Part shown: piece after piece, positions 1-64,000 of the stretch
How the letters are laid out: each line of letters begins with the position of its first letter
How positions within the stretch are numbered: the stretch's first letter is position 1
Source of the DNA: Chryseobacterium pennipullorum
Lineage (GTDB): Bacteria > Bacteroidota > Bacteroidia > Flavobacteriales > Weeksellaceae
Length of the DNA stretch: 64,000 nt
Assembly: GCF_003384725.1 (NCBI RefSeq)
Contig: NZ_QNVV01000025.1
Coordinates: 1 to 64,000 of the forward strand
Direction: 5' to 3'
Notes under the pieces: model-generated
Database searches by the model: none
The model's input: the letters and a program-made list of their open reading frames with translations, nothing else
Told to the model about the DNA's origin: nothing
Position numbers and translations under genes: made by a program

Positions 1-28
1 TGTACTCAACCAATTTATGCTTATTTTT

Positions 29-60
29 GAAAAAAGGCTCAGATTATAAAATCTAAGCCC
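29..60 (-). terminator. Rho-independent terminator of the S46 peptidase gene
   Basis: A 9-bp stem (36-44 with 51-59, one G-U wobble on the minus RNA) closes a six-base loop. On the minus strand the stem is followed by six T residues. It lies about 55 bases beyond the stop of the peptidase gene. Confidence 0.75.
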
Positions 61-114
61 TAACTTTTTAACTTACACACTTTACGGGATAGTGTCAAAA
101 TATATCAAATGAGA

Positions 115-2322
115 TTATTTTTTCTTTGTTTTCTTAGGTGTTGTTGTAGTACCTGAGTTTTTAGATTTTGTATCAGCAGGTGTGTTTTCACCTCTTACCA
201 GCTTCAACTCGTCGATTAATCTTCTTGCACCGGCATATTTGTCAATCGTCCAAAGTACAAAACGAACATCTACGTTGATTGTTTTTTGCCATTCTGTCTC
301 AAATACAATATCACCGCTTAATGCTTCGCTGTTTCCGTCAAATGCGATACCGATAAGGTTTCCGTCACCGTCAATTACCGGAGAACCGGAGTTACCTCCA
401 GTAATATCATTGTTAGAAAGGAAGTTAACAGGCATATATCCTGCAGCGTCAGCATACTGACCGAAATCCTTAAGGTTGTAAAGGTCAATTACTCTTTGAG
501 GAAGATCAAATTCTTCATCACCTTTCTTGTATTTACCTACAAGACCGGTCATGTCTGTATAATAGTTATCAGTAACACCGAAGTAGTTTCTGTCATTTCT
601 GATCGGAAGTTTATCAACGGTACCATACGTTAATCTCATCGTAGAGTTAGCATCCGGATAGAACTTTTTCTCTGGCATTGCTTTCATCAGACCTGCTAAG
701 AAAAGACGGTTGTTTTTAGCAAAATTGTCATCTACTTTCACATATCTTTCAACACTCATTTTCTGGTCAGCTACAATTCCGTTTGCTGTTTTCCAAAGTG
801 GATCAGCATCAAGTTTTAAAGCATCAGGGTTCAATAAGAAGTTGGTTGCAGATGTTTTGTTAGCAAAAATTGAAGAATAAGCCATGTTGGAGATATTCTT
901 AGCATCCAATCCTAAAATAGTAGCGGAAGCAATATCCTTATTCTTAACTTTCGTTTGGTAAAGGCTTGTCATGGCAGCAAGCATTTCTCCTTCCAATGAA
1001 GGGTTAAAGTTTTCGTACGCTTCTTTAATTGCCTTTTCAGTTTTTGCTTTCATGGCAAGTCTTCCCTGCATATCTTGTGCAGAATAAGCTTTAAGAGCAG
1101 ATCCAACCTTCAAAGCAAGCATGATATATTTTGCATTTCTTGAAAACTGTGCTGCGTAGTTTCTTTCAACATTTCTGTCGGAAACCTGCGTGTAATAAGC
1201 CCCGATATCTTCAAGAACACCATCGTAAGACTCATTTCCAGGCATTGCAGCCCATTTTTTGAATGTTTCTTCGATTTTTTGCTTGTCAGAGATCGTTCCG
1301 TTTTTGTCTACGGCATCAATGGTTCCCTGTCTGTTTTTCCAATAGTTGGCTACAGAAGCATATTGAGAAGCATAGTTAAGCTGAGTCGCTTTATCTTTAT
1401 TCATATACTTCTTCATAACATCCATGGCTACTTTAGAAGCTTCTACCCAGGCCGGGTAATCTTTATTAACCATCTGCTGAATTCCGTAAGAAGTCAGATA
1501 ACGGTTTGTTCTTCCAGGGTATCCCAGGATCATGGAGAAATCTCCAGGCTTGATTCCTTTAAGAGAAACCGGAAGGAAGTGCTTAGGCTTCAGTGGGGTA
1601 TTGGCTGGAGAATACTCTGCAGGGTTTCCTGCAGCATCAGCATACACTCTGAAAACTGTGAAGTCTGCTGTATGTCTTGGCCACTCCCAGTTATCCGTAT
1701 CTCCTCCGAATTTTCCCAGTGAAGATGGCGGAGCTCCTACCAATCTGATATCTTTATAATCCTGATATACGAAGTAGTAAAACTCGTTTCCGTTGAAGAA
1801 ATCTCTCACAACAACAGTATATTTACCGTTTTCAGAGTTTTCTGTCTCGATGGCTTTTGTCTCAGCATCAATCACCGCTTTTCTCTCCGCGGCTGTCATG
1901 CTGTTGTTCAGTTTAGAATTGATTCTCTGCGTAGCATCATCCATTCTTACTAAAAATCTTACATAAAGATCCTTTGCATTGAACTCGTCTTTCTGTTTCA
2001 TTGCCCAGAAGCCGTTTTTCAAATAATCTTTTTCAGGTGTAGAAGCAGCAGCTACCGCTCCGTAACCACAGTGGTGGTTGGTGAATATAAGTCCTTTATC
2101 AGAAACAATTTCACCCGTACAGAAGCCACCGAAACTTACGATAGCGTCTTTTAAGCTTGAATTGTTTACAGAATAAATTTCTTCAGGCGTCAGATGCAGA
2201 CCCTCTTTTTGCATATCAACACCGTTAAGTCTTTTGATGAGCATTAGCAGCCACATCCCCTCATCCGCCCTCATTTGGGCAAAGCCCAATAAGAAAGTGA
2301 ATAGTAGAAATAGTCTTTTCAT
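115..2322 (-). CDS. S46 family dipeptidyl peptidase (DPP7-like)
   Basis: Secreted serine exopeptidase that removes dipeptides from peptide N-termini in the periplasm, feeding amino-acid catabolism. A signal peptide spans about residues 1-19. The S46 fold of a trypsin-like double barrel is shown by TNHHCGY (catalytic His about 84), the conserved block FGGDTDNWEWPRHTADF that carries the Asp, and TGGNSGSPV with Ser about 645. The family is known to set P1 preference by the residue 18 positions after the Ser: Gly in DPP7 (hydrophobic P1), Arg in DPP11 (Asp/Glu). Here it is Gly about 663, so I infer DPP7-type specificity. The 735-residue length is typical. The C-terminus ends in a Thr/Lys-rich tail and has no T9SS sorting domain. 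It is transcribed alone and ended by the hairpin at 29-60. Confidence 0.93.
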   Translation of the reverse strand: MKRLFLLFTFLLGFAQMRADEGMWLLMLIKRLNGVDMQKEGLHLTPEEIYSVNNSSLKDAIVSFGGFCTGEIVSDKGLIFTNHHCGYGAVAAASTPEKDYLKNGFWAMKQKDEFNAKDLYVRFLVRMDDATQRINSKLNNSMTAAERKAVIDAETKAIETENSENGKYTVVVRDFFNGNEFYYFVYQDYKDIRLVGAPPSSLGKFGGDTDNWEWPRHTADFTVFRVYADAAGNPAEYSPANTPLKPKHFLPVSLKGIKPGDFSMILGYPGRTNRYLTSYGIQQMVNKDYPAWVEASKVAMDVMKKYMNKDKATQLNYASQYASVANYWKNRQGTIDAVDKNGTISDKQKIEETFKKWAAMPGNESYDGVLEDIGAYYTQVSDRNVERNYAAQFSRNAKYIMLALKVGSALKAYSAQDMQGRLAMKAKTEKAIKEAYENFNPSLEGEMLAAMTSLYQTKVKNKDIASATILGLDAKNISNMAYSSIFANKTSATNFLLNPDALKLDADPLWKTANGIVADQKMSVERYVKVDDNFAKNNRLFLAGLMKAMPEKKFYPDANSTMRLTYGTVDKLPIRNDRNYFGVTDNYYTDMTGLVGKYKKGDEEFDLPQRVIDLYNLKDFGQYADAAGYMPVNFLSNNDITGGNSGSPVIDGDGNLIGIAFDGNSEALSGDIVFETEWQKTINVDVRFVLWTIDKYAGARRLIDELKLVRGENTPADTKSKNSGTTTTPKKTKKK

Positions 2323-2331
2323 TTTATAAAA

Positions 2332-2339
2332 TAATTTTG
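2332..2339 (+). promoter_or_regulatory. Bacteroidota -7 promoter element (TAnnTTTG)
   Basis: TAATTTTG matches the Bacteroidota -7 consensus TAnnTTTG, about 70 bases before the META-domain lipoprotein start. No good TTG -33 element is visible at the usual spacing, so this is a moderate call. Confidence 0.4.
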
Positions 2340-2407
2340 TGTTGCTAATTTACTAATTTTTACGAGATTCTGTCTTGGAATGGTATGAAAATGGAAGGAT
2401 AGCTGAC

Positions 2408-2842
2408 ATGAAAAAAATACTGTGGTCACTTTTGGCTGTTTTATCCTTAGGTATTGTTTTGAATTGTTCATCAGTACCCACGAAAAATCCGTACCTCCAG
2501 AGACAGTGGATGCTGGTTTCCCTGGATGGTTTTTCAAAAGATCAGCTGATCGCTAATAAGGCAGAATTCAATCTGACGGGCAAAATGGAAAATAATAAAA
2601 TTCAGGCAAGTGCTTATATGGGATGCAACCAAATGTCTATCCCTGTTGAATTCAGGAATAAAGGAAAGGTGAAAATTTCACAGGGAATCAGTACGATGAA
2701 AGCCTGCCAGGACATGAAGCTGGAATCTGCTTTTGGCAAAATAATCGGGACGATGACCAACTATTCCGTGGAAGGACATTTTCTAACCCTGTCTGATGAT
2801 AAGGGGAATTCAATGAAGTTTGTTGCAGCAGACTGGGATTGA
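2408..2842 (+). CDS. META domain (HslJ-like) lipoprotein
   Basis: A 144-residue predicted lipoprotein. I chose the ATG at 2408, 33 bases inside the longest frame, because it begins directly with a lysine-rich signal peptide (MKKILWSLLAVLSL) ending in a lipobox around LNCSS. The rest is one META/HslJ domain: the MGCNQMS segment, then ISTMKACQDMKLESAF, then a final beta hairpin with LTLSDDKGN. In other bacteria this fold is found in HslJ (novobiocin resistance, envelope stress), but the molecular function is not settled. It probably sits in the outer membrane facing the periplasm. It is transcribed divergently from the S46 peptidase and ended by a strong hairpin shared with the convergent gene downstream. 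Confidence 0.85.
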   Translation: MKKILWSLLAVLSLGIVLNCSSVPTKNPYLQRQWMLVSLDGFSKDQLIANKAEFNLTGKMENNKIQASAYMGCNQMSIPVEFRNKGKVKISQGISTMKACQDMKLESAFGKIIGTMTNYSVEGHFLTLSDDKGNSMKFVAADWD

Positions 2843-2863
2843 TCCATCAGGTTTACAATATAA

Positions 2864-2892
2864 AAAGTCCGCTTTTTGGCGGACTTTCTTTG
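2864..2892. terminator. Bidirectional terminator between convergent genes
   Basis: A perfect 9-bp stem (2864-2872 with 2879-2887) around a short loop. A T-rich tail follows on the plus strand (TTTCTTT) and another on the minus strand (TTTTTA). It can end both the META lipoprotein and the small repeat protein at 2936-3352. Confidence 0.8.
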
Positions 2893-2935
2893 TGTTGAAA
2901 AAAATCTGTTTTGGTTATTAGTTTTTGAGGGATTA

Positions 2936-3352
2936 TTAGTTTTTAGGAATTGTTTTTTTTATTTCCTCCAGGGTTGCGGTATTGCGCAGCCCGGTAACTG
3001 TCGTATTTGTGTTCCTAGAATTTGATGGATTTCGGTATGCCTGTCTGTTGGGAATTGTTTTTTTAATCTCTTCAAGGCTTGCGGTGCCGGGAATAAGCTT
3101 TCCGCTATTGTCATCTGATCCTTTAGGCTTTTGTTCCTGTTTCTTTACTTCAAGCCCATAATCAGAGACCAACCCTGTCTGTGGGGTTTTCTTTTCTGCT
3201 GCTTCCCGGGCTTCCTGCATCTGTTTTGCTTCCTGTTCTTTTGCCTGTTTCAATACCGCTGCCTGATCTTCCATTGGCGGAGTCTGCTTATTTTCCTGAG
3301 CGTACATAATGGAGCTCAGCACAAATAGCGGGATGATATATATTGTTTTCAT
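2936..3352 (-). CDS. small secreted Lys/Gln-rich protein with a C-terminal repeat
   Basis: Not recognised as a known family. The 138-residue product starts with a signal peptide (residues 1-19, cleavage near MYAQ). A Gln/Glu/Lys/Ala-rich, probably helical segment follows at about 20-55. The C-terminal half carries two near-identical motifs, TASLEEIKKTIP at 90-101 and TATLEEIKKTIP at 125-136, spaced 35 residues apart by a Ser/Asn/Arg-rich linker. The gene starts 6 bases after the stop of the 849-residue repeat protein and is probably cotranscribed with it. A role next to that surface protein is a guess from position only. Confidence 0.6.
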   Translation of the reverse strand: MKTIYIIPLFVLSSIMYAQENKQTPPMEDQAAVLKQAKEQEAKQMQEAREAAEKKTPQTGLVSDYGLEVKKQEQKPKGSDDNSGKLIPGTASLEEIKKTIPNRQAYRNPSNSRNTNTTVTGLRNTATLEEIKKTIPKN

Positions 3353-3358
3353 ATAAGA

Positions 3359-5908
3359 TTATTTGATGTTAACTAGGACCTGAATTTTTCCTACTTCTTT
3401 TTGGTTGTAATCCTGAAGCGCTTTTCCGATGACCTGCCCGATTTTTACCTTTTTGATATTGGCTTTCATGGCAACCCCTGCTTTAGAAGAGGTCACCAGA
3501 AGATCACCTCTTTTGATGCTGCCGTTCTCAAGACATACTTTCGTTGGAATCACGCCAATGACTCCCATCGGCGCTTTATCAGAAATATCAGTGTCAATGT
3601 GCTCTTCGGTAAGAAGTACTCCCGGTTTGGTAGCATATACGCCTGCAACAAGGCTGGAGTATGGAGTGGAAGATTTCTCAACTGTTCTGTCAGTACTGGT
3701 AGAGATGACAAGTACATCTCCCGGTTCATATCCGGAAATTGCTCCTTTTACATCAAATGCTTCGGCAACGTCGGCACCACTATTTTGTGTACCCCCGTTG
3801 AAAAAGCCTCTTCCAGCCTTATTGATCCGCGCTGTATTCACTGAGGCACTTTGGTAGACCGCAATATTACCAGAAGGTCCCTGATGGTTCACAAGAAGGG
3901 TATTTCCGGTACCGTTAGTGGTTACATGTACTACGGGCTGGCCATTGCTGGCATTGAAATTGGCAAATCTTCCTGCTTTACCAGTCCCGAAATTAGGAAT
4001 GAATCCCGACACTGCATTACCGCTGCCATCACAGGATGCTTCAATCCCATCACCTGTTCCGCCGGCATTTGCCGTAATCCCGTTTCCGCCTCCTTCTGTT
4101 AAGGCAAGTATAGCAGGGCCGTTTCCTGCAGGATTGGATGCGTAGAATAAGCCACCATATCCACCGGTTCCCGACGACAGACCATAGATACCCGCCGTTC
4201 CGAAATTCGCAAACATGGAATTCACTTCCCCTTTCACTGCAGCAGACGTTGCTGTATTTTTGTCTACTTTAAAATTTCCTGCAATACCATTTCCTACGGT
4301 GGTTACGGTGATCACATCACGGGTATTGTTCTCATTAAAAATATCAAATTTTCCAGCCCGTCCGGTAGCAAAGGTAGGTACCCAGGCGTAAAGAGCATTT
4401 CCGGCTCCGTCTATATTGGTTTCTACCCCGTTTCCGTCTTTACCTGCATTGGCTGTGATCGCATTTCCGTTTCCGTCTGTAAGGGCAATCAGGGAAGCCC
4501 CGTTTCCGGCGGGATTGGAAGCATAGAATAATCCTGCCCGCCCTCCGGTACCTGATGAAATACCAAAAATACCTGCCGCGCCAAAGTTTCCGAATATGGT
4601 GTTTACTTCCCCTCTTACCGCGGCTCCCACGCTATTGCTGTTGTCTACGAGGAAAGAAGCTGCGTTGCCTTGTGTATTATCGGGAATGTTTCCGTTTCCA
4701 TTGGTTTCTACTTCAAAAGTATTATTGGTCGTATTGGTTTGATTCAGGTTTTCAAACCTTCCGGCCCGTCCTGTACTGTTATTTGAACCCACCTGTCCCA
4801 AAACACCTATTCCTGTTCCGCTGGTATTGGTGGCAATAAATCCTCTTACCCCATATCCGCCGCCATCATTTCTTCCCACTACGGCTCCTGCAATGTCACT
4901 TGTTGTTCTTCCTACAATGGCCTCACCTGCACCATTGTTATCTCCTACAATACCGGCAGAAGTCTGTGAAGACGTTATTCCCTGTACTCCGAAACCACCT
5001 CCTGTAGAACTTCTTAAACCGGCACCGTTTCCGGTGGTTGTGATATTCACGACCGTACCGTTACCTACTGTGGAGGCAGTAAAGGCACTGTTGTTGTTGG
5101 CATTGTTGAAAATAGCAACATTCGCGGCAACACCGGTGTTGCTGGTCGCATTGAGTCCTGTTCCGCTGTTGCTGTTCGCGTATACTCCATATCCGTTTCC
5201 TGAGGAATTTCCATAGACTCCCAATCCGTTAGGGGTGCTGCCGTATACGCCCCATCCGCTTCCGTTCTGGCTTCCGTAGACTCCTACACCAAGTCCGCCG
5301 GTTCCGTTATTGATACCGCGTACTCCTGAGGAAAAACCGCCGGGAGAGGTACTTGTAACAAGTCCCCGCACTGCTGCAATATTGGATGTTGTAGTGGTGT
5401 TACTCCCTTCCAGGGAAGTACCGTCGCCGTCATTAGCTAAAGAAAACAATGTGCCGGCATTATTAACTGTTGACGAATAAGGAATAGTAAAAGTTCCCCC
5501 ACCGCCGCCGGCAGATTTTGCATACATGGCGTAAGGTACACTTAAGAGCTGGCTTGTTCCGGCAATCGTATAGTTTGTTCCTCCTGCCGGGTCGGTCTCT
5601 GTTTTTAAATAATAGTTTCCTGAAGGCCAGTTGATTGAGGCGAATGTCCCTGATAAAACAGTTCCTGTTCCGATTTCCAGGCTGATAAGACCATTCGCGT
5701 TGGTGTTTCCGGTAAGTCTTTCAGCATATACCGCAGCACCGGCAGGTGATCCCTGCAGTACACTTACTTTTACTGCAACACTCTGATTCGTCAGAAGCTG
5801 TCCGGAGCCGTTTCTCATGACGGCCTGGTAGCTCATTTTTTCCGGTACCTGCGAAAGTCCCATAAAGAAACCAAGCAGGATCCAGCACAATAGTAATATT
5901 TTTTTCAT
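3359..5908 (-). CDS. large secreted Gly/Asn-rich repeat protein, fibre-like
   Basis: An 849-residue exported protein of unknown function. A signal peptide at about 1-19 is followed by a domain typical of Bacteroidota secreted proteins (PEKMSYQAVMRN to SVPYAMYAKSAG, about 22-133). A long Gly/Asn/Thr-rich part with GVYG-type short repeats then runs over about 140-680, and within it two clear 127-residue copies start at about 429 (AAVRGEVN) and 556 (AAVKGEVN). The last 150 residues are not repetitive and include GADVAEAFDV and GYEPGDVLVIS, resembling the C-terminal caps of tail-fibre-like beta-repeat proteins. No T9SS sorting domain is visible. It lies 4 bases after a T9SS cargo gene and 6 before the small repeat protein, so the three form one operon. 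An adhesin-like surface fibre is my inference. Confidence 0.8.
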   Translation of the reverse strand: MKKILLLCWILLGFFMGLSQVPEKMSYQAVMRNGSGQLLTNQSVAVKVSVLQGSPAGAAVYAERLTGNTNANGLISLEIGTGTVLSGTFASINWPSGNYYLKTETDPAGGTNYTIAGTSQLLSVPYAMYAKSAGGGGGTFTIPYSSTVNNAGTLFSLANDGDGTSLEGSNTTTTSNIAAVRGLVTSTSPGGFSSGVRGINNGTGGLGVGVYGSQNGSGWGVYGSTPNGLGVYGNSSGNGYGVYANSNSGTGLNATSNTGVAANVAIFNNANNNSAFTASTVGNGTVVNITTTGNGAGLRSSTGGGFGVQGITSSQTSAGIVGDNNGAGEAIVGRTTSDIAGAVVGRNDGGGYGVRGFIATNTSGTGIGVLGQVGSNNSTGRAGRFENLNQTNTTNNTFEVETNGNGNIPDNTQGNAASFLVDNSNSVGAAVRGEVNTIFGNFGAAGIFGISSGTGGRAGLFYASNPAGNGASLIALTDGNGNAITANAGKDGNGVETNIDGAGNALYAWVPTFATGRAGKFDIFNENNTRDVITVTTVGNGIAGNFKVDKNTATSAAVKGEVNSMFANFGTAGIYGLSSGTGGYGGLFYASNPAGNGPAILALTEGGGNGITANAGGTGDGIEASCDGSGNAVSGFIPNFGTGKAGRFANFNASNGQPVVHVTTNGTGNTLLVNHQGPSGNIAVYQSASVNTARINKAGRGFFNGGTQNSGADVAEAFDVKGAISGYEPGDVLVISTSTDRTVEKSSTPYSSLVAGVYATKPGVLLTEEHIDTDISDKAPMGVIGVIPTKVCLENGSIKRGDLLVTSSKAGVAMKANIKKVKIGQVIGKALQDYNQKEVGKIQVLVNIK
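3863..4624 (-). repeat. two tandem 381-bp coding repeats
   Basis: Inside the 849-residue protein, residues about 429-555 and 556-682 are two aligned copies of a 127-residue unit. Shared landmarks are A-A-V-(R/K)-G-E-V-N, GLFYASNPAGNG, ITANAG and TG(R/K)AG(K/R)F. The two copies abut at about 4243/4244. Confidence 0.75.
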
Positions 5909-5912
5909 GGCG

Positions 5913-6389
5913 TTATTTTTTAATGACTTTAAATGTTTTGATATTTTCTCCGTTCTGAATGATTCTGATGATATACATTGCAGAAGGCAGCGTTGAGAAA
6001 TTCAGTTCAGATTTTGGCTGTAAGACCATCCCTTTCTTCACCAGCTTGCCCTGAGCATCGAACAGCTGATATTCGGAACCCCTATAGTCGTTGGTTGTAA
6101 AATCCAGGTACAGATAGTCCCTGAAAGGATTCGGGTATAGTAAAATGTCCTTCTCACCAGATAAAATGTCCTGAGTAGCGAGGGTGATAATCTCGTAAGG
6201 CTGTTGAACGCCCTCGAGAATTTGGGATCCTGCTCCCTTAGAGAGATAAGCCGTCTGGCCTATGCTGTAAGTGATGGAGCCACTGCCGGCAGCCACATCA
6301 ATTCCCGTTGCCAAAACTGCAGACTGTGCACGCAGAATGACGACAGAAAAGAGGCTAATGCTGATACAATAGATCGATATTCTTTTCAT
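5913..6389 (-). CDS. T9SS type A sorting-domain protein, short
   Basis: A 158-residue secreted protein. A signal peptide covers about residues 1-21 (ending LRAQS). The middle, about 22-75, contains GSITYSIGQTAY and ILEGVQQPYEI, a motif common in short Bacteroidota proteins that carry little beyond the sorting domain. The C-terminal 75 residues are a type A T9SS domain: LYPNPFRDYLYL, LFDAQGKLVKKG, LPSAMYIIRI, ending KTFKVIKK. The domain directs export across the outer membrane by PorU/PorV-type machinery. It is first in an apparent operon with the 849-residue repeat protein (4-base gap), and the LytTR regulator lies just upstream on the same strand. Confidence 0.85.
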   Translation of the reverse strand: MKRISIYCISISLFSVVILRAQSAVLATGIDVAAGSGSITYSIGQTAYLSKGAGSQILEGVQQPYEIITLATQDILSGEKDILLYPNPFRDYLYLDFTTNDYRGSEYQLFDAQGKLVKKGMVLQPKSELNFSTLPSAMYIIRIIQNGENIKTFKVIKK

Positions 6390-6549
6390 GGATAACAGTT
6401 TTTGTGATTATTAGAAGCCGTTTTTTTAAGGGAAAAATCGGGAAGACTAAATTACCACCTATTGAAATCCGATCACAGAAAAATAGACTAACAGCAGAAA
6501 AAATCGACCAATAGCATTTGGGGAAAATAATTTTCAAAATCCGGTGATG

Positions 6550-7257
6550 CTAAGGCTTAAAAAATGACAGATTATTCTTATAGGTTCTCCCGATGGGAAG
6601 CCTGATCTCGTGGGTAAGTTCTATTTCGTGACAGTTTTTTCTTCTGATAAGATGCCGGGGAACCGCATAGCTCCGGTGGATCCTTACAAACGAATCGAAA
6701 AAGGTTTTCTGCAGAAGGCTTCCCAGGGAATCCAGGATGCAGTGATTCTTTTCACGGGTAATGATCCGGGTATAATCTTTCAGGGCTTCAAGATAGAGAA
6801 TGTCTTTTATTTTGACCTGGGAAATATGTCCGCTTTCTTTTATTTTAATACAATGATCTCCCAAAAGAGCGTCGTAGCATTCACATTTTTCTTTTGCGTC
6901 AAAAAAATCAAAAAGCTTAAGCATGGCATAGTGAAATCGCTCAGAGGTGAGTGGTTTCGAAATAAAGTCAAGCGTATTAACCTCAAATATGGCTGCAGCA
7001 GGTTCCGGCCGTGCGCTGGCAAAAATACAGGCGGGAATTTTATGAGCCAGCTTTCGGAATGCCAGCCCGCTCATCCCTTTTAAATTGGTTTCTGTGATCA
7101 GAAGATCAATCGGAAGATCAAGATAAGGAATAGCCTTCTCTGCAGAATCAAAGGAAGCAACGATTTCTATATTTTCATACTGTTTGATAAAACGTTGAAG
7201 AACCAGCCTGTCCAGTTCATCATCATCAATAATCATACATTTAATATGGGTAATCAT
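6550..7257 (-). CDS. LytTR-family response regulator with a Glu in place of the phosphoacceptor Asp
   Basis: A 235-residue cytoplasmic transcription regulator. Residues about 5-120 form a receiver domain with the acidic pocket (DDDE at 11-14), the Ser switch residue (FASAR) and the conserved Lys (FISKP). Residues about 130-230 are a LytTR DNA-binding domain (ILYLEALKDYTRIIT, FVRIHRSYAVP, LPIGRTYK). The position normally held by the phosphorylated Asp reads LLITE, so it is Glu56 (codon at 7090-7092). This suggests a constitutively active-like or phosphorylation-independent receiver. No histidine kinase gene is adjacent. It lies upstream of, and on the same strand as, the secreted repeat-protein cluster, with a 160-base gap, so it may regulate that cluster. 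Confidence 0.9.
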   Translation of the reverse strand: MITHIKCMIIDDDELDRLVLQRFIKQYENIEIVASFDSAEKAIPYLDLPIDLLITETNLKGMSGLAFRKLAHKIPACIFASARPEPAAAIFEVNTLDFISKPLTSERFHYAMLKLFDFFDAKEKCECYDALLGDHCIKIKESGHISQVKIKDILYLEALKDYTRIITREKNHCILDSLGSLLQKTFFDSFVRIHRSYAVPRHLIRRKNCHEIELTHEIRLPIGRTYKNNLSFFKP

Positions 7258-7451
7258 GATCTTCTGGTTGTTAGTTTTTAACTTTAATATTTAAAAAACA
7301 GAAAATTATTACATAAAGTTATTCATTTTTTATAAAATATTCACTAAGCAAACTTTAATTTATATTAAAAAGTGTTATTTAATAAAATTTGATTTTGTTT
7401 TTTTTCCGAAAAATATTATCTTGTAAAAATCATAAACATAGACAGAACTTA

Positions 7452-8678
7452 ATGTTAGAAAAGAAAGAACATAACTATGAGAAAGCAGTCCTGGTGGGAG
7501 TTATTACTCAAAATCAGGATGAAGAAAAACTGACGGAGTATTTGGATGAACTGGAGTTTTTAGCTTTCACAGCAGGAGCCACTATACAAAAACGTTTTAC
7601 TCAAAAACTGACTCAGCCTGATCCCAAAACCTTTATCGGAAGCGGAAAAGCGATTGAGATAAAAGAATATGTAAAAGAAAACGAGATAGGAACCGTCATT
7701 TTTGATGATGAATTATCTCCTTCCCAGCTTAAGAACCTGGAAAGAGAAATGGAAGTCAAAATTTTGGACCGAACGAATCTTATTCTTGATATTTTTGCCC
7801 AGAGAGCTCAGACTTCTTATGCAAGAACACAGGTGGAGCTGGCGCAATATCAATATCTTTTACCCCGTTTAACAAGAATGTGGACTCACCTTGAACGTCA
7901 GAAAGGGGGAATCGGGATGAGAGGACCCGGTGAAACGGAAATTGAGACTGACCGTCGTATCATTCGGGATAGGATTACCTTACTGAAAGACAAACTGAAG
8001 ACCATCGACAGGCAAATGGCAACCCAGCGTAACAACCGTGGAAAGGTTGTTCGTGCAGCGTTGGTGGGGTACACCAATGTGGGAAAGTCTACGCTGATGA
8101 ATTCCATTTCCAAATCTGAAGTTTTTGCAGAGAATAAATTATTTGCAACCCTGGATACTACAGTTCGAAAGGTAGTGATCGGTAATTTACCGTTTTTGCT
8201 TACCGATACCGTTGGATTTATCAGGAAGCTGCCTACTCAGTTGGTAGAATCATTTAAGTCTACACTGGATGAGGTGCGTGAAGCTGATCTTCTGATTCAT
8301 GTCGTAGATATTTCTCACGAAAGTTTCGAAGATCATATAGAATCGGTTAATAATATCCTGATGGAGATCAATGCTCATCAGAAACCGATGATTATGGTTT
8401 TTAATAAGATTGATGATTTCAGCTATGAGAAAAAGGATGAGGACGATCTTACCCCTTCAACGCGTAAGAACGTATCCCTGGATGAATGGAGAAAAACCTG
8501 GATGGCAAAATCCAAATATCCTACCGTTTTCATCTCGGCCCTGACAAAAGAGAACTTCCCGGAAATGAAAAAAATGATCTATGATGAGGTGATGAAGATC
8601 CACATCTCGAGATTCCCATACAATGATTTCCTTTTCGAATATTTCGACAATGACGAAGAAGAAGAAACCAATAATTAA
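7452..8678 (+). CDS. hflX: GTPase HflX, ribosome-associated
   Basis: A 408-residue GTPase that binds the 50S ribosomal subunit and helps split stalled ribosomes. I chose the ATG at 7452 (MLEKKEHNYEKAV) because the upstream 21 codons are AT-rich filler without homology-like character. An N-terminal HflX domain (about 10-120, with DELSPSQLKNLE) is followed by a linker containing GGIGMRGPGETEIETDRR and a G domain. The G domain shows P-loop GYTNVGKST, DTTVRKV, DTVGFIRKLP and NKID. The C-terminus is acidic (EYFDNDEEEE). Its stop overlaps the ATG of the DUF4919 gene by one base, so the two are translationally coupled. Confidence 0.96.
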   Translation: MLEKKEHNYEKAVLVGVITQNQDEEKLTEYLDELEFLAFTAGATIQKRFTQKLTQPDPKTFIGSGKAIEIKEYVKENEIGTVIFDDELSPSQLKNLEREMEVKILDRTNLILDIFAQRAQTSYARTQVELAQYQYLLPRLTRMWTHLERQKGGIGMRGPGETEIETDRRIIRDRITLLKDKLKTIDRQMATQRNNRGKVVRAALVGYTNVGKSTLMNSISKSEVFAENKLFATLDTTVRKVVIGNLPFLLTDTVGFIRKLPTQLVESFKSTLDEVREADLLIHVVDISHESFEDHIESVNNILMEINAHQKPMIMVFNKIDDFSYEKKDEDDLTPSTRKNVSLDEWRKTWMAKSKYPTVFISALTKENFPEMKKMIYDEVMKIHISRFPYNDFLFEYFDNDEEEETNN

Positions 8679-9313
8679 TGAAATATCATTTTTTCCTTTT
8701 ATTCGTCCTATTTTCGGTTTTTGGATTCAGCCAGAAATCGAAAATTGATTTAAAAACGATCGAAAAAGACCTTAAAAATCCTAAGTCTCCGTACAACTAC
8801 GAGAAACTTATTTTTAAATACAAAGGCTATCCGAAATCATTGGACAGCATTGAGGCCCAATACCTGTATTACGGAAGAAACTTTAGTAAAGATAAAGTGA
8901 GAATTTCGGATGAGCGTTTCAAAGGTCTTACAGAAGCTTTTAAGCAAAATAATTTTGAAGACTGCATCAAGCAGGGAAAGGCTTTGTATGATAAGGACCC
9001 TACCAATCTGGACGTCCTGCTTATCCTCCTGAGGGCCTATGATTCCCTGAAAGATGGGACCAACTTTATGCACCACCTGAATCAATTCCGTTCTCTTACT
9101 GAGGGTATGAAAAGTTCCGGTAACGGAACATCAGAATCAACAGCTTATGTCGTCAATTCTGTAGGAGATGAATACATTCTGCTGAATATTCTGAATGTCG
9201 GACAGGATTACACAAGAAGTGCAAGGCCATCCAAAAGCGGTATGGTTGATATTTGGGAAAAAGACGGCCATGCAATCTATATCAGAATACTTTATTTTGA
9301 ACTCATCAATTAA
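8678..9313 (+). CDS. DUF4919 domain secreted protein
   Basis: A 211-residue exported protein matching the DUF4919 pattern: signal peptide (residues 1-18, GFSQ), then IDLKTIEKDLKNPKSPYNYEKLIFKYKG and SLDSIEAQYLYYGRNFSKDKV, and a C-terminal sheet region ending in IYIRILYFELIN. A helical repeat-like middle (FEDCIKQGKALYDKDPTNLDVLLILLRAYD) looks like a single TPR pair. The family function is unknown. The ATG overlaps the hflX stop by one base, which points to coupled translation although a periplasmic protein and a ribosome GTPase have no obvious common job. Followed after 14 bases by the antiporter gene. Confidence 0.8.
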   Translation: MKYHFFLLFVLFSVFGFSQKSKIDLKTIEKDLKNPKSPYNYEKLIFKYKGYPKSLDSIEAQYLYYGRNFSKDKVRISDERFKGLTEAFKQNNFEDCIKQGKALYDKDPTNLDVLLILLRAYDSLKDGTNFMHHLNQFRSLTEGMKSSGNGTSESTAYVVNSVGDEYILLNILNVGQDYTRSARPSKSGMVDIWEKDGHAIYIRILYFELIN

Positions 9314-9327
9314 TTAAAAAATACTTA

Positions 9328-10608
9328 GTGGAGTTATATTATTCATTTTCAGCGTTAATCGTACTAGCATCAATATTTGCCTACCTTAATTACAGATTCT
9401 TAAAGCTTCCAAGCACCATCGGAATTATGGTGATCGCTATTGTGGTTTCCATTTTCCTGGTATTGTTCGGAGAAACGGTTTTGCCGAGAACTTTCGGACA
9501 CCTTCATAACCTGATGAACAGCATCGATTTTACAGAGGTTTTGATGGGAGCTATGCTTAATTTTCTACTCTTTGCGGGGGGAATTCATATTAACATTAAT
9601 GATCTTAAAGAGCAATTCAGGCCCGTATTGATATTTTCTACGGTGGGTGTTGTGATCTCCACTTTTGTTGTAGGATTTGGAATGTTTTACTTATTGCCTT
9701 ATGTAGGGGTAAAACTTCCGTTTATCTACTGCCTTGTATTCGGGGCCCTGATTTCGCCAACCGATCCGGTAGCTGTATTAAGTGTTCTGAAACAGGCCAA
9801 TGTATCCAAGTCTCTGGAAACAAAAGTAGCCGGCGAATCCCTTTTTAATGATGGTATGGCGGTTGTGGTCTTTACAGTGGTTCTTCAGCTGGCGGTGGGA
9901 AAAGAAGTGGATCTTGGTGTTGAAAGTATCGGCCTGCTATTGCTTAAAGAAGCAGGAGGTGGTATTTTACTGGGGGTATTGCTCGGCTGGGTTACTTCCA
10001 GGTTGATGCGTGAAGTAGATGATTATATTATCTCCGTATTGGTTACACTTTCTGTCGTGATGGGAGGGTACCTTATTGCCAGACAAATGCATATTTCAGG
10101 ACCGCTAACCATGGTGGCGGCTGGATTATTTATGGGGAACTTTAACAGAAGCTTCAAAATGAAGTCCGTTACTCAGGATTATCTGATTAAATTCTGGGAA
10201 CTGATTGATGAAATACTTAATGCCGTATTATTCCTGTTCATTGGATTTGAGCTTTTGATGATCAAAGACCTGAAGCATTTTATGATTCCGGGGCTATTGG
10301 CAATCGTAGTTGTTTTACTCGCAAGGTTTATTTCCATTTGGGGACCTACCAAGTTTACCTCGCTCAGGAGGAGCTTCAGTCCACAAACGGTTAAAGTATT
10401 GGTTTGGGGAGGAATTCGTGGTGGAGTTTCCATTGCGCTGGCCATGTCAGTTCCCAAAAGTGAATACAGTGAGATTATTTTGAGTATTACTTACTGTGTT
10501 GTAGTGTTTTCTATTATTGTACAGGGGCTTACCATTGCTAAAGTGGCCAATCCCAAGCAGATTGCTGAAGAAGAGCAGGAAATTGTTGCAACAGAAGAGC
10601 AGTCCTGA
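9328..10608 (+). CDS. Na+/H+ antiporter, CPA1 (NhaP-like) family
   Basis: A 426-residue inner-membrane antiporter exchanging Na+ (or K+) for protons, for pH and salt homeostasis. Roughly 11-12 hydrophobic segments are visible. Family motifs include SPTDPVAVLSVLKQ and GESLFNDGMAVVVF, whose Asp is the ion-binding residue of CPA1 carriers, and WGGIRGGVSIALAMS near the end. The start is a GTG at 9328: no in-frame ATG occurs before the second membrane helix, and GTG gives a complete first helix (MELYYSFSALIVLASIFAY). The cytoplasmic tail is short and acidic (AEEEQEIVATEEQS). It follows DUF4919 by 14 bases and is probably cotranscribed with hflX. Confidence 0.92.
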   Translation: MELYYSFSALIVLASIFAYLNYRFLKLPSTIGIMVIAIVVSIFLVLFGETVLPRTFGHLHNLMNSIDFTEVLMGAMLNFLLFAGGIHININDLKEQFRPVLIFSTVGVVISTFVVGFGMFYLLPYVGVKLPFIYCLVFGALISPTDPVAVLSVLKQANVSKSLETKVAGESLFNDGMAVVVFTVVLQLAVGKEVDLGVESIGLLLLKEAGGGILLGVLLGWVTSRLMREVDDYIISVLVTLSVVMGGYLIARQMHISGPLTMVAAGLFMGNFNRSFKMKSVTQDYLIKFWELIDEILNAVLFLFIGFELLMIKDLKHFMIPGLLAIVVVLLARFISIWGPTKFTSLRRSFSPQTVKVLVWGGIRGGVSIALAMSVPKSEYSEIILSITYCVVVFSIIVQGLTIAKVANPKQIAEEEQEIVATEEQS

Positions 10609-10655
10609 TATCAGGTGACCAAGCAAAAAAATAGATGTAATGAACCGCAGAGCAT

Positions 10656-11375
10656 ATGAGTAGTATTATCAAAGAAATACGGGAAGCGCTGGCTGTTTTA
10701 TCCATTCCGGAAAAAGCAGCATTTTTCCCGAGATTTTTCAAAACCGGAAAAGGGGAATACGGTGAAGGTGATCTGTTTCTGGGAGTAACCGTTCCTGATC
10801 AGAGGTCTGTGGCGAAAGAATACTATTCAAAAATACAGCTGAACGACCTTAGTGTGCTGCTTTCTTCAGAGTATCACGAACACAGGCTTACCGCACTTTT
10901 TATGCTGATTTCAAAATTTGAAAAAACAAAAGATCCGGCTGAAAAAGAGGAAGTCATCGCATTTTACCTTAATCACCTTCCTTATGTCAACAATTGGGAT
11001 CTGGTAGATTCCAGCTGCTATAAAATACTGGGCAGATATGCTTTTGAAAATCAGAAAGATCATCTCCTGAGAGAACTGTCCGAATCTGAACAGATGTGGC
11101 ATAAGAGAATTGCCGTGGTCGGAACCATGCATCATGTGAAAAAAGGATCTTTCTCCCTTACCAAGGAATTGGTAACCCGTAATCTGAAACATCCGCATGA
11201 TCTGATGCATAAGGCTAATGGTTGGCTGCTAAGGGAAATGGGGCGGAAAAATGAAGGCGAACTGATTGCATATCTCAATCAGTATTATAAAGAAATGCCC
11301 AGAATCTGCCTTCGATATGCAATTGAAAAGATTGAAGAGAGCCTTCGTCAGGATTACCTCAAAGGAAGAGTTTAA
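10656..11375 (+). CDS. DNA alkylation repair protein, AlkD-like HEAT repeat
   Basis: A 239-residue cytoplasmic protein of the AlkD/AlkC superfamily, DNA glycosylases made entirely of HEAT-like helical repeats that excise cationic alkylated purines. Landmarks are FFKTGKGEYGEGDLFLGVTVPDQRSVAKEYY near the N-terminus, HEHRLTALFMLISKFEK, NNWDLVDSSCYKILGRY with the conserved W-D-V/L-D motif, and WHKRIAVVGT. The length is usual for the family. It begins 47 bases after the antiporter stop. No other repair gene is near. Substrate range cannot be read from the sequence. Confidence 0.9.
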   Translation: MSSIIKEIREALAVLSIPEKAAFFPRFFKTGKGEYGEGDLFLGVTVPDQRSVAKEYYSKIQLNDLSVLLSSEYHEHRLTALFMLISKFEKTKDPAEKEEVIAFYLNHLPYVNNWDLVDSSCYKILGRYAFENQKDHLLRELSESEQMWHKRIAVVGTMHHVKKGSFSLTKELVTRNLKHPHDLMHKANGWLLREMGRKNEGELIAYLNQYYKEMPRICLRYAIEKIEESLRQDYLKGRV

Positions 11376-11457
11376 AAAAAATATTCAATTAAGGGATCGT
11401 ATTTCCTGTCCTGAAAAAGTAGCGGAAAACAGCTATTTATACTCAAAAAAACAAAGA

Positions 11458-11492
11458 TTGTAAGAATGTAAAGTCAGAATTAAGTAATTTTG
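11458..11492 (+). promoter_or_regulatory. promoter of the DUF4836-like cluster
   Basis: A TTG (11458-11460) and a perfect -7 element TAATTTTG (11485-11492) are separated by 24 bases, near the 17-23 usual for Bacteroidota promoters. The first gene of the cluster starts 17 bases downstream. Confidence 0.5.
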
Positions 11493-11508
11493 TGTTTTAA
11501 ACCCAAGC

Positions 11509-12177
11509 ATGAAAAAAATTCTCCGACTCTGTATTCTGTTTCTTCCCTTATCCATTCTTACCAGTTGTTTCGATATCCTGGACAAAGTCAACGTAAAAGC
11601 TGATGGAACAGGAGAATATACGCTGATTCTCAATGCCAGCAAAAGCAAAACAAGACTGGCTTCCATCGCTAAAATGGAAACCATTAATGGTAAAAAAGTT
11701 CCTAAAAAATTAGAAATTGAAAATAAAATTAATGAGGCAGCGAAGATTTTTAAAGGAACTCCAGGAATCAGCAACGTAAAAACAGCGATGGATTTTGATA
11801 ATTATATCATTAAACTGAGCTGTAGTTTTAATAGAATTGAGAATATCAATACCGGACTGGAGAAACTGAAGACTCAGCATATTCTGGGCAAAATGATTCC
11901 GACGGAGATCTACGGCCAGAACCTTCAAAAAAAGACCTTGACAAGAAATAAAGTCAATACTTTCAAAACAGATTATGATAAAATGAGCAAGGCTGACAAA
12001 GAGGTGTTTAATGGAGCCAGATATACCTCGGTCATGCAGTTTGAAAACGCGGTAAAATCTCAGACAAATACTTCTTATCTTCTTTCCCCTAATAAAAAAG
12101 CGCTCAAGCTGGAAGCTGATATTTTAGATCTGATTCTTCAGAAAAAGCAAATACAAAACACGATCACTTTTCAATAA
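11509..12177 (+). CDS. hypothetical lipoprotein, first gene of the DUF4836-like cluster
   Basis: Not recognised. A 222-residue predicted lipoprotein with a signal peptide ending in the lipobox ILTSCFD. The mature part opens with VNVKADGTGEYTLILNASKSK, a beta-rich stretch seen in many Bacteroidota lipoproteins, then a Lys-rich helical region with KLEIENKINEAAKIFKGTPGISNVKTAMD and a second sheet region. The C-terminus is again helical and Lys-rich. It is followed after 7 bases by the 673-residue secreted protein and shares its promoter. I infer that the three gene products act together in the periplasm or outer membrane, but no activity can be assigned. Confidence 0.65.
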   Translation: MKKILRLCILFLPLSILTSCFDILDKVNVKADGTGEYTLILNASKSKTRLASIAKMETINGKKVPKKLEIENKINEAAKIFKGTPGISNVKTAMDFDNYIIKLSCSFNRIENINTGLEKLKTQHILGKMIPTEIYGQNLQKKTLTRNKVNTFKTDYDKMSKADKEVFNGARYTSVMQFENAVKSQTNTSYLLSPNKKALKLEADILDLILQKKQIQNTITFQ

Positions 12178-12184
12178 ATCAACC

Positions 12185-14206
12185 ATGAAACCAATCATAT
12201 TAAAAGCACAAAAAATTATATTCCTGATCTTTGGCTGCACGCTTGTTCTTGCACAAAACAGCATGAAGGTTCCCCAGGATGCCGTATTTTATATGGAAAT
12301 CAACGGAAAACAGCTGAACAACAAAATCAACTGGAATAAACTTAATCCGTTGTTGCATGAACTCAGTAAAAAAAGTAAGGAGAAACCGTCATGGACGGAT
12401 TATTCTAAAACCGGAATTAAGTATGATGCTGTGCAGTATCACTATGCCAGCTTTAATGATTCTATTAAAACATACAACACGCATTTTATAATCGATAATC
12501 AGGAAAAATTCAGAGAGTTCATCAATTCGGTTAAGAAAAAAGGACTGGAAATTTCCAGGAAAACCAATTATTCTTACGTTGATATCGATGACGATATCTT
12601 TGTGGCCTGGAATGGAAGCCGTGCTTTTCTTAGTATGGTTAGCTACACAAAACCTTATAAAGATGTATGGGCTGAAGAAGCGGTGACCGACAGTACAGCG
12701 GTAATGGCAGACAGCAATGAAGCAGTATCTGTGGATTCGGTATATGCCGACGAAGCTGAAAAACCATTCGATTATAAAGAAGAAATAAAAATTCTTAGAG
12801 AAGATATTAAGTACCTGAGAGAGCAAATTAAAGATAATAATCAGCAGATTGTCAAAATACAGAAAGATATCAAATATCTGGAAAAGCACCATCAGTATCC
12901 GAAAGTAAAGGAAAGTCCTGAATCCTTACAAGAAGAAGAGGAAAATATCGCTAGGATAGAAAAGGAGAATGAAGAAGCTGAAAAGGCTTATCAGAAAGAA
13001 CAGGACTCTATCCGCATTGAGAATTTTAAAGTTGTGAAAAAGTATGTAGAAGATCGGTTCGATCAATATTTCAGCTCCAATCTGGAAGTTGAAGCTTCCA
13101 AAGAGATGACCGCCTTCCGGGATGCTAGTTCTGATGTTTTTGTTCATATGGATTATGGAAGGATTGTGAATGACGGTATTTATGGTAAAATGGTGAATCG
13201 TTATGACTTTGCACAGGTTTTTCAGAACGTGTACAACTCAAACTATGCCTATAATCTTTATTTTGATAAAGACAAAGTACGGCTGATCAATAATTATCAG
13301 CACAAAAATGCTGATATTCAGAGAAATATATCTTCAGTTTATAAAGGAAAGAAAAATAAAAAGCTGCTGGAACTGATCAGTGAAAAAAGTGTTGGATACT
13401 ATGCCCTCAATGTAAACGGGGCCAAATGTTTTGATGTACTGTACAGCCTTCTTCAGGATTCCGGGGAAAGTAAGTATAAAAAGGAGATGGAACTTATTAT
13501 GGAGACAACGAAAATTGTTCTGGATGAAGAAGCTATTGCCAGAATTGCACCTGGAAACGGAATATTTGTTTTAAATGAGCTGAAGTCTAAAAAAGTAGAG
13601 TATACTGACTATGAATATGATGATGAATACAATGAAAAAGAAGTGAAAAAAACTAAAGATATTGCTGTTCCCAACTTTACTTTTGCATTCGCAACGGAAA
13701 ACGAGGGGTATTGGAACCGGATTTTTACTCTGTTGACGACCAATAAAAAGCTTGGAAAAAAGTTCACGAAAAAAGGAAGCTTTTATACGTTTAAGGACGA
13801 GAACAGTAAAGGATACCTGGATGAGATCTACTTTACGGTGAAAGACGGTATCGTTTATCTCATGAGTTCTACAGACAATATCCTGCCTGGATCCCAATCT
13901 GAAGTTTCCAGAAAATGGGCAAAAGATTCAGCTAAATATCCTTTATCCGGAAGGCTGGATCTTCAAAAGCTGTTAACGGGTCTGGAGAAAGAATTCAAAA
14001 GTCCTTCAGAAAGAAAGACATTGGATATCGTCAGAAAAAATGTGGGCGAACTGTATTATAAAACGGAAGTAAAAGGGGAGAGTATCCAGACCGAAATGGA
14101 TTATAAAATCAAAGAGGGCTCTGAAAACAGCCTGATGTACTTCTTTGATTTATTTGATCAGATTTTCAAAACTAAAGAAGCCGAAAAGAAACCGCAAATA
14201 TTGTAA
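12185..14206 (+). CDS. DUF4836-like secreted protein with a long coiled coil
   Basis: A 673-residue exported protein of unknown function. After a signal peptide (about 1-23) the domain begins MKVPQDAVFYMEINGKQL, the pattern of DUF4836 proteins of Bacteroidota. Residues about 200-290 are a long charged coiled coil (EEIKILREDIKYLREQIKDN and following). A later segment, YEYDDEYNEKEVKKTKD followed by AVPNFTFAF, matches SYGYDDDFNEIEKKTIQ followed by VQPNYIFDL in the next gene, so the two are diverged paralogues. There is no sorting domain or C-terminal anchor. Its stop codon abuts the ATG of the next gene. The DUF4836 label is by resemblance, not a search. Confidence 0.65.
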   Translation: MKPIILKAQKIIFLIFGCTLVLAQNSMKVPQDAVFYMEINGKQLNNKINWNKLNPLLHELSKKSKEKPSWTDYSKTGIKYDAVQYHYASFNDSIKTYNTHFIIDNQEKFREFINSVKKKGLEISRKTNYSYVDIDDDIFVAWNGSRAFLSMVSYTKPYKDVWAEEAVTDSTAVMADSNEAVSVDSVYADEAEKPFDYKEEIKILREDIKYLREQIKDNNQQIVKIQKDIKYLEKHHQYPKVKESPESLQEEEENIARIEKENEEAEKAYQKEQDSIRIENFKVVKKYVEDRFDQYFSSNLEVEASKEMTAFRDASSDVFVHMDYGRIVNDGIYGKMVNRYDFAQVFQNVYNSNYAYNLYFDKDKVRLINNYQHKNADIQRNISSVYKGKKNKKLLELISEKSVGYYALNVNGAKCFDVLYSLLQDSGESKYKKEMELIMETTKIVLDEEAIARIAPGNGIFVLNELKSKKVEYTDYEYDDEYNEKEVKKTKDIAVPNFTFAFATENEGYWNRIFTLLTTNKKLGKKFTKKGSFYTFKDENSKGYLDEIYFTVKDGIVYLMSSTDNILPGSQSEVSRKWAKDSAKYPLSGRLDLQKLLTGLEKEFKSPSERKTLDIVRKNVGELYYKTEVKGESIQTEMDYKIKEGSENSLMYFFDLFDQIFKTKEAEKKPQIL

Positions 14207-15439
14207 ATGAGCAAGAGGAAGATAATTGTCCCGTTGATTATAGTACTGGCCGCAGTAGTGTATTTCCTGTTTTTTCATAAAGATAAAACCTTGAAATTTA
14301 TTCCTGAAAATGCAGATGCGGTTGTTGTAATTGATATAAAGAAACTGACGAGGCAATATATCTTCAGCCTGGCAACACATCCTTCGCGGTGGTCGGCAGG
14401 CAGTGATAAAAATAAAAATGCTGTTTCGCTGAAGGATTCAGGAATCAGAGTTCCGGATTTTTTGCAGGTTTTTCATCTTAAAGATACGCATTTCTCTCAA
14501 TGGTATAGTGTTCTGGAACTTAAAGACCGTGAAAAGTTCATTACCTTCTTAAAAAAGAATAAATTTGAATATCAAGGCAGTAATCGTTTTCAGAATGGTG
14601 AAATTTTTATTGTGCTGGACGGTAAATACTGTATTCTTGGAACTTCCGGCTTTGCTTTTGAAGACATAAGACAGCACCTTCTACAGGGCTCAAACCGGAT
14701 GATACATGCAAGTCAGCTGATGGGTGCTACTGTGGGTAGCCTCTCTTTCATATCCGGGAAGAAGATCCAGAGCTTTTCAATTGAATTAAAAGATAACGCA
14801 ATTGAAATTAAAAGCCCCTTCAAAAAGGTTCCGCCTCAATTGTCAGCCGGTTTGGAACAGAGAAATCATTTCCTGGAAATGGAACTGGATGCGGAAAATA
14901 TAAAAAAAGGATCCCGTTTTTTCAGTAAAAATCTGATTGATTCCTCACAGATTACTTACTTCAAAGCGACTGCTGATCTGGAACAGATAAATGATACCAT
15001 CATCAGTTATGGTTATGATGACGATTTTAATGAAATCGAAAAAAAGACCATTCAAAAGATTGTTCAGCCCAACTATATTTTTGATCTTGAAAGCAGAGAT
15101 CCTGACAGAACATGGGACTATTTCCAGACTAAGAAATGGATCAATGCCCGGAATGAATTCACGGTAATTCCTTTCCAGCCCAATACTATCATAAGAAAAA
15201 GCCAGGGCCTCATCATAAAATCTCTGGGGAGGCCTGTTTCTGTTACGGCCGGGTTAAAAGAAAATTATATCTTTATCAAAAATTCCCCTTTGCTCCTTTC
15301 ATCCTTTAAAAGCCTTAGTGAAGCAGAAAAGAAAATGCTTGCGGACATCGATTTTATAACTTATAGAAACCAGGCAGAATACTATGGGTTGAAAATACAG
15401 GTAAAAGAGGGAAATCTTCCATTGATTTTAAGATGGTAA
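14207..15439 (+). CDS. membrane-anchored DUF4836-like paralogue
   Basis: A 410-residue protein with one N-terminal membrane helix (residues about 5-22, IIVPLIIVLAAVVYFLFF) that likely anchors it with the bulk in the periplasm. The body starts LKFIPENADAVVVIDIKKL, as in DUF4836, and shares the YxYDDxxNExE...KKT...PN(F/Y) block with the preceding gene, but it lacks that protein's coiled coil. Its ATG directly follows the stop of the preceding gene, a strong sign of coupled expression. A secreted and an anchored form of one fold side by side suggests partner proteins, which is inference. Confidence 0.65.
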   Translation: MSKRKIIVPLIIVLAAVVYFLFFHKDKTLKFIPENADAVVVIDIKKLTRQYIFSLATHPSRWSAGSDKNKNAVSLKDSGIRVPDFLQVFHLKDTHFSQWYSVLELKDREKFITFLKKNKFEYQGSNRFQNGEIFIVLDGKYCILGTSGFAFEDIRQHLLQGSNRMIHASQLMGATVGSLSFISGKKIQSFSIELKDNAIEIKSPFKKVPPQLSAGLEQRNHFLEMELDAENIKKGSRFFSKNLIDSSQITYFKATADLEQINDTIISYGYDDDFNEIEKKTIQKIVQPNYIFDLESRDPDRTWDYFQTKKWINARNEFTVIPFQPNTIIRKSQGLIIKSLGRPVSVTAGLKENYIFIKNSPLLLSSFKSLSEAEKKMLADIDFITYRNQAEYYGLKIQVKEGNLPLILRW

Positions 15440-15469
15440 CCATGGAAACCATAAAAATGTATATTATTG

Positions 15470-15808
15470 ATGGCTCCTTCAGACATTGCACTTCTTAAGA
15501 CCTTTACGCATTATTTTTTGCATCTGGTTTTTCCCGTTTTTATCTCATTGGTTTTTTTTCGTAAAAACTGGAAGAAAGCCTATCTGATTATGTTGGCAAC
15601 AATGCTTGTTGATGTAGATCATTTATTTGCCAATCCTATATTTGATCCGTCAAGAAACAGCATAGGATTTCATTTTTTTCACTCTTATTATGCCATTGCG
15701 GTGTATTTTTTGCTGCTCTTTTGTAAAGGGAACATCAGAATTGTAGCGGTAGGACTTCTTTTTCATATGTTAACTGATTTTCAGGACTTTAATTTCTGGT
15801 GTCATTAA
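15470..15808 (+). CDS. small polytopic membrane protein (DUF6122-like)
   Basis: A 112-residue integral membrane protein. I took the ATG at 15470 over a TTG one codon upstream. Three to four hydrophobic segments carry conserved polar residues in a metal-site-like pattern: TFTHYFLH, MLVDVDHLFANP, FHFFHSYYA and FHMLTDFQDF. This His/Asp arrangement resembles the YdjM/DUF457 family of membrane-embedded putative metal-dependent hydrolases, and I believe the group is catalogued as DUF6122. Function is unknown. It follows the DUF4836-like cluster by about 30 bases and may be its last gene. Confidence 0.65.
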   Translation: MAPSDIALLKTFTHYFLHLVFPVFISLVFFRKNWKKAYLIMLATMLVDVDHLFANPIFDPSRNSIGFHFFHSYYAIAVYFLLLFCKGNIRIVAVGLLFHMLTDFQDFNFWCH

Positions 15809-15874
15809 AATATTATTAATATTTTCTTTTAATATTTCAAATCGTATAGATTTTTTGTATTTTGTAGTCACGAT

Positions 15875-16945
15875 ATGAGACTTAAAGAATTTTTACATTA
15901 CACGTATATTTTTCCTGTCCTGGCGGTGGGGTACTATTTTTCCGGTCTTATGGGAACCGGTGTTGTTAATGATATTATTGCGGGCATTTTGTTGATTGGG
16001 AGTGTTTTATCGGCAGTACATCATGCAGAAATGGTCGCTCATAAAGTCGGCGAACCTTTTGGAACAATCATCCTTGCCCTTTGTATTACGATTATTGAAG
16101 TAGCGTTAATCATCTCACTGATGGTTGCCGGCGGAGATCAGGCGATCACGCTGGCCAGAGATACCGTTTTTGCCGCTGTTATGCTTATTCTTAATGGTAT
16201 TTTGGGGATCTGTATATTGGTAGGTGGCGTTAAATATCATGAACAGTTCTTTGCAAGAACTTCCGCTACAACCTATTTGGTGAGTACGGTCTCCATTCTT
16301 ATTCTTACCCTGGTTCTTCCCAACTTTACATCGAGCGTCAACGGACCGTTCTACAACCAGGCACAGCTTATTTTTGTATCCATTGCCTGTCTGGTCATTT
16401 ACGGTGTTTTCCTGATGGTACAGACGGTGAGGCACAGAAGCTATTTTATCGTTCCCGATGAACATCCTGAAGAACATTATATTCCCACATTAACGAAAAC
16501 CCTGATCAGTTTTGGCTTTTTAGTCGTTTGCCTGGTTATTGTTGTTTTGATGGCCAAAGGACTATCGGATACAATTGAAGGAATGGTGCAGAGTGTAGGT
16601 GCCCCTAAATCTTTAGTGGGAGTAATCATTGCTGCTGTTGTTCTGCTTCCCGAGGGGGTTGCAGCGATACGTGCCGCAAGAGCCAATCAAATCCAATCCA
16701 GCTTAAATCTTGCGTTGGGTTCAGCACTGGCAAGTATCGGCTTGACGATTCCTGCAGTCTCTGTGGTGTGTATTACTTATGATATTCCACTGGTTCTGGG
16801 ATTGGATAAAAAAGATATTATTTTACTCTCTTTATCAGTGTTTATCGTCATGCTGTCATTAAGCAGAGGAAAGACGAATGTATTGTATGGTACTGTTCTT
16901 CTGGTCAACCTGGCAGCGTATATTTTTACCGTAATTGTTCCATAA
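15875..16945 (+). CDS. Ca2+(Na+)/H+ antiporter, ChaA type
   Basis: A 356-residue inner-membrane cation/proton exchanger of the CaCA superfamily. Eleven or so membrane helices are visible. The two inverted-repeat motifs that carry the transport Glu are present: GEPFGTIILALCITIIEVALI in the first half and LLPEGVAAIRAARANQIQSSLNLALGSALASIGLTIP in the second. This matches the ChaA family used for calcium efflux and for Na+/K+ tolerance at alkaline pH. The central cytoplasmic loop (VRHRSYFIVPDEHPEEHY) is acidic and His-rich. It converges on the truncated haemoglobin gene, with a perfect hairpin between the two. Confidence 0.9.
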   Translation: MRLKEFLHYTYIFPVLAVGYYFSGLMGTGVVNDIIAGILLIGSVLSAVHHAEMVAHKVGEPFGTIILALCITIIEVALIISLMVAGGDQAITLARDTVFAAVMLILNGILGICILVGGVKYHEQFFARTSATTYLVSTVSILILTLVLPNFTSSVNGPFYNQAQLIFVSIACLVIYGVFLMVQTVRHRSYFIVPDEHPEEHYIPTLTKTLISFGFLVVCLVIVVLMAKGLSDTIEGMVQSVGAPKSLVGVIIAAVVLLPEGVAAIRAARANQIQSSLNLALGSALASIGLTIPAVSVVCITYDIPLVLGLDKKDIILLSLSVFIVMLSLSRGKTNVLYGTVLLVNLAAYIFTVIVP

Positions 16946-16969
16946 AAAACCTTAAAAGATCACTGAAAC

Positions 16970-16989
16970 TCTGGCACGGAAGTGCCAGA
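16970..16989. other. perfect 8-bp hairpin between convergent genes
   Basis: TCTGGCAC and GTGCCAGA pair perfectly around a GGAA loop (a GNRA-type tetraloop on the plus RNA). Neither strand has a clear T tract after it, so it is an mRNA 3'-end stabiliser or a weak terminator rather than a classical one. Confidence 0.5.
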
Positions 16990-17003
16990 CAAGCTTCAAT
17001 TGG

Positions 17004-17384
17004 CTACAGTCTTCTGGCGAGCTCCATTTTGAATGCCATTAACTTGGCAATATTTTCTGATTTATAAATTGCCATATCGGCATTTTCTCCCACGAAGTGT
17101 TCTTCAATGGTTGTTCTCCAAAGCTCCAGCCACCGGTCAAAGTGTTTCTGTTCCATAGCCTGTTTTTCATTGATCGGAAAATGGACGCCCATAGGATTTC
17201 CCTTATAAGTCATCTGGCCAAAAAGTACAGACTCCCAAAAAGAATACATTTTCGGCAGGTGCTGGTCCCAGTCTACTTTAGCAATATCATTAAAAAAGAA
17301 TCCGATGGTTTCATCCTTAACGACTTTTGCATAAAATTGGTTCACCAGATATTCTATATCCTCTCTCGATTCAAGCTTTTTCAT
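17004..17384 (-). CDS. group III truncated haemoglobin
   Basis: A 126-residue cytoplasmic haem protein of the 2-over-2 globin family, group III. Visible landmarks are the N-terminal LVNQFYAKVVKDETIGFFFNDIAKVDWDQHLPKMYSFWESVLFG (helices B to E, with FW next to the distal site) and HFPINEKQAMEQKHFDRWLELWRTTI (proximal His in the HFDRW segment). Group III globins bind O2 and NO and are usually linked to nitrosative or oxygen stress; the exact role is unsettled. It is a monocistronic unit convergent with the ChaA-type antiporter and divergent from the K+ channel. Confidence 0.92.
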   Translation of the reverse strand: MKKLESREDIEYLVNQFYAKVVKDETIGFFFNDIAKVDWDQHLPKMYSFWESVLFGQMTYKGNPMGVHFPINEKQAMEQKHFDRWLELWRTTIEEHFVGENADMAIYKSENIAKLMAFKMELARRL

Positions 17385-17429
17385 CTTTCAAATGTACAGC
17401 AAAATCAGATGAGATGATAAAACATTCCA

Positions 17430-17464
17430 TTGATAAAATTCATGAAAACAATATTTTATCTTTG
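17430..17464 (+). promoter_or_regulatory. promoter of the Kir-type channel gene
   Basis: A TTG (17430-17432) and a perfect -7 element TATCTTTG (17457-17464), 24 bases apart. The coding region starts about 80 bases further on, leaving a leader without visible structure. Confidence 0.5.
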
Positions 17465-17544
17465 TGCTTCAGATATTAAGAAAGAGATCATGTAAAACAG
17501 GTACTCCTTATAACTGAACAGAATAGCTAACTAATGATATCAAA

Positions 17545-18498
17545 ATGGCAGGAGGATTCAGAAATAAAATCCGGCAGAAAAATGCGGAAAACAGTGGTTT
17601 TGGAAGCAACGCGTCCGGACGGTTTATCAATAAAGGAGGACTCCCGAATGTTCAGCGACGGGGCGTAAATGTTTTTAACAGGCTTAGCTGGTACCATACC
17701 ATGCTGAACCTGTCTTCATTTCGTTTTATTTCCTATCTGGTGATTGCCTATATTCTTATAAATATAGTTTTTGCAATGGTCTATTATCTGATCGGAGTGG
17801 AGCATCTTACAGGAATTGATAAAAGTGACCCATTAAACGAATTTATAGATGTTTTCTTTTTCAGCTCGCAGACGTTTACAACCGTTGGATATGGGCGAAT
17901 AGCTCCCGTGGGCTTTATGGCCAGTCTTGTGGCCACCTTTGAGGCTTTTCTGGGATTGCTTACCTTTGCCATTGCAACAGGACTTTTTTATGGAAGATTT
18001 TCCCGGCCAAGGGCATATCTCAGATTTTCTGATATTGCGGTCGTTGCGCCTTTTCAGGGAGGTTCAGCACTCATGTTCAGACTTGCTCCCTATAAAAACA
18101 ATGCGCTTACGGATGCTGATGTTATTGTTTCTGCCGCCATTGAAGTTATAGAGAATGGAGTACCAAAAAGTAATTTTTACAGGCTGGAAACTCAGCTGAA
18201 TAAAATTAATACATTAGCGCTGAACTGGACAGTGGTACATAGGATTGACGAAAATTCGCCGTTCTATGGTTTTTCGGAAGATGATTTTAAAAGTACAGAT
18301 ATAGAACTCATTGTTCAGGTAAGGGCATTTGATGAAGTTTTCTCCAATACAGTCGTTCAGCGGTCCTCGTATATCACCAGCGAAATTGTCTATGGTGCCC
18401 GATTTGTTCCGATGTACTATCCGGATAAGGAAAACCTTAGTACCATTCTGGACCTGGATAAAATTAATGAGTACCAAAAGGAAGACCTTCTCAGATGA
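17545..18498 (+). CDS. inward-rectifier-type potassium channel (KirBac-like)
   Basis: A 317-residue K+ channel. The cytoplasmic N-terminus includes a slide-helix-like segment (residues about 45-58, RLSWYHTMLNLSS). Transmembrane helix 1 spans about 60-83, the pore loop carries the selectivity filter TVGYGR at 113-118, and helix 2 spans about 125-148. Residues about 155-300 are the immunoglobulin-like cytoplasmic IRK domain (RAYLRFSDIAVVAPFQGGSALMFRL, then the DDFKSTDIELIVQVRAFDEVFSNTVVQRSSY block). These features match bacterial Kir channels. The next gene, a cysteine-cluster protein, starts 14 bases after the stop, so the pair is likely cotranscribed. Confidence 0.93.
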   Translation: MAGGFRNKIRQKNAENSGFGSNASGRFINKGGLPNVQRRGVNVFNRLSWYHTMLNLSSFRFISYLVIAYILINIVFAMVYYLIGVEHLTGIDKSDPLNEFIDVFFFSSQTFTTVGYGRIAPVGFMASLVATFEAFLGLLTFAIATGLFYGRFSRPRAYLRFSDIAVVAPFQGGSALMFRLAPYKNNALTDADVIVSAAIEVIENGVPKSNFYRLETQLNKINTLALNWTVVHRIDENSPFYGFSEDDFKSTDIELIVQVRAFDEVFSNTVVQRSSYITSEIVYGARFVPMYYPDKENLSTILDLDKINEYQKEDLLR

Positions 18499-18512
18499 GA
18501 AATATAAAATAA

Positions 18513-19001
18513 ATGAATTTAGATTTTTATAAAAAACAGGCTTTACAAAAGCAGAAAGAACATAAAAAGTTTCTGGACGGACTGAAAAAGAAACCGCCCA
18601 AAAACCTTGATTATATCGTTCAGGAGACCCACGATGACGTCTTTGATGATGTCGACTGCCTGCAGTGTGCCAATTGCTGTAAGACAACCGGCCCTTTGTA
18701 TACAGAAAAAGATATTGAAAGGATTGCTAAACATCTCCGTATGAAATCTGCTGATTTTGAGGCTAAATTTTTAAGGGTAGATGAAGACCAGGACAAAGTA
18801 CTGCAGAATCTTCCCTGTTTTTTCCTGAATAACGATAATACCTGTTCGATCTACGATGTGCGCCCTAAAGCCTGCCGCGAATACCCTCATACTGACCGCA
18901 AAAAAATCTACCAGATCAATAATCTGATGGTGAAAAATACAGTCATCTGCCCGGCGGCTTTTGAATTTGTGGAAAGAATGATGAAGAATATATCGAAATA
19001 A
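18513..19001 (+). CDS. YkgJ-type cysteine cluster protein
   Basis: A 162-residue cytoplasmic protein with the CxxCxxCC signature (CLQCANCCKTTG at about 49-60), a second cysteine pair in CFFLNNDNTCSIYDVRPKACREYP, and a final Cys in VICPAAFEF. This is the YkgJ/zinc- or iron-binding cluster family (UPF0153). The cysteines probably bind Zn or an Fe-S cluster. The biochemical role is unknown. It lies 14 bases behind the K+ channel gene, presumably cotranscribed, but no functional link is known to me. Confidence 0.88.
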   Translation: MNLDFYKKQALQKQKEHKKFLDGLKKKPPKNLDYIVQETHDDVFDDVDCLQCANCCKTTGPLYTEKDIERIAKHLRMKSADFEAKFLRVDEDQDKVLQNLPCFFLNNDNTCSIYDVRPKACREYPHTDRKKIYQINNLMVKNTVICPAAFEFVERMMKNISK

Positions 19002-19190
19002 TCCTTGCCAGGTTTTCAAGCCTTGACAAGAATTACTTCCAGCCTCAGGCTTCGTCCTTCAATCTAAATTGGTTAAAATAATTTTATAAATTCCTCTTAA
19101 ATAATTATAAAGTACGTTAAATAAGTCGGTTACACATAATTTTAAAAATGATGTTTCGTTTATGTTAAACAATCATTTAAAATAGTTATT

Positions 19191-19505
19191 ATGAAAAAGT
19201 TATTTTTAACCGCAGCGTTTACATTAGCTGGTGTACTTACAGTTTCGGCTCAAACAGACCCACAGAAACCGGCACAAAATACCACAAGTACAACCACACC
19301 AGCTCAGACACAGCAGCCGGCTACACAACCCAGCACAACTACCAGCTCCACTAGTCAGCAAACGAGCGGTACTGCAACAGTAGATGCTACCGCGACTGCG
19401 ACTCCTGCAACTGATGCTACAGTAAGTACGGGAACCACAATGGAAGCTACAAAACCGGCAGATGCCACCAAAGAAGAAAAGAAGTCTAAGAAAAAGAAAA
19501 AGTAA
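19191..19505 (+). CDS. Thr/Ala/Gln-rich small secreted protein
   Basis: A 104-residue exported protein without a recognisable domain. A signal peptide of about 20 residues ends at VSAQ. The mature part is low complexity, built of Thr, Ala, Gln, Ser and Pro with no aromatic residues, and it ends in a Lys-rich tail (EEKKSKKKKK). The composition suggests an extended, disordered, periplasmic or cell-surface peptide. Similar signal-plus-TPA proteins are common in Chryseobacterium but have no assigned role. It has its own leader of about 190 bases and a terminator directly after it, so it is probably monocistronic. Confidence 0.7.
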   Translation: MKKLFLTAAFTLAGVLTVSAQTDPQKPAQNTTSTTTPAQTQQPATQPSTTTSSTSQQTSGTATVDATATATPATDATVSTGTTMEATKPADATKEEKKSKKKKK

Positions 19506-19534
19506 AAGAAAGCACTTTAGTAGACATTAGTCGG

Positions 19535-19568
19535 AATCCTGGGATCTTGTATTTCAGGATTTTTTTTT
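19535..19568 (+). terminator. terminator of the Thr-rich secreted protein gene
   Basis: A 7-bp stem (AATCCTG at 19535-19541 with CAGGATT at 19555-19561) is followed by seven T residues. It overlaps the last codons of the convergent DUF1801 gene. Confidence 0.7.
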
Positions 19569-19922
19569 CGTGATTTCTTCAGCTCTGAATGCCACAATCT
19601 TTTTTACCAAATCAAGAGGAATCTCTTCATGAATAGGGAATTGTACTGCCCCTTTGGAATACTTCAATTTTTTTTCCGTAAAATCTTTCTCAAAGTTTTT
19701 GATTCCATGGTCTCCCGGATAAAAGCCAATATGTTTTTTATAACCTGCAAAATAAATGAAAGGTTTTCCTTTATACCGGAACGCAGGCATCTGATATCCT
19801 ATATACTCTTCAAGGTCGGGGATCTGTGAATGAACGGCTTCCCGGAGCTGATTCAGTTTTTCCTGTACTTCCGGTGGAAACAACAGGATATAATCATTAA
19901 TATTTTTGAAGGTGTTTTTCAT
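19554..19922 (-). CDS. DUF1801 domain protein (YdhG/Fra-like)
   Basis: A 122-residue cytoplasmic protein of the DUF1801 fold. Landmarks are INDYILLFPPEVQEKLNQLREAVHSQIPDLEEYIGYQMPAFRYKGKPFIYFAGYKKHIGFYP, then KGAVQFPIHEEIPLDLVKKIVAFRAEE, which match the family from end to end. Relatives include Bacillus YdhG and frataxin-like iron chaperones, but activity here is not established. Its last codons overlap the terminator of the convergent secreted-protein gene. It sits downstream of gdhA behind two terminator-like hairpins, so it probably has its own promoter. Confidence 0.85.
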   Translation of the reverse strand: MKNTFKNINDYILLFPPEVQEKLNQLREAVHSQIPDLEEYIGYQMPAFRYKGKPFIYFAGYKKHIGFYPGDHGIKNFEKDFTEKKLKYSKGAVQFPIHEEIPLDLVKKIVAFRAEEITKKKS

Positions 19923-19931
19923 CTTCTAAAA

Positions 19932-19962
19932 ATAAAAAAAGCGCTGCATATAGCAACGCTTT
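19932..19962 (-). terminator. second terminator-like hairpin behind gdhA
   Basis: A 10-bp stem (19938-19947 with 19953-19962, one wobble) around a 5-base loop, with an A-rich left side that reads as a T tract on the minus strand. It stands in tandem with the hairpin at 20012-20041. Confidence 0.6.
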
Positions 19963-20011
19963 CTCCTTTCACTTTTTACTTTTTTCCCATTATCCCGGGA
20001 ACAGGCTATAT

Positions 20012-20041
20012 CAAAAAAGGTCGGGAGTTTTTCCCAACCTT
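20012..20041 (-). terminator. terminator of gdhA
   Basis: A 10-bp stem (20017-20026 with 20032-20041, one wobble) around a 5-base loop, then a T tract on the minus strand. It begins 12 bases past the gdhA stop. Confidence 0.8.
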
Positions 20042-20053
20042 GTTTTATTTTCG

Positions 20054-21412
20054 TTATACAACGCCCTGCGCCAACATTGCCTCTGCTACTTTTACGAAGC
20101 CGGCAATATTTGCACCTTTTACGTAGTTTACATAACCGTCTTCGTCTTTTCCGTAATCTCTGCAAGCCTTGTGGATTCCAATCATGATTTCCTTTAATCT
20201 TGCATCTACCTCTTCAGAAGTCCAGTTTAGACGGATAGAGTTTTGAGTCATTTCTAATCCTGAAGTAGCAACACCTCCAGCATTGGAAGCTTTACCAGGA
20301 GAGAATAATACTTTATTATCCAGGAAGTAGTTGATCGCATCCAGCGTAGATGGCATATTGGCTGCCTCAGTTACACACAGACATCCGTTTTCAACCAATA
20401 CTCTTGCATCTTCAAGGTCCAATTCATTTTGCGTTGCAGAAGGGAATGCTACATCACATTTCACTTCCCAAGGACGTTTCCCGGCGTGGAATTCAGCAGA
20501 TGGATATTTTTTAGCATAATCCTCCGCTCTGTTGTTGCCTGAAGATCTCAATTCTAAAAGATAATCGATTTTTTCTCCACTAATACCGTCTTTATCGTAG
20601 ATGTATCCGTCCGGACCAGAAATGGTTACTACTTTAGCACCAAGCTCGGTTGCTTTTTTAATCACTCCCCATGCTACGTTTCCAAAACCTGATACCGTTA
20701 CTGTTTTGCCTTTGAAATCCTGTCCGATCGTTTTAAGCATCTGTTCAGCGAAATACACGACTCCATATCCTGTAGCTTCAGGACGGATTAGTGAACCTCC
20801 GTATGCAAGACCTTTTCCCGTAAGAACTCCGGTAAATTCGTTTCTGATTTTCTTGTATTGTCCGAATAAGTATCCGATTTCTCTTGCTCCCACTCCGATA
20901 TCTCCTGCAGGTACATCGGTTTCAGGACCGATATGCTTGCATAGTTCCGTCATGAATGCCTGGCAGAAACGCATAACCTCCATGTCTGACTTTCCTTGTG
21001 GATCGAAATCCGAACCTCCTTTACCACCTCCCATCGGAAGAGTCGTTAAAGAGTTTTTGAACACTTGCTCGAAAGCAAGGAATTTAAGAACGGATAAATT
21101 CACAGTAGGATGGAAACGGATTCCTCCTTTGTATGGTCCGATTGCAGAGTTCATTTGAATTCTGAAACCTCTGTTAACCTGAATTTCTCCTTTATCATCA
21201 ACCCATGGAACTCTGAAAATAATAATTCTTTCAGCTTCAGCCATTCTTTCAAGCAGCTTCATTCCGGTATATTCTTTTTTCGTAGCAATGAATGGAATTA
21301 CAGTTACGGCAACTTCTTTTACAGCCTGTAAGAATTCCGGTTCGTTAGGATTTTTTGCTTCAATTTTTGCAATAAACTCTTGGATTTTCTGGTCAATATT
21401 ATATTGTTCCAT
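20054..21412 (-). CDS. gdhA: glutamate dehydrogenase (NADP-type)
   Basis: A 452-residue cytoplasmic enzyme of the hexameric glutamate dehydrogenase family, which interconverts glutamate with 2-oxoglutarate and ammonium. Substrate-domain motifs are RVPWVDDKGEIQVNRGFRIQ, GPYKGGIRFHP and LPMGGGKGGSDFDPQGKS with the catalytic Lys; PAGDIGVGAREIG follows. The Rossmann nucleotide domain shows GKTVTVSGFGNVAWG. The length and the motifs around ATGYGVVYF fit the NADP-dependent biosynthetic type, but the coenzyme cannot be proven by eye. It is monocistronic, with a good promoter at 21439-21468 and two terminators. Confidence 0.96.
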   Translation of the reverse strand: MEQYNIDQKIQEFIAKIEAKNPNEPEFLQAVKEVAVTVIPFIATKKEYTGMKLLERMAEAERIIIFRVPWVDDKGEIQVNRGFRIQMNSAIGPYKGGIRFHPTVNLSVLKFLAFEQVFKNSLTTLPMGGGKGGSDFDPQGKSDMEVMRFCQAFMTELCKHIGPETDVPAGDIGVGAREIGYLFGQYKKIRNEFTGVLTGKGLAYGGSLIRPEATGYGVVYFAEQMLKTIGQDFKGKTVTVSGFGNVAWGVIKKATELGAKVVTISGPDGYIYDKDGISGEKIDYLLELRSSGNNRAEDYAKKYPSAEFHAGKRPWEVKCDVAFPSATQNELDLEDARVLVENGCLCVTEAANMPSTLDAINYFLDNKVLFSPGKASNAGGVATSGLEMTQNSIRLNWTSEEVDARLKEIMIGIHKACRDYGKDEDGYVNYVKGANIAGFVKVAEAMLAQGVV

Positions 21413-21438
21413 ATATTAAGGTTGAATATTATTGTCAA

Positions 21439-21468
21439 CAAATTTAATTTTTTTTTCAAGATTCACAA
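21439..21468 (-). promoter_or_regulatory. promoter of gdhA (TTG -33, TAAATTTG -7)
   Basis: On the minus strand TTG (21466-21468) and TAAATTTG (21439-21446) are separated by 19 bases, an exact fit to the Bacteroidota sigma consensus. The gdhA ATG is about 26 bases further. Confidence 0.75.
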
Positions 21469-21602
21469 CACTATATTTTAACATTGTTAAAAATTAAATA
21501 ATAATGTTTGATAATATTATTAAATCAATAATTTGTCATTAAATTTTGTTAAAAATTAAATGTTATGTGTGAAATAATGCAGTATTAAGAAATCATTAAT
21601 TT

Positions 21603-22712
21603 TTAAATTGCAATAAATTGCCTCCCGGAAAATGATTTTACTTTCCCTAAAAGTTCCAATTCTAAAATTATCGGCAGGATTTTGTGGGAAGAAAGGGAAA
21701 TTTCCTGCGCCAGATCGTCTAAACTGATCTTCGGATTTGCCCTGATGAATTGGTATATTTGGTTTTGATTATCAGTTAATTGTATTGTGCTTTCACTGTG
21801 CGGAAACAACTCTTCAATTTTTTCCCTTGGGGTATGAAATCCAAGATTTGATATAAGGTCTTTGATCGTTGAAATGGCAGTCGCTTTATGGTGGAAAATC
21901 AATTGATTACATCCCTGGCTGTAAGGGTCTGTGATTTTTCCCGGAAGGGCATAAACATCCCTGTTGTAATCATTGGCAAATGATGCCGTACTTATAGATC
22001 CGCCCCCAAAACCGGTCTCTACAACCACCGTTGACGGAGAAATTCCAGCCACAATTCTGTTTCTTTGAATGAAATTTTCACGGTCAGGTTTTCGGGACGA
22101 AGTGAACTCTGTCAGCAGTGCACCGCCTTCCTCAAGAATCTTTTCAGAAAGCTTTCTGTTTTTTGCAGGATATAAAAACTCAAACCCGTGGGCAAGAACA
22201 GCCAGTGTAGGTTTTAGGGTACGAATGGACTGCTCATGAACTTCCTTATCAACTCCAATAGCTAGGCCGCTCACCGATATGTATCGTGATAACTGGGTTT
22301 CCGCAAAAAAATCTTCAATGAATTGCCGGCCATATGAAGTCATATTGCGCGTTCCTACGATGCTTATTTTTTTAAGAGCATCATCAAAATTTCCTTTTTG
22401 ATAAATAATTGCAGGAGCATCTGGGCATTCATTAAGAATGGTGGGAGTTTCCCTTAGATGTCTAAGCCTGATTTGAACCGAATTTTTTTCGCAGAACTCC
22501 ATCTCCTTTTCGGCGAATTTCAAATGATCTTTGTTGCCGATATCAGACACCGTTTTCAGACCTAATCCGTCCAGCTTTTTATATTCCTTTTTTCCCCTTT
22601 CCCATGCCTCACGGGCACTCCCAAAGGTAGTAACCAGTTTATGAAAATAGATGTCGCCAATCTGGCTGCATTCGCGTAAAGCGATTGCATAAAAATGTTC
22701 TTCGGAGATCAT
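21603..22712 (-). CDS. dprA: DNA processing protein DprA (natural transformation)
   Basis: A 369-residue protein that binds incoming single-stranded DNA and loads RecA during natural transformation. The N-terminal helix-hairpin region (about 1-65, ECSQIGDIYFHKLVTTFGS) precedes the Rossmann-like DprA domain (about 110-290): ISIVGTRNMTSYGRQF, VSGLAIGVDKEVHEQ, TEFTSSRKPDRENFIQRNRIVAGIS, VVVETGFGGGSISTA and YALPGKITDPYSQGCNQLI. The last 60 residues form a winged-helix domain (NPKISLDDLAQEIS). No other com genes are near, as is usual. The rhomboid gene lies 33 bases upstream on the same strand. Confidence 0.96.
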   Translation of the reverse strand: MISEEHFYAIALRECSQIGDIYFHKLVTTFGSAREAWERGKKEYKKLDGLGLKTVSDIGNKDHLKFAEKEMEFCEKNSVQIRLRHLRETPTILNECPDAPAIIYQKGNFDDALKKISIVGTRNMTSYGRQFIEDFFAETQLSRYISVSGLAIGVDKEVHEQSIRTLKPTLAVLAHGFEFLYPAKNRKLSEKILEEGGALLTEFTSSRKPDRENFIQRNRIVAGISPSTVVVETGFGGGSISTASFANDYNRDVYALPGKITDPYSQGCNQLIFHHKATAISTIKDLISNLGFHTPREKIEELFPHSESTIQLTDNQNQIYQFIRANPKISLDDLAQEISLSSHKILPIILELELLGKVKSFSGRQFIAI

Positions 22713-22745
22713 GTGTGTTTTTTTTCAAATGTAGTGAATTAAGTG

Positions 22746-23513
22746 TTATCTCTTTCTCAATTCATCCAAATGATCCCATATATCATCTCTTTTTTTATAC
22801 GGAAGTTCCAGAAAGTCTTCGGGATGATTTTCTTTATATTCCTGCCACAGTTTATCATCTTTTTCACTGTAATAATTAGGAAACTCCCAGATGAATTTTT
22901 TCTTCTTTTCACCTACATGTCTAAATGCGAATGCAAGGATACTTCCTACCACAGCGCCTGATAAATGGGCTTGCCATGATATTTTGCTGGGTTCCTGCAT
23001 CGTATAAAACAACTCTTCCGGCAGCATTCCCCATACCAAACTCCCATAGTACAGTACAACAAGCATTGAAATGGTAAGGAGCTTCATATGCCATTTGAAT
23101 ACACCGCTGAAGAAAAGGAAAAAGGCAAGAACATATACCACACCACTGGCCCCGATTGTACAGGTGTACAGATAATCACCGGTGAGAATATCAATAGGAG
23201 GAAGCAGCCAAACCAAAAGGCCTGTTGCCAGCCAACCGGTAACAAAGACTTTGTTGGCCACTACAGGATAGAACTGATACAGCAAAAACATCAGAGCGGC
23301 CATCGGTATAGAATTTCCTATAATATGATCTATATTCCCATGCAGAAGAGGAGAGGTGATCACCCCCAGCAATCCTTCCGGCAACAGGGGAATAATGGCT
23401 CCAAAGCAACTTCCAAAAAAGCCTTGCATCTGTAAAAAATATCCGAACCACATTGCAGAAAGCATCAGCAAAGGGTATATCATCGCTCTTTTGGAAATTA
23501 CATTTTTAAACAT
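22746..23513 (-). CDS. rhomboid-family intramembrane serine protease
   Basis: A 255-residue membrane protein with about six transmembrane helices. The catalytic Ser lies in GASGVVY (about residue 122), the catalytic His in HLSGAVVGS (about 184), and the family segment HGNIDHIIGNSIPM in the third helix supports the assignment. Rhomboids cut single-pass membrane proteins within the bilayer; the substrate here is unknown. The C-terminal 60 residues are soluble and charged (KDDKLWQEYKENHPEDFLELPYKKRDDIWDHLDEL), a tail often seen in Bacteroidota rhomboids. The gene is upstream of dprA with a 33-base gap. Confidence 0.92.
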   Translation of the reverse strand: MFKNVISKRAMIYPLLMLSAMWFGYFLQMQGFFGSCFGAIIPLLPEGLLGVITSPLLHGNIDHIIGNSIPMAALMFLLYQFYPVVANKVFVTGWLATGLLVWLLPPIDILTGDYLYTCTIGASGVVYVLAFFLFFSGVFKWHMKLLTISMLVVLYYGSLVWGMLPEELFYTMQEPSKISWQAHLSGAVVGSILAFAFRHVGEKKKKFIWEFPNYYSEKDDKLWQEYKENHPEDFLELPYKKRDDIWDHLDELRKR

Positions 23514-23731
23514 GGAGGTTGTACGTCAAATCAAAAGCCAATAATAAATTTCGGAAAATTTGTCGATGAAATTCCGCTACTGTATTGATTTTAAGACAAA
23601 AGGTATCAATTTTATTTTTCATCTATGTTTTTTGGCACTGATTTTACTGAATTACTAGCTGTTAGGTAGATTAAATATAAAAGGCAGCGGCTTTTCATGT
23701 AAAATGTACCTATTAAAAAAAATTATATTAA

Positions 23732-23739
23732 TATTTTTG
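23732..23739 (+). promoter_or_regulatory. -7 element of the first DUF3078 gene
   Basis: TATTTTTG matches TAnnTTTG and lies 21 bases before the ATG. No TTG occurs at the normal distance upstream. Confidence 0.4.
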
Positions 23740-23760
23740 CATTGAAAATTATTTATAGTA

Positions 23761-24687
23761 ATGAAGAAGTTTTTATTGATTCTTTCCATTTTTATGGGGA
23801 TTTATGCGAGTGCACAAGAAGAATTGAAAAAAGATTCCGCAGTGGTGGACACGGTAAAATACTGGTCAGTGTTGGGAAAAAACACTTTAATGATTAATCA
23901 GGCTGCCTTTTCAAACTGGGTAGGAGGAGGAGCAAACAATGTAGGATGGCTTGCCGGTATCAATTATAATATCACCTATGAAAAAGATAATGATCTATGG
24001 GAGAATATTATTATCCTCGGATATGGACAGAATGATACAAAAGGATTGGGGGTAAGAAAAACCCAGGATATGATAAATCTTTCTACCAACTATGGAAGGA
24101 AGTTCTCCAAAAGCTGGTATTTTTCTTTAGGAGCCGGCCTTCAGTCACAGTTTGCTCCGGGATATGAAGATGGAAATAATCCTAAAGCTAAGAAAATTTC
24201 AAATTTTATGGCGCCCGGATATGTGAACGTGGGTATTGGTATTACCTACAGACCTAATGATGATTTAACCGTTACGTTACGTCCTACCAACGCCAGATGG
24301 ACCTTTGTAATGGATAAGGACCTTCAAATGGCTGGCAGTTATGGATTGAAAAACGATGGAGATACTTCACTTTTGCAGTTCGGTTTCCTGGGAACAGCCA
24401 TTTATAAACTGAAGATAATGGAAGACATTCATTTGACCAACACGGCTTCTGTCTTTTCTAATTATCTTGACCGTCCGGACAGGCTCGTCCTGGCTTATGG
24501 GGCTATTCTTAATCTGAAAGTTAACAAATATATATCTTCGAATATAACGCTGGATCTGTTATATGATCACAACCAGATCGAGAAGACCCAGCTGAAGCAA
24601 ACACTCGGAATTGGGTTCGCTTATACGCTTGATAACGGAGTAAAACGCTCAGACCGTAAGGACAGTCAGTGGTGGATTAAGAAATAA
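23761..24687 (+). CDS. DUF3078 outer-membrane protein, copy 1
   Basis: A 308-residue exported protein with a signal peptide (about 1-18) and a mature part made of alternating, aromatic-rich beta strands, as in an outer-membrane beta barrel. DUF3078 landmarks are WSVLGKNTLMINQAAFSNWVGGGANNVGWLAG, ENIIILGYGQN, INLSTNYGRKFSKSWYFSLGAG and LLYDHNQIEKTQLKQTLGIGFAY. The function of DUF3078 is unknown. It is a close paralogue of the protein at 25044-25967: most residues match over the whole length, with the variable part at the N-terminus (KDSAVVDTVKY). Each copy has its own promoter element and terminator. Confidence 0.88.
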   Translation: MKKFLLILSIFMGIYASAQEELKKDSAVVDTVKYWSVLGKNTLMINQAAFSNWVGGGANNVGWLAGINYNITYEKDNDLWENIIILGYGQNDTKGLGVRKTQDMINLSTNYGRKFSKSWYFSLGAGLQSQFAPGYEDGNNPKAKKISNFMAPGYVNVGIGITYRPNDDLTVTLRPTNARWTFVMDKDLQMAGSYGLKNDGDTSLLQFGFLGTAIYKLKIMEDIHLTNTASVFSNYLDRPDRLVLAYGAILNLKVNKYISSNITLDLLYDHNQIEKTQLKQTLGIGFAYTLDNGVKRSDRKDSQWWIKK

Positions 24688-24704
24688 TCTTAAAATATGA
24701 AAAG

Positions 24705-24738
24705 AAAAAGTACTTCAGTAATGAGGTACTTTTTTTTT
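24705..24738 (+). terminator. terminator of DUF3078 copy 1
   Basis: A 13-bp stem with one wobble (24705-24717 with 24722-24734) around a 4-base loop, followed by T residues. It lies 17 bases past the stop codon. Confidence 0.8.
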
Positions 24739-25019
24739 CTATCGGATAGGGTACCGAAAAAGGAAAGTTGGCATGGTAGGAAAACAAACGAAGTATCTTT
24801 AGTACTGTATCAATCTTTAACACTACATTTAAGTCATCACCTGTGACTTCCAGCTTCTAATCTCCTGCGGTTTTTTATCTGTGAGCTCAGCACTGTTTTA
24901 AGTTTGAGAGTTATGAGTTGTTGATTTAAAATACTTTCTATCAGGCGTTTAGCTTGATAATTGCAATGTGTTAAATTCATTTTAAAGTGAATTTTATATA
25001 AGGGTGAATTATTATTTTA
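24739..25019. other. non-coding spacer between the DUF3078 copies
   Basis: About 280 bases without a convincing reading frame. The -7 element at its right end is the only recognised signal. I see no second hairpin, repeat or RNA gene in it. Confidence 0.5.
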
Positions 25020-25027
25020 TAAATTTG
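25020..25027 (+). promoter_or_regulatory. -7 element of the second DUF3078 gene
   Basis: TAAATTTG is a perfect match to the -7 consensus and ends 16 bases before the ATG. No TTG is present at the usual -33 distance. Confidence 0.45.
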
Positions 25028-25043
25028 CAGCAAATCGTTAATT

Positions 25044-25967
25044 ATGAAAAAATTTTTATTGGCTGCTTCCCTTTCTTTTGGAGTAGCAGCAATGGCTCAG
25101 GAAGCTAAAGCAGACGCTCCTGCAGCAGATACTGTAAAAGCCTGGTCTATCCAGGGACAAAACACACTAATGCTTAATCAGGCTGCCTTTTCAAACTGGG
25201 TAGGGGGAGGAGCCAACAACGTGGGATGGCTTGCTGGAGTTAATTATAACCTTACGTATGAAAAAGGCAAAAACCTTTGGGAAAACATTATCATTTTAGG
25301 ATACGGACAAAACAATACTCAGGGAACAGGAGTACGAAAAACCCAGGATGTTATCAACCTTTCTACGAACTACGGTAGAGAATTTGCCAAAAACTGGTAT
25401 ATCTCAGCAGGAGCAGGCTTGCAAACCCAGTTTGCACCGGGATATGAGGATGGCAATAATCCTGATGCTAAAAAGATTTCCAATTTCTTCGCACCGGGAT
25501 ATCTGAACCTTGGGGCAGGGGTTACGTACCGTCCCAATGACGATTTTACGGTGACATTGCGTCCGGCCAATGCAAGATGGACCTTCGTATTGGATAAAGA
25601 ACTTCAGAAAGCCGGTACTTACGGGTTGAAAAATGATGGCGATTCTTCTCTCTTCCAGTTCGGTTTCCTGGGAACGGCAATGTATAAACTGAAGATTATG
25701 GACAATATCAGTCTTCTGAACACTGCTTCTGTATTCTCAAATTATCTTGATCATCCTGATAGACTGGTGCTGGGATATAGCGGGATACTGAATATGAAGA
25801 TCAATAAGTATATTTCTACCAATGTGACTCTTGATTTGTTGTATGATCACAACCAGATCAGAAAAACACAGTTGAAACAGACATTAGGAGTAGGTTTAGC
25901 CTATAATATAGACAATGGTAAAAAACGTTCTGAAAATAAAGATAATCAAAGCTGGTTAAAGAAATAA
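25044..25967 (+). CDS. DUF3078 outer-membrane protein, copy 2
   Basis: A 307-residue paralogue of the preceding gene with the same layout: signal peptide (about 1-18, ending AMAQ), a short Ala/Asp-rich linker (EAKADAPAADTVK), then a beta-barrel-like DUF3078 domain with LMLNQAAFSNWVGGGANNVGW, GYGQNNTQGTG, NYGREFAKNWYIS and DLLYDHNQIRKTQLKQTLG. The function is unknown. Between the copies a 31-base run is identical at the DNA level (23894-23924 and 25174-25204), which suggests a fairly recent duplication or gene conversion. It is followed by a perfect bidirectional terminator. Confidence 0.88.
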   Translation: MKKFLLAASLSFGVAAMAQEAKADAPAADTVKAWSIQGQNTLMLNQAAFSNWVGGGANNVGWLAGVNYNLTYEKGKNLWENIIILGYGQNNTQGTGVRKTQDVINLSTNYGREFAKNWYISAGAGLQTQFAPGYEDGNNPDAKKISNFFAPGYLNLGAGVTYRPNDDFTVTLRPANARWTFVLDKELQKAGTYGLKNDGDSSLFQFGFLGTAMYKLKIMDNISLLNTASVFSNYLDHPDRLVLGYSGILNMKINKYISTNVTLDLLYDHNQIRKTQLKQTLGVGLAYNIDNGKKRSENKDNQSWLKK

Positions 25968-25986
25968 TCCATACTTACTATATAAT

Positions 25987-26020
25987 AAAAAAGCACTTCA
26001 CAAACGGAAGTGCTTTTTTA
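25987..26020. terminator. bidirectional terminator between DUF3078 copy 2 and sufD
   Basis: A perfect 13-bp stem (25987-25999 with 26007-26019) around a 7-base loop. Runs of A on the left and T on the right give a U tail on both strands, so it ends the DUF3078 transcript and the leftward suf operon. Confidence 0.9.
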
Positions 26021-26039
26021 TTTATCAAATATATAAGTC

Positions 26040-27347
26040 TTAAAAATCTATATCAACTTCTAATTTTTCTGCCAAAAGCTTTGAAATTTTTTCTTTCAGG
26101 GGCTCAATGTCAATATTCTGCATGGCATCGTTAGCAAAAGCATATAGAAGCAATGCCTGGGCTTCTTTTTTAGAAATTCCCCTTGCTCTAAGGTAGAACA
26201 GGGCATCCTCATTAAGCTGACCTACAGTACATCCGTGTGAACACTTTACATCATCTGCAAAGATTTCCAGCTGTGGCTTTGTATCGATGCTTGCACCTTC
26301 GCTTAGCAATACATTATTGTTTTGCTGGTAAGCATTGGTTTTCTGAGCGATTTTATCTACAAATACCTTTCCGTTGAAAACGCCGTGAGCATTACCATCA
26401 AAGATTCCTTTGTAATTCTGGTAACTTTCACAGTTCGGGAAATTGTGATGAACTGCCGTATGGTGGTCTACCAACTGATCTTTTCCAATAATCGTAATTC
26501 CGTTCATGAACGAATTGATATTCGATCCGTTCTGAATGAAATCCAGGTTGTTTCTTATCAGTTTACCCCCAAAGGAGAAGGTGTTGACAGTCGTTAAGCT
26601 GTCTTTCTCCTGTTTTGCAAAGGTGTGATCAACAAGGTAAGACGTATTGTTGTCGTTCTGAAGCTTATGCCAGTCTGCTTTTGCATTCGGGTAGGTGAAG
26701 ATCTCTGTCACCGAGTTCGTCAGTACATAGGTGCTGTCAAAATTATGGTGACTTTCGATGACCTCTACTTTTGCTCCTTCTTCTACGATTAATAGATTTC
26801 TTGTATTATAGAATGTGTTTTCTTCCTGATTCTGAGAAATGTAGAATACGTGAATTGGCTTTTCAATGACCACATTTTTAGGAACTTTCAGAAAGAATCC
26901 ATATTTGCAGTACGCAAGGTTAAGATTGGTAAAAGCTAAGTCTTTGGAAGCAATGGTATTGAAATACTTTTCAAAAACTTCTTTATGTTTCTCATCATTC
27001 AATGCATAATTAAATGAAAGGAACTCTACATTTTCAATAGAAACTTTTGAAAGTTCTTTATGAAGTTTACCGTTTACGAAAACGATCCAGTCAAAATTCT
27101 CTTCTCCTAAGTGCAGTTGGTCAAACTGTTCTTTGGTGATATTATGATGCTCTTTCGGAAAGAAGTTGTAGTCTTTTTCCGTGATCTCCTTCAGATTGGT
27201 ATACTTGTACTCTTCGTCTTTTTTTGTAGGAAAACCAATGTTTTCAAACTTCTGAAGCGCTGCTTTTCGATCATCATCCAGAAATCTGTGACGAAGACTC
27301 TCCAAAAATTCGTTATGGTTCTCTATAATTTGTTCTTTTAATGCCAT
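26040..27347 (-). CDS. sufD: Fe-S cluster assembly protein SufD
   Basis: A 435-residue subunit of the SufBC2D scaffold that builds Fe-S clusters. I prefer the ATG at 27347 (MALKEQIIENHNEF), which matches the N-termini of flavobacterial SufD, to the ATG nine codons upstream at 27374. Landmarks are FPTKKDEEYKYTNL (about 40-53), the right-handed beta-helix core with LIVEEGAKVEVIESHH, and the C-terminal KCSHGCTVGQLNEDALFYLRARGISKKEAQALL, which is conserved with SufB and holds the Cys and His that help form the cluster site. It is the last gene of the operon, 161 bases after sufC, and ends at a bidirectional terminator. Confidence 0.94.
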   Translation of the reverse strand: MALKEQIIENHNEFLESLRHRFLDDDRKAALQKFENIGFPTKKDEEYKYTNLKEITEKDYNFFPKEHHNITKEQFDQLHLGEENFDWIVFVNGKLHKELSKVSIENVEFLSFNYALNDEKHKEVFEKYFNTIASKDLAFTNLNLAYCKYGFFLKVPKNVVIEKPIHVFYISQNQEENTFYNTRNLLIVEEGAKVEVIESHHNFDSTYVLTNSVTEIFTYPNAKADWHKLQNDNNTSYLVDHTFAKQEKDSLTTVNTFSFGGKLIRNNLDFIQNGSNINSFMNGITIIGKDQLVDHHTAVHHNFPNCESYQNYKGIFDGNAHGVFNGKVFVDKIAQKTNAYQQNNNVLLSEGASIDTKPQLEIFADDVKCSHGCTVGQLNEDALFYLRARGISKKEAQALLLYAFANDAMQNIDIEPLKEKISKLLAEKLEVDIDF

Positions 27348-27508
27348 TACTGGTATATCTGTGGTTTGCACCATTTTTTCTTTTTATTTGAACTAAAATA
27401 TTGTTATTCCAAGAAAAAGGGAATCCAATTTTAAATATTAGAGATTCTTCATTATACTGTTCTTTATTCAGATGCCAGCGAAAATCTCTGAAACAATCGA
27501 TTCCGTTC

Positions 27509-28252
27509 TTAGTTAAGAAGCCAATCGTATCCTTTTTCTTCAAGTTCCAGGGCTAAAGACTTATCACCTGTTTTGATGATTTTTCCATTGGCCAGAACGT
27601 GAACAAAGTCAGGTTGAATATAGTTAAGCAATCTCTGATAGTGAGTAATCAGAAGAACTGCATTTCCTTCATTTTTAAATTGGTTTACACCGTCTGCTAC
27701 AATTCTTAAAGCATCGATATCTAATCCTGAATCCGTTTCATCAAGAATCGCAAGTTTAGGATTAAGCATCATCATCTGGAATATTTCGTTTCTTTTCTTT
27801 TCACCTCCTGAGAATCCCTCGTTCAGTGATCTTGAAAGGAAGTCTTTTTTGATTCCCAGCTTTTCAGATTTTTCGCGGATTAAAGCAAGCATTTCTTTGG
27901 CCGGCATTTCTTCCAATCCGTTTGCTTTTCTTGTTTCGTTTAAAGCAGCTTTGATAAAGTTGGTTACTGAAACTCCCGGAATTTCGACCGGATACTGGAA
28001 AGAAAGGAAAATCCCTTTATGAGCTCTTTCTTCCGGAGCATCTTCAATGATGTCTTCTCCCTGGAAAAGGATGTTTCCATCAGTCACTTCATAATCCTCT
28101 TTTCCTGCAATTACAGAGGAAAGAGTAGATTTTCCGGCTCCGTTCGGCCCCATGATCGCATGAACTTCGCCCGGCTTTATTTCAAGATTAATCCCTTTTA
28201 ATATTTCTGCGCCATCTTCAATTTTGGCGTGAAGGTTTTTAATTTCTAACAT
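27509..28252 (-). CDS. sufC: Fe-S cluster assembly ATPase SufC
   Basis: A 247-residue ABC-type ATPase that drives conformational change in the SufBCD scaffold. Walker A is GPNGAGKST (about 35-43), the Q-loop region [13 protein letters not shown] is typical of SufC, the signature reads [11 protein letters not shown], Walker B is [12 protein letters not shown] with the SufC-specific D-S-G-L-D, and the switch His lies in [10 protein letters not shown]. The length is usual. It starts 18 bases after the GNAT gene, which separates it from sufB. Confidence 0.97.
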
Positions 28253-28270
28253 TTTATTTGCTTAAACAAA

Positions 28271-28777
28271 TTATTTTTGAATTCTATATACTAAACTTTC
28301 AGGTTGACCAGGGACATCATCAAGCGTCCCGATTGGTATCATACCTGCCTTTTCCAAAACTTTAACAGAAGCTATATTGCTGGGACGGACAATGGCGAAT
28401 ATATCTTCTCTATTGCCTTCATTAAACCCAATCTCTATAGTTTTCTTTGTGAATTCTGTGGCGTATCCCTTCCCCCATGCCTCGGAAGCAAAACGATACC
28501 CTAAATTCAATTTTTCTTCTTCTCCGTAGAGTTTATAGCTAAGTCCTCCAAAACCGATGGTATTCTCCGGACTATCCTTTTCAACAATTACCCAGCTTCC
28601 AAAATTATGCGCTTCCCAATGATCAAGCATTCTGGCAAATGTGCCTTCTGCTTTTTCAAAACTCATGGGTCCGCCTGGATTATGAATGTTGGTTTGAGGA
28701 TCATGATTAATTTCAAAGAACCTTTCAAAGTCTTCTTCAGTAGGTTTTCTCAAAATTAATCTTTCTGTAGCGATCAT
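28271..28777 (-). CDS. GNAT N-acetyltransferase (RimJ/RimL type) inside the suf operon
   Basis: A 168-residue acetyl-CoA-dependent acetyltransferase. Landmarks are the opening MIATERLILRKPTEEDFERFFEIN, the central YKLYGEEEKLNLGYRFASEAWGKGYATE with the Q/R-x-x-G-x-G/A acetyl-CoA loop reading AWGKGYA, and NIASVKVLEKAGM near the end. It belongs to the group that modifies ribosomal protein N-termini or small substrates; the target here is unknown. It lies 5 bases after sufB and 18 before sufC on the same strand, so it is cotranscribed with the suf genes. No known role in Fe-S assembly; I take it to be a passenger. Confidence 0.88.
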   Translation of the reverse strand: MIATERLILRKPTEEDFERFFEINHDPQTNIHNPGGPMSFEKAEGTFARMLDHWEAHNFGSWVIVEKDSPENTIGFGGLSYKLYGEEEKLNLGYRFASEAWGKGYATEFTKKTIEIGFNEGNREDIFAIVRPSNIASVKVLEKAGMIPIGTLDDVPGQPESLVYRIQK

Positions 28778-28782
28778 CTTTT

Positions 28783-30231
28783 TTATCCTACCGAACCTTC
28801 TAATGAGATTTCCAAAAGTTTCTGAGCTTCAATAGCAAACTCCATTGGAAGCTTATTTAAAACTTCCTTACTGAAACCGTTTACGATCAGAGCGATGGCT
28901 CTTTCTGTGTCAATTCCTCTCTGGTTACAATAGAAGATCTGATCTTCACCAATCTTTGAGGTGGTCGCTTCGTGCTCCAGCTGAGCCGAAGAATCTTTAA
29001 TCTCAATGTATGGGAAGGTGTGGGCTCCACATTCGTTACCCATCAGTAATGAGTCACACTGGGAAAAGTTTCTTGCCCCTTTGGCAGACGGCATCACTTT
29101 TACCAGTCCTCTGTATGAATTTTGAGATTTCCCTGCAGAAATACCTTTTGAAATGATCGTTGATTTGGTATTTTTCCCAATGTGAATCATTTTAGTACCG
29201 GTATCTGCATATTGGTGATTGTTGGTTACGGCAATAGAGTAGAACTCTCCGATGGCATTGTCCCCTTTAAGGATGCAAGACGGATATTTCCATGTTACTG
29301 CTGATCCGGTTTCCACCTGCGTCCAGGAGATCTTTGCATTTCTTTCGCAAAGTCCTCTTTTCGTTACAAAGTTAAATACCCCACCTTTTCCTTCTTCATT
29401 ACCCGGATACCAGTTCTGAACGGTTGAATATTTAATTTCAGCATTATCTAAAGCTATAAGTTCAACGACTGCGGCGTGAAGTTGGTTTTCATCTCTGGAA
29501 GGCGCTGTACATCCTTCAAGGTAAGAAACATAGCTTCCTTCGTCTGCAATTACAAGCGTTCTCTCGAATTGCCCTGTACCTGCCTGGTTGATACGGAAAT
29601 AGGTTGATAGCTCCATCGGGCATCTTACGCCTTTAGGAATATAGCAGAAACTTCCGTCCGAAAATACCGCGGAATTCAACGCTGCATAGAAATTATCACC
29701 TCGCGGAACTACTTTTCCCAGATGTTTTCTTACCAACTCTGGGTGGTTTTTGATCGCTTCAGAAATAGAACAGAAAATAATTCCTTTTTCTGCCAGTGTA
29801 TCCTGGAAAGTAGTTTTCACAGAAACTGAGTCTATAACGATATCTACAGCAACTCCTGAGAGTCTCTTTTGCTCCTCGATATTAATCCCTAGCTTTTCAA
29901 AAGTCTTCAATAATTCGGGATCTACCTGATCAAGGCTTTCCAGTTCTGGTTTTGCTTTTGGAGCAGCATAATAGCGGATAGCCTGAAAATCGGGCTTTTC
30001 ATATTTGATGTTCGCCCAGGTAGGTTCCACCATTTTTTGCCAGATTTTGAAAGACTCCAGACGCCATTCAGTCATCCATTCAGGCTCTTCTTTTTTAGCA
30101 GAGATTGCGCGGACGATATCCTCATTTAATCCAATTGGAAAGTCTTCATAATCAATCTTCGTTTCCCAACCGAATTCATATTTTTTATTTTCTAGATCGA
30201 CCCTTAAATCGTCTTCAGTATATTTACTCAT
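28783..30231 (-). CDS. sufB: Fe-S cluster assembly scaffold SufB
   Basis: A 482-residue scaffold subunit. Landmarks are the N-terminal [98 protein letters not shown], and the C-terminal [43 protein letters not shown]. These carry the Cys and Glu/His residues that hold the nascent cluster and contact SufD. The length is typical. The sufA-like gene lies 81 bases upstream and the GNAT gene 5 bases downstream. Confidence 0.97.
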
Positions 30232-30312
30232 TATTATTTTTTAGATTTCAGATTTTAGATTCAGCTCAGACTTGTATCTGAGAGCTGATACCTAGTATCT
30301 TATGTCTTTTCT

Positions 30313-30642
30313 CTAAAGACTAAATGATTCCCCGCATCCACATGTTCTGGATGCATTCGGGTTGTTAAAAACAAACCCTTTTCCGTTCAAGCCTCCTGAA
30401 TACTCAAGAGTTGTTCCTGCTAAATAAAGGATGGATTTTTTATCAATAATAATTTTAATGTCATTATCCTCAAAAATCTGATCTGTGTCTGTTTTTTGGT
30501 TGTCAAACTTTAAAACATACTCTAAACCAGAGCATCCGCCGCTTTTTACCCCCACTCTTATATAATCTTCAGCAGGGTTAAAACCATCTTCAGTCATTAA
30601 CTGAATGGCTTTTTCCTTTGCATAGTCTGATACTTTTATCAT
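30313..30642 (-). CDS. A-type Fe-S carrier protein (SufA/IscA family)
   Basis: A 109-residue A-type carrier that accepts clusters from SufBCD and passes them to apoproteins. The three conserved cysteines are in GVKSGGCSGLEY (about residue 38) and the C-terminal TCGCGESF. Other landmarks are IIDKKSILYLAGTTLEYSGGLNGKGFVFNNPNA. It is the first gene of the suf operon. A -7 element lies 29 bases before its ATG. By family logic it could equally be called ErpA; position favours a Suf partner. Confidence 0.93.
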   Translation of the reverse strand: MIKVSDYAKEKAIQLMTEDGFNPAEDYIRVGVKSGGCSGLEYVLKFDNQKTDTDQIFEDNDIKIIIDKKSILYLAGTTLEYSGGLNGKGFVFNNPNASRTCGCGESFSL

Positions 30643-30670
30643 TGTATTTATTTAGAATGATTTAATGATG

Positions 30671-30678
30671 CAAAAATA
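30671..30678 (-). promoter_or_regulatory. -7 element of the suf operon
   Basis: On the minus strand TATTTTTG matches TAnnTTTG, 29 bases before the sufA-like ATG. No TTG is found at the usual -33 distance. Confidence 0.45.
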
Positions 30679-30788
30679 CGAACAAAAATCAGGATATAAA
30701 AATCAGCATTTTTATTTTATCGATTTTTATTATTGATAGCTTTAACCTTGGTAATCTTTTGAAATCCAAAACATAAATAGATTCGAAA

Positions 30789-31640
30789 ATGAAAAGATTA
30801 GGTATTATTGCTCTGGCGCTGTTCGTACAGCACTTTTCGGCGCAAACCAACAGGTTTGTGTACCAGGTAACAATGAAGCCGGATGCAGAAAATAAAACAG
30901 AAATAAAAACTGAAAATGCCTATTTGGACATTTCTGCAGAAAAATCTTTTTTCTACTCCGAAAACAGGATCAAAAGGGATTCCATTATGCAGAAAGCTTT
31001 TCAGGGCGGTGGCGGAAGAGGCAGTATGAACAGGGACCAGATGGAAAACCTGAAAACCAATATCAGCTACTCGGTAGAGAAAGATAAAATCAGCCAGAAA
31101 ACTTATTTTAAAGACAGAATAGGTCGTGATCAGTATTCGTACGAAGAAGACAGACCTCTGACCTGGAAAATTTCTTCAGAAACAACAAAAATTGGAGAGT
31201 ATAAGGTTCAGAAGGCAGAAACGGATTTTGGTGGAAGAAAATGGACGGCATGGTTTACTACAGATCTGCCTTATCAGGATGGACCTTACAAGTTTGGTGG
31301 ACTTCCGGGACTGATTGTAAAAGTGGAAGATGATAAAAGTGATTATTCTTTTGATCTGATGAAGAATTATAAGATTGCTGAGTTTCCGGCTTTGAACCGG
31401 TTTGGAAATACACTGAAAGTCAAAAGAACAGATTTTGTTAAACAGCAACAGAAATTCAAAACAGATCCGATGTCATTTATGAATCAAGGTGGCGGTTCCG
31501 GAATAACGGCTCCCATGCGGGTAAGTGCAAGAGGATCTGGTAAAGGTGGAAATCAAAACCCTGCCGAAATGAGAAAGAGAATGGAAGAAAGAACAAAAGA
31601 GGAGACCAGGAAAAATTCTAATCCTATCGAATTGCAATAA
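30789..31640 (+). CDS. GLPGLI family protein
   Basis: A 283-residue exported protein of the GLPGLI family, named for a motif seen here as GGLPGLIVKVEDD (about 180-192). A signal peptide covers about 1-19. The body starts RFVYQVTMKPDA and includes WTAWFTTDLPYQDGPYKFGG upstream of the motif. The C-terminal 60 residues are Gly/Arg/Glu-rich and probably disordered. Family members in Bacteroidota are often next to TonB-dependent transporters, but none is adjacent here. Function is unknown. It diverges from the suf operon and converges on the metallopeptidase gene. Confidence 0.9.
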   Translation: MKRLGIIALALFVQHFSAQTNRFVYQVTMKPDAENKTEIKTENAYLDISAEKSFFYSENRIKRDSIMQKAFQGGGGRGSMNRDQMENLKTNISYSVEKDKISQKTYFKDRIGRDQYSYEEDRPLTWKISSETTKIGEYKVQKAETDFGGRKWTAWFTTDLPYQDGPYKFGGLPGLIVKVEDDKSDYSFDLMKNYKIAEFPALNRFGNTLKVKRTDFVKQQQKFKTDPMSFMNQGGGSGITAPMRVSARGSGKGGNQNPAEMRKRMEERTKEETRKNSNPIELQ

Positions 31641-31671
31641 ATAAAAATGCGGCCTCAAACGGGGCCGCATT
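31641..31671 (-). terminator. hairpin that ends the leftward metallopeptidase transcript
   Basis: A perfect 9-bp GC-rich stem (31646-31654 with 31663-31671) around an 8-base loop. The T-rich tail is on the minus strand (TTTTTATTTATT), so it serves the leftward gene best although it lies right behind the GLPGLI stop. Confidence 0.65.
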
Positions 31672-31702
31672 GTATAATTTTATATGAAATTAGCTATCCA
31701 AG

Positions 31703-31736
31703 CCTAATAGGTTTTCATAACCTGTTAGGTTTTTTA
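31703..31736 (+). terminator. terminator of the GLPGLI gene
   Basis: A 9-bp stem (31703-31711 with 31721-31729, one wobble) followed by six T residues on the plus strand. Confidence 0.7.
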
Positions 31737-31758
31737 TTAAATGCTTTAATAGAAGAGA

Positions 31759-32622
31759 TTATTTCAAAAGCTGGTTAAAAGTATCACCTTGCCTGATGTC
31801 TCCGGTATTGTAGCCTTTCATAAACCATTCTTTACGCTGGGCTGAAGTTCCATGGGTAAAACTTTCCTGATTGACGTATCCCTGTGATCTTTTCTGGATA
31901 TTGTCATCTCCCACAGCCTGAGCAGCATCTATGGCAGACTGAATGTCTCCGGGTTCAAGAATCTTTCTGGAGTCGTCATTTTTTTTAGCCCAGACCCCGG
32001 CGTAAAAATCAGCCTGAAGCTCTGTAGCGACCGACACCCTGTTCATGTCAGCTTCCGAATATCTTCCGCTTCTTCTCAAGGCATCTACTTTCTGTGTAGT
32101 TCCCAGCAGGGTTTGTACGTGGTGCCCTACCTCATGGGCAAGGACATAAGCTACGGTAAATTCTGTAACTTTTGCTCCAAATCTTTGCTGAAGATCTCCG
32201 AAGAAGCTCATGTCCATATACACTTTTTGATCTGCAGGGCAATAGAAAGGCCCCATAGCAGCTTGTGCCGTTCCACAGGCAGAATTTGTGGTATTTTCAA
32301 AAAGGACAACCTCAGGAGCCTGATAAGCCATGCCGTTTTCTTTAAAAATCTGATCCCAGGTCAGGATGTTCCATTTGGCCATCATATCGACCATTTGTCC
32401 TATTTGTTTCTCTTCGGCTGTTAGCTCCCTTCTCTGGCCTGTATTGCCGGATTGCTGTACACTTCCGGAATTCAATATGCCCGAAGGATCGCCTCCCAAA
32501 AAGAAAACAATTGCAGCAATAATTAAAGTTCCGAGTCCGCCGCCTACGATCATACCGCCTCCGCCACCTCCGGAACCACGGCGGTCATCAACGTTTCCGC
32601 CTCTGTCGTCTGTCCATTTCAT
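31759..32622 (-). CDS. neutral zinc metallopeptidase, YpfJ family
   Basis: A 287-residue membrane-anchored metalloprotease-like protein. The N-terminus is the family opening KWTDDRGGNVDDRRGSGGGGGG, followed by one transmembrane helix (about 26-46). The periplasmic domain contains AYVLAHEVGHHVQTLLGT (HExxH zinc site at about 165-169), CGTAQAAMGPFYCPADQKVYMDMSFF upstream, and RRSGRYSEADMNRVSVATELQADFYAGVWA with the third ligand (Glu/Asp in ELQADFYAG). YpfJ proteins are widespread but poorly studied. It is monocistronic and convergent with the GLPGLI gene. Confidence 0.92.
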   Translation of the reverse strand: MKWTDDRGGNVDDRRGSGGGGGGMIVGGGLGTLIIAAIVFFLGGDPSGILNSGSVQQSGNTGQRRELTAEEKQIGQMVDMMAKWNILTWDQIFKENGMAYQAPEVVLFENTTNSACGTAQAAMGPFYCPADQKVYMDMSFFGDLQQRFGAKVTEFTVAYVLAHEVGHHVQTLLGTTQKVDALRRSGRYSEADMNRVSVATELQADFYAGVWAKKNDDSRKILEPGDIQSAIDAAQAVGDDNIQKRSQGYVNQESFTHGTSAQRKEWFMKGYNTGDIRQGDTFNQLLK

Positions 32623-32721
32623 AACAATATCTTTTGTGTCGTAAATTTATAAAATTAATGCTTACAATAATTTATTAAGTTATTGTCGACCTCTTAATTT
32701 ATTGATTGCCGAACTTTTCCC

Positions 32722-32844
32722 TTAAACTTCTTTGTAATAGTCTTTGTTGTGGCCATTGATCGACGTTTGGTTTTGTCCTGCTCTAAATGTAAGTGTTGCA
32801 GCATTATTGGCGATCGTGAGCTTTTGTGTGGTTACTGCTGAAAA
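32722..32844 (-). pseudogene. possible gene remnant behind the sulfatase terminator
   Basis: Past the terminator at 32841-32878 the minus strand translates to a protein-like segment, SAVTTQKLTIANNAATLTFRA and on to GHNKDYYKEV before a stop at 32722. It resembles the end of a secreted beta-rich protein but has no start of its own (the frame opens inside the terminator hairpin). It could be a decayed 3' end or chance. Confidence 0.2.
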
Positions 32845-32878
32845 ACAAAATAAGAGGATGTAAGGAATCCTCTTATTT
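32841..32878 (-). terminator. terminator of the LtaS-type sulfatase gene
   Basis: A perfect 12-bp stem (32848-32859 with 32867-32878) around a 7-base loop. On the minus strand it is followed by TTTTGTTTTT. Confidence 0.9.
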
Positions 32879-32912
32879 AAAAATGAATATGTTGTGCTGT
32901 GAAGCATCCAGA

Positions 32913-34991
32913 TTATCGGTTAAGTTGATTGGTCTTCAGCCAATAAGACGTTGACTGATAGGCTGAAATGGCCTCATCTACGAGTTTCTGATCTTTATTT
33001 TTCAAAAGCTTTTCGTTATAGTAAAGTTTAAACTCCGGAGCCAGCTCACTTTTTTCCAATTCTAAAGAATACTGCTTTACCTTTTTCACAGGGGAAATGA
33101 TGGTAAGGCGTCCGTCCTTTACAAATCCCAGATCCTGATAGGTCGCAATGTAGGCCTTCGGCTGGAATTCTTTTTTGAAAACGTCCTGACCTAAAAATTT
33201 AGACTGGTAACTAAAGTTTAAAAGTCCGAAAAGGGTAGGCATCACATCGATCTGAGACATCAGCGCATCAAATTTCTGAGGCTGAATAAATCCTTCTGAG
33301 AAGATCATAGCAGGGATTCTGTATTTATCCATTGGAAGTTCAGTCTTTCCTGCACTTGATGCACAATGGTCTGCAATGATGACGAATACCGTATTTTTAT
33401 ACCACTCCTGCTTTTTAGCCATTTCAAAAAACAGTTGTAAGGAATAATCGGTGTACTTTACGCCGCCTTCACGGGATTTAGCTGTTCCCGGAATATCGAT
33501 TCTTCCATCCGGATAGGTAAAGGGTCTGTGATTGGAAACAGTCATCCAGTGGTTAAAGAAAGGCTTTCCTGATTTTGCTTCAGCGTTCATAACCTGAATG
33601 GCTTTTCTGGCCATATCTTCATCTGAAACTCCCCAAACATTGGCAAAGGTTATTTCTTCTGGTTTAAAGTTGTTTCTGTCGACGATATCATAGCCGTTTC
33701 CACCAAAGAAATCCTGCATATTGTCGAAGTAGCTGTATCCGCCATATAAAAATTTGACATCGTAACCTTTGGATTTGAATACATTTCCTGTGGTAAACTT
33801 ATTTTTATTGTCGTTTCTCTTGATAATACTTTCTCCGGCTGTAGGAGGAATACAAAGGGTTAAAGCCTCCAGCCCGCGTACCGTCCTGTTACCTGTAGCA
33901 TACAGATTGGTAAACATCAGAGATTTCTGTGCAAGACTATCCAGAAACGGAGTTATTTTTTGAGTATTCCCATACTGTTCCATAAAGTCGGCCGAAAGGC
34001 TTTCTATGGAGATAAGGACTACATTTTTCTTTTCTTCAGGCTGTGCTGCCAGGACATTTCTGGACAGGGCAGGCTCCGGATACTGGCTCAGGAAGTTTTT
34101 CTCTGCCTGTTGCTGATTGAGCTGTGAATAAAACTGGAAGTAATCCAGTTCATTATGGGTAAAGGCCCAGTAAAATTTTGGAATCCCGTTGGCTTCAATT
34201 TCATCTGCAAATACATTATCTGATTTGATCTGCATCAGTGAAGGGATAGCCAGCAGGCTGAGTGCACACAGAACCATGAACGTTCCCAGAAGAACCATTT
34301 TCTGTTTAAAATTGGGCAACTCCAGTAATTGGTCTTTTGTTTTTTTATAGATAAACCAGGTAATGGTAAGCGTAACAATCATTATAGCAGAGAATAGAGG
34401 AACTACCGGGTAGCTTTCCATAATATTTCCAATTACCTCGTTGGTATAGATCAGGTAATCTACTGCGATAAAGTTATAACGGACCCCAAACTCATTGTAA
34501 AAGAAATACTCACTTACTCCGTTGAAGATGATCAGAAGCACGTACAAGAACAGGGTGAAAAAATACAGGCCATTTCGTATTCTGGTTCTTTGCGTTGGAA
34601 GAAAAAGCATCAGTCCGAACAGGAACGTTTTTATTCCTACAAAGGAGAGCGCGATTTCTGTGACAGAACCTCCGTACTGCTTGAATATATTATTCGGAAT
34701 AAGCCAGATATATAGAAAGAGCAGTACTAATGCCCCGAAAATAATATAGCCGTAAGGTTTTTTATATTTTGAATTGCAGAGAAATAAAAAGTAAAGCGCA
34801 AGAATAGAACTGGCGAGGATGAAAACAAAAATATCATTGACAAGTCCTATGAACAGTACCTTAATGACTTCGAAAAGTCCAAACGTGGCTGTTGTAATGG
34901 GATGAAAAAAGAATACGGTCCTTATTATCAGAGAAACAATAAGATAGAAGATTCCTAAATAGAGGAAGGGTTTAATTTTCTTTAAAAACAT
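32913..34991 (-). CDS. LtaS-type membrane sulfatase/phosphoglycerol transferase family protein
   Basis: A 692-residue inner-membrane protein with five or more N-terminal helices (to about residue 250) and a C-terminal periplasmic alkaline-phosphatase-fold domain. Catalytic signs match the LTA synthase/sulfatase family: the metal Glu in VVLISIESLSADF, the nucleophile Thr in ATGNRTVRGLEAL, the HWMTVSNHRPF segment, and the second metal site in VFVIIADHCASS. In Firmicutes such enzymes polymerise glycerol phosphate. In Bacteroidota they may add phosphoglycerol or phosphoethanolamine to envelope glycans or lipids; the substrate is not known. The gene stands alone with its own -7 element and terminator. 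Confidence 0.9.
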   Translation of the reverse strand: MFLKKIKPFLYLGIFYLIVSLIIRTVFFFHPITTATFGLFEVIKVLFIGLVNDIFVFILASSILALYFLFLCNSKYKKPYGYIIFGALVLLFLYIWLIPNNIFKQYGGSVTEIALSFVGIKTFLFGLMLFLPTQRTRIRNGLYFFTLFLYVLLIIFNGVSEYFFYNEFGVRYNFIAVDYLIYTNEVIGNIMESYPVVPLFSAIMIVTLTITWFIYKKTKDQLLELPNFKQKMVLLGTFMVLCALSLLAIPSLMQIKSDNVFADEIEANGIPKFYWAFTHNELDYFQFYSQLNQQQAEKNFLSQYPEPALSRNVLAAQPEEKKNVVLISIESLSADFMEQYGNTQKITPFLDSLAQKSLMFTNLYATGNRTVRGLEALTLCIPPTAGESIIKRNDNKNKFTTGNVFKSKGYDVKFLYGGYSYFDNMQDFFGGNGYDIVDRNNFKPEEITFANVWGVSDEDMARKAIQVMNAEAKSGKPFFNHWMTVSNHRPFTYPDGRIDIPGTAKSREGGVKYTDYSLQLFFEMAKKQEWYKNTVFVIIADHCASSAGKTELPMDKYRIPAMIFSEGFIQPQKFDALMSQIDVMPTLFGLLNFSYQSKFLGQDVFKKEFQPKAYIATYQDLGFVKDGRLTIISPVKKVKQYSLELEKSELAPEFKLYYNEKLLKNKDQKLVDEAISAYQSTSYWLKTNQLNR

Positions 34992-35015
34992 AAATGACTA
35001 TCAATATGAATTTCA

Positions 35016-35023
35016 CAAAGATA
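35016..35023 (-). promoter_or_regulatory. -7 element of the sulfatase gene
   Basis: On the minus strand TATCTTTG matches TAnnTTTG, 25 bases before the ATG at 34991. A TTG lies only 11 bases upstream of it, too close for a standard -33. Confidence 0.4.
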
Positions 35024-35187
35024 GTTTTTGTAGGCAACTTTTGGCAGAAAAAGTCAAAACATAATAAAATATTGAGTAGATTTTAAGGATTTTTTAAGCT
35101 AAAATAAAGCTTTTTGGAATGAAGTGATAGATTGTACAGGGCTATAATGCTTCTTATGATAAAGCACGAAAGATGACTAATGAGCAT

Positions 35188-35220
35188 AAAAAAAGAGACT
35201 TTCTCCAACGGAAAGTCTCT
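35188..35220 (-). terminator. terminator of the TPR-ribH operon
   Basis: A perfect 10-bp stem (35194-35203 with 35211-35220) around a 7-base loop, followed by a run of T on the minus strand. It lies 26 bases past the ribH stop. Confidence 0.9.
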
Positions 35221-35246
35221 GTATGCTGGTCATGTCATGTAAGACA

Positions 35247-35765
35247 CTAAGAGTGGCCAAAGCCGATATTTCCCTTTTTATCGGACAGCTTCTTTTTGAA
35301 ATCAATCATCCTTAAAGCGGTAACGGCGGCCTCCACTCCCTTATTACCAAGATCACCACCGCTTCTGGCGATAGATTGCTCTTTGGTATCATCTGTCAGT
35401 ACACAGAAAATAGTAGGAGTGTCTGTCATGATATTGCAGTCTTTGATTCCTTGCGCGACAGCTGAACATACATAATCAAAATGAGGAGTCTCTCCACGGA
35501 TGACGCATCCGATAGATATTACTGCATCATATTTTCGTTCTTTACAAAGCTGCATACTGGCATAGTTCAGCTCAAAAGCTCCCGGAACAGGAAAAAGTTT
35601 AATATTTTCAGGCTTTACTCCTTCTTTCTCAAGGATTTCCAAAGCTGCATCACGAAGATTGTATGTTACAAAATCATTCCACTCAGAAAAAACAATGCCG
35701 ATAGAAAAATCTTCGGCATTGGTTATATGAAGTGGCTTGTAATCGGAAAGATTAACTGTTGCCAT
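35247..35765 (-). CDS. ribH: 6,7-dimethyl-8-ribityllumazine synthase
   Basis: A 172-residue cytoplasmic enzyme of riboflavin biosynthesis, joining 5-amino-6-ribitylaminouracil with dihydroxybutanone phosphate. Landmarks are IGIVFSEWNDFVTYNL (substrate-binding segment, with the aromatic W), FPVPGAFELNYA, SIGCVIRGETPHFDYVCSAVAQGI with the catalytic His in PHFD, and CVLTDDTKEQSIARSGGDLGNKGVEAAVTAL. About 15 residues longer than typical at the C-terminus (KKLSDKKGNIGFGHS). It starts 3 bases after the TPR gene, so it is its operon partner. Confidence 0.96.
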   Translation of the reverse strand: MATVNLSDYKPLHITNAEDFSIGIVFSEWNDFVTYNLRDAALEILEKEGVKPENIKLFPVPGAFELNYASMQLCKERKYDAVISIGCVIRGETPHFDYVCSAVAQGIKDCNIMTDTPTIFCVLTDDTKEQSIARSGGDLGNKGVEAAVTALRMIDFKKKLSDKKGNIGFGHS

Positions 35766-35768
35766 TTT

Positions 35769-36476
35769 TTAGTAATATTTAGTCATTTCAATATAAGAAT
35801 CAGACATTCCGTTGTCGTAGTCCTGATATTTCTCGTCAATTGCAGAGAAGTATTTTTTAGCATCTGCATTTTTCTTTAAGCCTAATGCTACGATACCTGC
35901 TTTTCTTGTGAAAAAGTATGTGGTGTAAGGGTCATCAGAAGCTGTTGCTGCTTTATCTAATAAAGCTAAAGCCTCGTCATTTTTGTTGAGTCCTGACTTC
36001 GCATCAGCCATAGCACCATATTTCATAGCCATCAGCGTTTTATTGTCAGAAGAGAATTGATCTAGAAGATCATAAGCTTCCTGGAATTTTCCTTCTTTGA
36101 ATTTCAATAAACCGGCATTATAAGAAGAAAGCTTACCGATTTTTGTAGAAGAATACTCGTTGTATGTTCCTACAAAACCTGGATTTGCTGCAGATTTCCC
36201 ACCTAAAGCCTCTTTATCTTTACCTTCCGTAAGGTTTTTCTGAGCAGAAAGGAAACTTTTTACTGCTTCGGCATTTTTAGGAGCTACTACAAACTGCTTG
36301 TAAGCGAAAAATCCTAAAACTCCCAAAACTAAAACCCCGAATACAATTCCTAAAGGTTTTGAATATTTTTCAAGAAATCTCTCAGTGTTTAAAGCCTCTC
36401 TGTCAAGGTCTTTAAAGAACTCAACTGTTTCTTTGCCTTCTTGCTCTTTCTGAGCACTCTTTCCCAATTTTGCCAT
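35769..36476 (-). CDS. YfgM-like membrane-anchored TPR protein
   Basis: A 235-residue protein with one transmembrane helix at about 42-62 (GIVFGVLVLGVLGFFAY) after a charged cytoplasmic N-terminus (DREALNTERFLEKYSKP), and a periplasmic domain of about four TPR-like helix pairs (SSYNAGLLKFKEGKFQEAYDLLDQF, MADAKSGLNKNDEALALLDKAA). This is the layout of YfgM/tetratricopeptide anchors that assist protein export or folding. It is followed after 3 bases by ribH; this pairing is by position, not function. A strong promoter lies 22 bases upstream. Confidence 0.85.
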   Translation of the reverse strand: MAKLGKSAQKEQEGKETVEFFKDLDREALNTERFLEKYSKPLGIVFGVLVLGVLGFFAYKQFVVAPKNAEAVKSFLSAQKNLTEGKDKEALGGKSAANPGFVGTYNEYSSTKIGKLSSYNAGLLKFKEGKFQEAYDLLDQFSSDNKTLMAMKYGAMADAKSGLNKNDEALALLDKAATASDDPYTTYFFTRKAGIVALGLKKNADAKKYFSAIDEKYQDYDNGMSDSYIEMTKYY

Positions 36477-36497
36477 AAGTTTTTAAAAATTGAAATG

Positions 36498-36528
36498 CAA
36501 ATTTAATTGTTTCTGAGAGATTTACAAA
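36498..36528 (-). promoter_or_regulatory. promoter of the TPR-ribH operon
   Basis: On the minus strand TTTG (36525-36528) and TAAATTTG (36498-36505) are 19 bases apart, an exact Bacteroidota-type -33/-7 pair. Confidence 0.8.
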
Positions 36529-36581
36529 ATACTTTGTCAGTATTATTATGTAAATGTTATTAATCTGCATTTTCTGATCGT

Positions 36582-36650
36582 AAAAAAGCTTCAGCTCCGC
36601 TCATTATGACCCTTTCATGTGATGACGGCCATGGTAAGCAGAGCCGAAGC
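36582..36650 (-). terminator. long-arm terminator of the lipoprotein-apt operon
   Basis: Arms at 36588-36600 and 36638-36650 pair over 13 bp with two G-U wobbles on the minus RNA, enclosing a 37-base loop. Six T residues follow. It lies 16 bases past the apt stop. Confidence 0.7.
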
Positions 36651-36666
36651 CTGTTTATTGATAGGG

Positions 36667-37203
36667 TTAATATTCCAGAATGTGATAGACCTCTGCGCCG
36701 AATCTTTTCAGCTTCTCCTCTCCTTTAAGATCTTTCAGACCGATCAGAAAGCTGAATTGGGAAACGGTAGCTCCCTGCTTTTCTATCAGCTTGGCCGCTG
36801 CTTCTGTAGTTCCTCCGGTCGCCAGAAGATCATCATGGATTAGAATTCTCTGTCCTTTTTTGATCTGTCCCTCACGGGTTTCTATTTCTGCACTTCCATA
36901 TTCAAGGTCGTATTTTTCAGAAATAACCGGTGGTGGAAGTTTTCCCTGTTTTCTGATTAGGATGAATGGAACTTCCAGCGCTACCGCGATCGCAATTCCG
37001 AACAAATATCCGCGGCTTTCTATCCCGCATACCGCATCTATTTTTCCTTTGCTGAAGGCAGCAAGTTCTGCAATAACATCTTCGTAGAGCTTCGGGTTTA
37101 GAAATATCGGGGAAATATCCTTAAACTGTATTCCGGGGATCGGAAAGTCCGGGACATTTTCAATTGTTTCGTTTAATTTTTTGATCAGTTCTGATGAAGC
37201 CAT
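36667..37203 (-). CDS. apt: adenine phosphoribosyltransferase
   Basis: A 178-residue cytoplasmic purine-salvage enzyme making AMP from adenine and PRPP. Landmarks are VPDFPIPGIQFKDISPIFLNP (N-terminal hood), CGIESRGYLFGIAIAVAL, IRKQGKLPPP and the PRPP loop RILIHDDLLATGGTTEAAAKLI. The length is typical. Its ATG abuts the stop codon of the upstream lipoprotein gene, so the two are translationally coupled; no functional link between them is apparent. Confidence 0.96.
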   Translation of the reverse strand: MASSELIKKLNETIENVPDFPIPGIQFKDISPIFLNPKLYEDVIAELAAFSKGKIDAVCGIESRGYLFGIAIAVALEVPFILIRKQGKLPPPVISEKYDLEYGSAEIETREGQIKKGQRILIHDDLLATGGTTEAAAKLIEKQGATVSQFSFLIGLKDLKGEEKLKRFGAEVYHILEY

Positions 37204-38406
37204 TTATGGATTTATTTTATAGCTGGAAATTTTCCAGTCTCCGTTTACATTTTTAAGTCCGAAAGTTACTTTTAATGACGTGGTCTTACCGTTTTTATCG
37301 GTCACATCATACGTAGCGTTTACACTGGCACCATTTGCATTAGCAGCACTTGTGGTAATATTTTTTACACTTACATTTTTCACCGATCCAAAACCTGATA
37401 TAGGATTTGAGAAAGATTCATAGCTCCCCCAGCTTGGATTGTTGGAGGTATCATAAGCTGCTTTTAAATTTTGAGAGCTTACACTGTTCAAAAATTTGCT
37501 TACTGTATTTTTAGGATCAGCTGTAGGTTGCTTTGGTGCTGCCGGAGTAGCCGGTGTAACTGTTCCCGGATCCGTACCAGGTACAGGCGTTGCTGTTGGG
37601 TTGTTCGGATCTATAACCGCACTTGGCTGTTGTGGTACGGCAGCTGTATCTGTTTTAGGAACTGCAGGAACCTTCAGAGCCGCAGCGTTCACATCAAGTC
37701 CGATTTTAGACATTTTGAATGTTTTGGCTGTTGTTTTTACTGAAACGGTGATATCAATTTTATTATCCACGACTTTTGAAGCAGGAATGGACGAAAATTT
37801 TAAATTAAATCCTTTAAAGTTATTATCCTGCATTAAGTTTTTAGCTGTGGATAGTCTTACACCATTACTGTAAACTTCAAGAGTTGTCTCCAGACCAGCT
37901 CCTGTGAACGAAACCGGGTTTCCGGCTGCATCTACAAGTCTTGGTACAATCTGGATGGCTGTGGGTGCTCCGCTTCCGTCATCACCAGTAGGTCTGGTCA
38001 CGAGGGTTAGTGAGCCTGCTTTTACATCGTTAGGATCACTTTCTTTAGCTTTATCATCGCCGAAGATATTCATTTCTCCTAATGATGGTGGGGCTGTACT
38101 GGCCCATTCTATACCGTTTTTCTGTGCTACTTCGTCAGCCAGGGTCATGATTTCCGGAACTTTTTTTCCGTTGATCAGTTTTCCAAGGGCTTTCAGCTCA
38201 TTAATGTCACCGTCAGCTTCTACACCAAATGTTTTAAGGATATACAGTGCTTCATTAAACTTTATTTGCTTAATGGTTGGAAGGCTGGAGGTCATATCAT
38301 TGATACTTGACTGCAGCGTTTTAGTATTCGTAGCATCTACATGGTCTTTCTTGCATGCTGTAAAAAGCAAGAGACTGAAAACAAGTAGAAAAGAAAACTT
38401 TTTCAT
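37204..38406 (-). CDS. hypothetical two-domain lipoprotein with a Pro/Ala/Thr linker
   Basis: Not recognised as a named family. A 400-residue predicted lipoprotein (lipobox around LLFTACKKD). Residues about 20-115 are helical (NDMTSSLPTIKQIKFNEALYILKTFG). Residues about 130-245 are beta-rich (SLTLVTRPTG, GAGLETTLEVYSNGVRL). A low-complexity Pro/Ala/Thr/Val linker covers about 255-300. The last 100 residues (FLNSVSSQNLKAAYDTSNNPSWGSYESFSNP to WKISSYKI) look like an NTF2-like DUF4878-type domain. The apt ATG follows its stop directly. A -7 element lies 17 bases before its start. Confidence 0.65.
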   Translation of the reverse strand: MKKFSFLLVFSLLLFTACKKDHVDATNTKTLQSSINDMTSSLPTIKQIKFNEALYILKTFGVEADGDINELKALGKLINGKKVPEIMTLADEVAQKNGIEWASTAPPSLGEMNIFGDDKAKESDPNDVKAGSLTLVTRPTGDDGSGAPTAIQIVPRLVDAAGNPVSFTGAGLETTLEVYSNGVRLSTAKNLMQDNNFKGFNLKFSSIPASKVVDNKIDITVSVKTTAKTFKMSKIGLDVNAAALKVPAVPKTDTAAVPQQPSAVIDPNNPTATPVPGTDPGTVTPATPAAPKQPTADPKNTVSKFLNSVSSQNLKAAYDTSNNPSWGSYESFSNPISGFGSVKNVSVKNITTSAANANGASVNATYDVTDKNGKTTSLKVTFGLKNVNGDWKISSYKINP

Positions 38407-38764
38407 TTTTATTTGGTTTGTTGCAAATTTAATAAAACCTTTATTAATAGCGGATTTTATTTTTTGTTTTGTTTTTCTTGGCCATCATCCCTGAAAAAGT
38501 TGCTGAAGTTGGTTTGCCTATTTGGAAGGATGGCTCCTGCCAGTTGGGTAGGGTATCGTCCCCAGATTAGTACGGAATTTTACTTTTTCCATATCATTTT
38601 CATTGCTGATGTTGCCTTCAGGATAAAAAAAAATATGAAAAATAATCCGATTAGGTTTCAGCATACTGAAGTGTATTTCATTGAACCTGAAAAGAACTTT
38701 AACTTTTTTGATTTTTTCGAATATAATATTATGTATTCCTAAAGAAGGATATGGTAGTTCAGCA
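38407..38764. other. non-coding spacer upstream of the two-domain lipoprotein
   Basis: About 360 bases. It holds the -7 element at 38424-38431. A plus-strand open frame of 109 codons (38413-38742) has no signal, no domain and an odd composition, and I do not call it. Confidence 0.45.
38424..38431 (-). promoter_or_regulatory. -7 element of the lipoprotein-apt operon
   Basis: On the minus strand TAAATTTG matches the consensus exactly, 17 bases before the ATG at 38406. A -33 TTG is not evident. Confidence 0.45.
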
Positions 38765-38765
38765 T

Positions 38766-38798
38766 AAAAAAAGACTGATCGCAGAGCGACCAGTCTTT
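38766..38798 (-). terminator. terminator of the alternative complex III operon
   Basis: A 13-bp stem with one wobble (38770-38782 with 38786-38798) around a 3-base loop. On the minus strand the stem runs into seven T residues. It is 26 bases past the actF stop, so no cytochrome oxidase genes are read through on this transcript. Confidence 0.9.
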
Positions 38799-38824
38799 TA
38801 TCATTTTATGTAATTACAAGTGTC

Positions 38825-40156
38825 CTAGAAAGGATACTCATAAATTTCAGATTCATGTAAGAATGGGTTTCCTGTAGGAATCAACTTCAGTTTTGATAAA
38901 GCCGAAAGTACAGTAAACATAAATAATCCAGCTACAAATAAGATTGCTCCAAGGATCAATAAGAATACTTCAGGAGTTTTCCAGTATGGTCCTACCGTAC
39001 CAGGCATTACCATGTTGAAGTAATCCAGGATGTGTCCCAAGATAACAACTACTGCCATTACAGTCACTACTTTATAGTTTCTCTTAATGCTGCTGCTTAC
39101 TAATACCAATAAAGGTAATAAGAAGTTGATGATTAGCATTGGTAAGAATGTCGTACCATAATGTTGGAATCTTCCGAAGAAATAATTTACCTCTTCCGGA
39201 ACGTTTGCATACCAGTAAAGCATGAACTGAGCGAACCATGTATAGGTCCAAAGCATACTTGTAGCGAAAAGGAATACTCCTAAATCGTGTAAGTGATTGT
39301 CATTGAACTGTGGTAGGAAACCATTTTTCTTAAGATAAACACTTAATAGAATAATGACAGCGATACCACTTGAAAGGCAGCTAACCATTGAATACCAGAT
39401 ATACATTGTAGAATACCAGTGAGGGTCAATAGACATCAACCAGTCCCAAGCCCAAGCAGCAGAAGCAAATCCGAAGAATGCGATATATCCTACTGCCCAT
39501 CTGTAAAGCATTTGATACTCTACTTTAGATTTTGTATCATCTACTTTTTTAGATTGAGCTTTTAATTTCCATGCAAAGAAAGAAGCACCGATCACATAGA
39601 TCAAAGTTCTTACGGCATAGAAAGGAATATTTAAGAATTTTTTCTTCTCGAATAGAATCACATCAAAATGCGGAGAATCCGGATTCGTCAGTTCAGGGTC
39701 CATCCAGTGGAACAAATGACCATTGTGAGTGATATTCAAGATCATCATGATAATCAAGATTGCACCACCATAAGGGATATAAGAAGCAATAGCTTCCATT
39801 ACTCTTGTAATGATAATTGGCCATCCTGCGTGTGCAGCGTGCTGAATACAGTAGAAGAACAGTACAGCACAACTTACTCCAAAGAAAAAGACAGCTACAA
39901 AGTGCAGCGATGCCAACGGCTGGTTGTGTACCTGCATCGTTGCGTGCTCAAGGTGAGCAGCGTGATCCTGAGGTCCAACCATTTCACTAGAGTGTGTAGG
40001 AGCGTCGTGACCAGAAGCATGAACAGCCTCCATCATTTGTTCTATTTTCTCAGTAGAAATTCCTTTGTTCATAAAGAAACCAATACCAAACAGAACTAAA
40101 CCTACAACAAGAAGTATTATAGAAGTTGATTTTAATTTTGGTGAAAAACTATACAT
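38825..40156 (-). CDS. actF: alternative complex III subunit ActF
   Basis: A 443-residue inner-membrane subunit of alternative complex III, the quinol:cytochrome c oxidoreductase that replaces bc1 in Bacteroidota. About ten hydrophobic segments are visible. Landmarks are AWAWDWLMSIDPHWYSTMYIWYSMVSCLSSG and MLWTYTWFAQFMLYWYANVPEEVNYF, typical of the ActF family. The N-terminal region after helix 1 is His-rich (HASGHDAPTHSSEM, DHAAHLEHATMQVH), which may bind a metal. It starts 8 bases after actE and is the last gene of the operon. Confidence 0.95.
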   Translation of the reverse strand: MYSFSPKLKSTSIILLVVGLVLFGIGFFMNKGISTEKIEQMMEAVHASGHDAPTHSSEMVGPQDHAAHLEHATMQVHNQPLASLHFVAVFFFGVSCAVLFFYCIQHAAHAGWPIIITRVMEAIASYIPYGGAILIIMMILNITHNGHLFHWMDPELTNPDSPHFDVILFEKKKFLNIPFYAVRTLIYVIGASFFAWKLKAQSKKVDDTKSKVEYQMLYRWAVGYIAFFGFASAAWAWDWLMSIDPHWYSTMYIWYSMVSCLSSGIAVIILLSVYLKKNGFLPQFNDNHLHDLGVFLFATSMLWTYTWFAQFMLYWYANVPEEVNYFFGRFQHYGTTFLPMLIINFLLPLLVLVSSSIKRNYKVVTVMAVVVILGHILDYFNMVMPGTVGPYWKTPEVFLLILGAILFVAGLFMFTVLSALSKLKLIPTGNPFLHESEIYEYPF

Positions 40157-40164
40157 TTCTTTTC

Positions 40165-40854
40165 TTATTTTTTAGTTTCGGTAGTCGTTTCAGGTGTTGC
40201 TGGTGCCGCCGCTGTAGCTGCTGCCGGTGCTGCTGCTCCTTTTTTGAAAGCACTCATCACATACATTGCTACTCTCCATCTGTCTCCTGCGTTCAATTGT
40301 CCTGCATAAGACCCCATGGCATTTCTACCGTTAGTTAATACATAATGAACAGATCCTACTGTTACTTCTCTATCTGCATAGTTTGGAACTCCAGAGTAGG
40401 CTCCACTTTGTACGATTGGTCCCTGTCCATCTCCACCTACACCATGACAAGCAGAACAAGTACGCTCAAATAAGAACTTTCCTCTTTCAATATCCTTAGC
40501 AGCATTGGCTGGATTTAAAGGCGAGGCAGTAATTTTTTTTGAAGCATCATATCCTGCATTATACTCATCCATATTCTTTGGTAACAAGCTTTCTTCGAAA
40601 ACTCCGTCTTTGTTCTGAGGAACTGACCCTTCTACCGGAGAAAGACCTGTTGCTCCATTATTTTTAACGAAAGCAGGAATTTCATTTTCATGATCTGAAT
40701 AGGCATCCTGAGCTTTCATCAATGGATCGTAAGCTACAGGAAAATACATGTCCGGGAAATAAACCAGTGGTGTATTTTCTTTTGGTCCGCAAGAGTTAAG
40801 TAAAACTGTTGTTAAACCTAAAACTGCTGTAATTTTTAATACATTCTTTTTCAT
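40165..40854 (-). CDS. actE: alternative complex III subunit ActE, mono-haem cytochrome c lipoprotein
   Basis: A 229-residue predicted lipoprotein (lipobox LLNSCGPKE) with one c-type haem site, CSACHGVGGDGQGP (about 135). Other landmarks are YFPDMYFPVAYDPL and ERGKFLFERTCSACH. It passes electrons from the complex to a soluble carrier or oxidase. I chose the ATG at 40854 (MKKNVLKI); an ATG three codons earlier (40863) overlaps the actD stop by 8 bases. The C-terminus is Ala/Thr/Pro-rich. Confidence 0.95.
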   Translation of the reverse strand: MKKNVLKITAVLGLTTVLLNSCGPKENTPLVYFPDMYFPVAYDPLMKAQDAYSDHENEIPAFVKNNGATGLSPVEGSVPQNKDGVFEESLLPKNMDEYNAGYDASKKITASPLNPANAAKDIERGKFLFERTCSACHGVGGDGQGPIVQSGAYSGVPNYADREVTVGSVHYVLTNGRNAMGSYAGQLNAGDRWRVAMYVMSAFKKGAAAPAAATAAAPATPETTTETKK

Positions 40855-40855
40855 T

Positions 40856-41377
40856 TTAAGCATCTTTAACAGTTATTTCTTCAACTCCAGTTTCAATAAG
40901 TAACTGCTTTACAGATTCTACATCTTCAGTTACAAATTCCATTAAGAATTTATCATCAGTAGTTCTCGGATCCGGGTTCTGAGCCGGTGCTCCCGGGTAC
41001 ATTTTGTTTCTAACAAGGAACGTTAAAGACATCATGTGAGCAGCACAGAATACCATTAATTCGAACATTGGAACTACGAATGCCGGCATGTTGTGTCCCC
41101 AGTCAAAAGCTGGTTTACCACCGATATTCTGAGGCCAGTCATGGTTCATTACATACCAGGTAACAGTAGCACCGATAGTAACACCATAAAGGGCATATAG
41201 AAAAGCAGCATCAGAAATTCTTGTTTTCTTTAATCCTAAAGCTTTATCTAGTCCGTGAACCGGAAACGGAGTATAGACTTCGTTTATTTTGATTCCTTTA
41301 TCGTTGAATGCTTTAACGCCGTTCATTAAATCGTCGTCATCAGCATAAAGTCCGTATACAATTTTAGTGGTGCTCAT
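40856..41377 (-). CDS. actD: alternative complex III subunit ActD (DUF3341)
   Basis: A 173-residue membrane subunit. I chose the ATG at 41377 (MSTTKIVYGLYADDDD), the family N-terminus, preceded by AAGGAG; the longer frame from 41404 adds only a Lys-rich stretch. Landmarks are FNDKGIKINEVYTPFPVHGLD (ferredoxin-like part) and two membrane helices at about 65-85 and 105-125 (FLYALYGVTIGATVTWYVM and VPMFELMVFCAAHMMSLTFL). It overlaps the end of actC by 14 bases. Confidence 0.95.
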   Translation of the reverse strand: MSTTKIVYGLYADDDDLMNGVKAFNDKGIKINEVYTPFPVHGLDKALGLKKTRISDAAFLYALYGVTIGATVTWYVMNHDWPQNIGGKPAFDWGHNMPAFVVPMFELMVFCAAHMMSLTFLVRNKMYPGAPAQNPDPRTTDDKFLMEFVTEDVESVKQLLIETGVEEITVKDA

Positions 41378-42761
41378 CTCCTTCTTTTGCTTTATAAGTT
41401 TCACCTGAGATTTTCAAAATCGATTTTAATTCAGCCTGTGCAATTACAGGGAATGTTCTTGCATATAATAAGAATAATACAGAGAAGAATCCGATAGTTC
41501 CTAAGTATACACCCACATCAATGATCGTTGGCTTAAACATTGTCCATGATCCTGGTAAATAGTCTCTGGAAAGGTTGATCACGATAATATCAAAACGCTC
41601 GAACCACATACCGATGTTGATAATCAAAGCAACGATGAACGTCCAGATAATATTTGTTCTCAATCTCTTGAACCAGAAAGAAGCAGGAATAACAAGGTTA
41701 CAGATGATCAATGACCAGAAAGCCCACCAGTAAGGTCCAACAGCAGCACCTGGAGAAAGATATGTAAAGTCTTCAAATCTCGATCCTGAGTACCATCCGA
41801 TAAAATATTCAGTAGCATAAGCTACAGTTACCATACCACCTGTTAAGATGATTACGATATTCATAATCTCGATATGATACATGGTAATATACTCTTCCAG
41901 ATGACAAACTTTTCTGGCAATTAACAATAGGGTTTGTACCATTGCAAATCCTGAGAAGATTGCTCCCGCTACGAAGTAAGGAGGATAGATCGTAGAGTGC
42001 CATCCTTTAATTACTGAAGTTGCGAAGTCAAAAGATACGGTTGTGTGTACCGAGAATACAAGTGGAGTAGCTAAACCTGCAAGAACCAAAGAAAGTTCTT
42101 CGAATCTTTGCCAGTGTTTTGCTTTACCACCCCAACCGAATGCAAGGAAAGTATAAATTTTCTTAGTCCAAGGAGTTTTTGCTCTATCTCTGATCATTGC
42201 AAAGTCAGGGATTAGTCCCATGAACCAGAATACAGTTGATACTGAGAAATACGTAGAGATCGCAAATACGTCCCAAAGTAGAGGAGAGTTGAAGTTCCCC
42301 CAAAGAGAACCGAATTGGTTTGGTAAAGGGAATACCCAGTATCCTACCCAAACTCTACCCATGTGAATTACAGGGAAGATTGCTGCCTGTACAACCGCAA
42401 AGATCGTCATCGCCTCTGCAGATCTGTTTACAGACATTCTCCATCTCTGTCTAAATAATAATAATACTGCTGAGATTAGGGTTCCGGCGTGACCGATACC
42501 TACCCACCATACGAAGTTGGTAATATCCCAACCCCAGTTAATAGTTCTGTTAAGCCCCCATGCTCCAATACCTGTTCCGATAGTATAAGCGATACAGCCG
42601 AATCCATAGATGAATAGAACTAAGGCAGCATATAATGAGATCCACCATAATTTACCTGCTCTTTCTTCGATAGGTCGTGCAATATCTTCTGTGATATCGT
42701 GATAAGTTTTGTGACCAATAATCAGAGGTTCCCTTATCGGAGCTTCGTAATGTCCTGACAT
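41364..42761 (-). CDS. actC: alternative complex III subunit ActC (NrfD-like)
   Basis: A 465-residue polytopic membrane protein of the NrfD/PsrC family and the main quinol-binding candidate of the complex. About ten helices are visible. Landmarks are the N-terminal REPLIIGHKTYHDITEDIARPIE, WGWDITNFVWWVGIGHAGTLISA, QRWRMSVNRSAEAMT and AIFSGFAMVQTLLLI. The length is usual for ActC. It lies between actB (25 bases upstream) and actD (overlapping). Confidence 0.96.
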   Translation of the reverse strand: MSGHYEAPIREPLIIGHKTYHDITEDIARPIEERAGKLWWISLYAALVLFIYGFGCIAYTIGTGIGAWGLNRTINWGWDITNFVWWVGIGHAGTLISAVLLLFRQRWRMSVNRSAEAMTIFAVVQAAIFPVIHMGRVWVGYWVFPLPNQFGSLWGNFNSPLLWDVFAISTYFSVSTVFWFMGLIPDFAMIRDRAKTPWTKKIYTFLAFGWGGKAKHWQRFEELSLVLAGLATPLVFSVHTTVSFDFATSVIKGWHSTIYPPYFVAGAIFSGFAMVQTLLLIARKVCHLEEYITMYHIEIMNIVIILTGGMVTVAYATEYFIGWYSGSRFEDFTYLSPGAAVGPYWWAFWSLIICNLVIPASFWFKRLRTNIIWTFIVALIINIGMWFERFDIIVINLSRDYLPGSWTMFKPTIIDVGVYLGTIGFFSVLFLLYARTFPVIAQAELKSILKISGETYKAKEGDEHH

Positions 42762-42786
42762 TTTTTACCTATTTATTATTTAAACT

Positions 42787-45700
42787 TTATTTTTCTACTC
42801 TGTTTCTTACTTTCGTGTGATAGAACACATTTGGTTTTGTTCCGATCTCCTCTAGTAAATAATATCTTCTGTTGCTGGAGTACAAGTCTCTCACTTCAGA
42901 TTCTTTGTCATTCATGTCTCCGAACGTCATGGCTCCGGTAGAACAAGCAGCAGCACAAGCACAAGAGTTTTTAAACTCAGCATCTGTTACTTTTCTGTTG
43001 TCTCTCTTCGCGGCTAAAATAGTAGCCTGAGTCTCCTGGATACACATTGAACATTTCTCCATTACCCCTCTAGTTCTTACAACTACATCCGGGTTAAGTA
43101 CCATTCTTCCTAAATCGTTGTTCATGTTGAAATCGAACTTGTCGTTTAGGTTATACGTAAACCAGTTGAAACGTCTTACTTTGTACGGACAGTTGTTTGC
43201 ACAATATCTTGTACCGATACATCTGTTGTAAGCCATATGGTTTTGACCTTGCTTACCGTGTGAAGTAGCCGCTACCGGACATACCGTTTCACAAGGAGCG
43301 TGGTTACAGTGCTGACACATTACAGGCTGGAAGATTACATCCGGATTGTCTGCAGGGTGGTTCAATGCACCTCCGTCACCAAACGCAGTACCATACAATT
43401 CAGGTACAGCCATTCCTTCTTTCAATCCTTCGTATACTTCTACCTTTTGTCTTGAAGAGTAGTAACGGTCAATTCTTAACCAGTACATATCTCTAGACAT
43501 TCTTACCTCTTCTTTACCTACTACAGGAACGTTGTTTTCTGCCTGACAAGCAATTACACATGCTCCACAACCTGTACAAGAGTTCAAGTCGATAGATAAG
43601 TTGAAGTGAGGCCCGTCTGTATCATCAAAAGCGTCCCAAAGGTCAATTTTTCTTGCTGGAAGAGCTCCACTGATCGTGTGGTATTCCAAAGGTTTGTTCC
43701 ATCCTTTGTGCTCATCATCGAAAGGTACATTGATGAACTCAGCTAAAGGAACTTCTTTAGCGATTTCATAACGACCCATCAATGTATTTTGAAGCTGGAT
43801 ACCTGCAAATTCGTGATCTTCTCCTGTTTTCTCGATTTTAACACCTGAAACAGTTAAGTTAGAACCATCGAACAGAGGGTAAGCATTTACTCCTGTATCT
43901 GCAGTCGCTCCTGAGTTTTTCTTACCATAACCAAGCGCAAGACCTACAGATCCTTCTGCCTGACCCGGTTGAATAAATACAGGAACATCTTTTATTGTTA
44001 CTCCGTTTACAGTAAGATTTACGATAGAACCGTCCAGCTGCATTCTCGCATTCAGGTCGTTATCAATCGCAAATTTCTCTGCATCTTTAGGAGAAATTGT
44101 TAAGTAGTTATCCCAAGACATTCTTGTCAATGGATCCGGTAATTCCTGCAACCAAGGGTTGTTTGCCTGAGTTCCGTCTCCCATAGACGTCTTAGTGTAT
44201 AATACCAATTCCAATTCAGAAGCTTTAAAGTTTCCTAGTTCAGCAAGTGCCTGTGCAGCGTTTCCGCCAGCATATGACAATGTTGTAGCATTGGAAGAAG
44301 AATTGATACCGTTGTATAATGCCTTGTTAAAAGAAGTACCACCTAAAAGAGAAGCTGAGTTTGCTTTCAAATAATCGTAGTAATTGTTAGCGGCATTATT
44401 TTTACCATTCTTCCAAACCAATAGAGATTCTTCAATCTGTCTTGATTTGTAGATTTTCTGGATGGTAGGCTGCATCAATGAATATACTCCTGTCTGTGGT
44501 TCGATATCTCCCCAAGACTCTAACCAGTTGGCAACCGGAATTACAGCCTTCGCTGCTTTGTACATTTCATTTTTCTTATCAGCAACAGCCACTACATAAG
44601 GAACTTTAGATAAAGATTTTTTGAAATCTTCGCCTTTATAGTAAGAATAAATCGGGTCTACATTGTTTGCGATCAATACGCCAACCTCACCTGCATTTAC
44701 CCATCCTAAGAATTCCTGGAATCTTGCTTTATCAAATTCTTTAAGGAAGTTCGCCTTACCAGTGAAAGCTACTGAACCTAATTTTTGGTTGATTAAGTGT
44801 GCTAAAACCTGCGCTCCTTTAGAACCATCAGCTAATACAACAGCCTTGCTGCCTTTTGCTTTCAGTTCGTTCGCAATTTCAGCAGCAGTCTTATCAGAAG
44901 TACCACCACCAACGATTGCATTGTAAACTTCCACTAACGTTTTGTTTACAGCACTTGGCTTTAATCTGTATCTTGAGTCAGAGTTAGCTCCGGTCAATGA
45001 CATGTTAGACTCCACCTGGATGTGTCTTAACATGTTTGGACCTGGCTTTCTTGCTGCTGCATAAGAAGTCTCTAAGCTTGAAGCGTTATAATCTCCTAAG
45101 AAGTCAGCCTGGAAAGAAACTACCAATTCAGACCCTTTAAGATCATAAACAGGCAATGCTCTCTGTCCGAATACTTCCTGAGCTGCATCTAATGCCGCAG
45201 CGTAAGGGAAAGCATCATAGGTTACCAGCTCTGCTGTAGGATATTTTGCTTTGAATTCTGCAAATAGCTTTTTGAAAGTAGGTGAAGCAAAAGAGTGTGA
45301 CAAAAGCACAATCTTTTTACCTGACGCTTTCGCTTCTTCAAGACCCTTGATCACAAAACTGTCTACTTTATCGAAAGTTTCGTCTTTCCCGTCCAGTTTA
45401 GGCTGCTTTACTTTATCATTATCATAAAGAGAAAGTACACTTGCCTGAGCTCTTGCATTGGTTTTACCTAAATCACCTGCAACCGGGTTGGGATCAATTT
45501 TAATCGGTCTTCCTTCACGGGTCTTTACTAAAACACTGGCGAAATCGAAACCGTCAAAATATGTTGAAGCGTAATAATTTGGAACCCCTGGAATAATATC
45601 ATGCGGCTTTACCACATAAGGGATTGTTTTGATTACCGGAGCCTCACAAGCAGCTAATGTTACTGCTGCAGTTGAGAAACCTAATAATTTTAAGAAATCT

Positions 45701-45852
45701 CTTCTTGAAGTACTAGATCCGTTCTGTTCAGCATCTCCAAGGAAATCTTCTACCGGAATTTCTTCCTGAAACTCTTTCTGAGCCAGCTTATTATTCAAAG
45801 CTGGATCTTTAAGTTCATGAATACTTCTGAATTGTATTTTGTTTGAAGCCAT
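42787..45852 (-). CDS. actB: alternative complex III subunit ActB (molybdopterin-like plus Fe-S domain)
   Basis: A 1021-residue exported subunit. A Tat signal at about 49-70 (SRRDFLKLLGF) is followed by a lipobox-like LAACEAP, suggesting Tat export with lipid anchoring. Residues about 80-740 resemble a molybdopterin oxidoreductase fold, known to lack the cofactor in ActB. The C-terminal part (about 755-990) carries four ferredoxin-type Cys clusters: CTGCGACVIAC, CQHCNHAPCETVCP, CIGTRYCANNCPYKVRRFNW and CSMC with CACAAACSTGA. This is the usual fused ActB1/ActB2 form. It begins 24 bases after actA. Confidence 0.96.
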   Translation of the reverse strand: MASNKIQFRSIHELKDPALNNKLAQKEFQEEIPVEDFLGDAEQNGSSTSRRDFLKLLGFSTAAVTLAACEAPVIKTIPYVVKPHDIIPGVPNYYASTYFDGFDFASVLVKTREGRPIKIDPNPVAGDLGKTNARAQASVLSLYDNDKVKQPKLDGKDETFDKVDSFVIKGLEEAKASGKKIVLLSHSFASPTFKKLFAEFKAKYPTAELVTYDAFPYAAALDAAQEVFGQRALPVYDLKGSELVVSFQADFLGDYNASSLETSYAAARKPGPNMLRHIQVESNMSLTGANSDSRYRLKPSAVNKTLVEVYNAIVGGGTSDKTAAEIANELKAKGSKAVVLADGSKGAQVLAHLINQKLGSVAFTGKANFLKEFDKARFQEFLGWVNAGEVGVLIANNVDPIYSYYKGEDFKKSLSKVPYVVAVADKKNEMYKAAKAVIPVANWLESWGDIEPQTGVYSLMQPTIQKIYKSRQIEESLLVWKNGKNNAANNYYDYLKANSASLLGGTSFNKALYNGINSSSNATTLSYAGGNAAQALAELGNFKASELELVLYTKTSMGDGTQANNPWLQELPDPLTRMSWDNYLTISPKDAEKFAIDNDLNARMQLDGSIVNLTVNGVTIKDVPVFIQPGQAEGSVGLALGYGKKNSGATADTGVNAYPLFDGSNLTVSGVKIEKTGEDHEFAGIQLQNTLMGRYEIAKEVPLAEFINVPFDDEHKGWNKPLEYHTISGALPARKIDLWDAFDDTDGPHFNLSIDLNSCTGCGACVIACQAENNVPVVGKEEVRMSRDMYWLRIDRYYSSRQKVEVYEGLKEGMAVPELYGTAFGDGGALNHPADNPDVIFQPVMCQHCNHAPCETVCPVAATSHGKQGQNHMAYNRCIGTRYCANNCPYKVRRFNWFTYNLNDKFDFNMNNDLGRMVLNPDVVVRTRGVMEKCSMCIQETQATILAAKRDNRKVTDAEFKNSCACAAACSTGAMTFGDMNDKESEVRDLYSSNRRYYLLEEIGTKPNVFYHTKVRNRVEK

Positions 45853-45875
45853 TTATACTTCTAATTTTTTAGTTA

Positions 45876-47231
45876 TTAATAATGACATTTACCACACTCA
45901 AGACCTCCAATCGCATCTACAGTGATCTTACCTCCATCCTGAGGATATTGTTTTTTCAACTTGTCATGTAGATTCTTGAAGTACTCTTTATTATAACCGT
46001 TGTTCATATCAACTTCAGTAGTTCTGTGACATTCGATACACCATCCCATCGTAAAGTCGTTAGCCATCTGAACAACATTCATGGTATCAATTTTTCCGTG
46101 ACAAGCCTTACATACAACGTCAATTTTGTTGTTAGGATTCTTTTTGTTGAAAGAATTGATGATTGCTTGCTCACCTGCTACTACGTGCTGAGAGTGGTTG
46201 AAGTATACAAAGTCTGGCATGTTGTGGATTCTTGTCCATTCAACTGGCTGTGTCTTTCCTGTATACTGTTGTTTATCAGCATCCCAACCTGTGGCAGCAT
46301 AGATCTTCTGGATTTCTCCGTCGTAGAATGCTTTATCTTTTCCTGGTTCAAGGTATTTACCGTTGTATTCGGAAATCGTTCTGTGACAGTTCATACAAAC
46401 ATTCATCGAAGGGATTTCAGATACTTTCCCGTATTTAGCACTTGAGTGACATAGCTGACAGTCAATTTTTTGCTCTCCTGCGTGAATTTTGTGAGAGAAG
46501 TAGATAGGCTGCTCTGGCTTATAGCCTTTGTAAACCCCGATCCACATGATCCAGTTCCACACTCCATAAGCTGCTAAAATAGCTAGAATTCCCAGCAATC
46601 CTTTTCCTATGTAGTGGTATTTCTGATAGATTTCACTGAAAGAACGGACTCTTGTCGCGTTAAGCCCTGCAAGGTCTTCAGATTGTCCAAGTGTCACTAA
46701 TTGTCTTAGCTTAACAAGAATCCAAACCAATAAACCAGCAATCGCTAAAAGTGAAATGATGACAATGTTTGTTGTTGTTTTGTCTGCCGGAGCATTTGCA
46801 GTTCCTTCAGCAGGAGTTGTTTCTGCAGTTTTTTCCGGTTCTGGAGCCGGAGGATTAGTAGTGAAAGCTAAAATGTCATCTATGTCCTTCTCTGTAAGAT
46901 TAGGAAACTGTAACATTTCAGTCTTATTGTATTTCTCAAAAATCTCATTGGCGTATTTATCCCCAGAAGCCCTTAGAGCTTTGTTGTCCTTGATCCACTT
47001 ATGAAGCCAATCTCTGTCTACACCACCTTCTGTCTTTACACGTTCTACGACCCCTTTTAATGGTGGTCCGATAACCTGTTTGTCCAGCGCGTGACATGCA
47101 CTACAATTCGCTTTGAAAAGTTTCTCTCCGTTTTTAGGATCGCCGTCTTGCCCGTAAAATGAAGCACTGGTTGATAACAATAAACCTATTGCAATCAACG
47201 TTTTTTTATAATGCTTTCTCCAACTAATCAT
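45876..47231 (-). CDS. actA: alternative complex III subunit ActA, pentahaem cytochrome c with an N-terminal mono-haem domain
   Basis: A 451-residue multihaem cytochrome, first gene of the operon. A signal peptide (about 1-28) precedes a mono-haem cytochrome c domain with CSACH at 43-47. An acidic Ala/Thr/Pro linker leads to a membrane helix at about 153-172, and a second helix follows at about 207-230. The C-terminal part is the ActA pentahaem domain with CQLCH, CMNCH, CKACH, CIECH and CGKCH, so six haem sites in all. A -7 element lies 45 bases before the ATG. Confidence 0.95.
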   Translation of the reverse strand: MISWRKHYKKTLIAIGLLLSTSASFYGQDGDPKNGEKLFKANCSACHALDKQVIGPPLKGVVERVKTEGGVDRDWLHKWIKDNKALRASGDKYANEIFEKYNKTEMLQFPNLTEKDIDDILAFTTNPPAPEPEKTAETTPAEGTANAPADKTTTNIVIISLLAIAGLLVWILVKLRQLVTLGQSEDLAGLNATRVRSFSEIYQKYHYIGKGLLGILAILAAYGVWNWIMWIGVYKGYKPEQPIYFSHKIHAGEQKIDCQLCHSSAKYGKVSEIPSMNVCMNCHRTISEYNGKYLEPGKDKAFYDGEIQKIYAATGWDADKQQYTGKTQPVEWTRIHNMPDFVYFNHSQHVVAGEQAIINSFNKKNPNNKIDVVCKACHGKIDTMNVVQMANDFTMGWCIECHRTTEVDMNNGYNKEYFKNLHDKLKKQYPQDGGKITVDAIGGLECGKCHY

Positions 47232-47275
47232 TTAAATTATCTTATGTTAGTAAAATATTGAACATATCAATTCCG

Positions 47276-47283
47276 CAAAAATA
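47276..47283 (-). promoter_or_regulatory. -7 element of the alternative complex III operon
   Basis: On the minus strand TATTTTTG matches TAnnTTTG, 45 bases before the actA ATG. A -33 TTG at standard spacing is not obvious. Confidence 0.5.
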
Positions 47284-47365
47284 ATATTTTTAACACTAAT
47301 TTAACGGCATATAAAAAGGGGAAAATGTCATTTAAGGTTAATTTGTATTGATTCTAAATAACTGG

Positions 47366-47397
47366 TTTGGTATAGTTTTTTAATTTGTATAAATTTG
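47366..47397 (+). promoter_or_regulatory. promoter of the SPOR-protein gene
   Basis: TTTG (47366-47369) and TAAATTTG (47390-47397) are separated by 20 bases, a full -33/-7 match. The ATG is 15 bases downstream. Confidence 0.8.
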
Positions 47398-47412
47398 CGG
47401 AAACAAGTTTAA

Positions 47413-47970
47413 ATGAGAAATTTGATCAAAATATTTTCGATATTATCATTATTTGGTTTTTATAATATTGAAGCACAGCAGGTTGTTAAAAAAGATACGC
47501 TTTCAGGAACGGAGCTTATAATAACTATGGATTCAAAAATCAATGCTGCTTTGTCAGGAGTAGAGGACAAATGTTCGAGAGTTGCTGTCAATAATTCTTC
47601 AAAAGATTACAGCACTGGTGATAGTGGAATTTCTACTGGGACGATTCCGAAACCGGGCAAGATTTATGTGCCCAACAGAGAGCTTACCAATGCAGAAATC
47701 TGTAGAAAGAACCCAAGAATTTTGGGATATAAAATTCAAATTACTACGGTAAAAAGTAATGAAGAAGCCAATGAAGTGAAATCCTATTTCAGAAAAAGAT
47801 TTCCGAATTTGAAAGTGGAAACTGACGCTTCCCTGAGACCGAATTATAAGATTCTTGCAGGAAGTTATTTCACTAAGCAAAGTGCTGCCAGTGACCTTTC
47901 AAGAATAAGAGAATATTTTAAATCTGCAATGGCTGTACAATATAGAATTTTCTGTTCAGAAGCCAAGTAG
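47413..47970 (+). CDS. secreted SPOR-domain protein
   Basis: A 185-residue exported protein. A signal peptide covers about 1-21 (ending IEAQQ). A low-complexity Ser/Asp/Gly region with a PKPGKIYVPN stretch follows, then a C-terminal SPOR domain at about 105-182 (GYKIQITTVKSNEEANEVKSYFRKRFPNLKVETD, NYKILAGSYFTKQSAASDLSRIREYF). SPOR domains bind denuded peptidoglycan at division sites; a role in cell-wall or septum localisation is inferred. It has its own promoter and terminator. Confidence 0.88.
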   Translation: MRNLIKIFSILSLFGFYNIEAQQVVKKDTLSGTELIITMDSKINAALSGVEDKCSRVAVNNSSKDYSTGDSGISTGTIPKPGKIYVPNRELTNAEICRKNPRILGYKIQITTVKSNEEANEVKSYFRKRFPNLKVETDASLRPNYKILAGSYFTKQSAASDLSRIREYFKSAMAVQYRIFCSEAK

Positions 47971-47991
47971 AAAGGATTTACCATACGATCA

Positions 47992-48017
47992 AAAGCCGGG
48001 AATTTCCTGGCTTTTTT
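47992..48017 (+). terminator. terminator of the SPOR-protein gene
   Basis: A 9-bp stem with one wobble (47992-48000 with 48006-48014) around a 5-base loop, followed by T residues. It overlaps the end of the convergent membrane-protein gene and may serve both. Confidence 0.75.
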
Positions 48018-49293
48018 ATTGATAATAGCTGTTCAGGAAGTCAAAGAATTCTGACATTCGAAAGACATTGTTTGCGGTCAGATACATCAGAAGAACGCTG
48101 AATGTTAACGTCAGTACATAGAGTGTTTTAGGTGATGATCGGTAGGCGTAAAAAAGCCATCCCGTAAGAAGGGGATAGACAAAAACAAAATGGCCGCCAT
48201 AGATATAGGATGTATGAAGCCCGAACCTCATAACACAGTGAATAACAATATCAAACAGGAATGAAAGCGTAATGACCTGAACCCATTTATTTTTGAAGTT
48301 TTTACAATAACTCCAAATCATCAAAGCCATCATCAGGCAGACAAAAATATACGATAACGGAGAGGTATACAGCTCCATATACAGGCCTTTAAAATTAAAA
48401 CCTTTCATGTTGTGCTTATCTGAAATGATAAAACCCGGAAACAAAATATTACCACCGAAAAAAAATGAAAGGATCATATCCCAGGTCGGCATAGATTCTA
48501 CGTTGGAGAATTTTTCATATTGTTGGTTTGTTTTGGAAAAAACAGCCTCATACTTGAAGTCTATTCTGTTCAGGTACAACAAAACGTAGCATACTGTTGC
48601 GATCAAAACTCTTAAAGCTGCATTTCCGAGATTTCGCCAGTTTTTGAAAAGGTTCTTTTCGAAAAGAACAGGAATGAAAACCTTTACAAAATTGGTGATG
48701 GTGAGACCGCCGATGGTGATTCCTGCTAAAGAAAGTGCAAGGGCAGGGATTTTGGTTTCTTTTCTGAGCTTCACTGCCGAATAATAATTGTACAGGGTCA
48801 ATAAAAATAGGGTATAGGTGAAATTCTCGGGAGTGAAAGAAAGAATGATATTGGTAGAGAACATTCCGAAGAACAGGAGAATAAAAAGACAATAGTAGAG
48901 CGGAAGCCTGATGATGTTTTTGAGATATTTGAAAACCTGGATCATATTCAGGCTAATGACAATATTGCTGAGCCAGGCCAGGGTAAGTCGGAAGGTGGCA
49001 TCTGTTTTTCCTCCTGAAATAAACAATGCAAACTCTCTGATCCAGTTAAAAAAATAATATGATAAAGGGTGCCTTTCAAAGCTTCCGCCGGTCATCAGGA
49101 TCGATTTGTTGTCAAAACTGAAATAGGCGTCCCAGGGAATCCTGCTGTCAAAGATGATCCTGTAATGGACTGCGATATACGATCCAAGAACTCCATAGCA
49201 GGTAATAAAAAAAAGAAAAACGGCCAGCTCTGTGAAAGTGGAAGGAAAAACCAGTTTAAAAAAATGGATGAATTTATTTTTGATAAGAGACAC
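48016..49293 (-). CDS. polytopic membrane protein (DUF6080-like)
   Basis: A 425-residue inner-membrane protein with about ten helices. It opens with a cytoplasmic Lys/Phe-rich stretch, and the first periplasmic loop carries YRIIFDSRIPWDAYFSFDNKSILMTGGSFERHPLSYYFFNWI, a layout like GT-C glycosyltransferases in which the first loop has an acidic catalytic site. I believe the group is catalogued as DUF6080, known from Bacteroidota, with function unassigned. It is monocistronic and convergent with the SPOR gene. A sugar- or polyprenyl-linked transferase is a guess. Confidence 0.6.
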   Translation of the reverse strand: MSLIKNKFIHFFKLVFPSTFTELAVFLFFITCYGVLGSYIAVHYRIIFDSRIPWDAYFSFDNKSILMTGGSFERHPLSYYFFNWIREFALFISGGKTDATFRLTLAWLSNIVISLNMIQVFKYLKNIIRLPLYYCLFILLFFGMFSTNIILSFTPENFTYTLFLLTLYNYYSAVKLRKETKIPALALSLAGITIGGLTITNFVKVFIPVLFEKNLFKNWRNLGNAALRVLIATVCYVLLYLNRIDFKYEAVFSKTNQQYEKFSNVESMPTWDMILSFFFGGNILFPGFIISDKHNMKGFNFKGLYMELYTSPLSYIFVCLMMALMIWSYCKNFKNKWVQVITLSFLFDIVIHCVMRFGLHTSYIYGGHFVFVYPLLTGWLFYAYRSSPKTLYVLTLTFSVLLMYLTANNVFRMSEFFDFLNSYYQ

Positions 49294-49314
49294 GTGTCAT
49301 ATTTTTTGCAAAAA

Positions 49315-49344
49315 TAAAATAAAAACCACCAAAATTGGTGGTTT
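49315..49344 (-). terminator. terminator of the anchor-J T9SS protein gene
   Basis: A perfect stem of up to 10 bp (49323-49332 with 49335-49344) with a T-rich tail on the minus strand (TTTTTATTTTATTTTT). It lies 22 bases past the stop at 49367. Confidence 0.8.
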
Positions 49345-49366
49345 AAAAAAGTTTGTGTCAACAGGA

Positions 49367-50326
49367 TTAGTGTTTGATTATCTTTTCCGTTGTGGTGGTT
49401 CCGTCAGTGAACTCGATCTGCATGATGTAGGTTCCTTTTTGAAGTGAGGAAATGTCTGTTCTATCAGATCCTGTTTTTGTCACAACTTTACCTGATATAT
49501 CGGAAAGCGTGGCTGTTTTTATTTTTTTGTCCGTTTTTATATTGATTTCTCCTTTTGTCGGATTGGGATAAACGGAAGTGTTTGCGTTTGCTTTTACTGT
49601 TTCATGCGTCGCAAGATTCCCTGTAGTTGTAATTTTCACATCATCCAGCATGAACAGATATTTGTTTTCAGACATGTAATGGAATCCTATTCTGATGGAT
49701 TGCCCCGCATAAGCGTCCAGATTATAAGTGACCTGCTGCCATGCCGGATAAGTCGCTGTGAGCGGTGTTGTTCCTGATATAATGGTGAAGTTGGCACCAG
49801 AAGTTGGAGTTCCGTTTCCTACGTAGACTCCGATACGATAGTTTTCATCATAATCTGGAGACAGTGCTTTTACCCAAAATGTTAGCGTACTGGTATTTGG
49901 GCTTAATGCTACTGCCGGGGAAATCAGCCAGTCATTGTTGGCAATTGTTCCCAATTGGGCAGATGCAGCCCATGCGCCGGCAAACTTTTGTCCACCGTGA
50001 GCGGTGAAGTCTCTTATTTCTTCATCTACACCAGGAGTCACAGTCAAGTTGTTGGTAGCGTTGCTTGCTGTAAGATTGAAAATCTGAAAGGCCTTGGCTG
50101 AAGAAGCGTTTGGCCAGTTGGGGGTCCATGAAGGATCTGTTACTCCTCCTACAACAGGGCCGCCGCCATGGAAAGTTCCTGCCCCGTCTAAATCAAGTGT
50201 CAGCCAGTTTCCCAAACCTGAAATGGCAAAATTCGGGTACGATTCAAAGCCCTCATCGAGCAATACAGTTTGGGAATGCGCAGTGGCTCCCCAAAGCAAA
50301 CTTAAAGAAAGTATAATTTTTTTCAT
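49367..50326 (-). CDS. T9SS cargo with a choice-of-anchor J domain
   Basis: A 319-residue secreted protein. A signal peptide (about 1-18, ending AHSQ) is followed by a jelly-roll choice-of-anchor J domain at about 22-240: DEGFESYPNFAISGLGNWLTLDLDG, NDWLISPAVALSPNTSTLTFWVKA and YDENYRIGVYVG, then IRIGFHYMSENKYLFMLDDVKI. The type A T9SS sorting domain closes it (VYPNPTKGEINI, LSDISGKVV, LQKGTYIMQIEF, EKIIKH). The J domain is a carbohydrate-binding-like fold; ligand unknown. A related protein lies at 62917-63738. Confidence 0.9.
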   Translation of the reverse strand: MKKIILSLSLLWGATAHSQTVLLDEGFESYPNFAISGLGNWLTLDLDGAGTFHGGGPVVGGVTDPSWTPNWPNASSAKAFQIFNLTASNATNNLTVTPGVDEEIRDFTAHGGQKFAGAWAASAQLGTIANNDWLISPAVALSPNTSTLTFWVKALSPDYDENYRIGVYVGNGTPTSGANFTIISGTTPLTATYPAWQQVTYNLDAYAGQSIRIGFHYMSENKYLFMLDDVKITTTGNLATHETVKANANTSVYPNPTKGEINIKTDKKIKTATLSDISGKVVTKTGSDRTDISSLQKGTYIMQIEFTDGTTTTEKIIKH

Positions 50327-50410
50327 ATTAAAAGATTTCTCTAAAAATAGTGAAAACTTTTAATATATTGATAAAAATGTAATGAAAAGTACTGATTGTT
50401 AGTGTTTTCA

Positions 50411-51952
50411 CTAAGAACTACATGAAAGTGTAGAACAACCCGTAGTGTTGTCATAGTCCGAAGGTCTTTTGACTGAAAACTCGGGATACAGTTCCTCATA
50501 TGGATTTTGAAGAGCGCTATTTAGTTTTTCCAGCATTTCTTTATTACCATTACCAATCTCCTCAATACATTGATATAACAAATAGTTTCTCAGGATAAAT
50601 TTAGGGTTGGTCTTTCTCATAAGGTCTAATGATTCTTCCCTTGATATAGTATTCAAACTTAGACGTGCCTGATAGGTGGTCACAAAGTGCTGCAGTTTTT
50701 CCGTTTTTTCCTCATCTAAAACAGAATAAGAAACGTCTTTAAAGTGTTCTTTAAGATCCATCTCAGGTGCAAGGTTTTCCAATCGGTTGAAAAATAAGGT
50801 ATAATCAAGTTGAAGTTCCTGCATCAGACCCTGCCAACCGGTAAAAAATGATTCATCCTCCTTCAGGAGTTTGTCCAATCCAAACTTGTTGCAAAGCATT
50901 TGATCGTGAGCTTCCCAGAAATAGGTGCCATAATGGTTTAAAGTGTCTTCCAGGAATTTTTCATCTTTGATGAGAGGGTAGAGGGCATTGGCAAGCTGCC
51001 ACAGATTCCATTGGGAGATCTGTCCCTGTTTTCCAAAGGCATATCGTCTTCCGGGAAGATCAGTTGTATTAGGGGTAAAGTTCAGATCATACTCATCCAT
51101 CATGGAATAGGGTCCATAGTCAATAGTCAATCCCAAAACAGACATATTATCTGTATTCATAACTCCGTGTACAAACCCTACCCTGAACCATTCGGTCATC
51201 AGGTTTGCGGTGCGCATGCAGACGTTTTCAAAAAAATCCCTGTATCTCTGGCTGCCTGACGAAGTGATCTCAGGAAAATAATTTTCAATGGCTACATCTG
51301 TGAGTTGCTGGAGGGTTTTGTATTCTTTTTGCGCTGACATCAGCTCAAAGTGTCCGAAGCGAAGAAAGCTTTCCGCTGTTCTGATGACCACCGCTCCTTT
51401 TTCAAGCTGTGGGTTTCCGTTATACATGATATCACGAATAACCTCTTCTCCGGTAAATGCCAGGCTTAGCGCTCTGGTTGTAGGTACACCCAAATGGTAC
51501 ATGGCCTCACTCATCAGGTATTCGCGGACAGAAGATCTTAGTACAGCTCTTCCGTCAGCATGCCTGGAATATGGGGTTGCACCAGCTCCTTTCCATTGGA
51601 TTTCAGTCTTTTTGCCTACCTCGTTAATGATTTCTCCCGCTAGAATAGCCCTTCCGTCTCCAAGCTGTCCTGCCCAGTTCCCAAACTGATGCCCCGCATA
51701 AGCAGTGGCATAGGTTTGAACATTGTCAGGAAGATTATTTCCCACCAGGAAGCCCAGATCCTTATCCTCGTATCTGCCCAAACCTATTTCCTCTGAAAGC
51801 TTCTCATTAAAAGCAATCAGTTCAGGCTGATCAAAACCTGCCGGCTTAATTGTGGCAAATAAAACTCCCGGAGTATTTCTCTGCATAGGGTTGTTGGAGA
51901 GGTCTCCTGGAAATTTCTCTATAAAAGGCTGTCTGATGCGTTCCGTATTCAT
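50411..51952 (-). CDS. selO: protein adenylyltransferase SelO (YdiU family)
   Basis: A 513-residue pseudokinase-fold enzyme that transfers AMP from ATP to Ser/Thr/Tyr of target proteins, linked to redox stress. Landmarks are YAGHQFGNWAGQLGDGRAI, WKGAGATPYSRHADGRAVLRSSVREYL, GVPTTRALSLAFTGE, VFVHGVMNTDNMS-type catalytic block (here GFVHGVMNTDNMSVLGLTIDYGP) and the C-terminal CSTLSCSS, where the last Cys matches the Cys/Sec of the family. The length is usual. It stands alone; the terminator at 51972-52007 separates it from the PBP gene. Confidence 0.95.
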   Translation of the reverse strand: MNTERIRQPFIEKFPGDLSNNPMQRNTPGVLFATIKPAGFDQPELIAFNEKLSEEIGLGRYEDKDLGFLVGNNLPDNVQTYATAYAGHQFGNWAGQLGDGRAILAGEIINEVGKKTEIQWKGAGATPYSRHADGRAVLRSSVREYLMSEAMYHLGVPTTRALSLAFTGEEVIRDIMYNGNPQLEKGAVVIRTAESFLRFGHFELMSAQKEYKTLQQLTDVAIENYFPEITSSGSQRYRDFFENVCMRTANLMTEWFRVGFVHGVMNTDNMSVLGLTIDYGPYSMMDEYDLNFTPNTTDLPGRRYAFGKQGQISQWNLWQLANALYPLIKDEKFLEDTLNHYGTYFWEAHDQMLCNKFGLDKLLKEDESFFTGWQGLMQELQLDYTLFFNRLENLAPEMDLKEHFKDVSYSVLDEEKTEKLQHFVTTYQARLSLNTISREESLDLMRKTNPKFILRNYLLYQCIEEIGNGNKEMLEKLNSALQNPYEELYPEFSVKRPSDYDNTTGCSTLSCSS

Positions 51953-51971
51953 CTGTCAAAGGTATACATTA

Positions 51972-52007
51972 TTAAAGAAAAGACCTTCCAAATTATTGAA
52001 AGGTCTT
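51972..52007 (-). terminator. terminator of the ricT-gldH-PBP operon
   Basis: An 8-bp stem (51980-51987 with 52000-52007) with a 12-base loop and TTTTCTTT on the minus strand. It lies 20 bases past the PBP stop. Confidence 0.65.
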
Positions 52008-52027
52008 ATATATTACTTTAAGAGAAT

Positions 52028-54406
52028 TTATTTATTGAAATCTACCTCATCATTGGAATGGAGGTTTTCATTAATATTTTCCTCTTTCTTTTCTGTAGGT
52101 TTTTTCGGAGTTGGATCTACGGGTCTTGGATTCTTGATTTCATCAATAGTCTGAAGACTTCCGTCATCTCCATAGCCACCGCTTAAACCTTTAAGGTTTG
52201 AACAGCCGTCCTTCCAGTCTGAAGGTTTGCTAAACTTATCATCAGGAGTAACTCCTAAGGTCTTGTCTGCCCACACTTTTTTCATGAAAATAGCCCATAT
52301 TGGTAATGCCATTCTCGCTCCCTGTCCTTCTCCTGTTCCAAAGAAGTGGGTGGCTCTGTCTTCCCATCCAACCCAGGCTCCTGTTGCCAGTTTTGGAGTG
52401 ATTCCCATAAACCATCCATCGGAGTTGTTCTGTGTAGTACCGGTTTTAGCTGCAATTTCCACACCTTTGGAGATCCCTCTCCTTCCAAGCTCTCCGGAAG
52501 CTGTACCATATTGTGCTACCCCTTTCATCAGTTCAATCATCGTGTACGCATACAGAGGATTCATGACTTCTTTAGGTTCTACATTGACCTCTTTGATAAC
52601 CCTTCCGTTGGCATCTTCAATTCTCCAGATCATTTCCGGTTTGTTATAGTTTCCGTAGTTGGCAAAGGTACTGTAGGCTCCTAACATTTCATAAATGGTA
52701 ATATCAGACGAACCTAAGGCTATGGTATTGTTTCTAGGAATATCTTCTGTTACCCCCAGATCTCTTGCAGTCTGAATAACGGCATCTACACCGGTCATTT
52801 CGATAAGACGTGCTGCAATCGGGTTTTGAGAGTGTGCAAGACCATCCTTTAAAGTAAGCATTCCTCCTCTTCCCGGGACATGCCATCCCTTGTGGTCGTA
52901 GGTTCCGTTGGAAACAACTGAACAAGGGGTCATTCCCAGCTTCATAATGGCGGTTGCATATACGAAAGGCTTGAAGGTAGATCCTACCTGTCTTTTCCCT
53001 TGTTTGATGTGGTCATACTGGAAGTGCTGCCAGTCGATACCTCCTACCCATGCCTTGATTTCTCCGGTTCCGGGAACCATTGACATCAGACCGGCCTGGG
53101 CAATTTGCTTGTGGTATCTGATAGAGTCCCAAGGGGACATCTCCACTTCCTCTTCTCCGGCCCATGTAAATCTTGATGTCTTAATCGGCTTTTTAAATTC
53201 CATCATAATGGAATCTTCAGGCATACCGTCTGCTTTCAACAATTTGTACCTTCCGGTCCTTTTCATGGCCTGAAGCATTACACTGTTGATTTGCTTATCT
53301 GTAAGGTAGTAGAAAGGTCTGTTCTTTCTTCCTCTCTGTTCTGCATCAAATCTTTTCTGAAGATCAGTTAAGTGTTCCTTGATGGCCTCCTCCGCATATT
53401 TCTGCATCTTGGAATCAAGTGTAACATATATTTTTAAACCGTCTTTGTAAAGGTTAAGTTTCTTACCCGTTTCTTTTTCATGAGTTTCAAGATATTTGTC
53501 AATCTCTTTTCTCAGGTAGAATTTGTAATACGCAGAGTATCCGTCGGTAATACTTTTAATAGGATGGAAATCTACTTCTACTGGTGTATTGATTGCTTTC
53601 TGGTAAGTTGCCTCGTCAATGTATCCGGTTTTCTGCATCTGATCCAATACTACATTTCTTCTTTCCTTTGCCTTTTCAGGGTATCGGTAAGGGTTGTTTT
53701 TACGTGGATTTTCAAGCATTGCTACAAAAGTTGCAGCTTCCGGAAGAGTAAGCTGTGAGGTTTTTTTGTTGAAATAAACTCTGGAAGCCATTTCAACTCC
53801 ATTGGCATTGAAAAGGAAATCAAACTTATTGAAATATAGAGTGATAATCTCCTCTTTGGTATATCTTTTTTCAAGGCTCACAGCCACTGCCCATTCTTTC
53901 AGTTTCTGGAAACCTCTTTCAAATTTATTTTGAGAAGCATGCCCTGTGAAAAGGAGCTTTGCCAGCTGCTGCGTAATGGTAGAACCACCACCACGGCCAC
54001 CACCATAGGCCACCGCTCTTGCAACAGAGTACAGGTCTATTCCTGAATGTTCCTTAAAACGCTCATCTTCTTTTGCCTGAAGGGCATAAATAAGATAAGG
54101 TGGAAGATCTTTGTATACAATAGGCTGTGTTTTTTCTTTTTCAAACTTTCCTAAAGTAACTCCATCCGAAGAAATAATCTCCGAAGCAACAAAGATATCA
54201 GGGTTTTCAAGTTCTTTTACATCAGGCATTTCCCCAAGGAACCCTTGAGAAACCGCAAAGAAAAGTCCTGAAATTCCCAGAATGACAGCAATGAGTCCAA
54301 TCCAAATAAATGAAACCCATTTTCTCCAGGAGGTATCTTTCTTTTTTTTGGGAGGCAGAGGAAAAGTTTTCCCCTTATTTCCTGCATTTTTTTTGTTTTC
54401 TTCCAT
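52028..54406 (-). CDS. bifunctional penicillin-binding protein 1A (class A PBP)
   Basis: A 792-residue peptidoglycan synthase with glycosyltransferase and transpeptidase activity. A cytoplasmic Lys-rich tail and one membrane helix (about 30-53) precede the GT51 domain, with catalytic EDERFKEHSGID (Glu about 113) and GGGSTITQQLAKLLF, then MLENPRKNNPYRYP. The transpeptidase domain has the SxxK motif in RQVGSTFKPFVYA, HSQNPIAAR (SxN), and AAKTGTTQNNSDGWF (KTG). The C-terminus is Pro/Lys/Asn-rich. It begins 6 bases after gldH, so it is coupled to the ricT-gldH unit. Confidence 0.95.
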   Translation of the reverse strand: MEENKKNAGNKGKTFPLPPKKKKDTSWRKWVSFIWIGLIAVILGISGLFFAVSQGFLGEMPDVKELENPDIFVASEIISSDGVTLGKFEKEKTQPIVYKDLPPYLIYALQAKEDERFKEHSGIDLYSVARAVAYGGGRGGGSTITQQLAKLLFTGHASQNKFERGFQKLKEWAVAVSLEKRYTKEEIITLYFNKFDFLFNANGVEMASRVYFNKKTSQLTLPEAATFVAMLENPRKNNPYRYPEKAKERRNVVLDQMQKTGYIDEATYQKAINTPVEVDFHPIKSITDGYSAYYKFYLRKEIDKYLETHEKETGKKLNLYKDGLKIYVTLDSKMQKYAEEAIKEHLTDLQKRFDAEQRGRKNRPFYYLTDKQINSVMLQAMKRTGRYKLLKADGMPEDSIMMEFKKPIKTSRFTWAGEEEVEMSPWDSIRYHKQIAQAGLMSMVPGTGEIKAWVGGIDWQHFQYDHIKQGKRQVGSTFKPFVYATAIMKLGMTPCSVVSNGTYDHKGWHVPGRGGMLTLKDGLAHSQNPIAARLIEMTGVDAVIQTARDLGVTEDIPRNNTIALGSSDITIYEMLGAYSTFANYGNYNKPEMIWRIEDANGRVIKEVNVEPKEVMNPLYAYTMIELMKGVAQYGTASGELGRRGISKGVEIAAKTGTTQNNSDGWFMGITPKLATGAWVGWEDRATHFFGTGEGQGARMALPIWAIFMKKVWADKTLGVTPDDKFSKPSDWKDGCSNLKGLSGGYGDDGSLQTIDEIKNPRPVDPTPKKPTEKKEENINENLHSNDEVDFNK

Positions 54407-54412
54407 TTATGG

Positions 54413-54877
54413 TTACGGTTTAGCCGTTTCTATTTTTATCCCGATATCTTCAATTCCCGGAAGGTTGTCATTTCTCATCGCCTGGGTAAGGCTGATCAGA
54501 TATTTTCCCTTCCCCGGAAACCTGTAATTCAGCTTATACTGAAACAATGTTTCCTTCGTGTCACCAAAGCCTGTACCAAGCCATTCTCCGTTCGGCTTTG
54601 CCAGAACATAATTCAACGTATCGGTTTCCTTTTTCTTGTTCTGAAGATTGGTGAAATTGACAATGAACCTTATATTGCTGTAAGGATAATTGTTGTTATT
54701 TCTAACGACAAATATAATATTTTTAGGATTTTGCGGATCTGAAATTTCAAGATTAAATTTTTGCTCACTTTTCTTATTCCATTTGTTATCAACGGAATTC
54801 ATCATAATGTCATCTCCTGAGGAAGAGGTACAGCTAAAGAAAAGGATAAAGGAAAATAATCCTAAAATTTTACGCAT
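54413..54877 (-). CDS. gldH: gliding motility lipoprotein GldH
   Basis: A 154-residue lipoprotein needed for gliding and T9SS function in Flavobacterium. I chose the ATG at 54877 (MRKILGLFSFILFFSCTSS), which gives a normal lipoprotein signal; the longer frame adds 25 basic residues upstream. Family landmarks are NKKSEQKFNLEISDPQNPKNIIFVVRNNNNYPYSNIRFIVNF, LAKPNGEWLGTGFGDTKE and RFPGKGKYLISLTQAMR. Its start overlaps the ricT stop by 8 bases, so the two are translationally coupled. Confidence 0.93.
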   Translation of the reverse strand: MRKILGLFSFILFFSCTSSSGDDIMMNSVDNKWNKKSEQKFNLEISDPQNPKNIIFVVRNNNNYPYSNIRFIVNFTNLQNKKKETDTLNYVLAKPNGEWLGTGFGDTKETLFQYKLNYRFPGKGKYLISLTQAMRNDNLPGIEDIGIKIETAKP

Positions 54878-56237
54878 TTTTATCTTTTTTTGGAGGATAT
54901 TTCTTTTTAAATTTTTTCTTGTTCGGATTGTTCTGTGGTTGCTTTTCAGCATTAGCGCCAGCTTCCGTTTTTTCCACAGGCCCTTTTTGTTGAGGATGTG
55001 GTTTTTGTTGCCTAGGCTGATTTACAGAATTGGCATTAGGATTTTCTGATCTTTCGGATCTCTCAGGTCTGTTTCGCTTCTGTCCCTGATTGTTATTTTG
55101 TTTGTTCTGATTCGAATTCTGACTGTTCCGGTTCCGGTTTCCTCTGTTTTTCTTTTCAAAACGGTCCACATTGTTTTCCTGAATCAGATCAATGGTTTGA
55201 AGAGAAGGTTCCGGTTGTTTTAAATCTTCCAGTGGAAGAATTTTTTCACCTCTTTTGTTCTTTGAAATCAACTTTTTTACAAGGTCGATATCAAAATCAT
55301 ACCATGCAATGGAGTGATCCACATAGGCAAACCACATTTTCTTTTTGAAAACATCAATTTTGATGCAGAATGCTCTTCCTTTTTCTGTATCTAAAGTAGT
55401 TGAAGAAGAAGGGAAGTGGCTTAATGCGTCCAGATAACTGTCCAGTTCATAATTAAGGCAACATTTAAGCTTGCCACACTGCCCTGCCAGTTTTTGAGGG
55501 TTGATACTCAGCTGCTGATATCTGGCGACGTTGGTGTTGACAGATCTGAAATCCGTAAGCCATGTAGAACAGCAAAGTTCGCGTCCACAAGACCCAATAC
55601 CTCCAACTTTTGCAGCTTCCTGTCTGAACCCGATCTGTTTCATATCGATTTTAGTCCGGAATGCACCCGCAAAATCTTTAATCAACTGTCTGAAATCTAC
55701 ACGATTGTCTGCAGTATAATAAAATGTGATCTTTGAAGAGTCACCCTGATATTCCACATCGGTCACTTTCATTTCAAGACCTAATCTTTGAGCGATCTTT
55801 CTCGCTTCAAGCTTTACGCCGTCTTCTTTTTTTCTTGCTTCCTGCCATACCTCAAGATCTTTTTGGTTGGCCTGTCTGTATATTTTAAGGGCAGATTCTT
55901 CAGAAAATTTCTTCTTTTTCATCTGAATCTTTACCAATTCTCCCGTAAGGCTTACTACCCCTACATCGTGTCCCGGACTTGATTCTACTGTGATTACACT
56001 ACCTATGTGTAAAGGAATGTTATTTACATTCTTATAAAACGATTTTCTGTCATTTTTAAATCTAACTTCAACAAAATCACACCTGTTTGGTGCCGGATTG
56101 TTGATGTTAGAAAGCCAGTCAAATACACTTAATTTATAACTATTCCCGCAGGTATTTACATTTTCACAGCCATTTGCAGTTTTCTTAGGACCGCAAGAAT
56201 GTGCAGAATCGCCGGATGTTTTACATCCACAACTCAT
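54870..56237 (-). CDS. ricT: PSP1-domain protein RicT (YaaT), with a Cys-rich N-terminus and an Asn/Gln/Pro-rich tail
   Basis: A 455-residue cytoplasmic protein of the YaaT/RicT family. The PSP1 core (about 50-270) includes HIGSVITVESSPGHDVGVVSLTGELVKIQMK, GSCGRELCCSTWL and KLAGQCGKLKCCLNYELDSY, whose cysteines bind a [4Fe-4S] cluster in the Bacillus complex. The N-terminus is itself Cys-rich (five Cys in the first 30 residues). Residues about 340-455 are a low-complexity Asn/Gln/Pro/Lys tail. In Bacillus the Y complex acts in RNA maturation and sporulation; here it is tied to gldH, a known flavobacterial neighbourhood. A full promoter is at 56260-56288. Confidence 0.9.
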   Translation of the reverse strand: MSCGCKTSGDSAHSCGPKKTANGCENVNTCGNSYKLSVFDWLSNINNPAPNRCDFVEVRFKNDRKSFYKNVNNIPLHIGSVITVESSPGHDVGVVSLTGELVKIQMKKKKFSEESALKIYRQANQKDLEVWQEARKKEDGVKLEARKIAQRLGLEMKVTDVEYQGDSSKITFYYTADNRVDFRQLIKDFAGAFRTKIDMKQIGFRQEAAKVGGIGSCGRELCCSTWLTDFRSVNTNVARYQQLSINPQKLAGQCGKLKCCLNYELDSYLDALSHFPSSSTTLDTEKGRAFCIKIDVFKKKMWFAYVDHSIAWYDFDIDLVKKLISKNKRGEKILPLEDLKQPEPSLQTIDLIQENNVDRFEKKNRGNRNRNSQNSNQNKQNNNQGQKRNRPERSERSENPNANSVNQPRQQKPHPQQKGPVEKTEAGANAEKQPQNNPNKKKFKKKYPPKKDKNA

Positions 56238-56259
56238 ATTACTATTATTTATAATCTTG

Positions 56260-56288
56260 CAAATTTATGTATTTTTATCTTTATGCAA
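56260..56288 (-). promoter_or_regulatory. promoter of the ricT-gldH-PBP operon
   Basis: On the minus strand TTG (56286-56288) and TAAATTTG (56260-56267) are 18 bases apart, a full consensus pair, 22 bases before the ricT ATG. Confidence 0.75.
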
Positions 56289-56669
56289 TTCTAAAATACT
56301 TAAATAACCCGAATTAGGGATGAAACATTTCTGTATTTCAACCAGGAAAACAGGTAGTAGTGTGAGATACAGGTTATTATATATTTTAATTTTTGTCCTT
56401 TGTATTTTTAAGACTTGTTTAACTTTCCAACATTTAAGTTTTAATGAGCCCTAGTGTCTACGACTTTTCTTTGTGCAATTTGTTAAAATAAATGATCTTT
56501 TTGTTTAAAGTTAAACAGATGAATTATTTTTAATTTTTTACATACTTAAATGGCTAATAACAATGATTTTATAAATATTTCTGCATAAATTGTTATTTTA
56601 AACATAGCTTTCTTTTGGGATAATGTTTAAAATATTGGGAAATATTAACAGACGTATTCAAAATAATTC

Positions 56670-56677
56670 TATATTTG
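56670..56677 (+). promoter_or_regulatory. -7 element of the OmpP1 gene
   Basis: TATATTTG matches TAnnTTTG and ends 19 bases before the ATG. No TTG at normal -33 spacing. Confidence 0.45.
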
Positions 56678-56696
56678 GATTATATAATAATAGTCT

Positions 56697-57932
56697 ATGA
56701 AAAAAATATTAGTATCAACTGCTTTATTGGCGGGCGTTCTATCTTACGCAGGAGGCTTCAGAGTTTCCCTGCAAGGGGTAAAACAATTGGCAATGGCGCA
56801 TACTAGTGCTCATGCCGAGGATGCGAGTGTGACATTCTTCAACCCGGCGGGTATGTCATTCATTCCTAACAAACTGAGTGTAGTGGCAGGAGGATTTGGT
56901 GCAAGTAATAAAGTTACTTTTCAGAACTTAAACACTTTGCAGAGCACAGAAACGGATAACCCTATAGGGACACCTCTATATGCTGCAATTGCTTATAAAC
57001 CAATAGAAAACTTATCCATAGGTCTTAGCGTTACCACTCCTTTCGGAAGTACGATTCAATGGCCTGATAACTGGGAAGGTAGAGAACTGGTACAGAAATT
57101 AGAGCTGAAGAGTTTCTATTTTCAGCCCATGGTGTCGGTGAAGCTGGCGCCTTGGTTGGCATTCGGGGCTAGTTATATTTATGCAAGAGGAAAAGTAGAC
57201 TGGGATAAAGCTGTGACGCAATTCGACGGTCAGGTTAATATCAATGATGATAAAGCTACAGGACACGGGTATGGATTCGGTTTTTATTTCAGACCTGATC
57301 CGAAATTAGATGTCAGTATCGCTTACCGTTCGCCAGTAGACATGAAAGCTAAAAACGGAACCGCTACGTTTAAGTTTCCTTCACAATCTGTGTATTCACA
57401 GTTGAGACTGAATGCTGCAGGACAGGACGGATTTACAGCAACACTTCCGCTGGTTGAAGAATATACAATTGGTTTAACCTATAAAGTGACGCCGAAATGG
57501 CAGGTTTCTGCAGATTTCAACTATCATGGATGGGAGAGATACAGCAGGCTGACTCTTGACTTTGATAATGCTCCAATTGGAAACCAGCCGGATCCTACAG
57601 TGCTTGTGAACTCTAAGAATTTCAAGAATTCAAAAACATTCAGACTGGGTACTCAGTATGCATTTACCAATATGATCTACGGACGTTTGGGAGCTTACTA
57701 TGACGAAGCACCTTATACCACCGATCACTTTATTCCGGAGACCCCTTCATATGATACCTATGTGATTACGGGTGGGGTTGGATTTAAGTTGAAACAATTC
57801 GGGATTGACATTGCTGGAGGATATGCGATGCCTCAGTACAGAACTGTAAATAATGTTAGCCTCGGATTATCAGGACAGTCTAAGGCAACGGCGTTCTACT
57901 TTGGTCTAGGTTTATCTTATAATCCCTTTTAA
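56697..57932 (+). CDS. OmpP1/FadL family outer-membrane transport protein
   Basis: A 411-residue outer-membrane beta barrel of the FadL/TodX family, which lets long-chain fatty acids or other hydrophobic compounds through the outer membrane. A signal peptide (about 1-18, ending AGG) precedes the N-terminal hatch (GVKQLAMAHTSAHAEDASVTFFNPAGMSFI), whose NPAG-type motif is diagnostic. Barrel strands follow, with SIGLSVTTPFGSTIQWPDNWEGRELVQK and GFGFYFRPDPKLDVSIAYRSP. It ends in an aromatic terminal strand (GLGLSYNPF). The lipase-like gene follows after 9 bases. Confidence 0.93.
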   Translation: MKKILVSTALLAGVLSYAGGFRVSLQGVKQLAMAHTSAHAEDASVTFFNPAGMSFIPNKLSVVAGGFGASNKVTFQNLNTLQSTETDNPIGTPLYAAIAYKPIENLSIGLSVTTPFGSTIQWPDNWEGRELVQKLELKSFYFQPMVSVKLAPWLAFGASYIYARGKVDWDKAVTQFDGQVNINDDKATGHGYGFGFYFRPDPKLDVSIAYRSPVDMKAKNGTATFKFPSQSVYSQLRLNAAGQDGFTATLPLVEEYTIGLTYKVTPKWQVSADFNYHGWERYSRLTLDFDNAPIGNQPDPTVLVNSKNFKNSKTFRLGTQYAFTNMIYGRLGAYYDEAPYTTDHFIPETPSYDTYVITGGVGFKLKQFGIDIAGGYAMPQYRTVNNVSLGLSGQSKATAFYFGLGLSYNPF

Positions 57933-57941
57933 TTTAAGACT

Positions 57942-59513
57942 ATGAAAAAAATTATAATATCGACAATTGCTGTTTCTGCACTTCTTTTTACGGCAACAAG
58001 CTGTAATACGGACTTCGATACGGATGTAAAAGATATTCCGGTAACAAAAGGAGAGGCAGACTTTTCAAAATATGTCGCTTTAGGAAACTCCCTGACTTCA
58101 GGCTTCAGAGATAATGCATTATATATTGACGGACAAAATGAATCTTATCCTAGTATGATTGCAATGCAAATGAGGCTGGCAGGAGGAGGAGGCTTCAAGC
58201 AGCCCCTAATGAACGACAACCTTGGAGGAATTCCATCTGCTGGAATTGCGAATAAAAAGATACTTGCGGTTGTAGCCGGGGCATTGGCACCGGTTGATGC
58301 TCCTGGCACGGGAACAACCACTTTAGCAAATATTTACAGTGCCGGTCCTTATCAGAATATGGGAGTTCCTGGGGCAAAAGTAGCCCACCTTATTGCTCCT
58401 AAGTATGGAGATCCGGCGGGATTAAATCCTCTGGCTCCTACTGCAAACCCTTATTTTGTTAGATTTGCAAGCTCTTCGACAACTTCTGTCGTGGCAGATG
58501 CGTTGGCTCAAAATCCTACTTTTGTTTCTCTTTGGATCGGAAATAATGACGTTTTAGGATATGCTACCTCAGGAGGGGATGGATCTAATCCGATTACCCC
58601 GGTTGATGGCCCTATTGGAGTTGGATTCAATTCAACTTATTCAGCATTGGCTGGTATGTTGTTTCCCTCCGGGACTACAAGAAAAGGTGTTGTTGCTAAT
58701 ATTCCCGATGTAACCTCGATACCTTTCTTTACAAGAGTTCCTTATAATCCGGTTCCGCCTGATAGGTTTAATACAGCTCTATCTGGAAGCCCATCGAATC
58801 AAAATGCAAATATAGATGCCCTGAATGCACAGGTTTTTGGTCCTTTGAAACAGATTTTAACCGGGCTAGGGCAAGGAAGCAGAATTCAGCTTCTTTCTAA
58901 AACAGAAGGAAATCCTGTTGTACTAAAAGATGAATCTTTGACGAACCTTGCCGCACAGATTACCGGTGCATTAGTTGCTGCAGGAGTACCTGTTCAGCAG
59001 GCAGGTTTAATGGGACAGTTATATGGCCAGGCAAGACATAGTACATCTCAGGATTTAATTCCGCTTACCACAAGTACTGTTTTAGGGACAACGCCAAGCT
59101 CGCCTTTTGCTGTTGCTCCTTTTGATAAATATGGAACAACTTATCCACTTGAAGATAAGCATGTTTTGAGAGGTAAGTTTAATAATGTAAATGGAGAAGT
59201 GGAAGAAGTATTGGCTGCTACAGTTGCTTTCAATGCAACAATTAAATCTGTTGCAGATTCTAAGAATCTTGCTTTTGTAGATATGAATGCAAAAATGAAA
59301 GAACTTAATTCTAAGTCAGGAATCGTGTGGGACGGAGTGAGATATACAGCAACATTCGTTACCGGAGGTGCTTTCTCTCTTGACGGTGTTCACCTTACAG
59401 GACGAGGATATGGTATTGTTGCCAACGAGTTTATCAAATCCATTAATATGAAATACAGATCAACTTTACCACAGGTAGATCCTAATAAATATTCAGGCGT
59501 TAAGTTCCCTTAA
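57942..59513 (+). CDS. SGNH/GDSL-type hydrolase lipoprotein
   Basis: A 523-residue predicted lipoprotein (lipobox ATSCNTD). The catalytic blocks of SGNH hydrolases are visible: KYVALGNSLTSGF (block I, Ser about 49), PGAKVAHL, SLWIGNNDVLG (block III, GxND) and the C-terminal LDGVHLTGRGYGIVANEF (block V, DxxH). This is a lipase or esterase acting on acyl esters, probably on the cell surface or in the periplasm. It is transcribed right after the OmpP1/FadL gene, so ester cleavage and uptake of the released acids is a sensible joint role, though inferred. Confidence 0.9.
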   Translation: MKKIIISTIAVSALLFTATSCNTDFDTDVKDIPVTKGEADFSKYVALGNSLTSGFRDNALYIDGQNESYPSMIAMQMRLAGGGGFKQPLMNDNLGGIPSAGIANKKILAVVAGALAPVDAPGTGTTTLANIYSAGPYQNMGVPGAKVAHLIAPKYGDPAGLNPLAPTANPYFVRFASSSTTSVVADALAQNPTFVSLWIGNNDVLGYATSGGDGSNPITPVDGPIGVGFNSTYSALAGMLFPSGTTRKGVVANIPDVTSIPFFTRVPYNPVPPDRFNTALSGSPSNQNANIDALNAQVFGPLKQILTGLGQGSRIQLLSKTEGNPVVLKDESLTNLAAQITGALVAAGVPVQQAGLMGQLYGQARHSTSQDLIPLTTSTVLGTTPSSPFAVAPFDKYGTTYPLEDKHVLRGKFNNVNGEVEEVLAATVAFNATIKSVADSKNLAFVDMNAKMKELNSKSGIVWDGVRYTATFVTGGAFSLDGVHLTGRGYGIVANEFIKSINMKYRSTLPQVDPNKYSGVKFP

Positions 59514-59536
59514 TACTTGATAAAATAAAAACTTAG

Positions 59537-59569
59537 AAACCACAGGAGTAAATCTTGTGGTTTTTTTTT
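59537..59569 (+). terminator. terminator of the OmpP1-lipase operon
   Basis: An 8-bp stem (59537-59544 with 59556-59563) followed by a run of T. The last T begins the -7 element of the prs promoter at 59569-59576. Confidence 0.75.
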
Positions 59570-59576
59570 AAATTTG
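59569..59576 (+). promoter_or_regulatory. -7 element of the prs-rplY operon
   Basis: TAAATTTG is an exact match to the -7 consensus and lies 22 bases before the prs ATG. It overlaps the end of the preceding terminator by one base; a TTG at the normal -33 spacing is missing. Confidence 0.5.
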
Positions 59577-59598
59577 CAAAATCTTTTAAAAAGTAAAA

Positions 59599-60537
59599 AT
59601 GGCCGATCAGTTAAGTTATCTATTTTGTACAAGAACCAGCAGGGACTTGGCAGAGAAAATTGCCCAGAGTTATGGGAAAGAATTAGGAAAAATCAACTTT
59701 CAGGAGTTCAGCGACGGGGAATTTGAACCCGTACTGGATGAATCTGTGAGAGGGGGAAGAGTTTTCCTGATAGGATCTACGTTCCCACCTGCAGACAATC
59801 TTTTGGAACTTCTTCTAATGATTGATGCAGCGAAAAGAGCTTCAGCAAAAAGTATTACTGTCGTAATTCCTTATTTCGGACTTGCAAGACAGGACAGAAA
59901 AGACAAGCCTAGAGCGCCGATCGGTGCCAAGTTGGTTGCTAACCTGTTAACAGCAGCGGGAGCAACAAGAGTGATGACTATGGATCTTCACGCAGATCAG
60001 ATCCAAGGATTCTTTGAAATTCCGGTAGATCACCTGTATGCTTCTTCTATTTTTGTAGATTATATCAAATCTTTACATCTTGATAATCTTACGATTGCCT
60101 CTCCGGACATGGGAGGAGCTAAAAGAGCTAAGAACTATGCCGGTCACCTTGGTGCTGAAGTGGTAATTGCTTACAAAGAAAGAAAAAAAGCAAATGTTGT
60201 GGAAGAGATGTTCCTTATCGGAGATGTAACAGGTAAAAATGTGATCCTTATCGATGATATGATTGATACCGCAGGAACACTTTGCAAGGCAGCGGATATC
60301 CTTATTGAAAAAGGAGCCAAAACAGTAAGAGCAATGGCCACTCACGGAGTGCTTTCAGGGAAAGCTTATGAGAATATTGAGAACTCAAAACTTCTGGAAG
60401 TTATTGTAACTGACTCAATTCCTGTTAAAAATAATTTGTCAACTAAAATAAAAGTGCTATCTTGCGCCCCGTTATTTGCAGATGTGATGACTATGGTTCA
60501 TGAGCATAAATCAATCAGTAGCAAGTTTGTTATCTAA
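59599..60537 (+). CDS. prs: ribose-phosphate pyrophosphokinase (PRPP synthase)
   Basis: A 312-residue cytoplasmic enzyme making PRPP from ribose 5-phosphate and ATP for nucleotides, His and Trp. Landmarks are FQEFSDGEFEPVLDESVRG, IPYFGLARQDRKDKPRAPIGAKLVANLL, TMDLHADQIQGFFEIPVDHLYA and the PRPP loop VILIDDMIDTAGTLCKAADIL. The length is typical. It is followed by rplY after 54 bases, a conserved gene pair in Bacteroidota. Confidence 0.97.
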   Translation: MADQLSYLFCTRTSRDLAEKIAQSYGKELGKINFQEFSDGEFEPVLDESVRGGRVFLIGSTFPPADNLLELLLMIDAAKRASAKSITVVIPYFGLARQDRKDKPRAPIGAKLVANLLTAAGATRVMTMDLHADQIQGFFEIPVDHLYASSIFVDYIKSLHLDNLTIASPDMGGAKRAKNYAGHLGAEVVIAYKERKKANVVEEMFLIGDVTGKNVILIDDMIDTAGTLCKAADILIEKGAKTVRAMATHGVLSGKAYENIENSKLLEVIVTDSIPVKNNLSTKIKVLSCAPLFADVMTMVHEHKSISSKFVI

Positions 60538-60591
60538 TTGGCTTTAAACTGTTTGCAAATTAAATTAGAACAATTTTTTAAATTTTTATAA

Positions 60592-61245
60592 ATGAAATCT
60601 ATTACAATTCAAGGTACAAAAAGAGAAAGCGTGGGCAAAAAGTCTACAAAAGCTTTACGTGATGCTGAATTAGTTCCTTGTGTTGTTTATGGAGGTGAAG
60701 CACCTTTAAATTTCTCTGCTGAAGAGAGATCTTTCAAAGGATTGGTGTACACTCCTGAAGCACACACGGTATCTATTGAGGTTGACGGAAAAACGATTCC
60801 AGCTGTTCTTCAGGATATTCAGTTTCACCCGATTACTGACAAGATTCTTCACGCAGACTTCTATCAATTAGCTGACGATAAGCCAGTAGTTATGGAGGTT
60901 CCTGTAAGAATTACCGGACGTTCAAAAGGTGTTGTTGCTGGTGGTGTTTTACGTCAGTCTTTCAGAAAACTGAAAGTAAAAGCTATTCCTGCTAACTTGC
61001 CAGACGAAATCGTTGTTGATGTGACTCCATTGAAAATTGGAAACAAACTTTATGTAGGTGGAATTAAGGCAGAAGGATATTCTTTCATGCACCCGGACAA
61101 TGCAGTAGTAGTTGCTGTTAAGATGTCTAGAAATGCTATGAAAGGTGGTGCTGCAGCAATGGATGATGAAGATGAAGAGGCAGCTGAAGAAGTGGCAACT
61201 CAATCTCCTGACGTTCCAACAACAGAAGAAAAATCTGCAGAATAA
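60592..61245 (+). CDS. rplY: ribosomal protein bL25 (CTC/TL5 form)
   Basis: A 217-residue large-subunit protein that binds 5S rRNA. The N-terminal L25 domain (about 1-90: [52 protein letters not shown]) is followed by the CTC/TL5 beta domain (about 95-185) and an acidic disordered tail ([28 protein letters not shown]). This two-domain form is the longer CTC type, as is normal in Bacteroidota. Confidence 0.96.
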
Positions 61246-61267
61246 GCATTGCTTATTAAATCATAAG

Positions 61268-61298
61268 AAAACCTGTCAATCTTTTGACAGGTTTTTTT
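61268..61298 (+). terminator. terminator of the prs-rplY operon
   Basis: A perfect 12-bp stem (61268-61279 with 61284-61295) around a 4-base loop, ending in a T run. It lies 22 bases past the rplY stop. Confidence 0.9.
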
Positions 61299-61452
61299 GT
61301 TCTTCATACTTCTCAGTTAAACACTCTACGCCCAATTTCTTTCGCCAATTCCATGTACTTTATCGCATTTCTCCATTACTTAATATTGAATATTTCTATC
61401 AACTGATAACGATCACGCGGCAACCTGGTGCATCCTTTCCGAAAAAAAGCCG

Positions 61453-61460
61453 TAAATTTG
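61453..61460 (+). promoter_or_regulatory. -7 element of sufS
   Basis: TAAATTTG matches the -7 consensus exactly, 42 bases before the sufS ATG. No TTG at the normal -33 spacing. Confidence 0.45.
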
Positions 61461-61502
61461 AAGTGTTCTAAATAAGAACGTTTTTAATTAAAAAATAAAT
61501 AA

Positions 61503-62723
61503 ATGTTTGACATTCAAGAAATAAGAAACCAGTTTTCTATATTGGACAGAGAAGTGAACGGTAAGCCTCTGGTTTATCTGGATAATGCGGCTACATCTCA
61601 AAAGCCAGATTCGGTTTTGGAAGTCTGTCACGCATATTATACAGAGCTTAATGCCAATGTTCATAGGGGAATTCATACGTTGAGCCAATTGGCAACAGAA
61701 GAAATGGAACTTTCCAGAAAAAAGCTGCAAAGATTTATCAATGCAGAACATGACTTCGAAGTGATTTTTACCAAAGGAACCACAGAAGGATTAAACCTCA
61801 TTGCTTATATTCTGACGCAAAAATTACAAAAGGACGATGAAATCATCATTTCTTACCTTGAACATCATTCCAATATTGTTCCATGGCAGTTGCTTTGCGA
61901 AAGAACAGGGGCTAAACTACGTGTGATTCCTATTGATGAAAATGGTGTTCTGCAGCTGGATTATTTGGATCAGTTTTTAAGTGAAAAAACAAAGGTAGTT
62001 TCTGTAAACCAGGTTTCCAACGCATTGGGAATTGTAAATCCTGTAGAAGAAATTATTGCCAAAACCAGAAAAAACTCTGATGCCTATATCGTTATTGATG
62101 GCGCCCAGTCAGCTCCGCATTTTACAATTGATGTTCAGAAGCTGGATTGTGATTTCTTTGTTTTCTCCGGTCATAAGATGTATGCTCCCATGGGAACAGG
62201 GGTGTTGTACGGGAAACGTGAAATATTGGAAGCGCTGCCACCTTTCCATGGTGGTGGAGAAATGATTGCAACATGTTCTTTCGATGGAACGACCTATGCA
62301 GGACTCCCTTTTAAATATGAGGCAGGAACGCCCAATGTTGGAGGAAATATTGCTTTAGGTGCGGCGGTTGACTTTATGAATAAAGTAGGAAGAGAAAATA
62401 TTCAGAACCACGAAAATGCTTTACTCGAATATGCTCAAAGACAGCTTTTAGAAATAGAAGGTATTAAAATCTATGGGGAGAAGGCTAAAAGAACGGGCGT
62501 TGTCTCTTTTAACTTGGAAGGAGTGGGGATTTCCTCGGATGTGGGAATGATCCTCGACAAGATGGGGGTTGCCGTTAGAACCGGACATCACTGTACACAA
62601 CCTATTATGGACTTCTTTAATATTGCGGGTACCGTAAGAGCCAGTTTTGCGGTCTATAATACTTTTGCAGAAATTGATCTTCTTGTAGAAGGCGTACATA
62701 AAGCGAAAAAAATGTTAGGATAA
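61503..62723 (+). CDS. sufS: cysteine desulfurase SufS
   Basis: A 406-residue pyridoxal-phosphate enzyme that takes sulfur from cysteine for Fe-S clusters. Landmarks are YLDNAATSQKPDSVLEVCHAYY, NANVHRGIHTLSQLATE, the PLP Lys in FVFSGHKMYAPMGTGVLYG and the active-site Cys in VRTGHHCTQPIMDFF. This is the SufS/CsdA (group II) type. The rest of the suf system lies at 26-30.6 kb in this window, so sufS is unlinked by about 31 kb. No sufE or sufU is adjacent. Confidence 0.97.
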   Translation: MFDIQEIRNQFSILDREVNGKPLVYLDNAATSQKPDSVLEVCHAYYTELNANVHRGIHTLSQLATEEMELSRKKLQRFINAEHDFEVIFTKGTTEGLNLIAYILTQKLQKDDEIIISYLEHHSNIVPWQLLCERTGAKLRVIPIDENGVLQLDYLDQFLSEKTKVVSVNQVSNALGIVNPVEEIIAKTRKNSDAYIVIDGAQSAPHFTIDVQKLDCDFFVFSGHKMYAPMGTGVLYGKREILEALPPFHGGGEMIATCSFDGTTYAGLPFKYEAGTPNVGGNIALGAAVDFMNKVGRENIQNHENALLEYAQRQLLEIEGIKIYGEKAKRTGVVSFNLEGVGISSDVGMILDKMGVAVRTGHHCTQPIMDFFNIAGTVRASFAVYNTFAEIDLLVEGVHKAKKMLG

Positions 62724-62728
62724 AAAAT

Positions 62729-62757
62729 AAAAAGCAGCTCACGGGTTGCTTTTTTTA
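62729..62757 (+). terminator. terminator of sufS
   Basis: An 8-bp stem (62729-62736 with 62747-62754) with T residues after it, 5 bases past the sufS stop. Confidence 0.75.
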
Positions 62758-62916
62758 TTATTCAGGGACGGGGAGCATAATCTACCTGTCATAATGCCTT
62801 CGTACTTTCATTGTTTAGTTTTTTTCATAAAAATATTTAATTGTATTGATTTTATATATAATTGATTATTGTGGTAAATAATTTAGTAATTTTATTATAA
62901 CACTAAATTTTTTATT

Positions 62917-63738
62917 ATGAAAAAACTATTTTTATTCTTTTTGTTCCTGAATGGGATCTGTGACGCGCAACTGTTTTCTGAGAACTTTAACGGGAATGCC
63001 CTTCCGGCAGGCTGGACAGTAGAAAACCCTAATAGCGCTTATAACTGGGGGGTAGGCAGCGAAAACGATTTTGCTTCCTTTCCTGATGGAGCCGCTTTTT
63101 TTGATGATGATAATGCGGGGCCTTCAGGAGTTAATTCCAATGCGAGGTTGATATCCCCGGTGATCAGTCTTACAGGAGCCGTTAACCCAAAGCTTTCATT
63201 TAAGTATGCCAATAAAATTTATAATCTTAATTCGACGCTTAAGGTTGAAGTATTCAACGGAACTTCATGGGTACAGGCATTTAGTTCTGGAGGTGCTTCC
63301 GGTACATGGACTATTGATTTTAGTACATTTTCATTTATATTGACAGATTATGTCCAAACTCCAGATATAGATCTTACCCCTTATATCAATGCCAATTTCA
63401 AATTAAGATTTGTCTATGATGATCTCGGAGATTATTCTTATGGTGTGGTTGTTGATGATGTGGTGATTTCAGAGGGTGTCCTGGCGACATCTGAAGTCGC
63501 ACCCACCGATCGGGTAAACCTGTATCCTAATCCCGTGAAAGACTATGTTTCCGTTATGCTCCCTGACCCACATACAGTAGCAGCCGTAAGCGTTATAGAC
63601 ATGGCTGGAAAAACAGTAAAAACCTTTGAAAAGAAATCCGGGCCGTATGATCTGTCGGATCTTCCAAAAGGAGTGTATATCATGATGATTACTGATGGAC
63701 ATAAAGAAATCATAAGGAAAAAAATCATTAAGCAATAA
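62917..63738 (+). CDS. T9SS cargo with a choice-of-anchor J-like domain
   Basis: A 273-residue secreted protein. A signal peptide (about 1-18) precedes a jelly-roll choice-of-anchor J-type domain: SENFNGNALPAGWTVENPNSAYNWGVGSENDF, ARLISPVISLTGAVNPKLSFKYANKIYNLNSTLKVEVFNGTSW and YGVVVDDVVISEG. The type A sorting domain ends it (VNLYPNPVKDYVSVML, VIDMAGKTVKTF, LPKGVYIMMI, IRKKIIKQ). It shares this layout with the 49367-50326 protein. It is likely monocistronic; a sugar or adhesion ligand is unknown. Confidence 0.88.
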   Translation: MKKLFLFFLFLNGICDAQLFSENFNGNALPAGWTVENPNSAYNWGVGSENDFASFPDGAAFFDDDNAGPSGVNSNARLISPVISLTGAVNPKLSFKYANKIYNLNSTLKVEVFNGTSWVQAFSSGGASGTWTIDFSTFSFILTDYVQTPDIDLTPYINANFKLRFVYDDLGDYSYGVVVDDVVISEGVLATSEVAPTDRVNLYPNPVKDYVSVMLPDPHTVAAVSVIDMAGKTVKTFEKKSGPYDLSDLPKGVYIMMITDGHKEIIRKKIIKQ

Positions 63739-63753
63739 GTTTATGCCAGATCC

Positions 63754-63981
63754 GGGTAAGTTTTTATCTGTGTTATTGGTGTGATCTTTGGGAACTTCCT
63801 TGTATCCATGTTTCAAGGTTTGTTGGAAACCGCTAGAGTTCAAAGCTGTTTTAAGTCGCAAGGATTTTATCTTTGATACAAATGACTGATGTATATTTAT
63901 TTCCCACAGATTACACAGATTACGCGGATGTTTGTGTAAAATTTGCTAGAGTGGGTAAATTTTTATCTGTGTTATTGGTGT
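63754..63981. repeat. pair of 29-bp direct repeats flanking a TCTGTG-rich motif
   Basis: Copies at 63754-63782 and 63953-63981 match over 29 bases with one difference. Between them, 63902-63929 carries a tandem CAGATTAC motif (CACAGATTACACAGATTACG) whose reverse complement partly matches the repeat's ATCTGTGTTATTGG part. No reading frame covers this stretch. It looks like an interspersed intergenic repeat family at the window edge. Confidence 0.6.
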
Positions 63982-64000
63982 ATTCTAAGACATATGCAAA

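Follow-up and report, generated by a model that had tools for sequence, protein, structure and literature searches.

A conserved three-gene envelope operon of Bacteroidota encoding a lipoprotein and two DUF4836-like paralogues with a predicted TP0453-like fold

Lol transport comprises an inner-membrane component, a soluble carrier, and an outer-membrane lipoprotein receptor, and the movement of lipids and lipoproteins through the periplasm of Bacteroidota is largely inferred from E. coli. A second point of reference lies outside both groups. The sections of PMC5421087 that deal with TP0453 of Treponema pallidum describe five amphipathic helices in an alpha/beta/alpha fold, report that insertion of the protein into membranes or bilayers raises permeability (interpreted there as porin-like), and propose that TP0453 carries lipids and glycolipids as the outer membrane is made; in the portions of PMC3406077, PMC4377024, and PMC10353723 that name it, TP0453 is used or merely cited. 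For the two Pfam families that concern us here, a search of the open literature for the single term DUF4836 and a term search for DUF6122 each returned no occurrence of the name.

We analyzed a 64,000-nucleotide stretch of Chryseobacterium pennipullorum DNA (the window; positions 1 to 64,000 of contig NZ_QNVV01000025.1), in which ORF reading places four co-directional genes, P1, P2, P3, and P4, within 11458-15808 (Table 1). A sequence-only reading had described them as tightly packed, 7, 0, and about 30 bases apart, and the recomputed gaps of 7 (P1/P2), 0 (P2/P3), and 30 bases (P3/P4) agree. The flanking genes encode a Na+/H+ exchanger, a DNA alkylation repair protein (AlkD), and a member of the Na+/Ca2+ exchanger family; the upstream Na+/H+ antiporter, present in Chryseobacterium and (another one, recognized by eye) in L161, looks coincidental as a partner. 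Pfam and NCBIfam searches returned no credible family for P1, P2, or P3 of the window, and we take as chance both the P2 hits to coiled-coil families in these searches and the weak family rows for P1, for example DUF1307.

Table 1. Features of the P1-P4 region, in window positions
Feature	Position	Strand	Description
TAATTTTG, TAnnTTTG match	11485..11492	+	upstream of P1
P1	11509..12177	+	222-aa lipoprotein; lipobox LTSC; D-x-SG motif
P2	12185..14206	+	673-aa secreted DUF4836-like protein, predicted TP0453-like fold
P2 helical hairpin	12773..13072	+	residues 197-296, low-confidence central loop; AlphaFold
P2 long beta-hairpin	13556..13693	+	residues 458-503, acidic tip YEYDDEYNE
P3	14207..15439	+	410-aa DUF4836-like paralogue, N-terminal membrane anchor
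P3 N-terminal membrane helix	14219..14278	+	about residues 5-24, follows K/R; AlphaFold helix 4-22
P3 long beta-hairpin	14951..15094	+	residues 249-296, acidic tip YGYDDDFNE
P4	15470..15808	+	112 aa from ATG 15470; DUF6122 small membrane protein

Synteny and co-inheritance of P1, P2, and P3

In an evenly drawn sample of 148 family genomes from 33 genera (counts ignore relatedness), P2 is present in 32 genomes belonging to 7 genera and P1 in 34; the 32 strong P1 hits are exactly the 32 P2 genomes, and the other two, both in genomes without P2, are weak (1.2e-4 and 1.3e-4). Searches find P3 in 31 of the 148, and we assign a 32nd (genome G071, locus L048) by its position and by the sequence block discussed below; this candidate pairs with the P3 of G016 at 100/100 in the tree, and is matched by the wide profile A7, which includes that very sequence. 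The order P1-P2-P3 holds in all 20 fetched family loci, drawn from seven genera (18 were found by BLAST, L049 by profile at 3.1e-6, and L048 by the position and block of P3), and the order P1-P2-P3-P4 in 79 of the 80 close loci (the best 80 of 109; 79 titled Chryseobacterium and one Weeksellaceae), the exception being L107, where a contig ends near the P2 start. Wider P1 profile searches matched 43 of 246 order genomes and 49 of 296 phylum genomes (20 of these 49 below 1e-30), and 38 wider loci were fetched. Among these 38, P1-P2-P3 occur in order at nine loci outside the family, in four other families (L161-L164 in f3, L200-L202 in f17, L203 in f18, and L198 in f20). In 16 trio loci, with ORF starts set mechanically, neighboring genes range from overlapping by as much as 65 bases to lying 190 bases apart. 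Rather than being usually apart in other genomes, an outcome that would have counted against the sequence-only reading, the three genes are adjacent over wide distances. We conclude that P1-P2-P3 is a co-inherited envelope operon, well supported by synteny and co-occurrence.

P3 is not obligatory, since L165-L169, all from genus g35 of f3 (presumably Flavobacterium), carry P1-P2 and no P3, and a wide P3 profile found no P3 in ten g35 genomes carrying this P1, among which P2 was observed beside P1 at these five loci; the P3-profile matches in g35 are three that coincide with the observed or expected place of P2, plus a stretch of 32 residues at E 0.088.

The P2s of L048 and L049 (genus g17, within the window's own family) are 22-25% identical to the window P2. 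In the tree, P2 and P3 of both loci group with the other-family versions and not with the window's, which suggests that lineages may also have exchanged the whole module. Divergence is faster in P3 than in the adjacent genes: the window and L031 are 57% identical in P3, 78% in P2, and 85% in P1.

The transcription unit most likely begins at P1, because a match to TAnnTTTG, which we take to be the Bacteroidota -7 promoter element, is found mainly ahead of that gene. Among the best 80 of 109 loci, the motif lies at most 100 nt upstream of P1 in 64/79, with 52 hits at -25 (the window copy is at -24), compared with 1/80 for P2, 2/80 for P3, 10/80 for P4, 2/79 for the Ca2+ exchanger downstream of P4, and 4/79 for AlkD; random windows give 92/1600, a background that the P4 frequency slightly exceeds. 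In Chryseobacterium, P4 may be read through from the P1 unit.

Cys20 of P1 is invariant across alignments, and a profile search found no credible PDB homologue of this protein. With P1 as the outsider, hhalign gives E 0.011 against P2 and 0.0043 against P3, values that lie below the reversed controls and come from matches restricted to the signal/anchor region; since a short hydrophobic match can reach such values, the idea that P1 shares the P2/P3 fold is unsupported. L204 has a strong P1 and no P2 or P3 match at the locus. Broader P1-related lipoproteins of 228-319 aa, with no P2/P3 match alongside, occur in L170-L180 and L205-L209, and 4 of these 16 loci have two P1-related genes.

Paralogy and predicted folds of P2 and P3

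When P2 is compared with P3 by BLASTP, the sole significant match (12/25 identical, E 4e-4) is the block on which the sequence-only reading had based their kinship, YxYDDxxNExE followed by KKT and PN(F/Y). Its further proposal, that the two are diverged DUF4836-like paralogues, is borne out by hhalign comparisons, the E-values of which are single-comparison values. Specifically, i) profiles made up largely of family members give a weak match confined to the N-terminal lobe (probability 46%, E 2e-4); ii) widened profiles (20 P2 and 17 P3 rows) match each other across 421 columns with probability 99.2 and E 3.1e-19; iii) with the shared block removed, a match persists in the N-terminal lobe, across 132 columns (probability 96.6, E 5.8e-10); and iv) reversed controls give 0.12 and 0.039, and ten column shuffles at least 0.44. 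The rows of the widened profiles were chosen for spread, and draw on the window, 7 of the 20 family loci, 3 of the 5 loci with P1-P2 only, each of the nine other-family trio loci, and 7 of the 8 genomes with a DUF4836 hit (L198 being counted as module).

The DUF4836 label itself holds through distant relatives only. The seven DUF4836 proteins outside the module align by hhalign with P2 at E 1.3e-31 and with P3 at E 5.5e-16 (reversed controls 0.48 and 0.26, respectively), and in L198 both adjacent genes exceed the DUF4836 cut-off (37.8 and 29.3 bits against 27); one of the 14 members of set A1 also matches, at 2.9e-15. The Pfam model (PF16120) leaves P2 and P3 of the window unmatched, and has no match anywhere in the window's own genome. 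In a maximum-likelihood tree of 40 rows, which leaves out P2 and P3 of L034 and L202, the P2s form one group (93/86) and 14 of 15 P3 rows another (100/99); the tree does not place the P3 of L198, which sits on a long branch, and P3 overall requires two changes, with the root undefined. A single old duplication preceding the split of the families fits these alignments and the tree best, and it is well supported that P2 and P3 are full-length, old paralogues and relatives of DUF4836.

DUF4836 matches are found in 8 of 247 phylum genomes, one of which is L198, with the module. In 6 of the 7 outside-module loci (L191-L195 and L197), an ABC ATPase followed by a protein of about 400 aa lies directly downstream of the DUF4836 gene; the ATPases are about 215-230 aa and match ABC_tran in 6/6 (Pfam), and the ~400-aa permease is above the FtsX cut-off in one case, has a sub-cut-off FtsX match in four, and has none in L192. 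At L196, BLAST found neither ABC gene within the 10.5 kb fetched. The DUF4836 lipoprotein, ABC ATPase, and ~400-aa protein together make a candidate ABC system of the FtsX type that has a lipoprotein of its own.

P2 has a signal peptide that terminates in ...LAQ (in all 20 P2 rows a small residue and Gln close the signal, and some, including the window, have a Cys inside it), and P3 begins with a hydrophobic helix, in keeping with the earlier view that one is secreted and the other anchored. The AlphaFold model of P3 (mean pLDDT 83.6, pTM 0.77) consists of helix 4-22, an alpha/beta body, and the long hairpin 249-296; that of P2 (mean pLDDT 74.7, pTM 0.69) has comparable elements plus two long helices, 197-235 and 248-296. 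The long coiled coil that the sequence-only reading had given to P2 and withheld from P3 survives in part: the models predict a helical hairpin in P2 only, and a crude periodicity test favors heptads in helix 197-235 and not in 248-296. This segment is an acidic, low-complexity stretch in L048 and L049, so not every P2 has the helical hairpin.

As to the long beta-hairpin, its P2 tip in the alignments, by eye, reads [YF]x[YFW][DEN][DE], then one or two more residues and an aromatic, in 20/20 rows, and the P3 tip reads [DN]D[DN]F in 17/17, preceded by an aromatic pair in 16/17; the loose tip regex also matches beyond the hairpin in some P2/P3 rows, and the motif was therefore counted by eye there. 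A looser pattern is found in 0/7 of the DUF4836 proteins outside the module. An acidic tip that is module-specific, yet common to P2 and P3, suggests a shared binding partner.

By sequence, phmmer and profile searches of the PDB found no credible solved-structure homologue of P2 or P3, and by structure Foldseek found no PDB match at E < 0.001 for either model; TP0453 ranks first in Foldseek for P2 (E 0.022, prob 0.99) and second for P3 (E 0.056, prob 0.69), and the PCNA rows for the P3 model we take as chance. Unrelated folds would have counted against the sequence-only reading; compared with the PDB by VIA-align, both models have TP0453 as their best match: P2 aligns with Z 10.9 and rmsd 4.1 over 225/247 residues (next family Z 6.7), and P3 with Z 8.1 and rmsd 7.0 over 191 residues (next family 4.8), a Z close to the background described for VIA-align. 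As modeled, the resemblance appears good for P2 and borderline for P3 taken alone, but sequence homology ties P3 to P2; for both, the predicted fold is alpha/beta with two lobes and resembles Treponema TP0453. The observation from which this work began is confirmed, and its interpretation is partly supported, in the paralogy, the anchoring, the hairpin of P2, and the linkage of the first three genes but not in the inclusion of the fourth.

A possible carrier and its alternatives

We tentatively propose, at somewhat less than even confidence, that P1-P2-P3 is a trans-envelope carrier of lipid or lipidated cargo. We infer a carrier function, together with its cargo, direction, and contacts, along the following lines: i) P3, anchored in the inner membrane, would take the lipid or lipidated cargo into its fold; ii) P3 would hand this cargo to its soluble sister P2, which would cross the periplasm; iii) P1 would be the outer-membrane lipoprotein receptor that accepts it; iv) the acidic hairpin tip of P2 and P3 might be a docking or hand-over surface, possibly calcium-loaded; and v) the helical hairpin of P2 could set reach or orientation. 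Counted in favor are the operon, the paralogy, and the VIA-align match of both models to TP0453, together with the ABC ATPase and permease pair that follows outside-module DUF4836 lipoproteins in 6/7 loci. The strongest counter-evidence is that one lineage has no P3, that the fold match of P3 is weak (its Z near background), and that the function of TP0453 is itself proposed; also counted against the carrier are the mean pLDDT of the P2 model (74.7), the lack of a Foldseek match under E 0.001, the place of TP0453 below the first P3 row, and the lack of a DUF4836-linked permease in the 34 module loci. A more ambitious version, that this is an undescribed Bacteroidota carrier pathway in which a duplicated TP0453-like pair (anchored P3, soluble P2) delivers to an outer-membrane lipoprotein, with the DUF4836 branch doing a related job alongside an FtsX-type ABC system, strikes us as doubtful, though worth stating.

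The same parts could instead make a structural tether, with P3 in the inner membrane, the P2 hairpin, and P1 in the outer membrane forming a static spacer or bridge that maintains or senses the distance between membranes and moves no cargo. In favor of such a bridge are the anchors of P1 and P3, the helical hairpin of P2, and inheritance as an operon; however, coiled-coil character is not conserved in the hairpin segment (witness the acidic low-complexity stretch of L048 and L049), and genus g35 has no P3, which would break the bridge. We regard the tether as rather unlikely, if the best of the alternatives to a carrier.

Unlikely, too, is an assembly chaperone, in which P2 and P3 would assist one particular envelope complex or outer-membrane protein in the manner of PsbP-like factors. 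Residues 25-301 of P2 resemble entries that we take to belong to a small lipoprotein or PsbP-like class, and also one chain from an assembly intermediate of photosystem II, with Z 5 to 7, but these values are within the range that the tool describes as common, and the loci with ORFs listed have no regularly adjacent client gene beyond the trio.

It is improbable that P2 and P3 serve an ABC transporter encoded elsewhere, of the FtsX/LolC or Mla type. Besides the ABC ATPase and ~400-aa permease that follow DUF4836 in 6/7 outside-module loci, two isolated module loci have ABC neighbors: in L049 a LolD-like ATPase (4120-4788; 251 bits, below the 307.75 cut-off) adjoins P3 on the opposite strand, and in L198 an MlaE permease (PF02405, 1.8e-66) with its ATPase (together 2362-3869) lies about 2.7 kb downstream of P3; two cases in 34 loci are leads rather than a pattern. 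Against a dedicated transporter, a related ATPase is found in only 4 of the 34 module loci (fetched stretches) and the DUF4836-type permease in none of them, and the window's own genome has one weak match to that permease, at E 5.6e-4.

P4 is a DUF6122 protein (PF19617; E 2.5e-36, 124.7 bits against a cut-off of 27), and DUF6122 is found in 86 of the 148 family genomes, in one of which (G030) it and the trio are on different contigs. That P4 acts together with P1-P3, perhaps in the role of a metal-dependent membrane enzyme, is very improbable: P4 does adjoin P3 in the same direction in 80/80 close loci (best 80 of 109), and DUF6122 is present in 28/32 genomes with the module, but it is also present in 58/116 without the trio, missing in 4/32 with it, and inside the locus, adjoining the trio, in just 15/20 fetched family loci, a distribution independent of the trio that leads us to place P4 outside the core of the module.

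Comparison with described systems

We wish to stress that a conserved, patchy operon with a lipoprotein and two paralogous proteins of apparently carrier-like fold is a concrete and removable test case, and that the predicted resemblance to TP0453 would be the first structural lead for DUF4836.

The closest relatives by sequence are the DUF4836 proteins outside the module, with which P2 and P3 share full-length profile homology. The two groups differ in their surroundings and in detail: the seven DUF4836 proteins that we read all have a lipobox-like Cys (7/7 by eye), whereas P2 and P3 have no lipoprotein signal; they do not have the acidic hairpin tip of P2 and P3; and six of the seven precede an ABC pair.

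By predicted fold, the closest described protein is TP0453 of the syphilis spirochaete (PDB 3k8g-3k8j), to which both models align best. TP0453 is an outer-membrane lipoprotein consisting of a single chain of about 250 ordered residues; compared with it, P2 adds a 100-residue helical insert and P3 a membrane anchor, and searches with P2 and P3 found no sequence match to the TP0453 PDB chains.

By proposed division of labor, the closest described system is Lol. The P1-P2-P3 operon differs from it in having no ATPase; Pfam and NCBIfam searches found no LolA, LolB, or LolCDE family match for P1-P3, and the one sign of LolA is a weak Foldseek row (6fhm, prob 0.25). The likeness is one of roles: the inner-membrane component, soluble carrier, and outer-membrane receptor of Lol parallel those that we propose for P3, P2, and P1, respectively.
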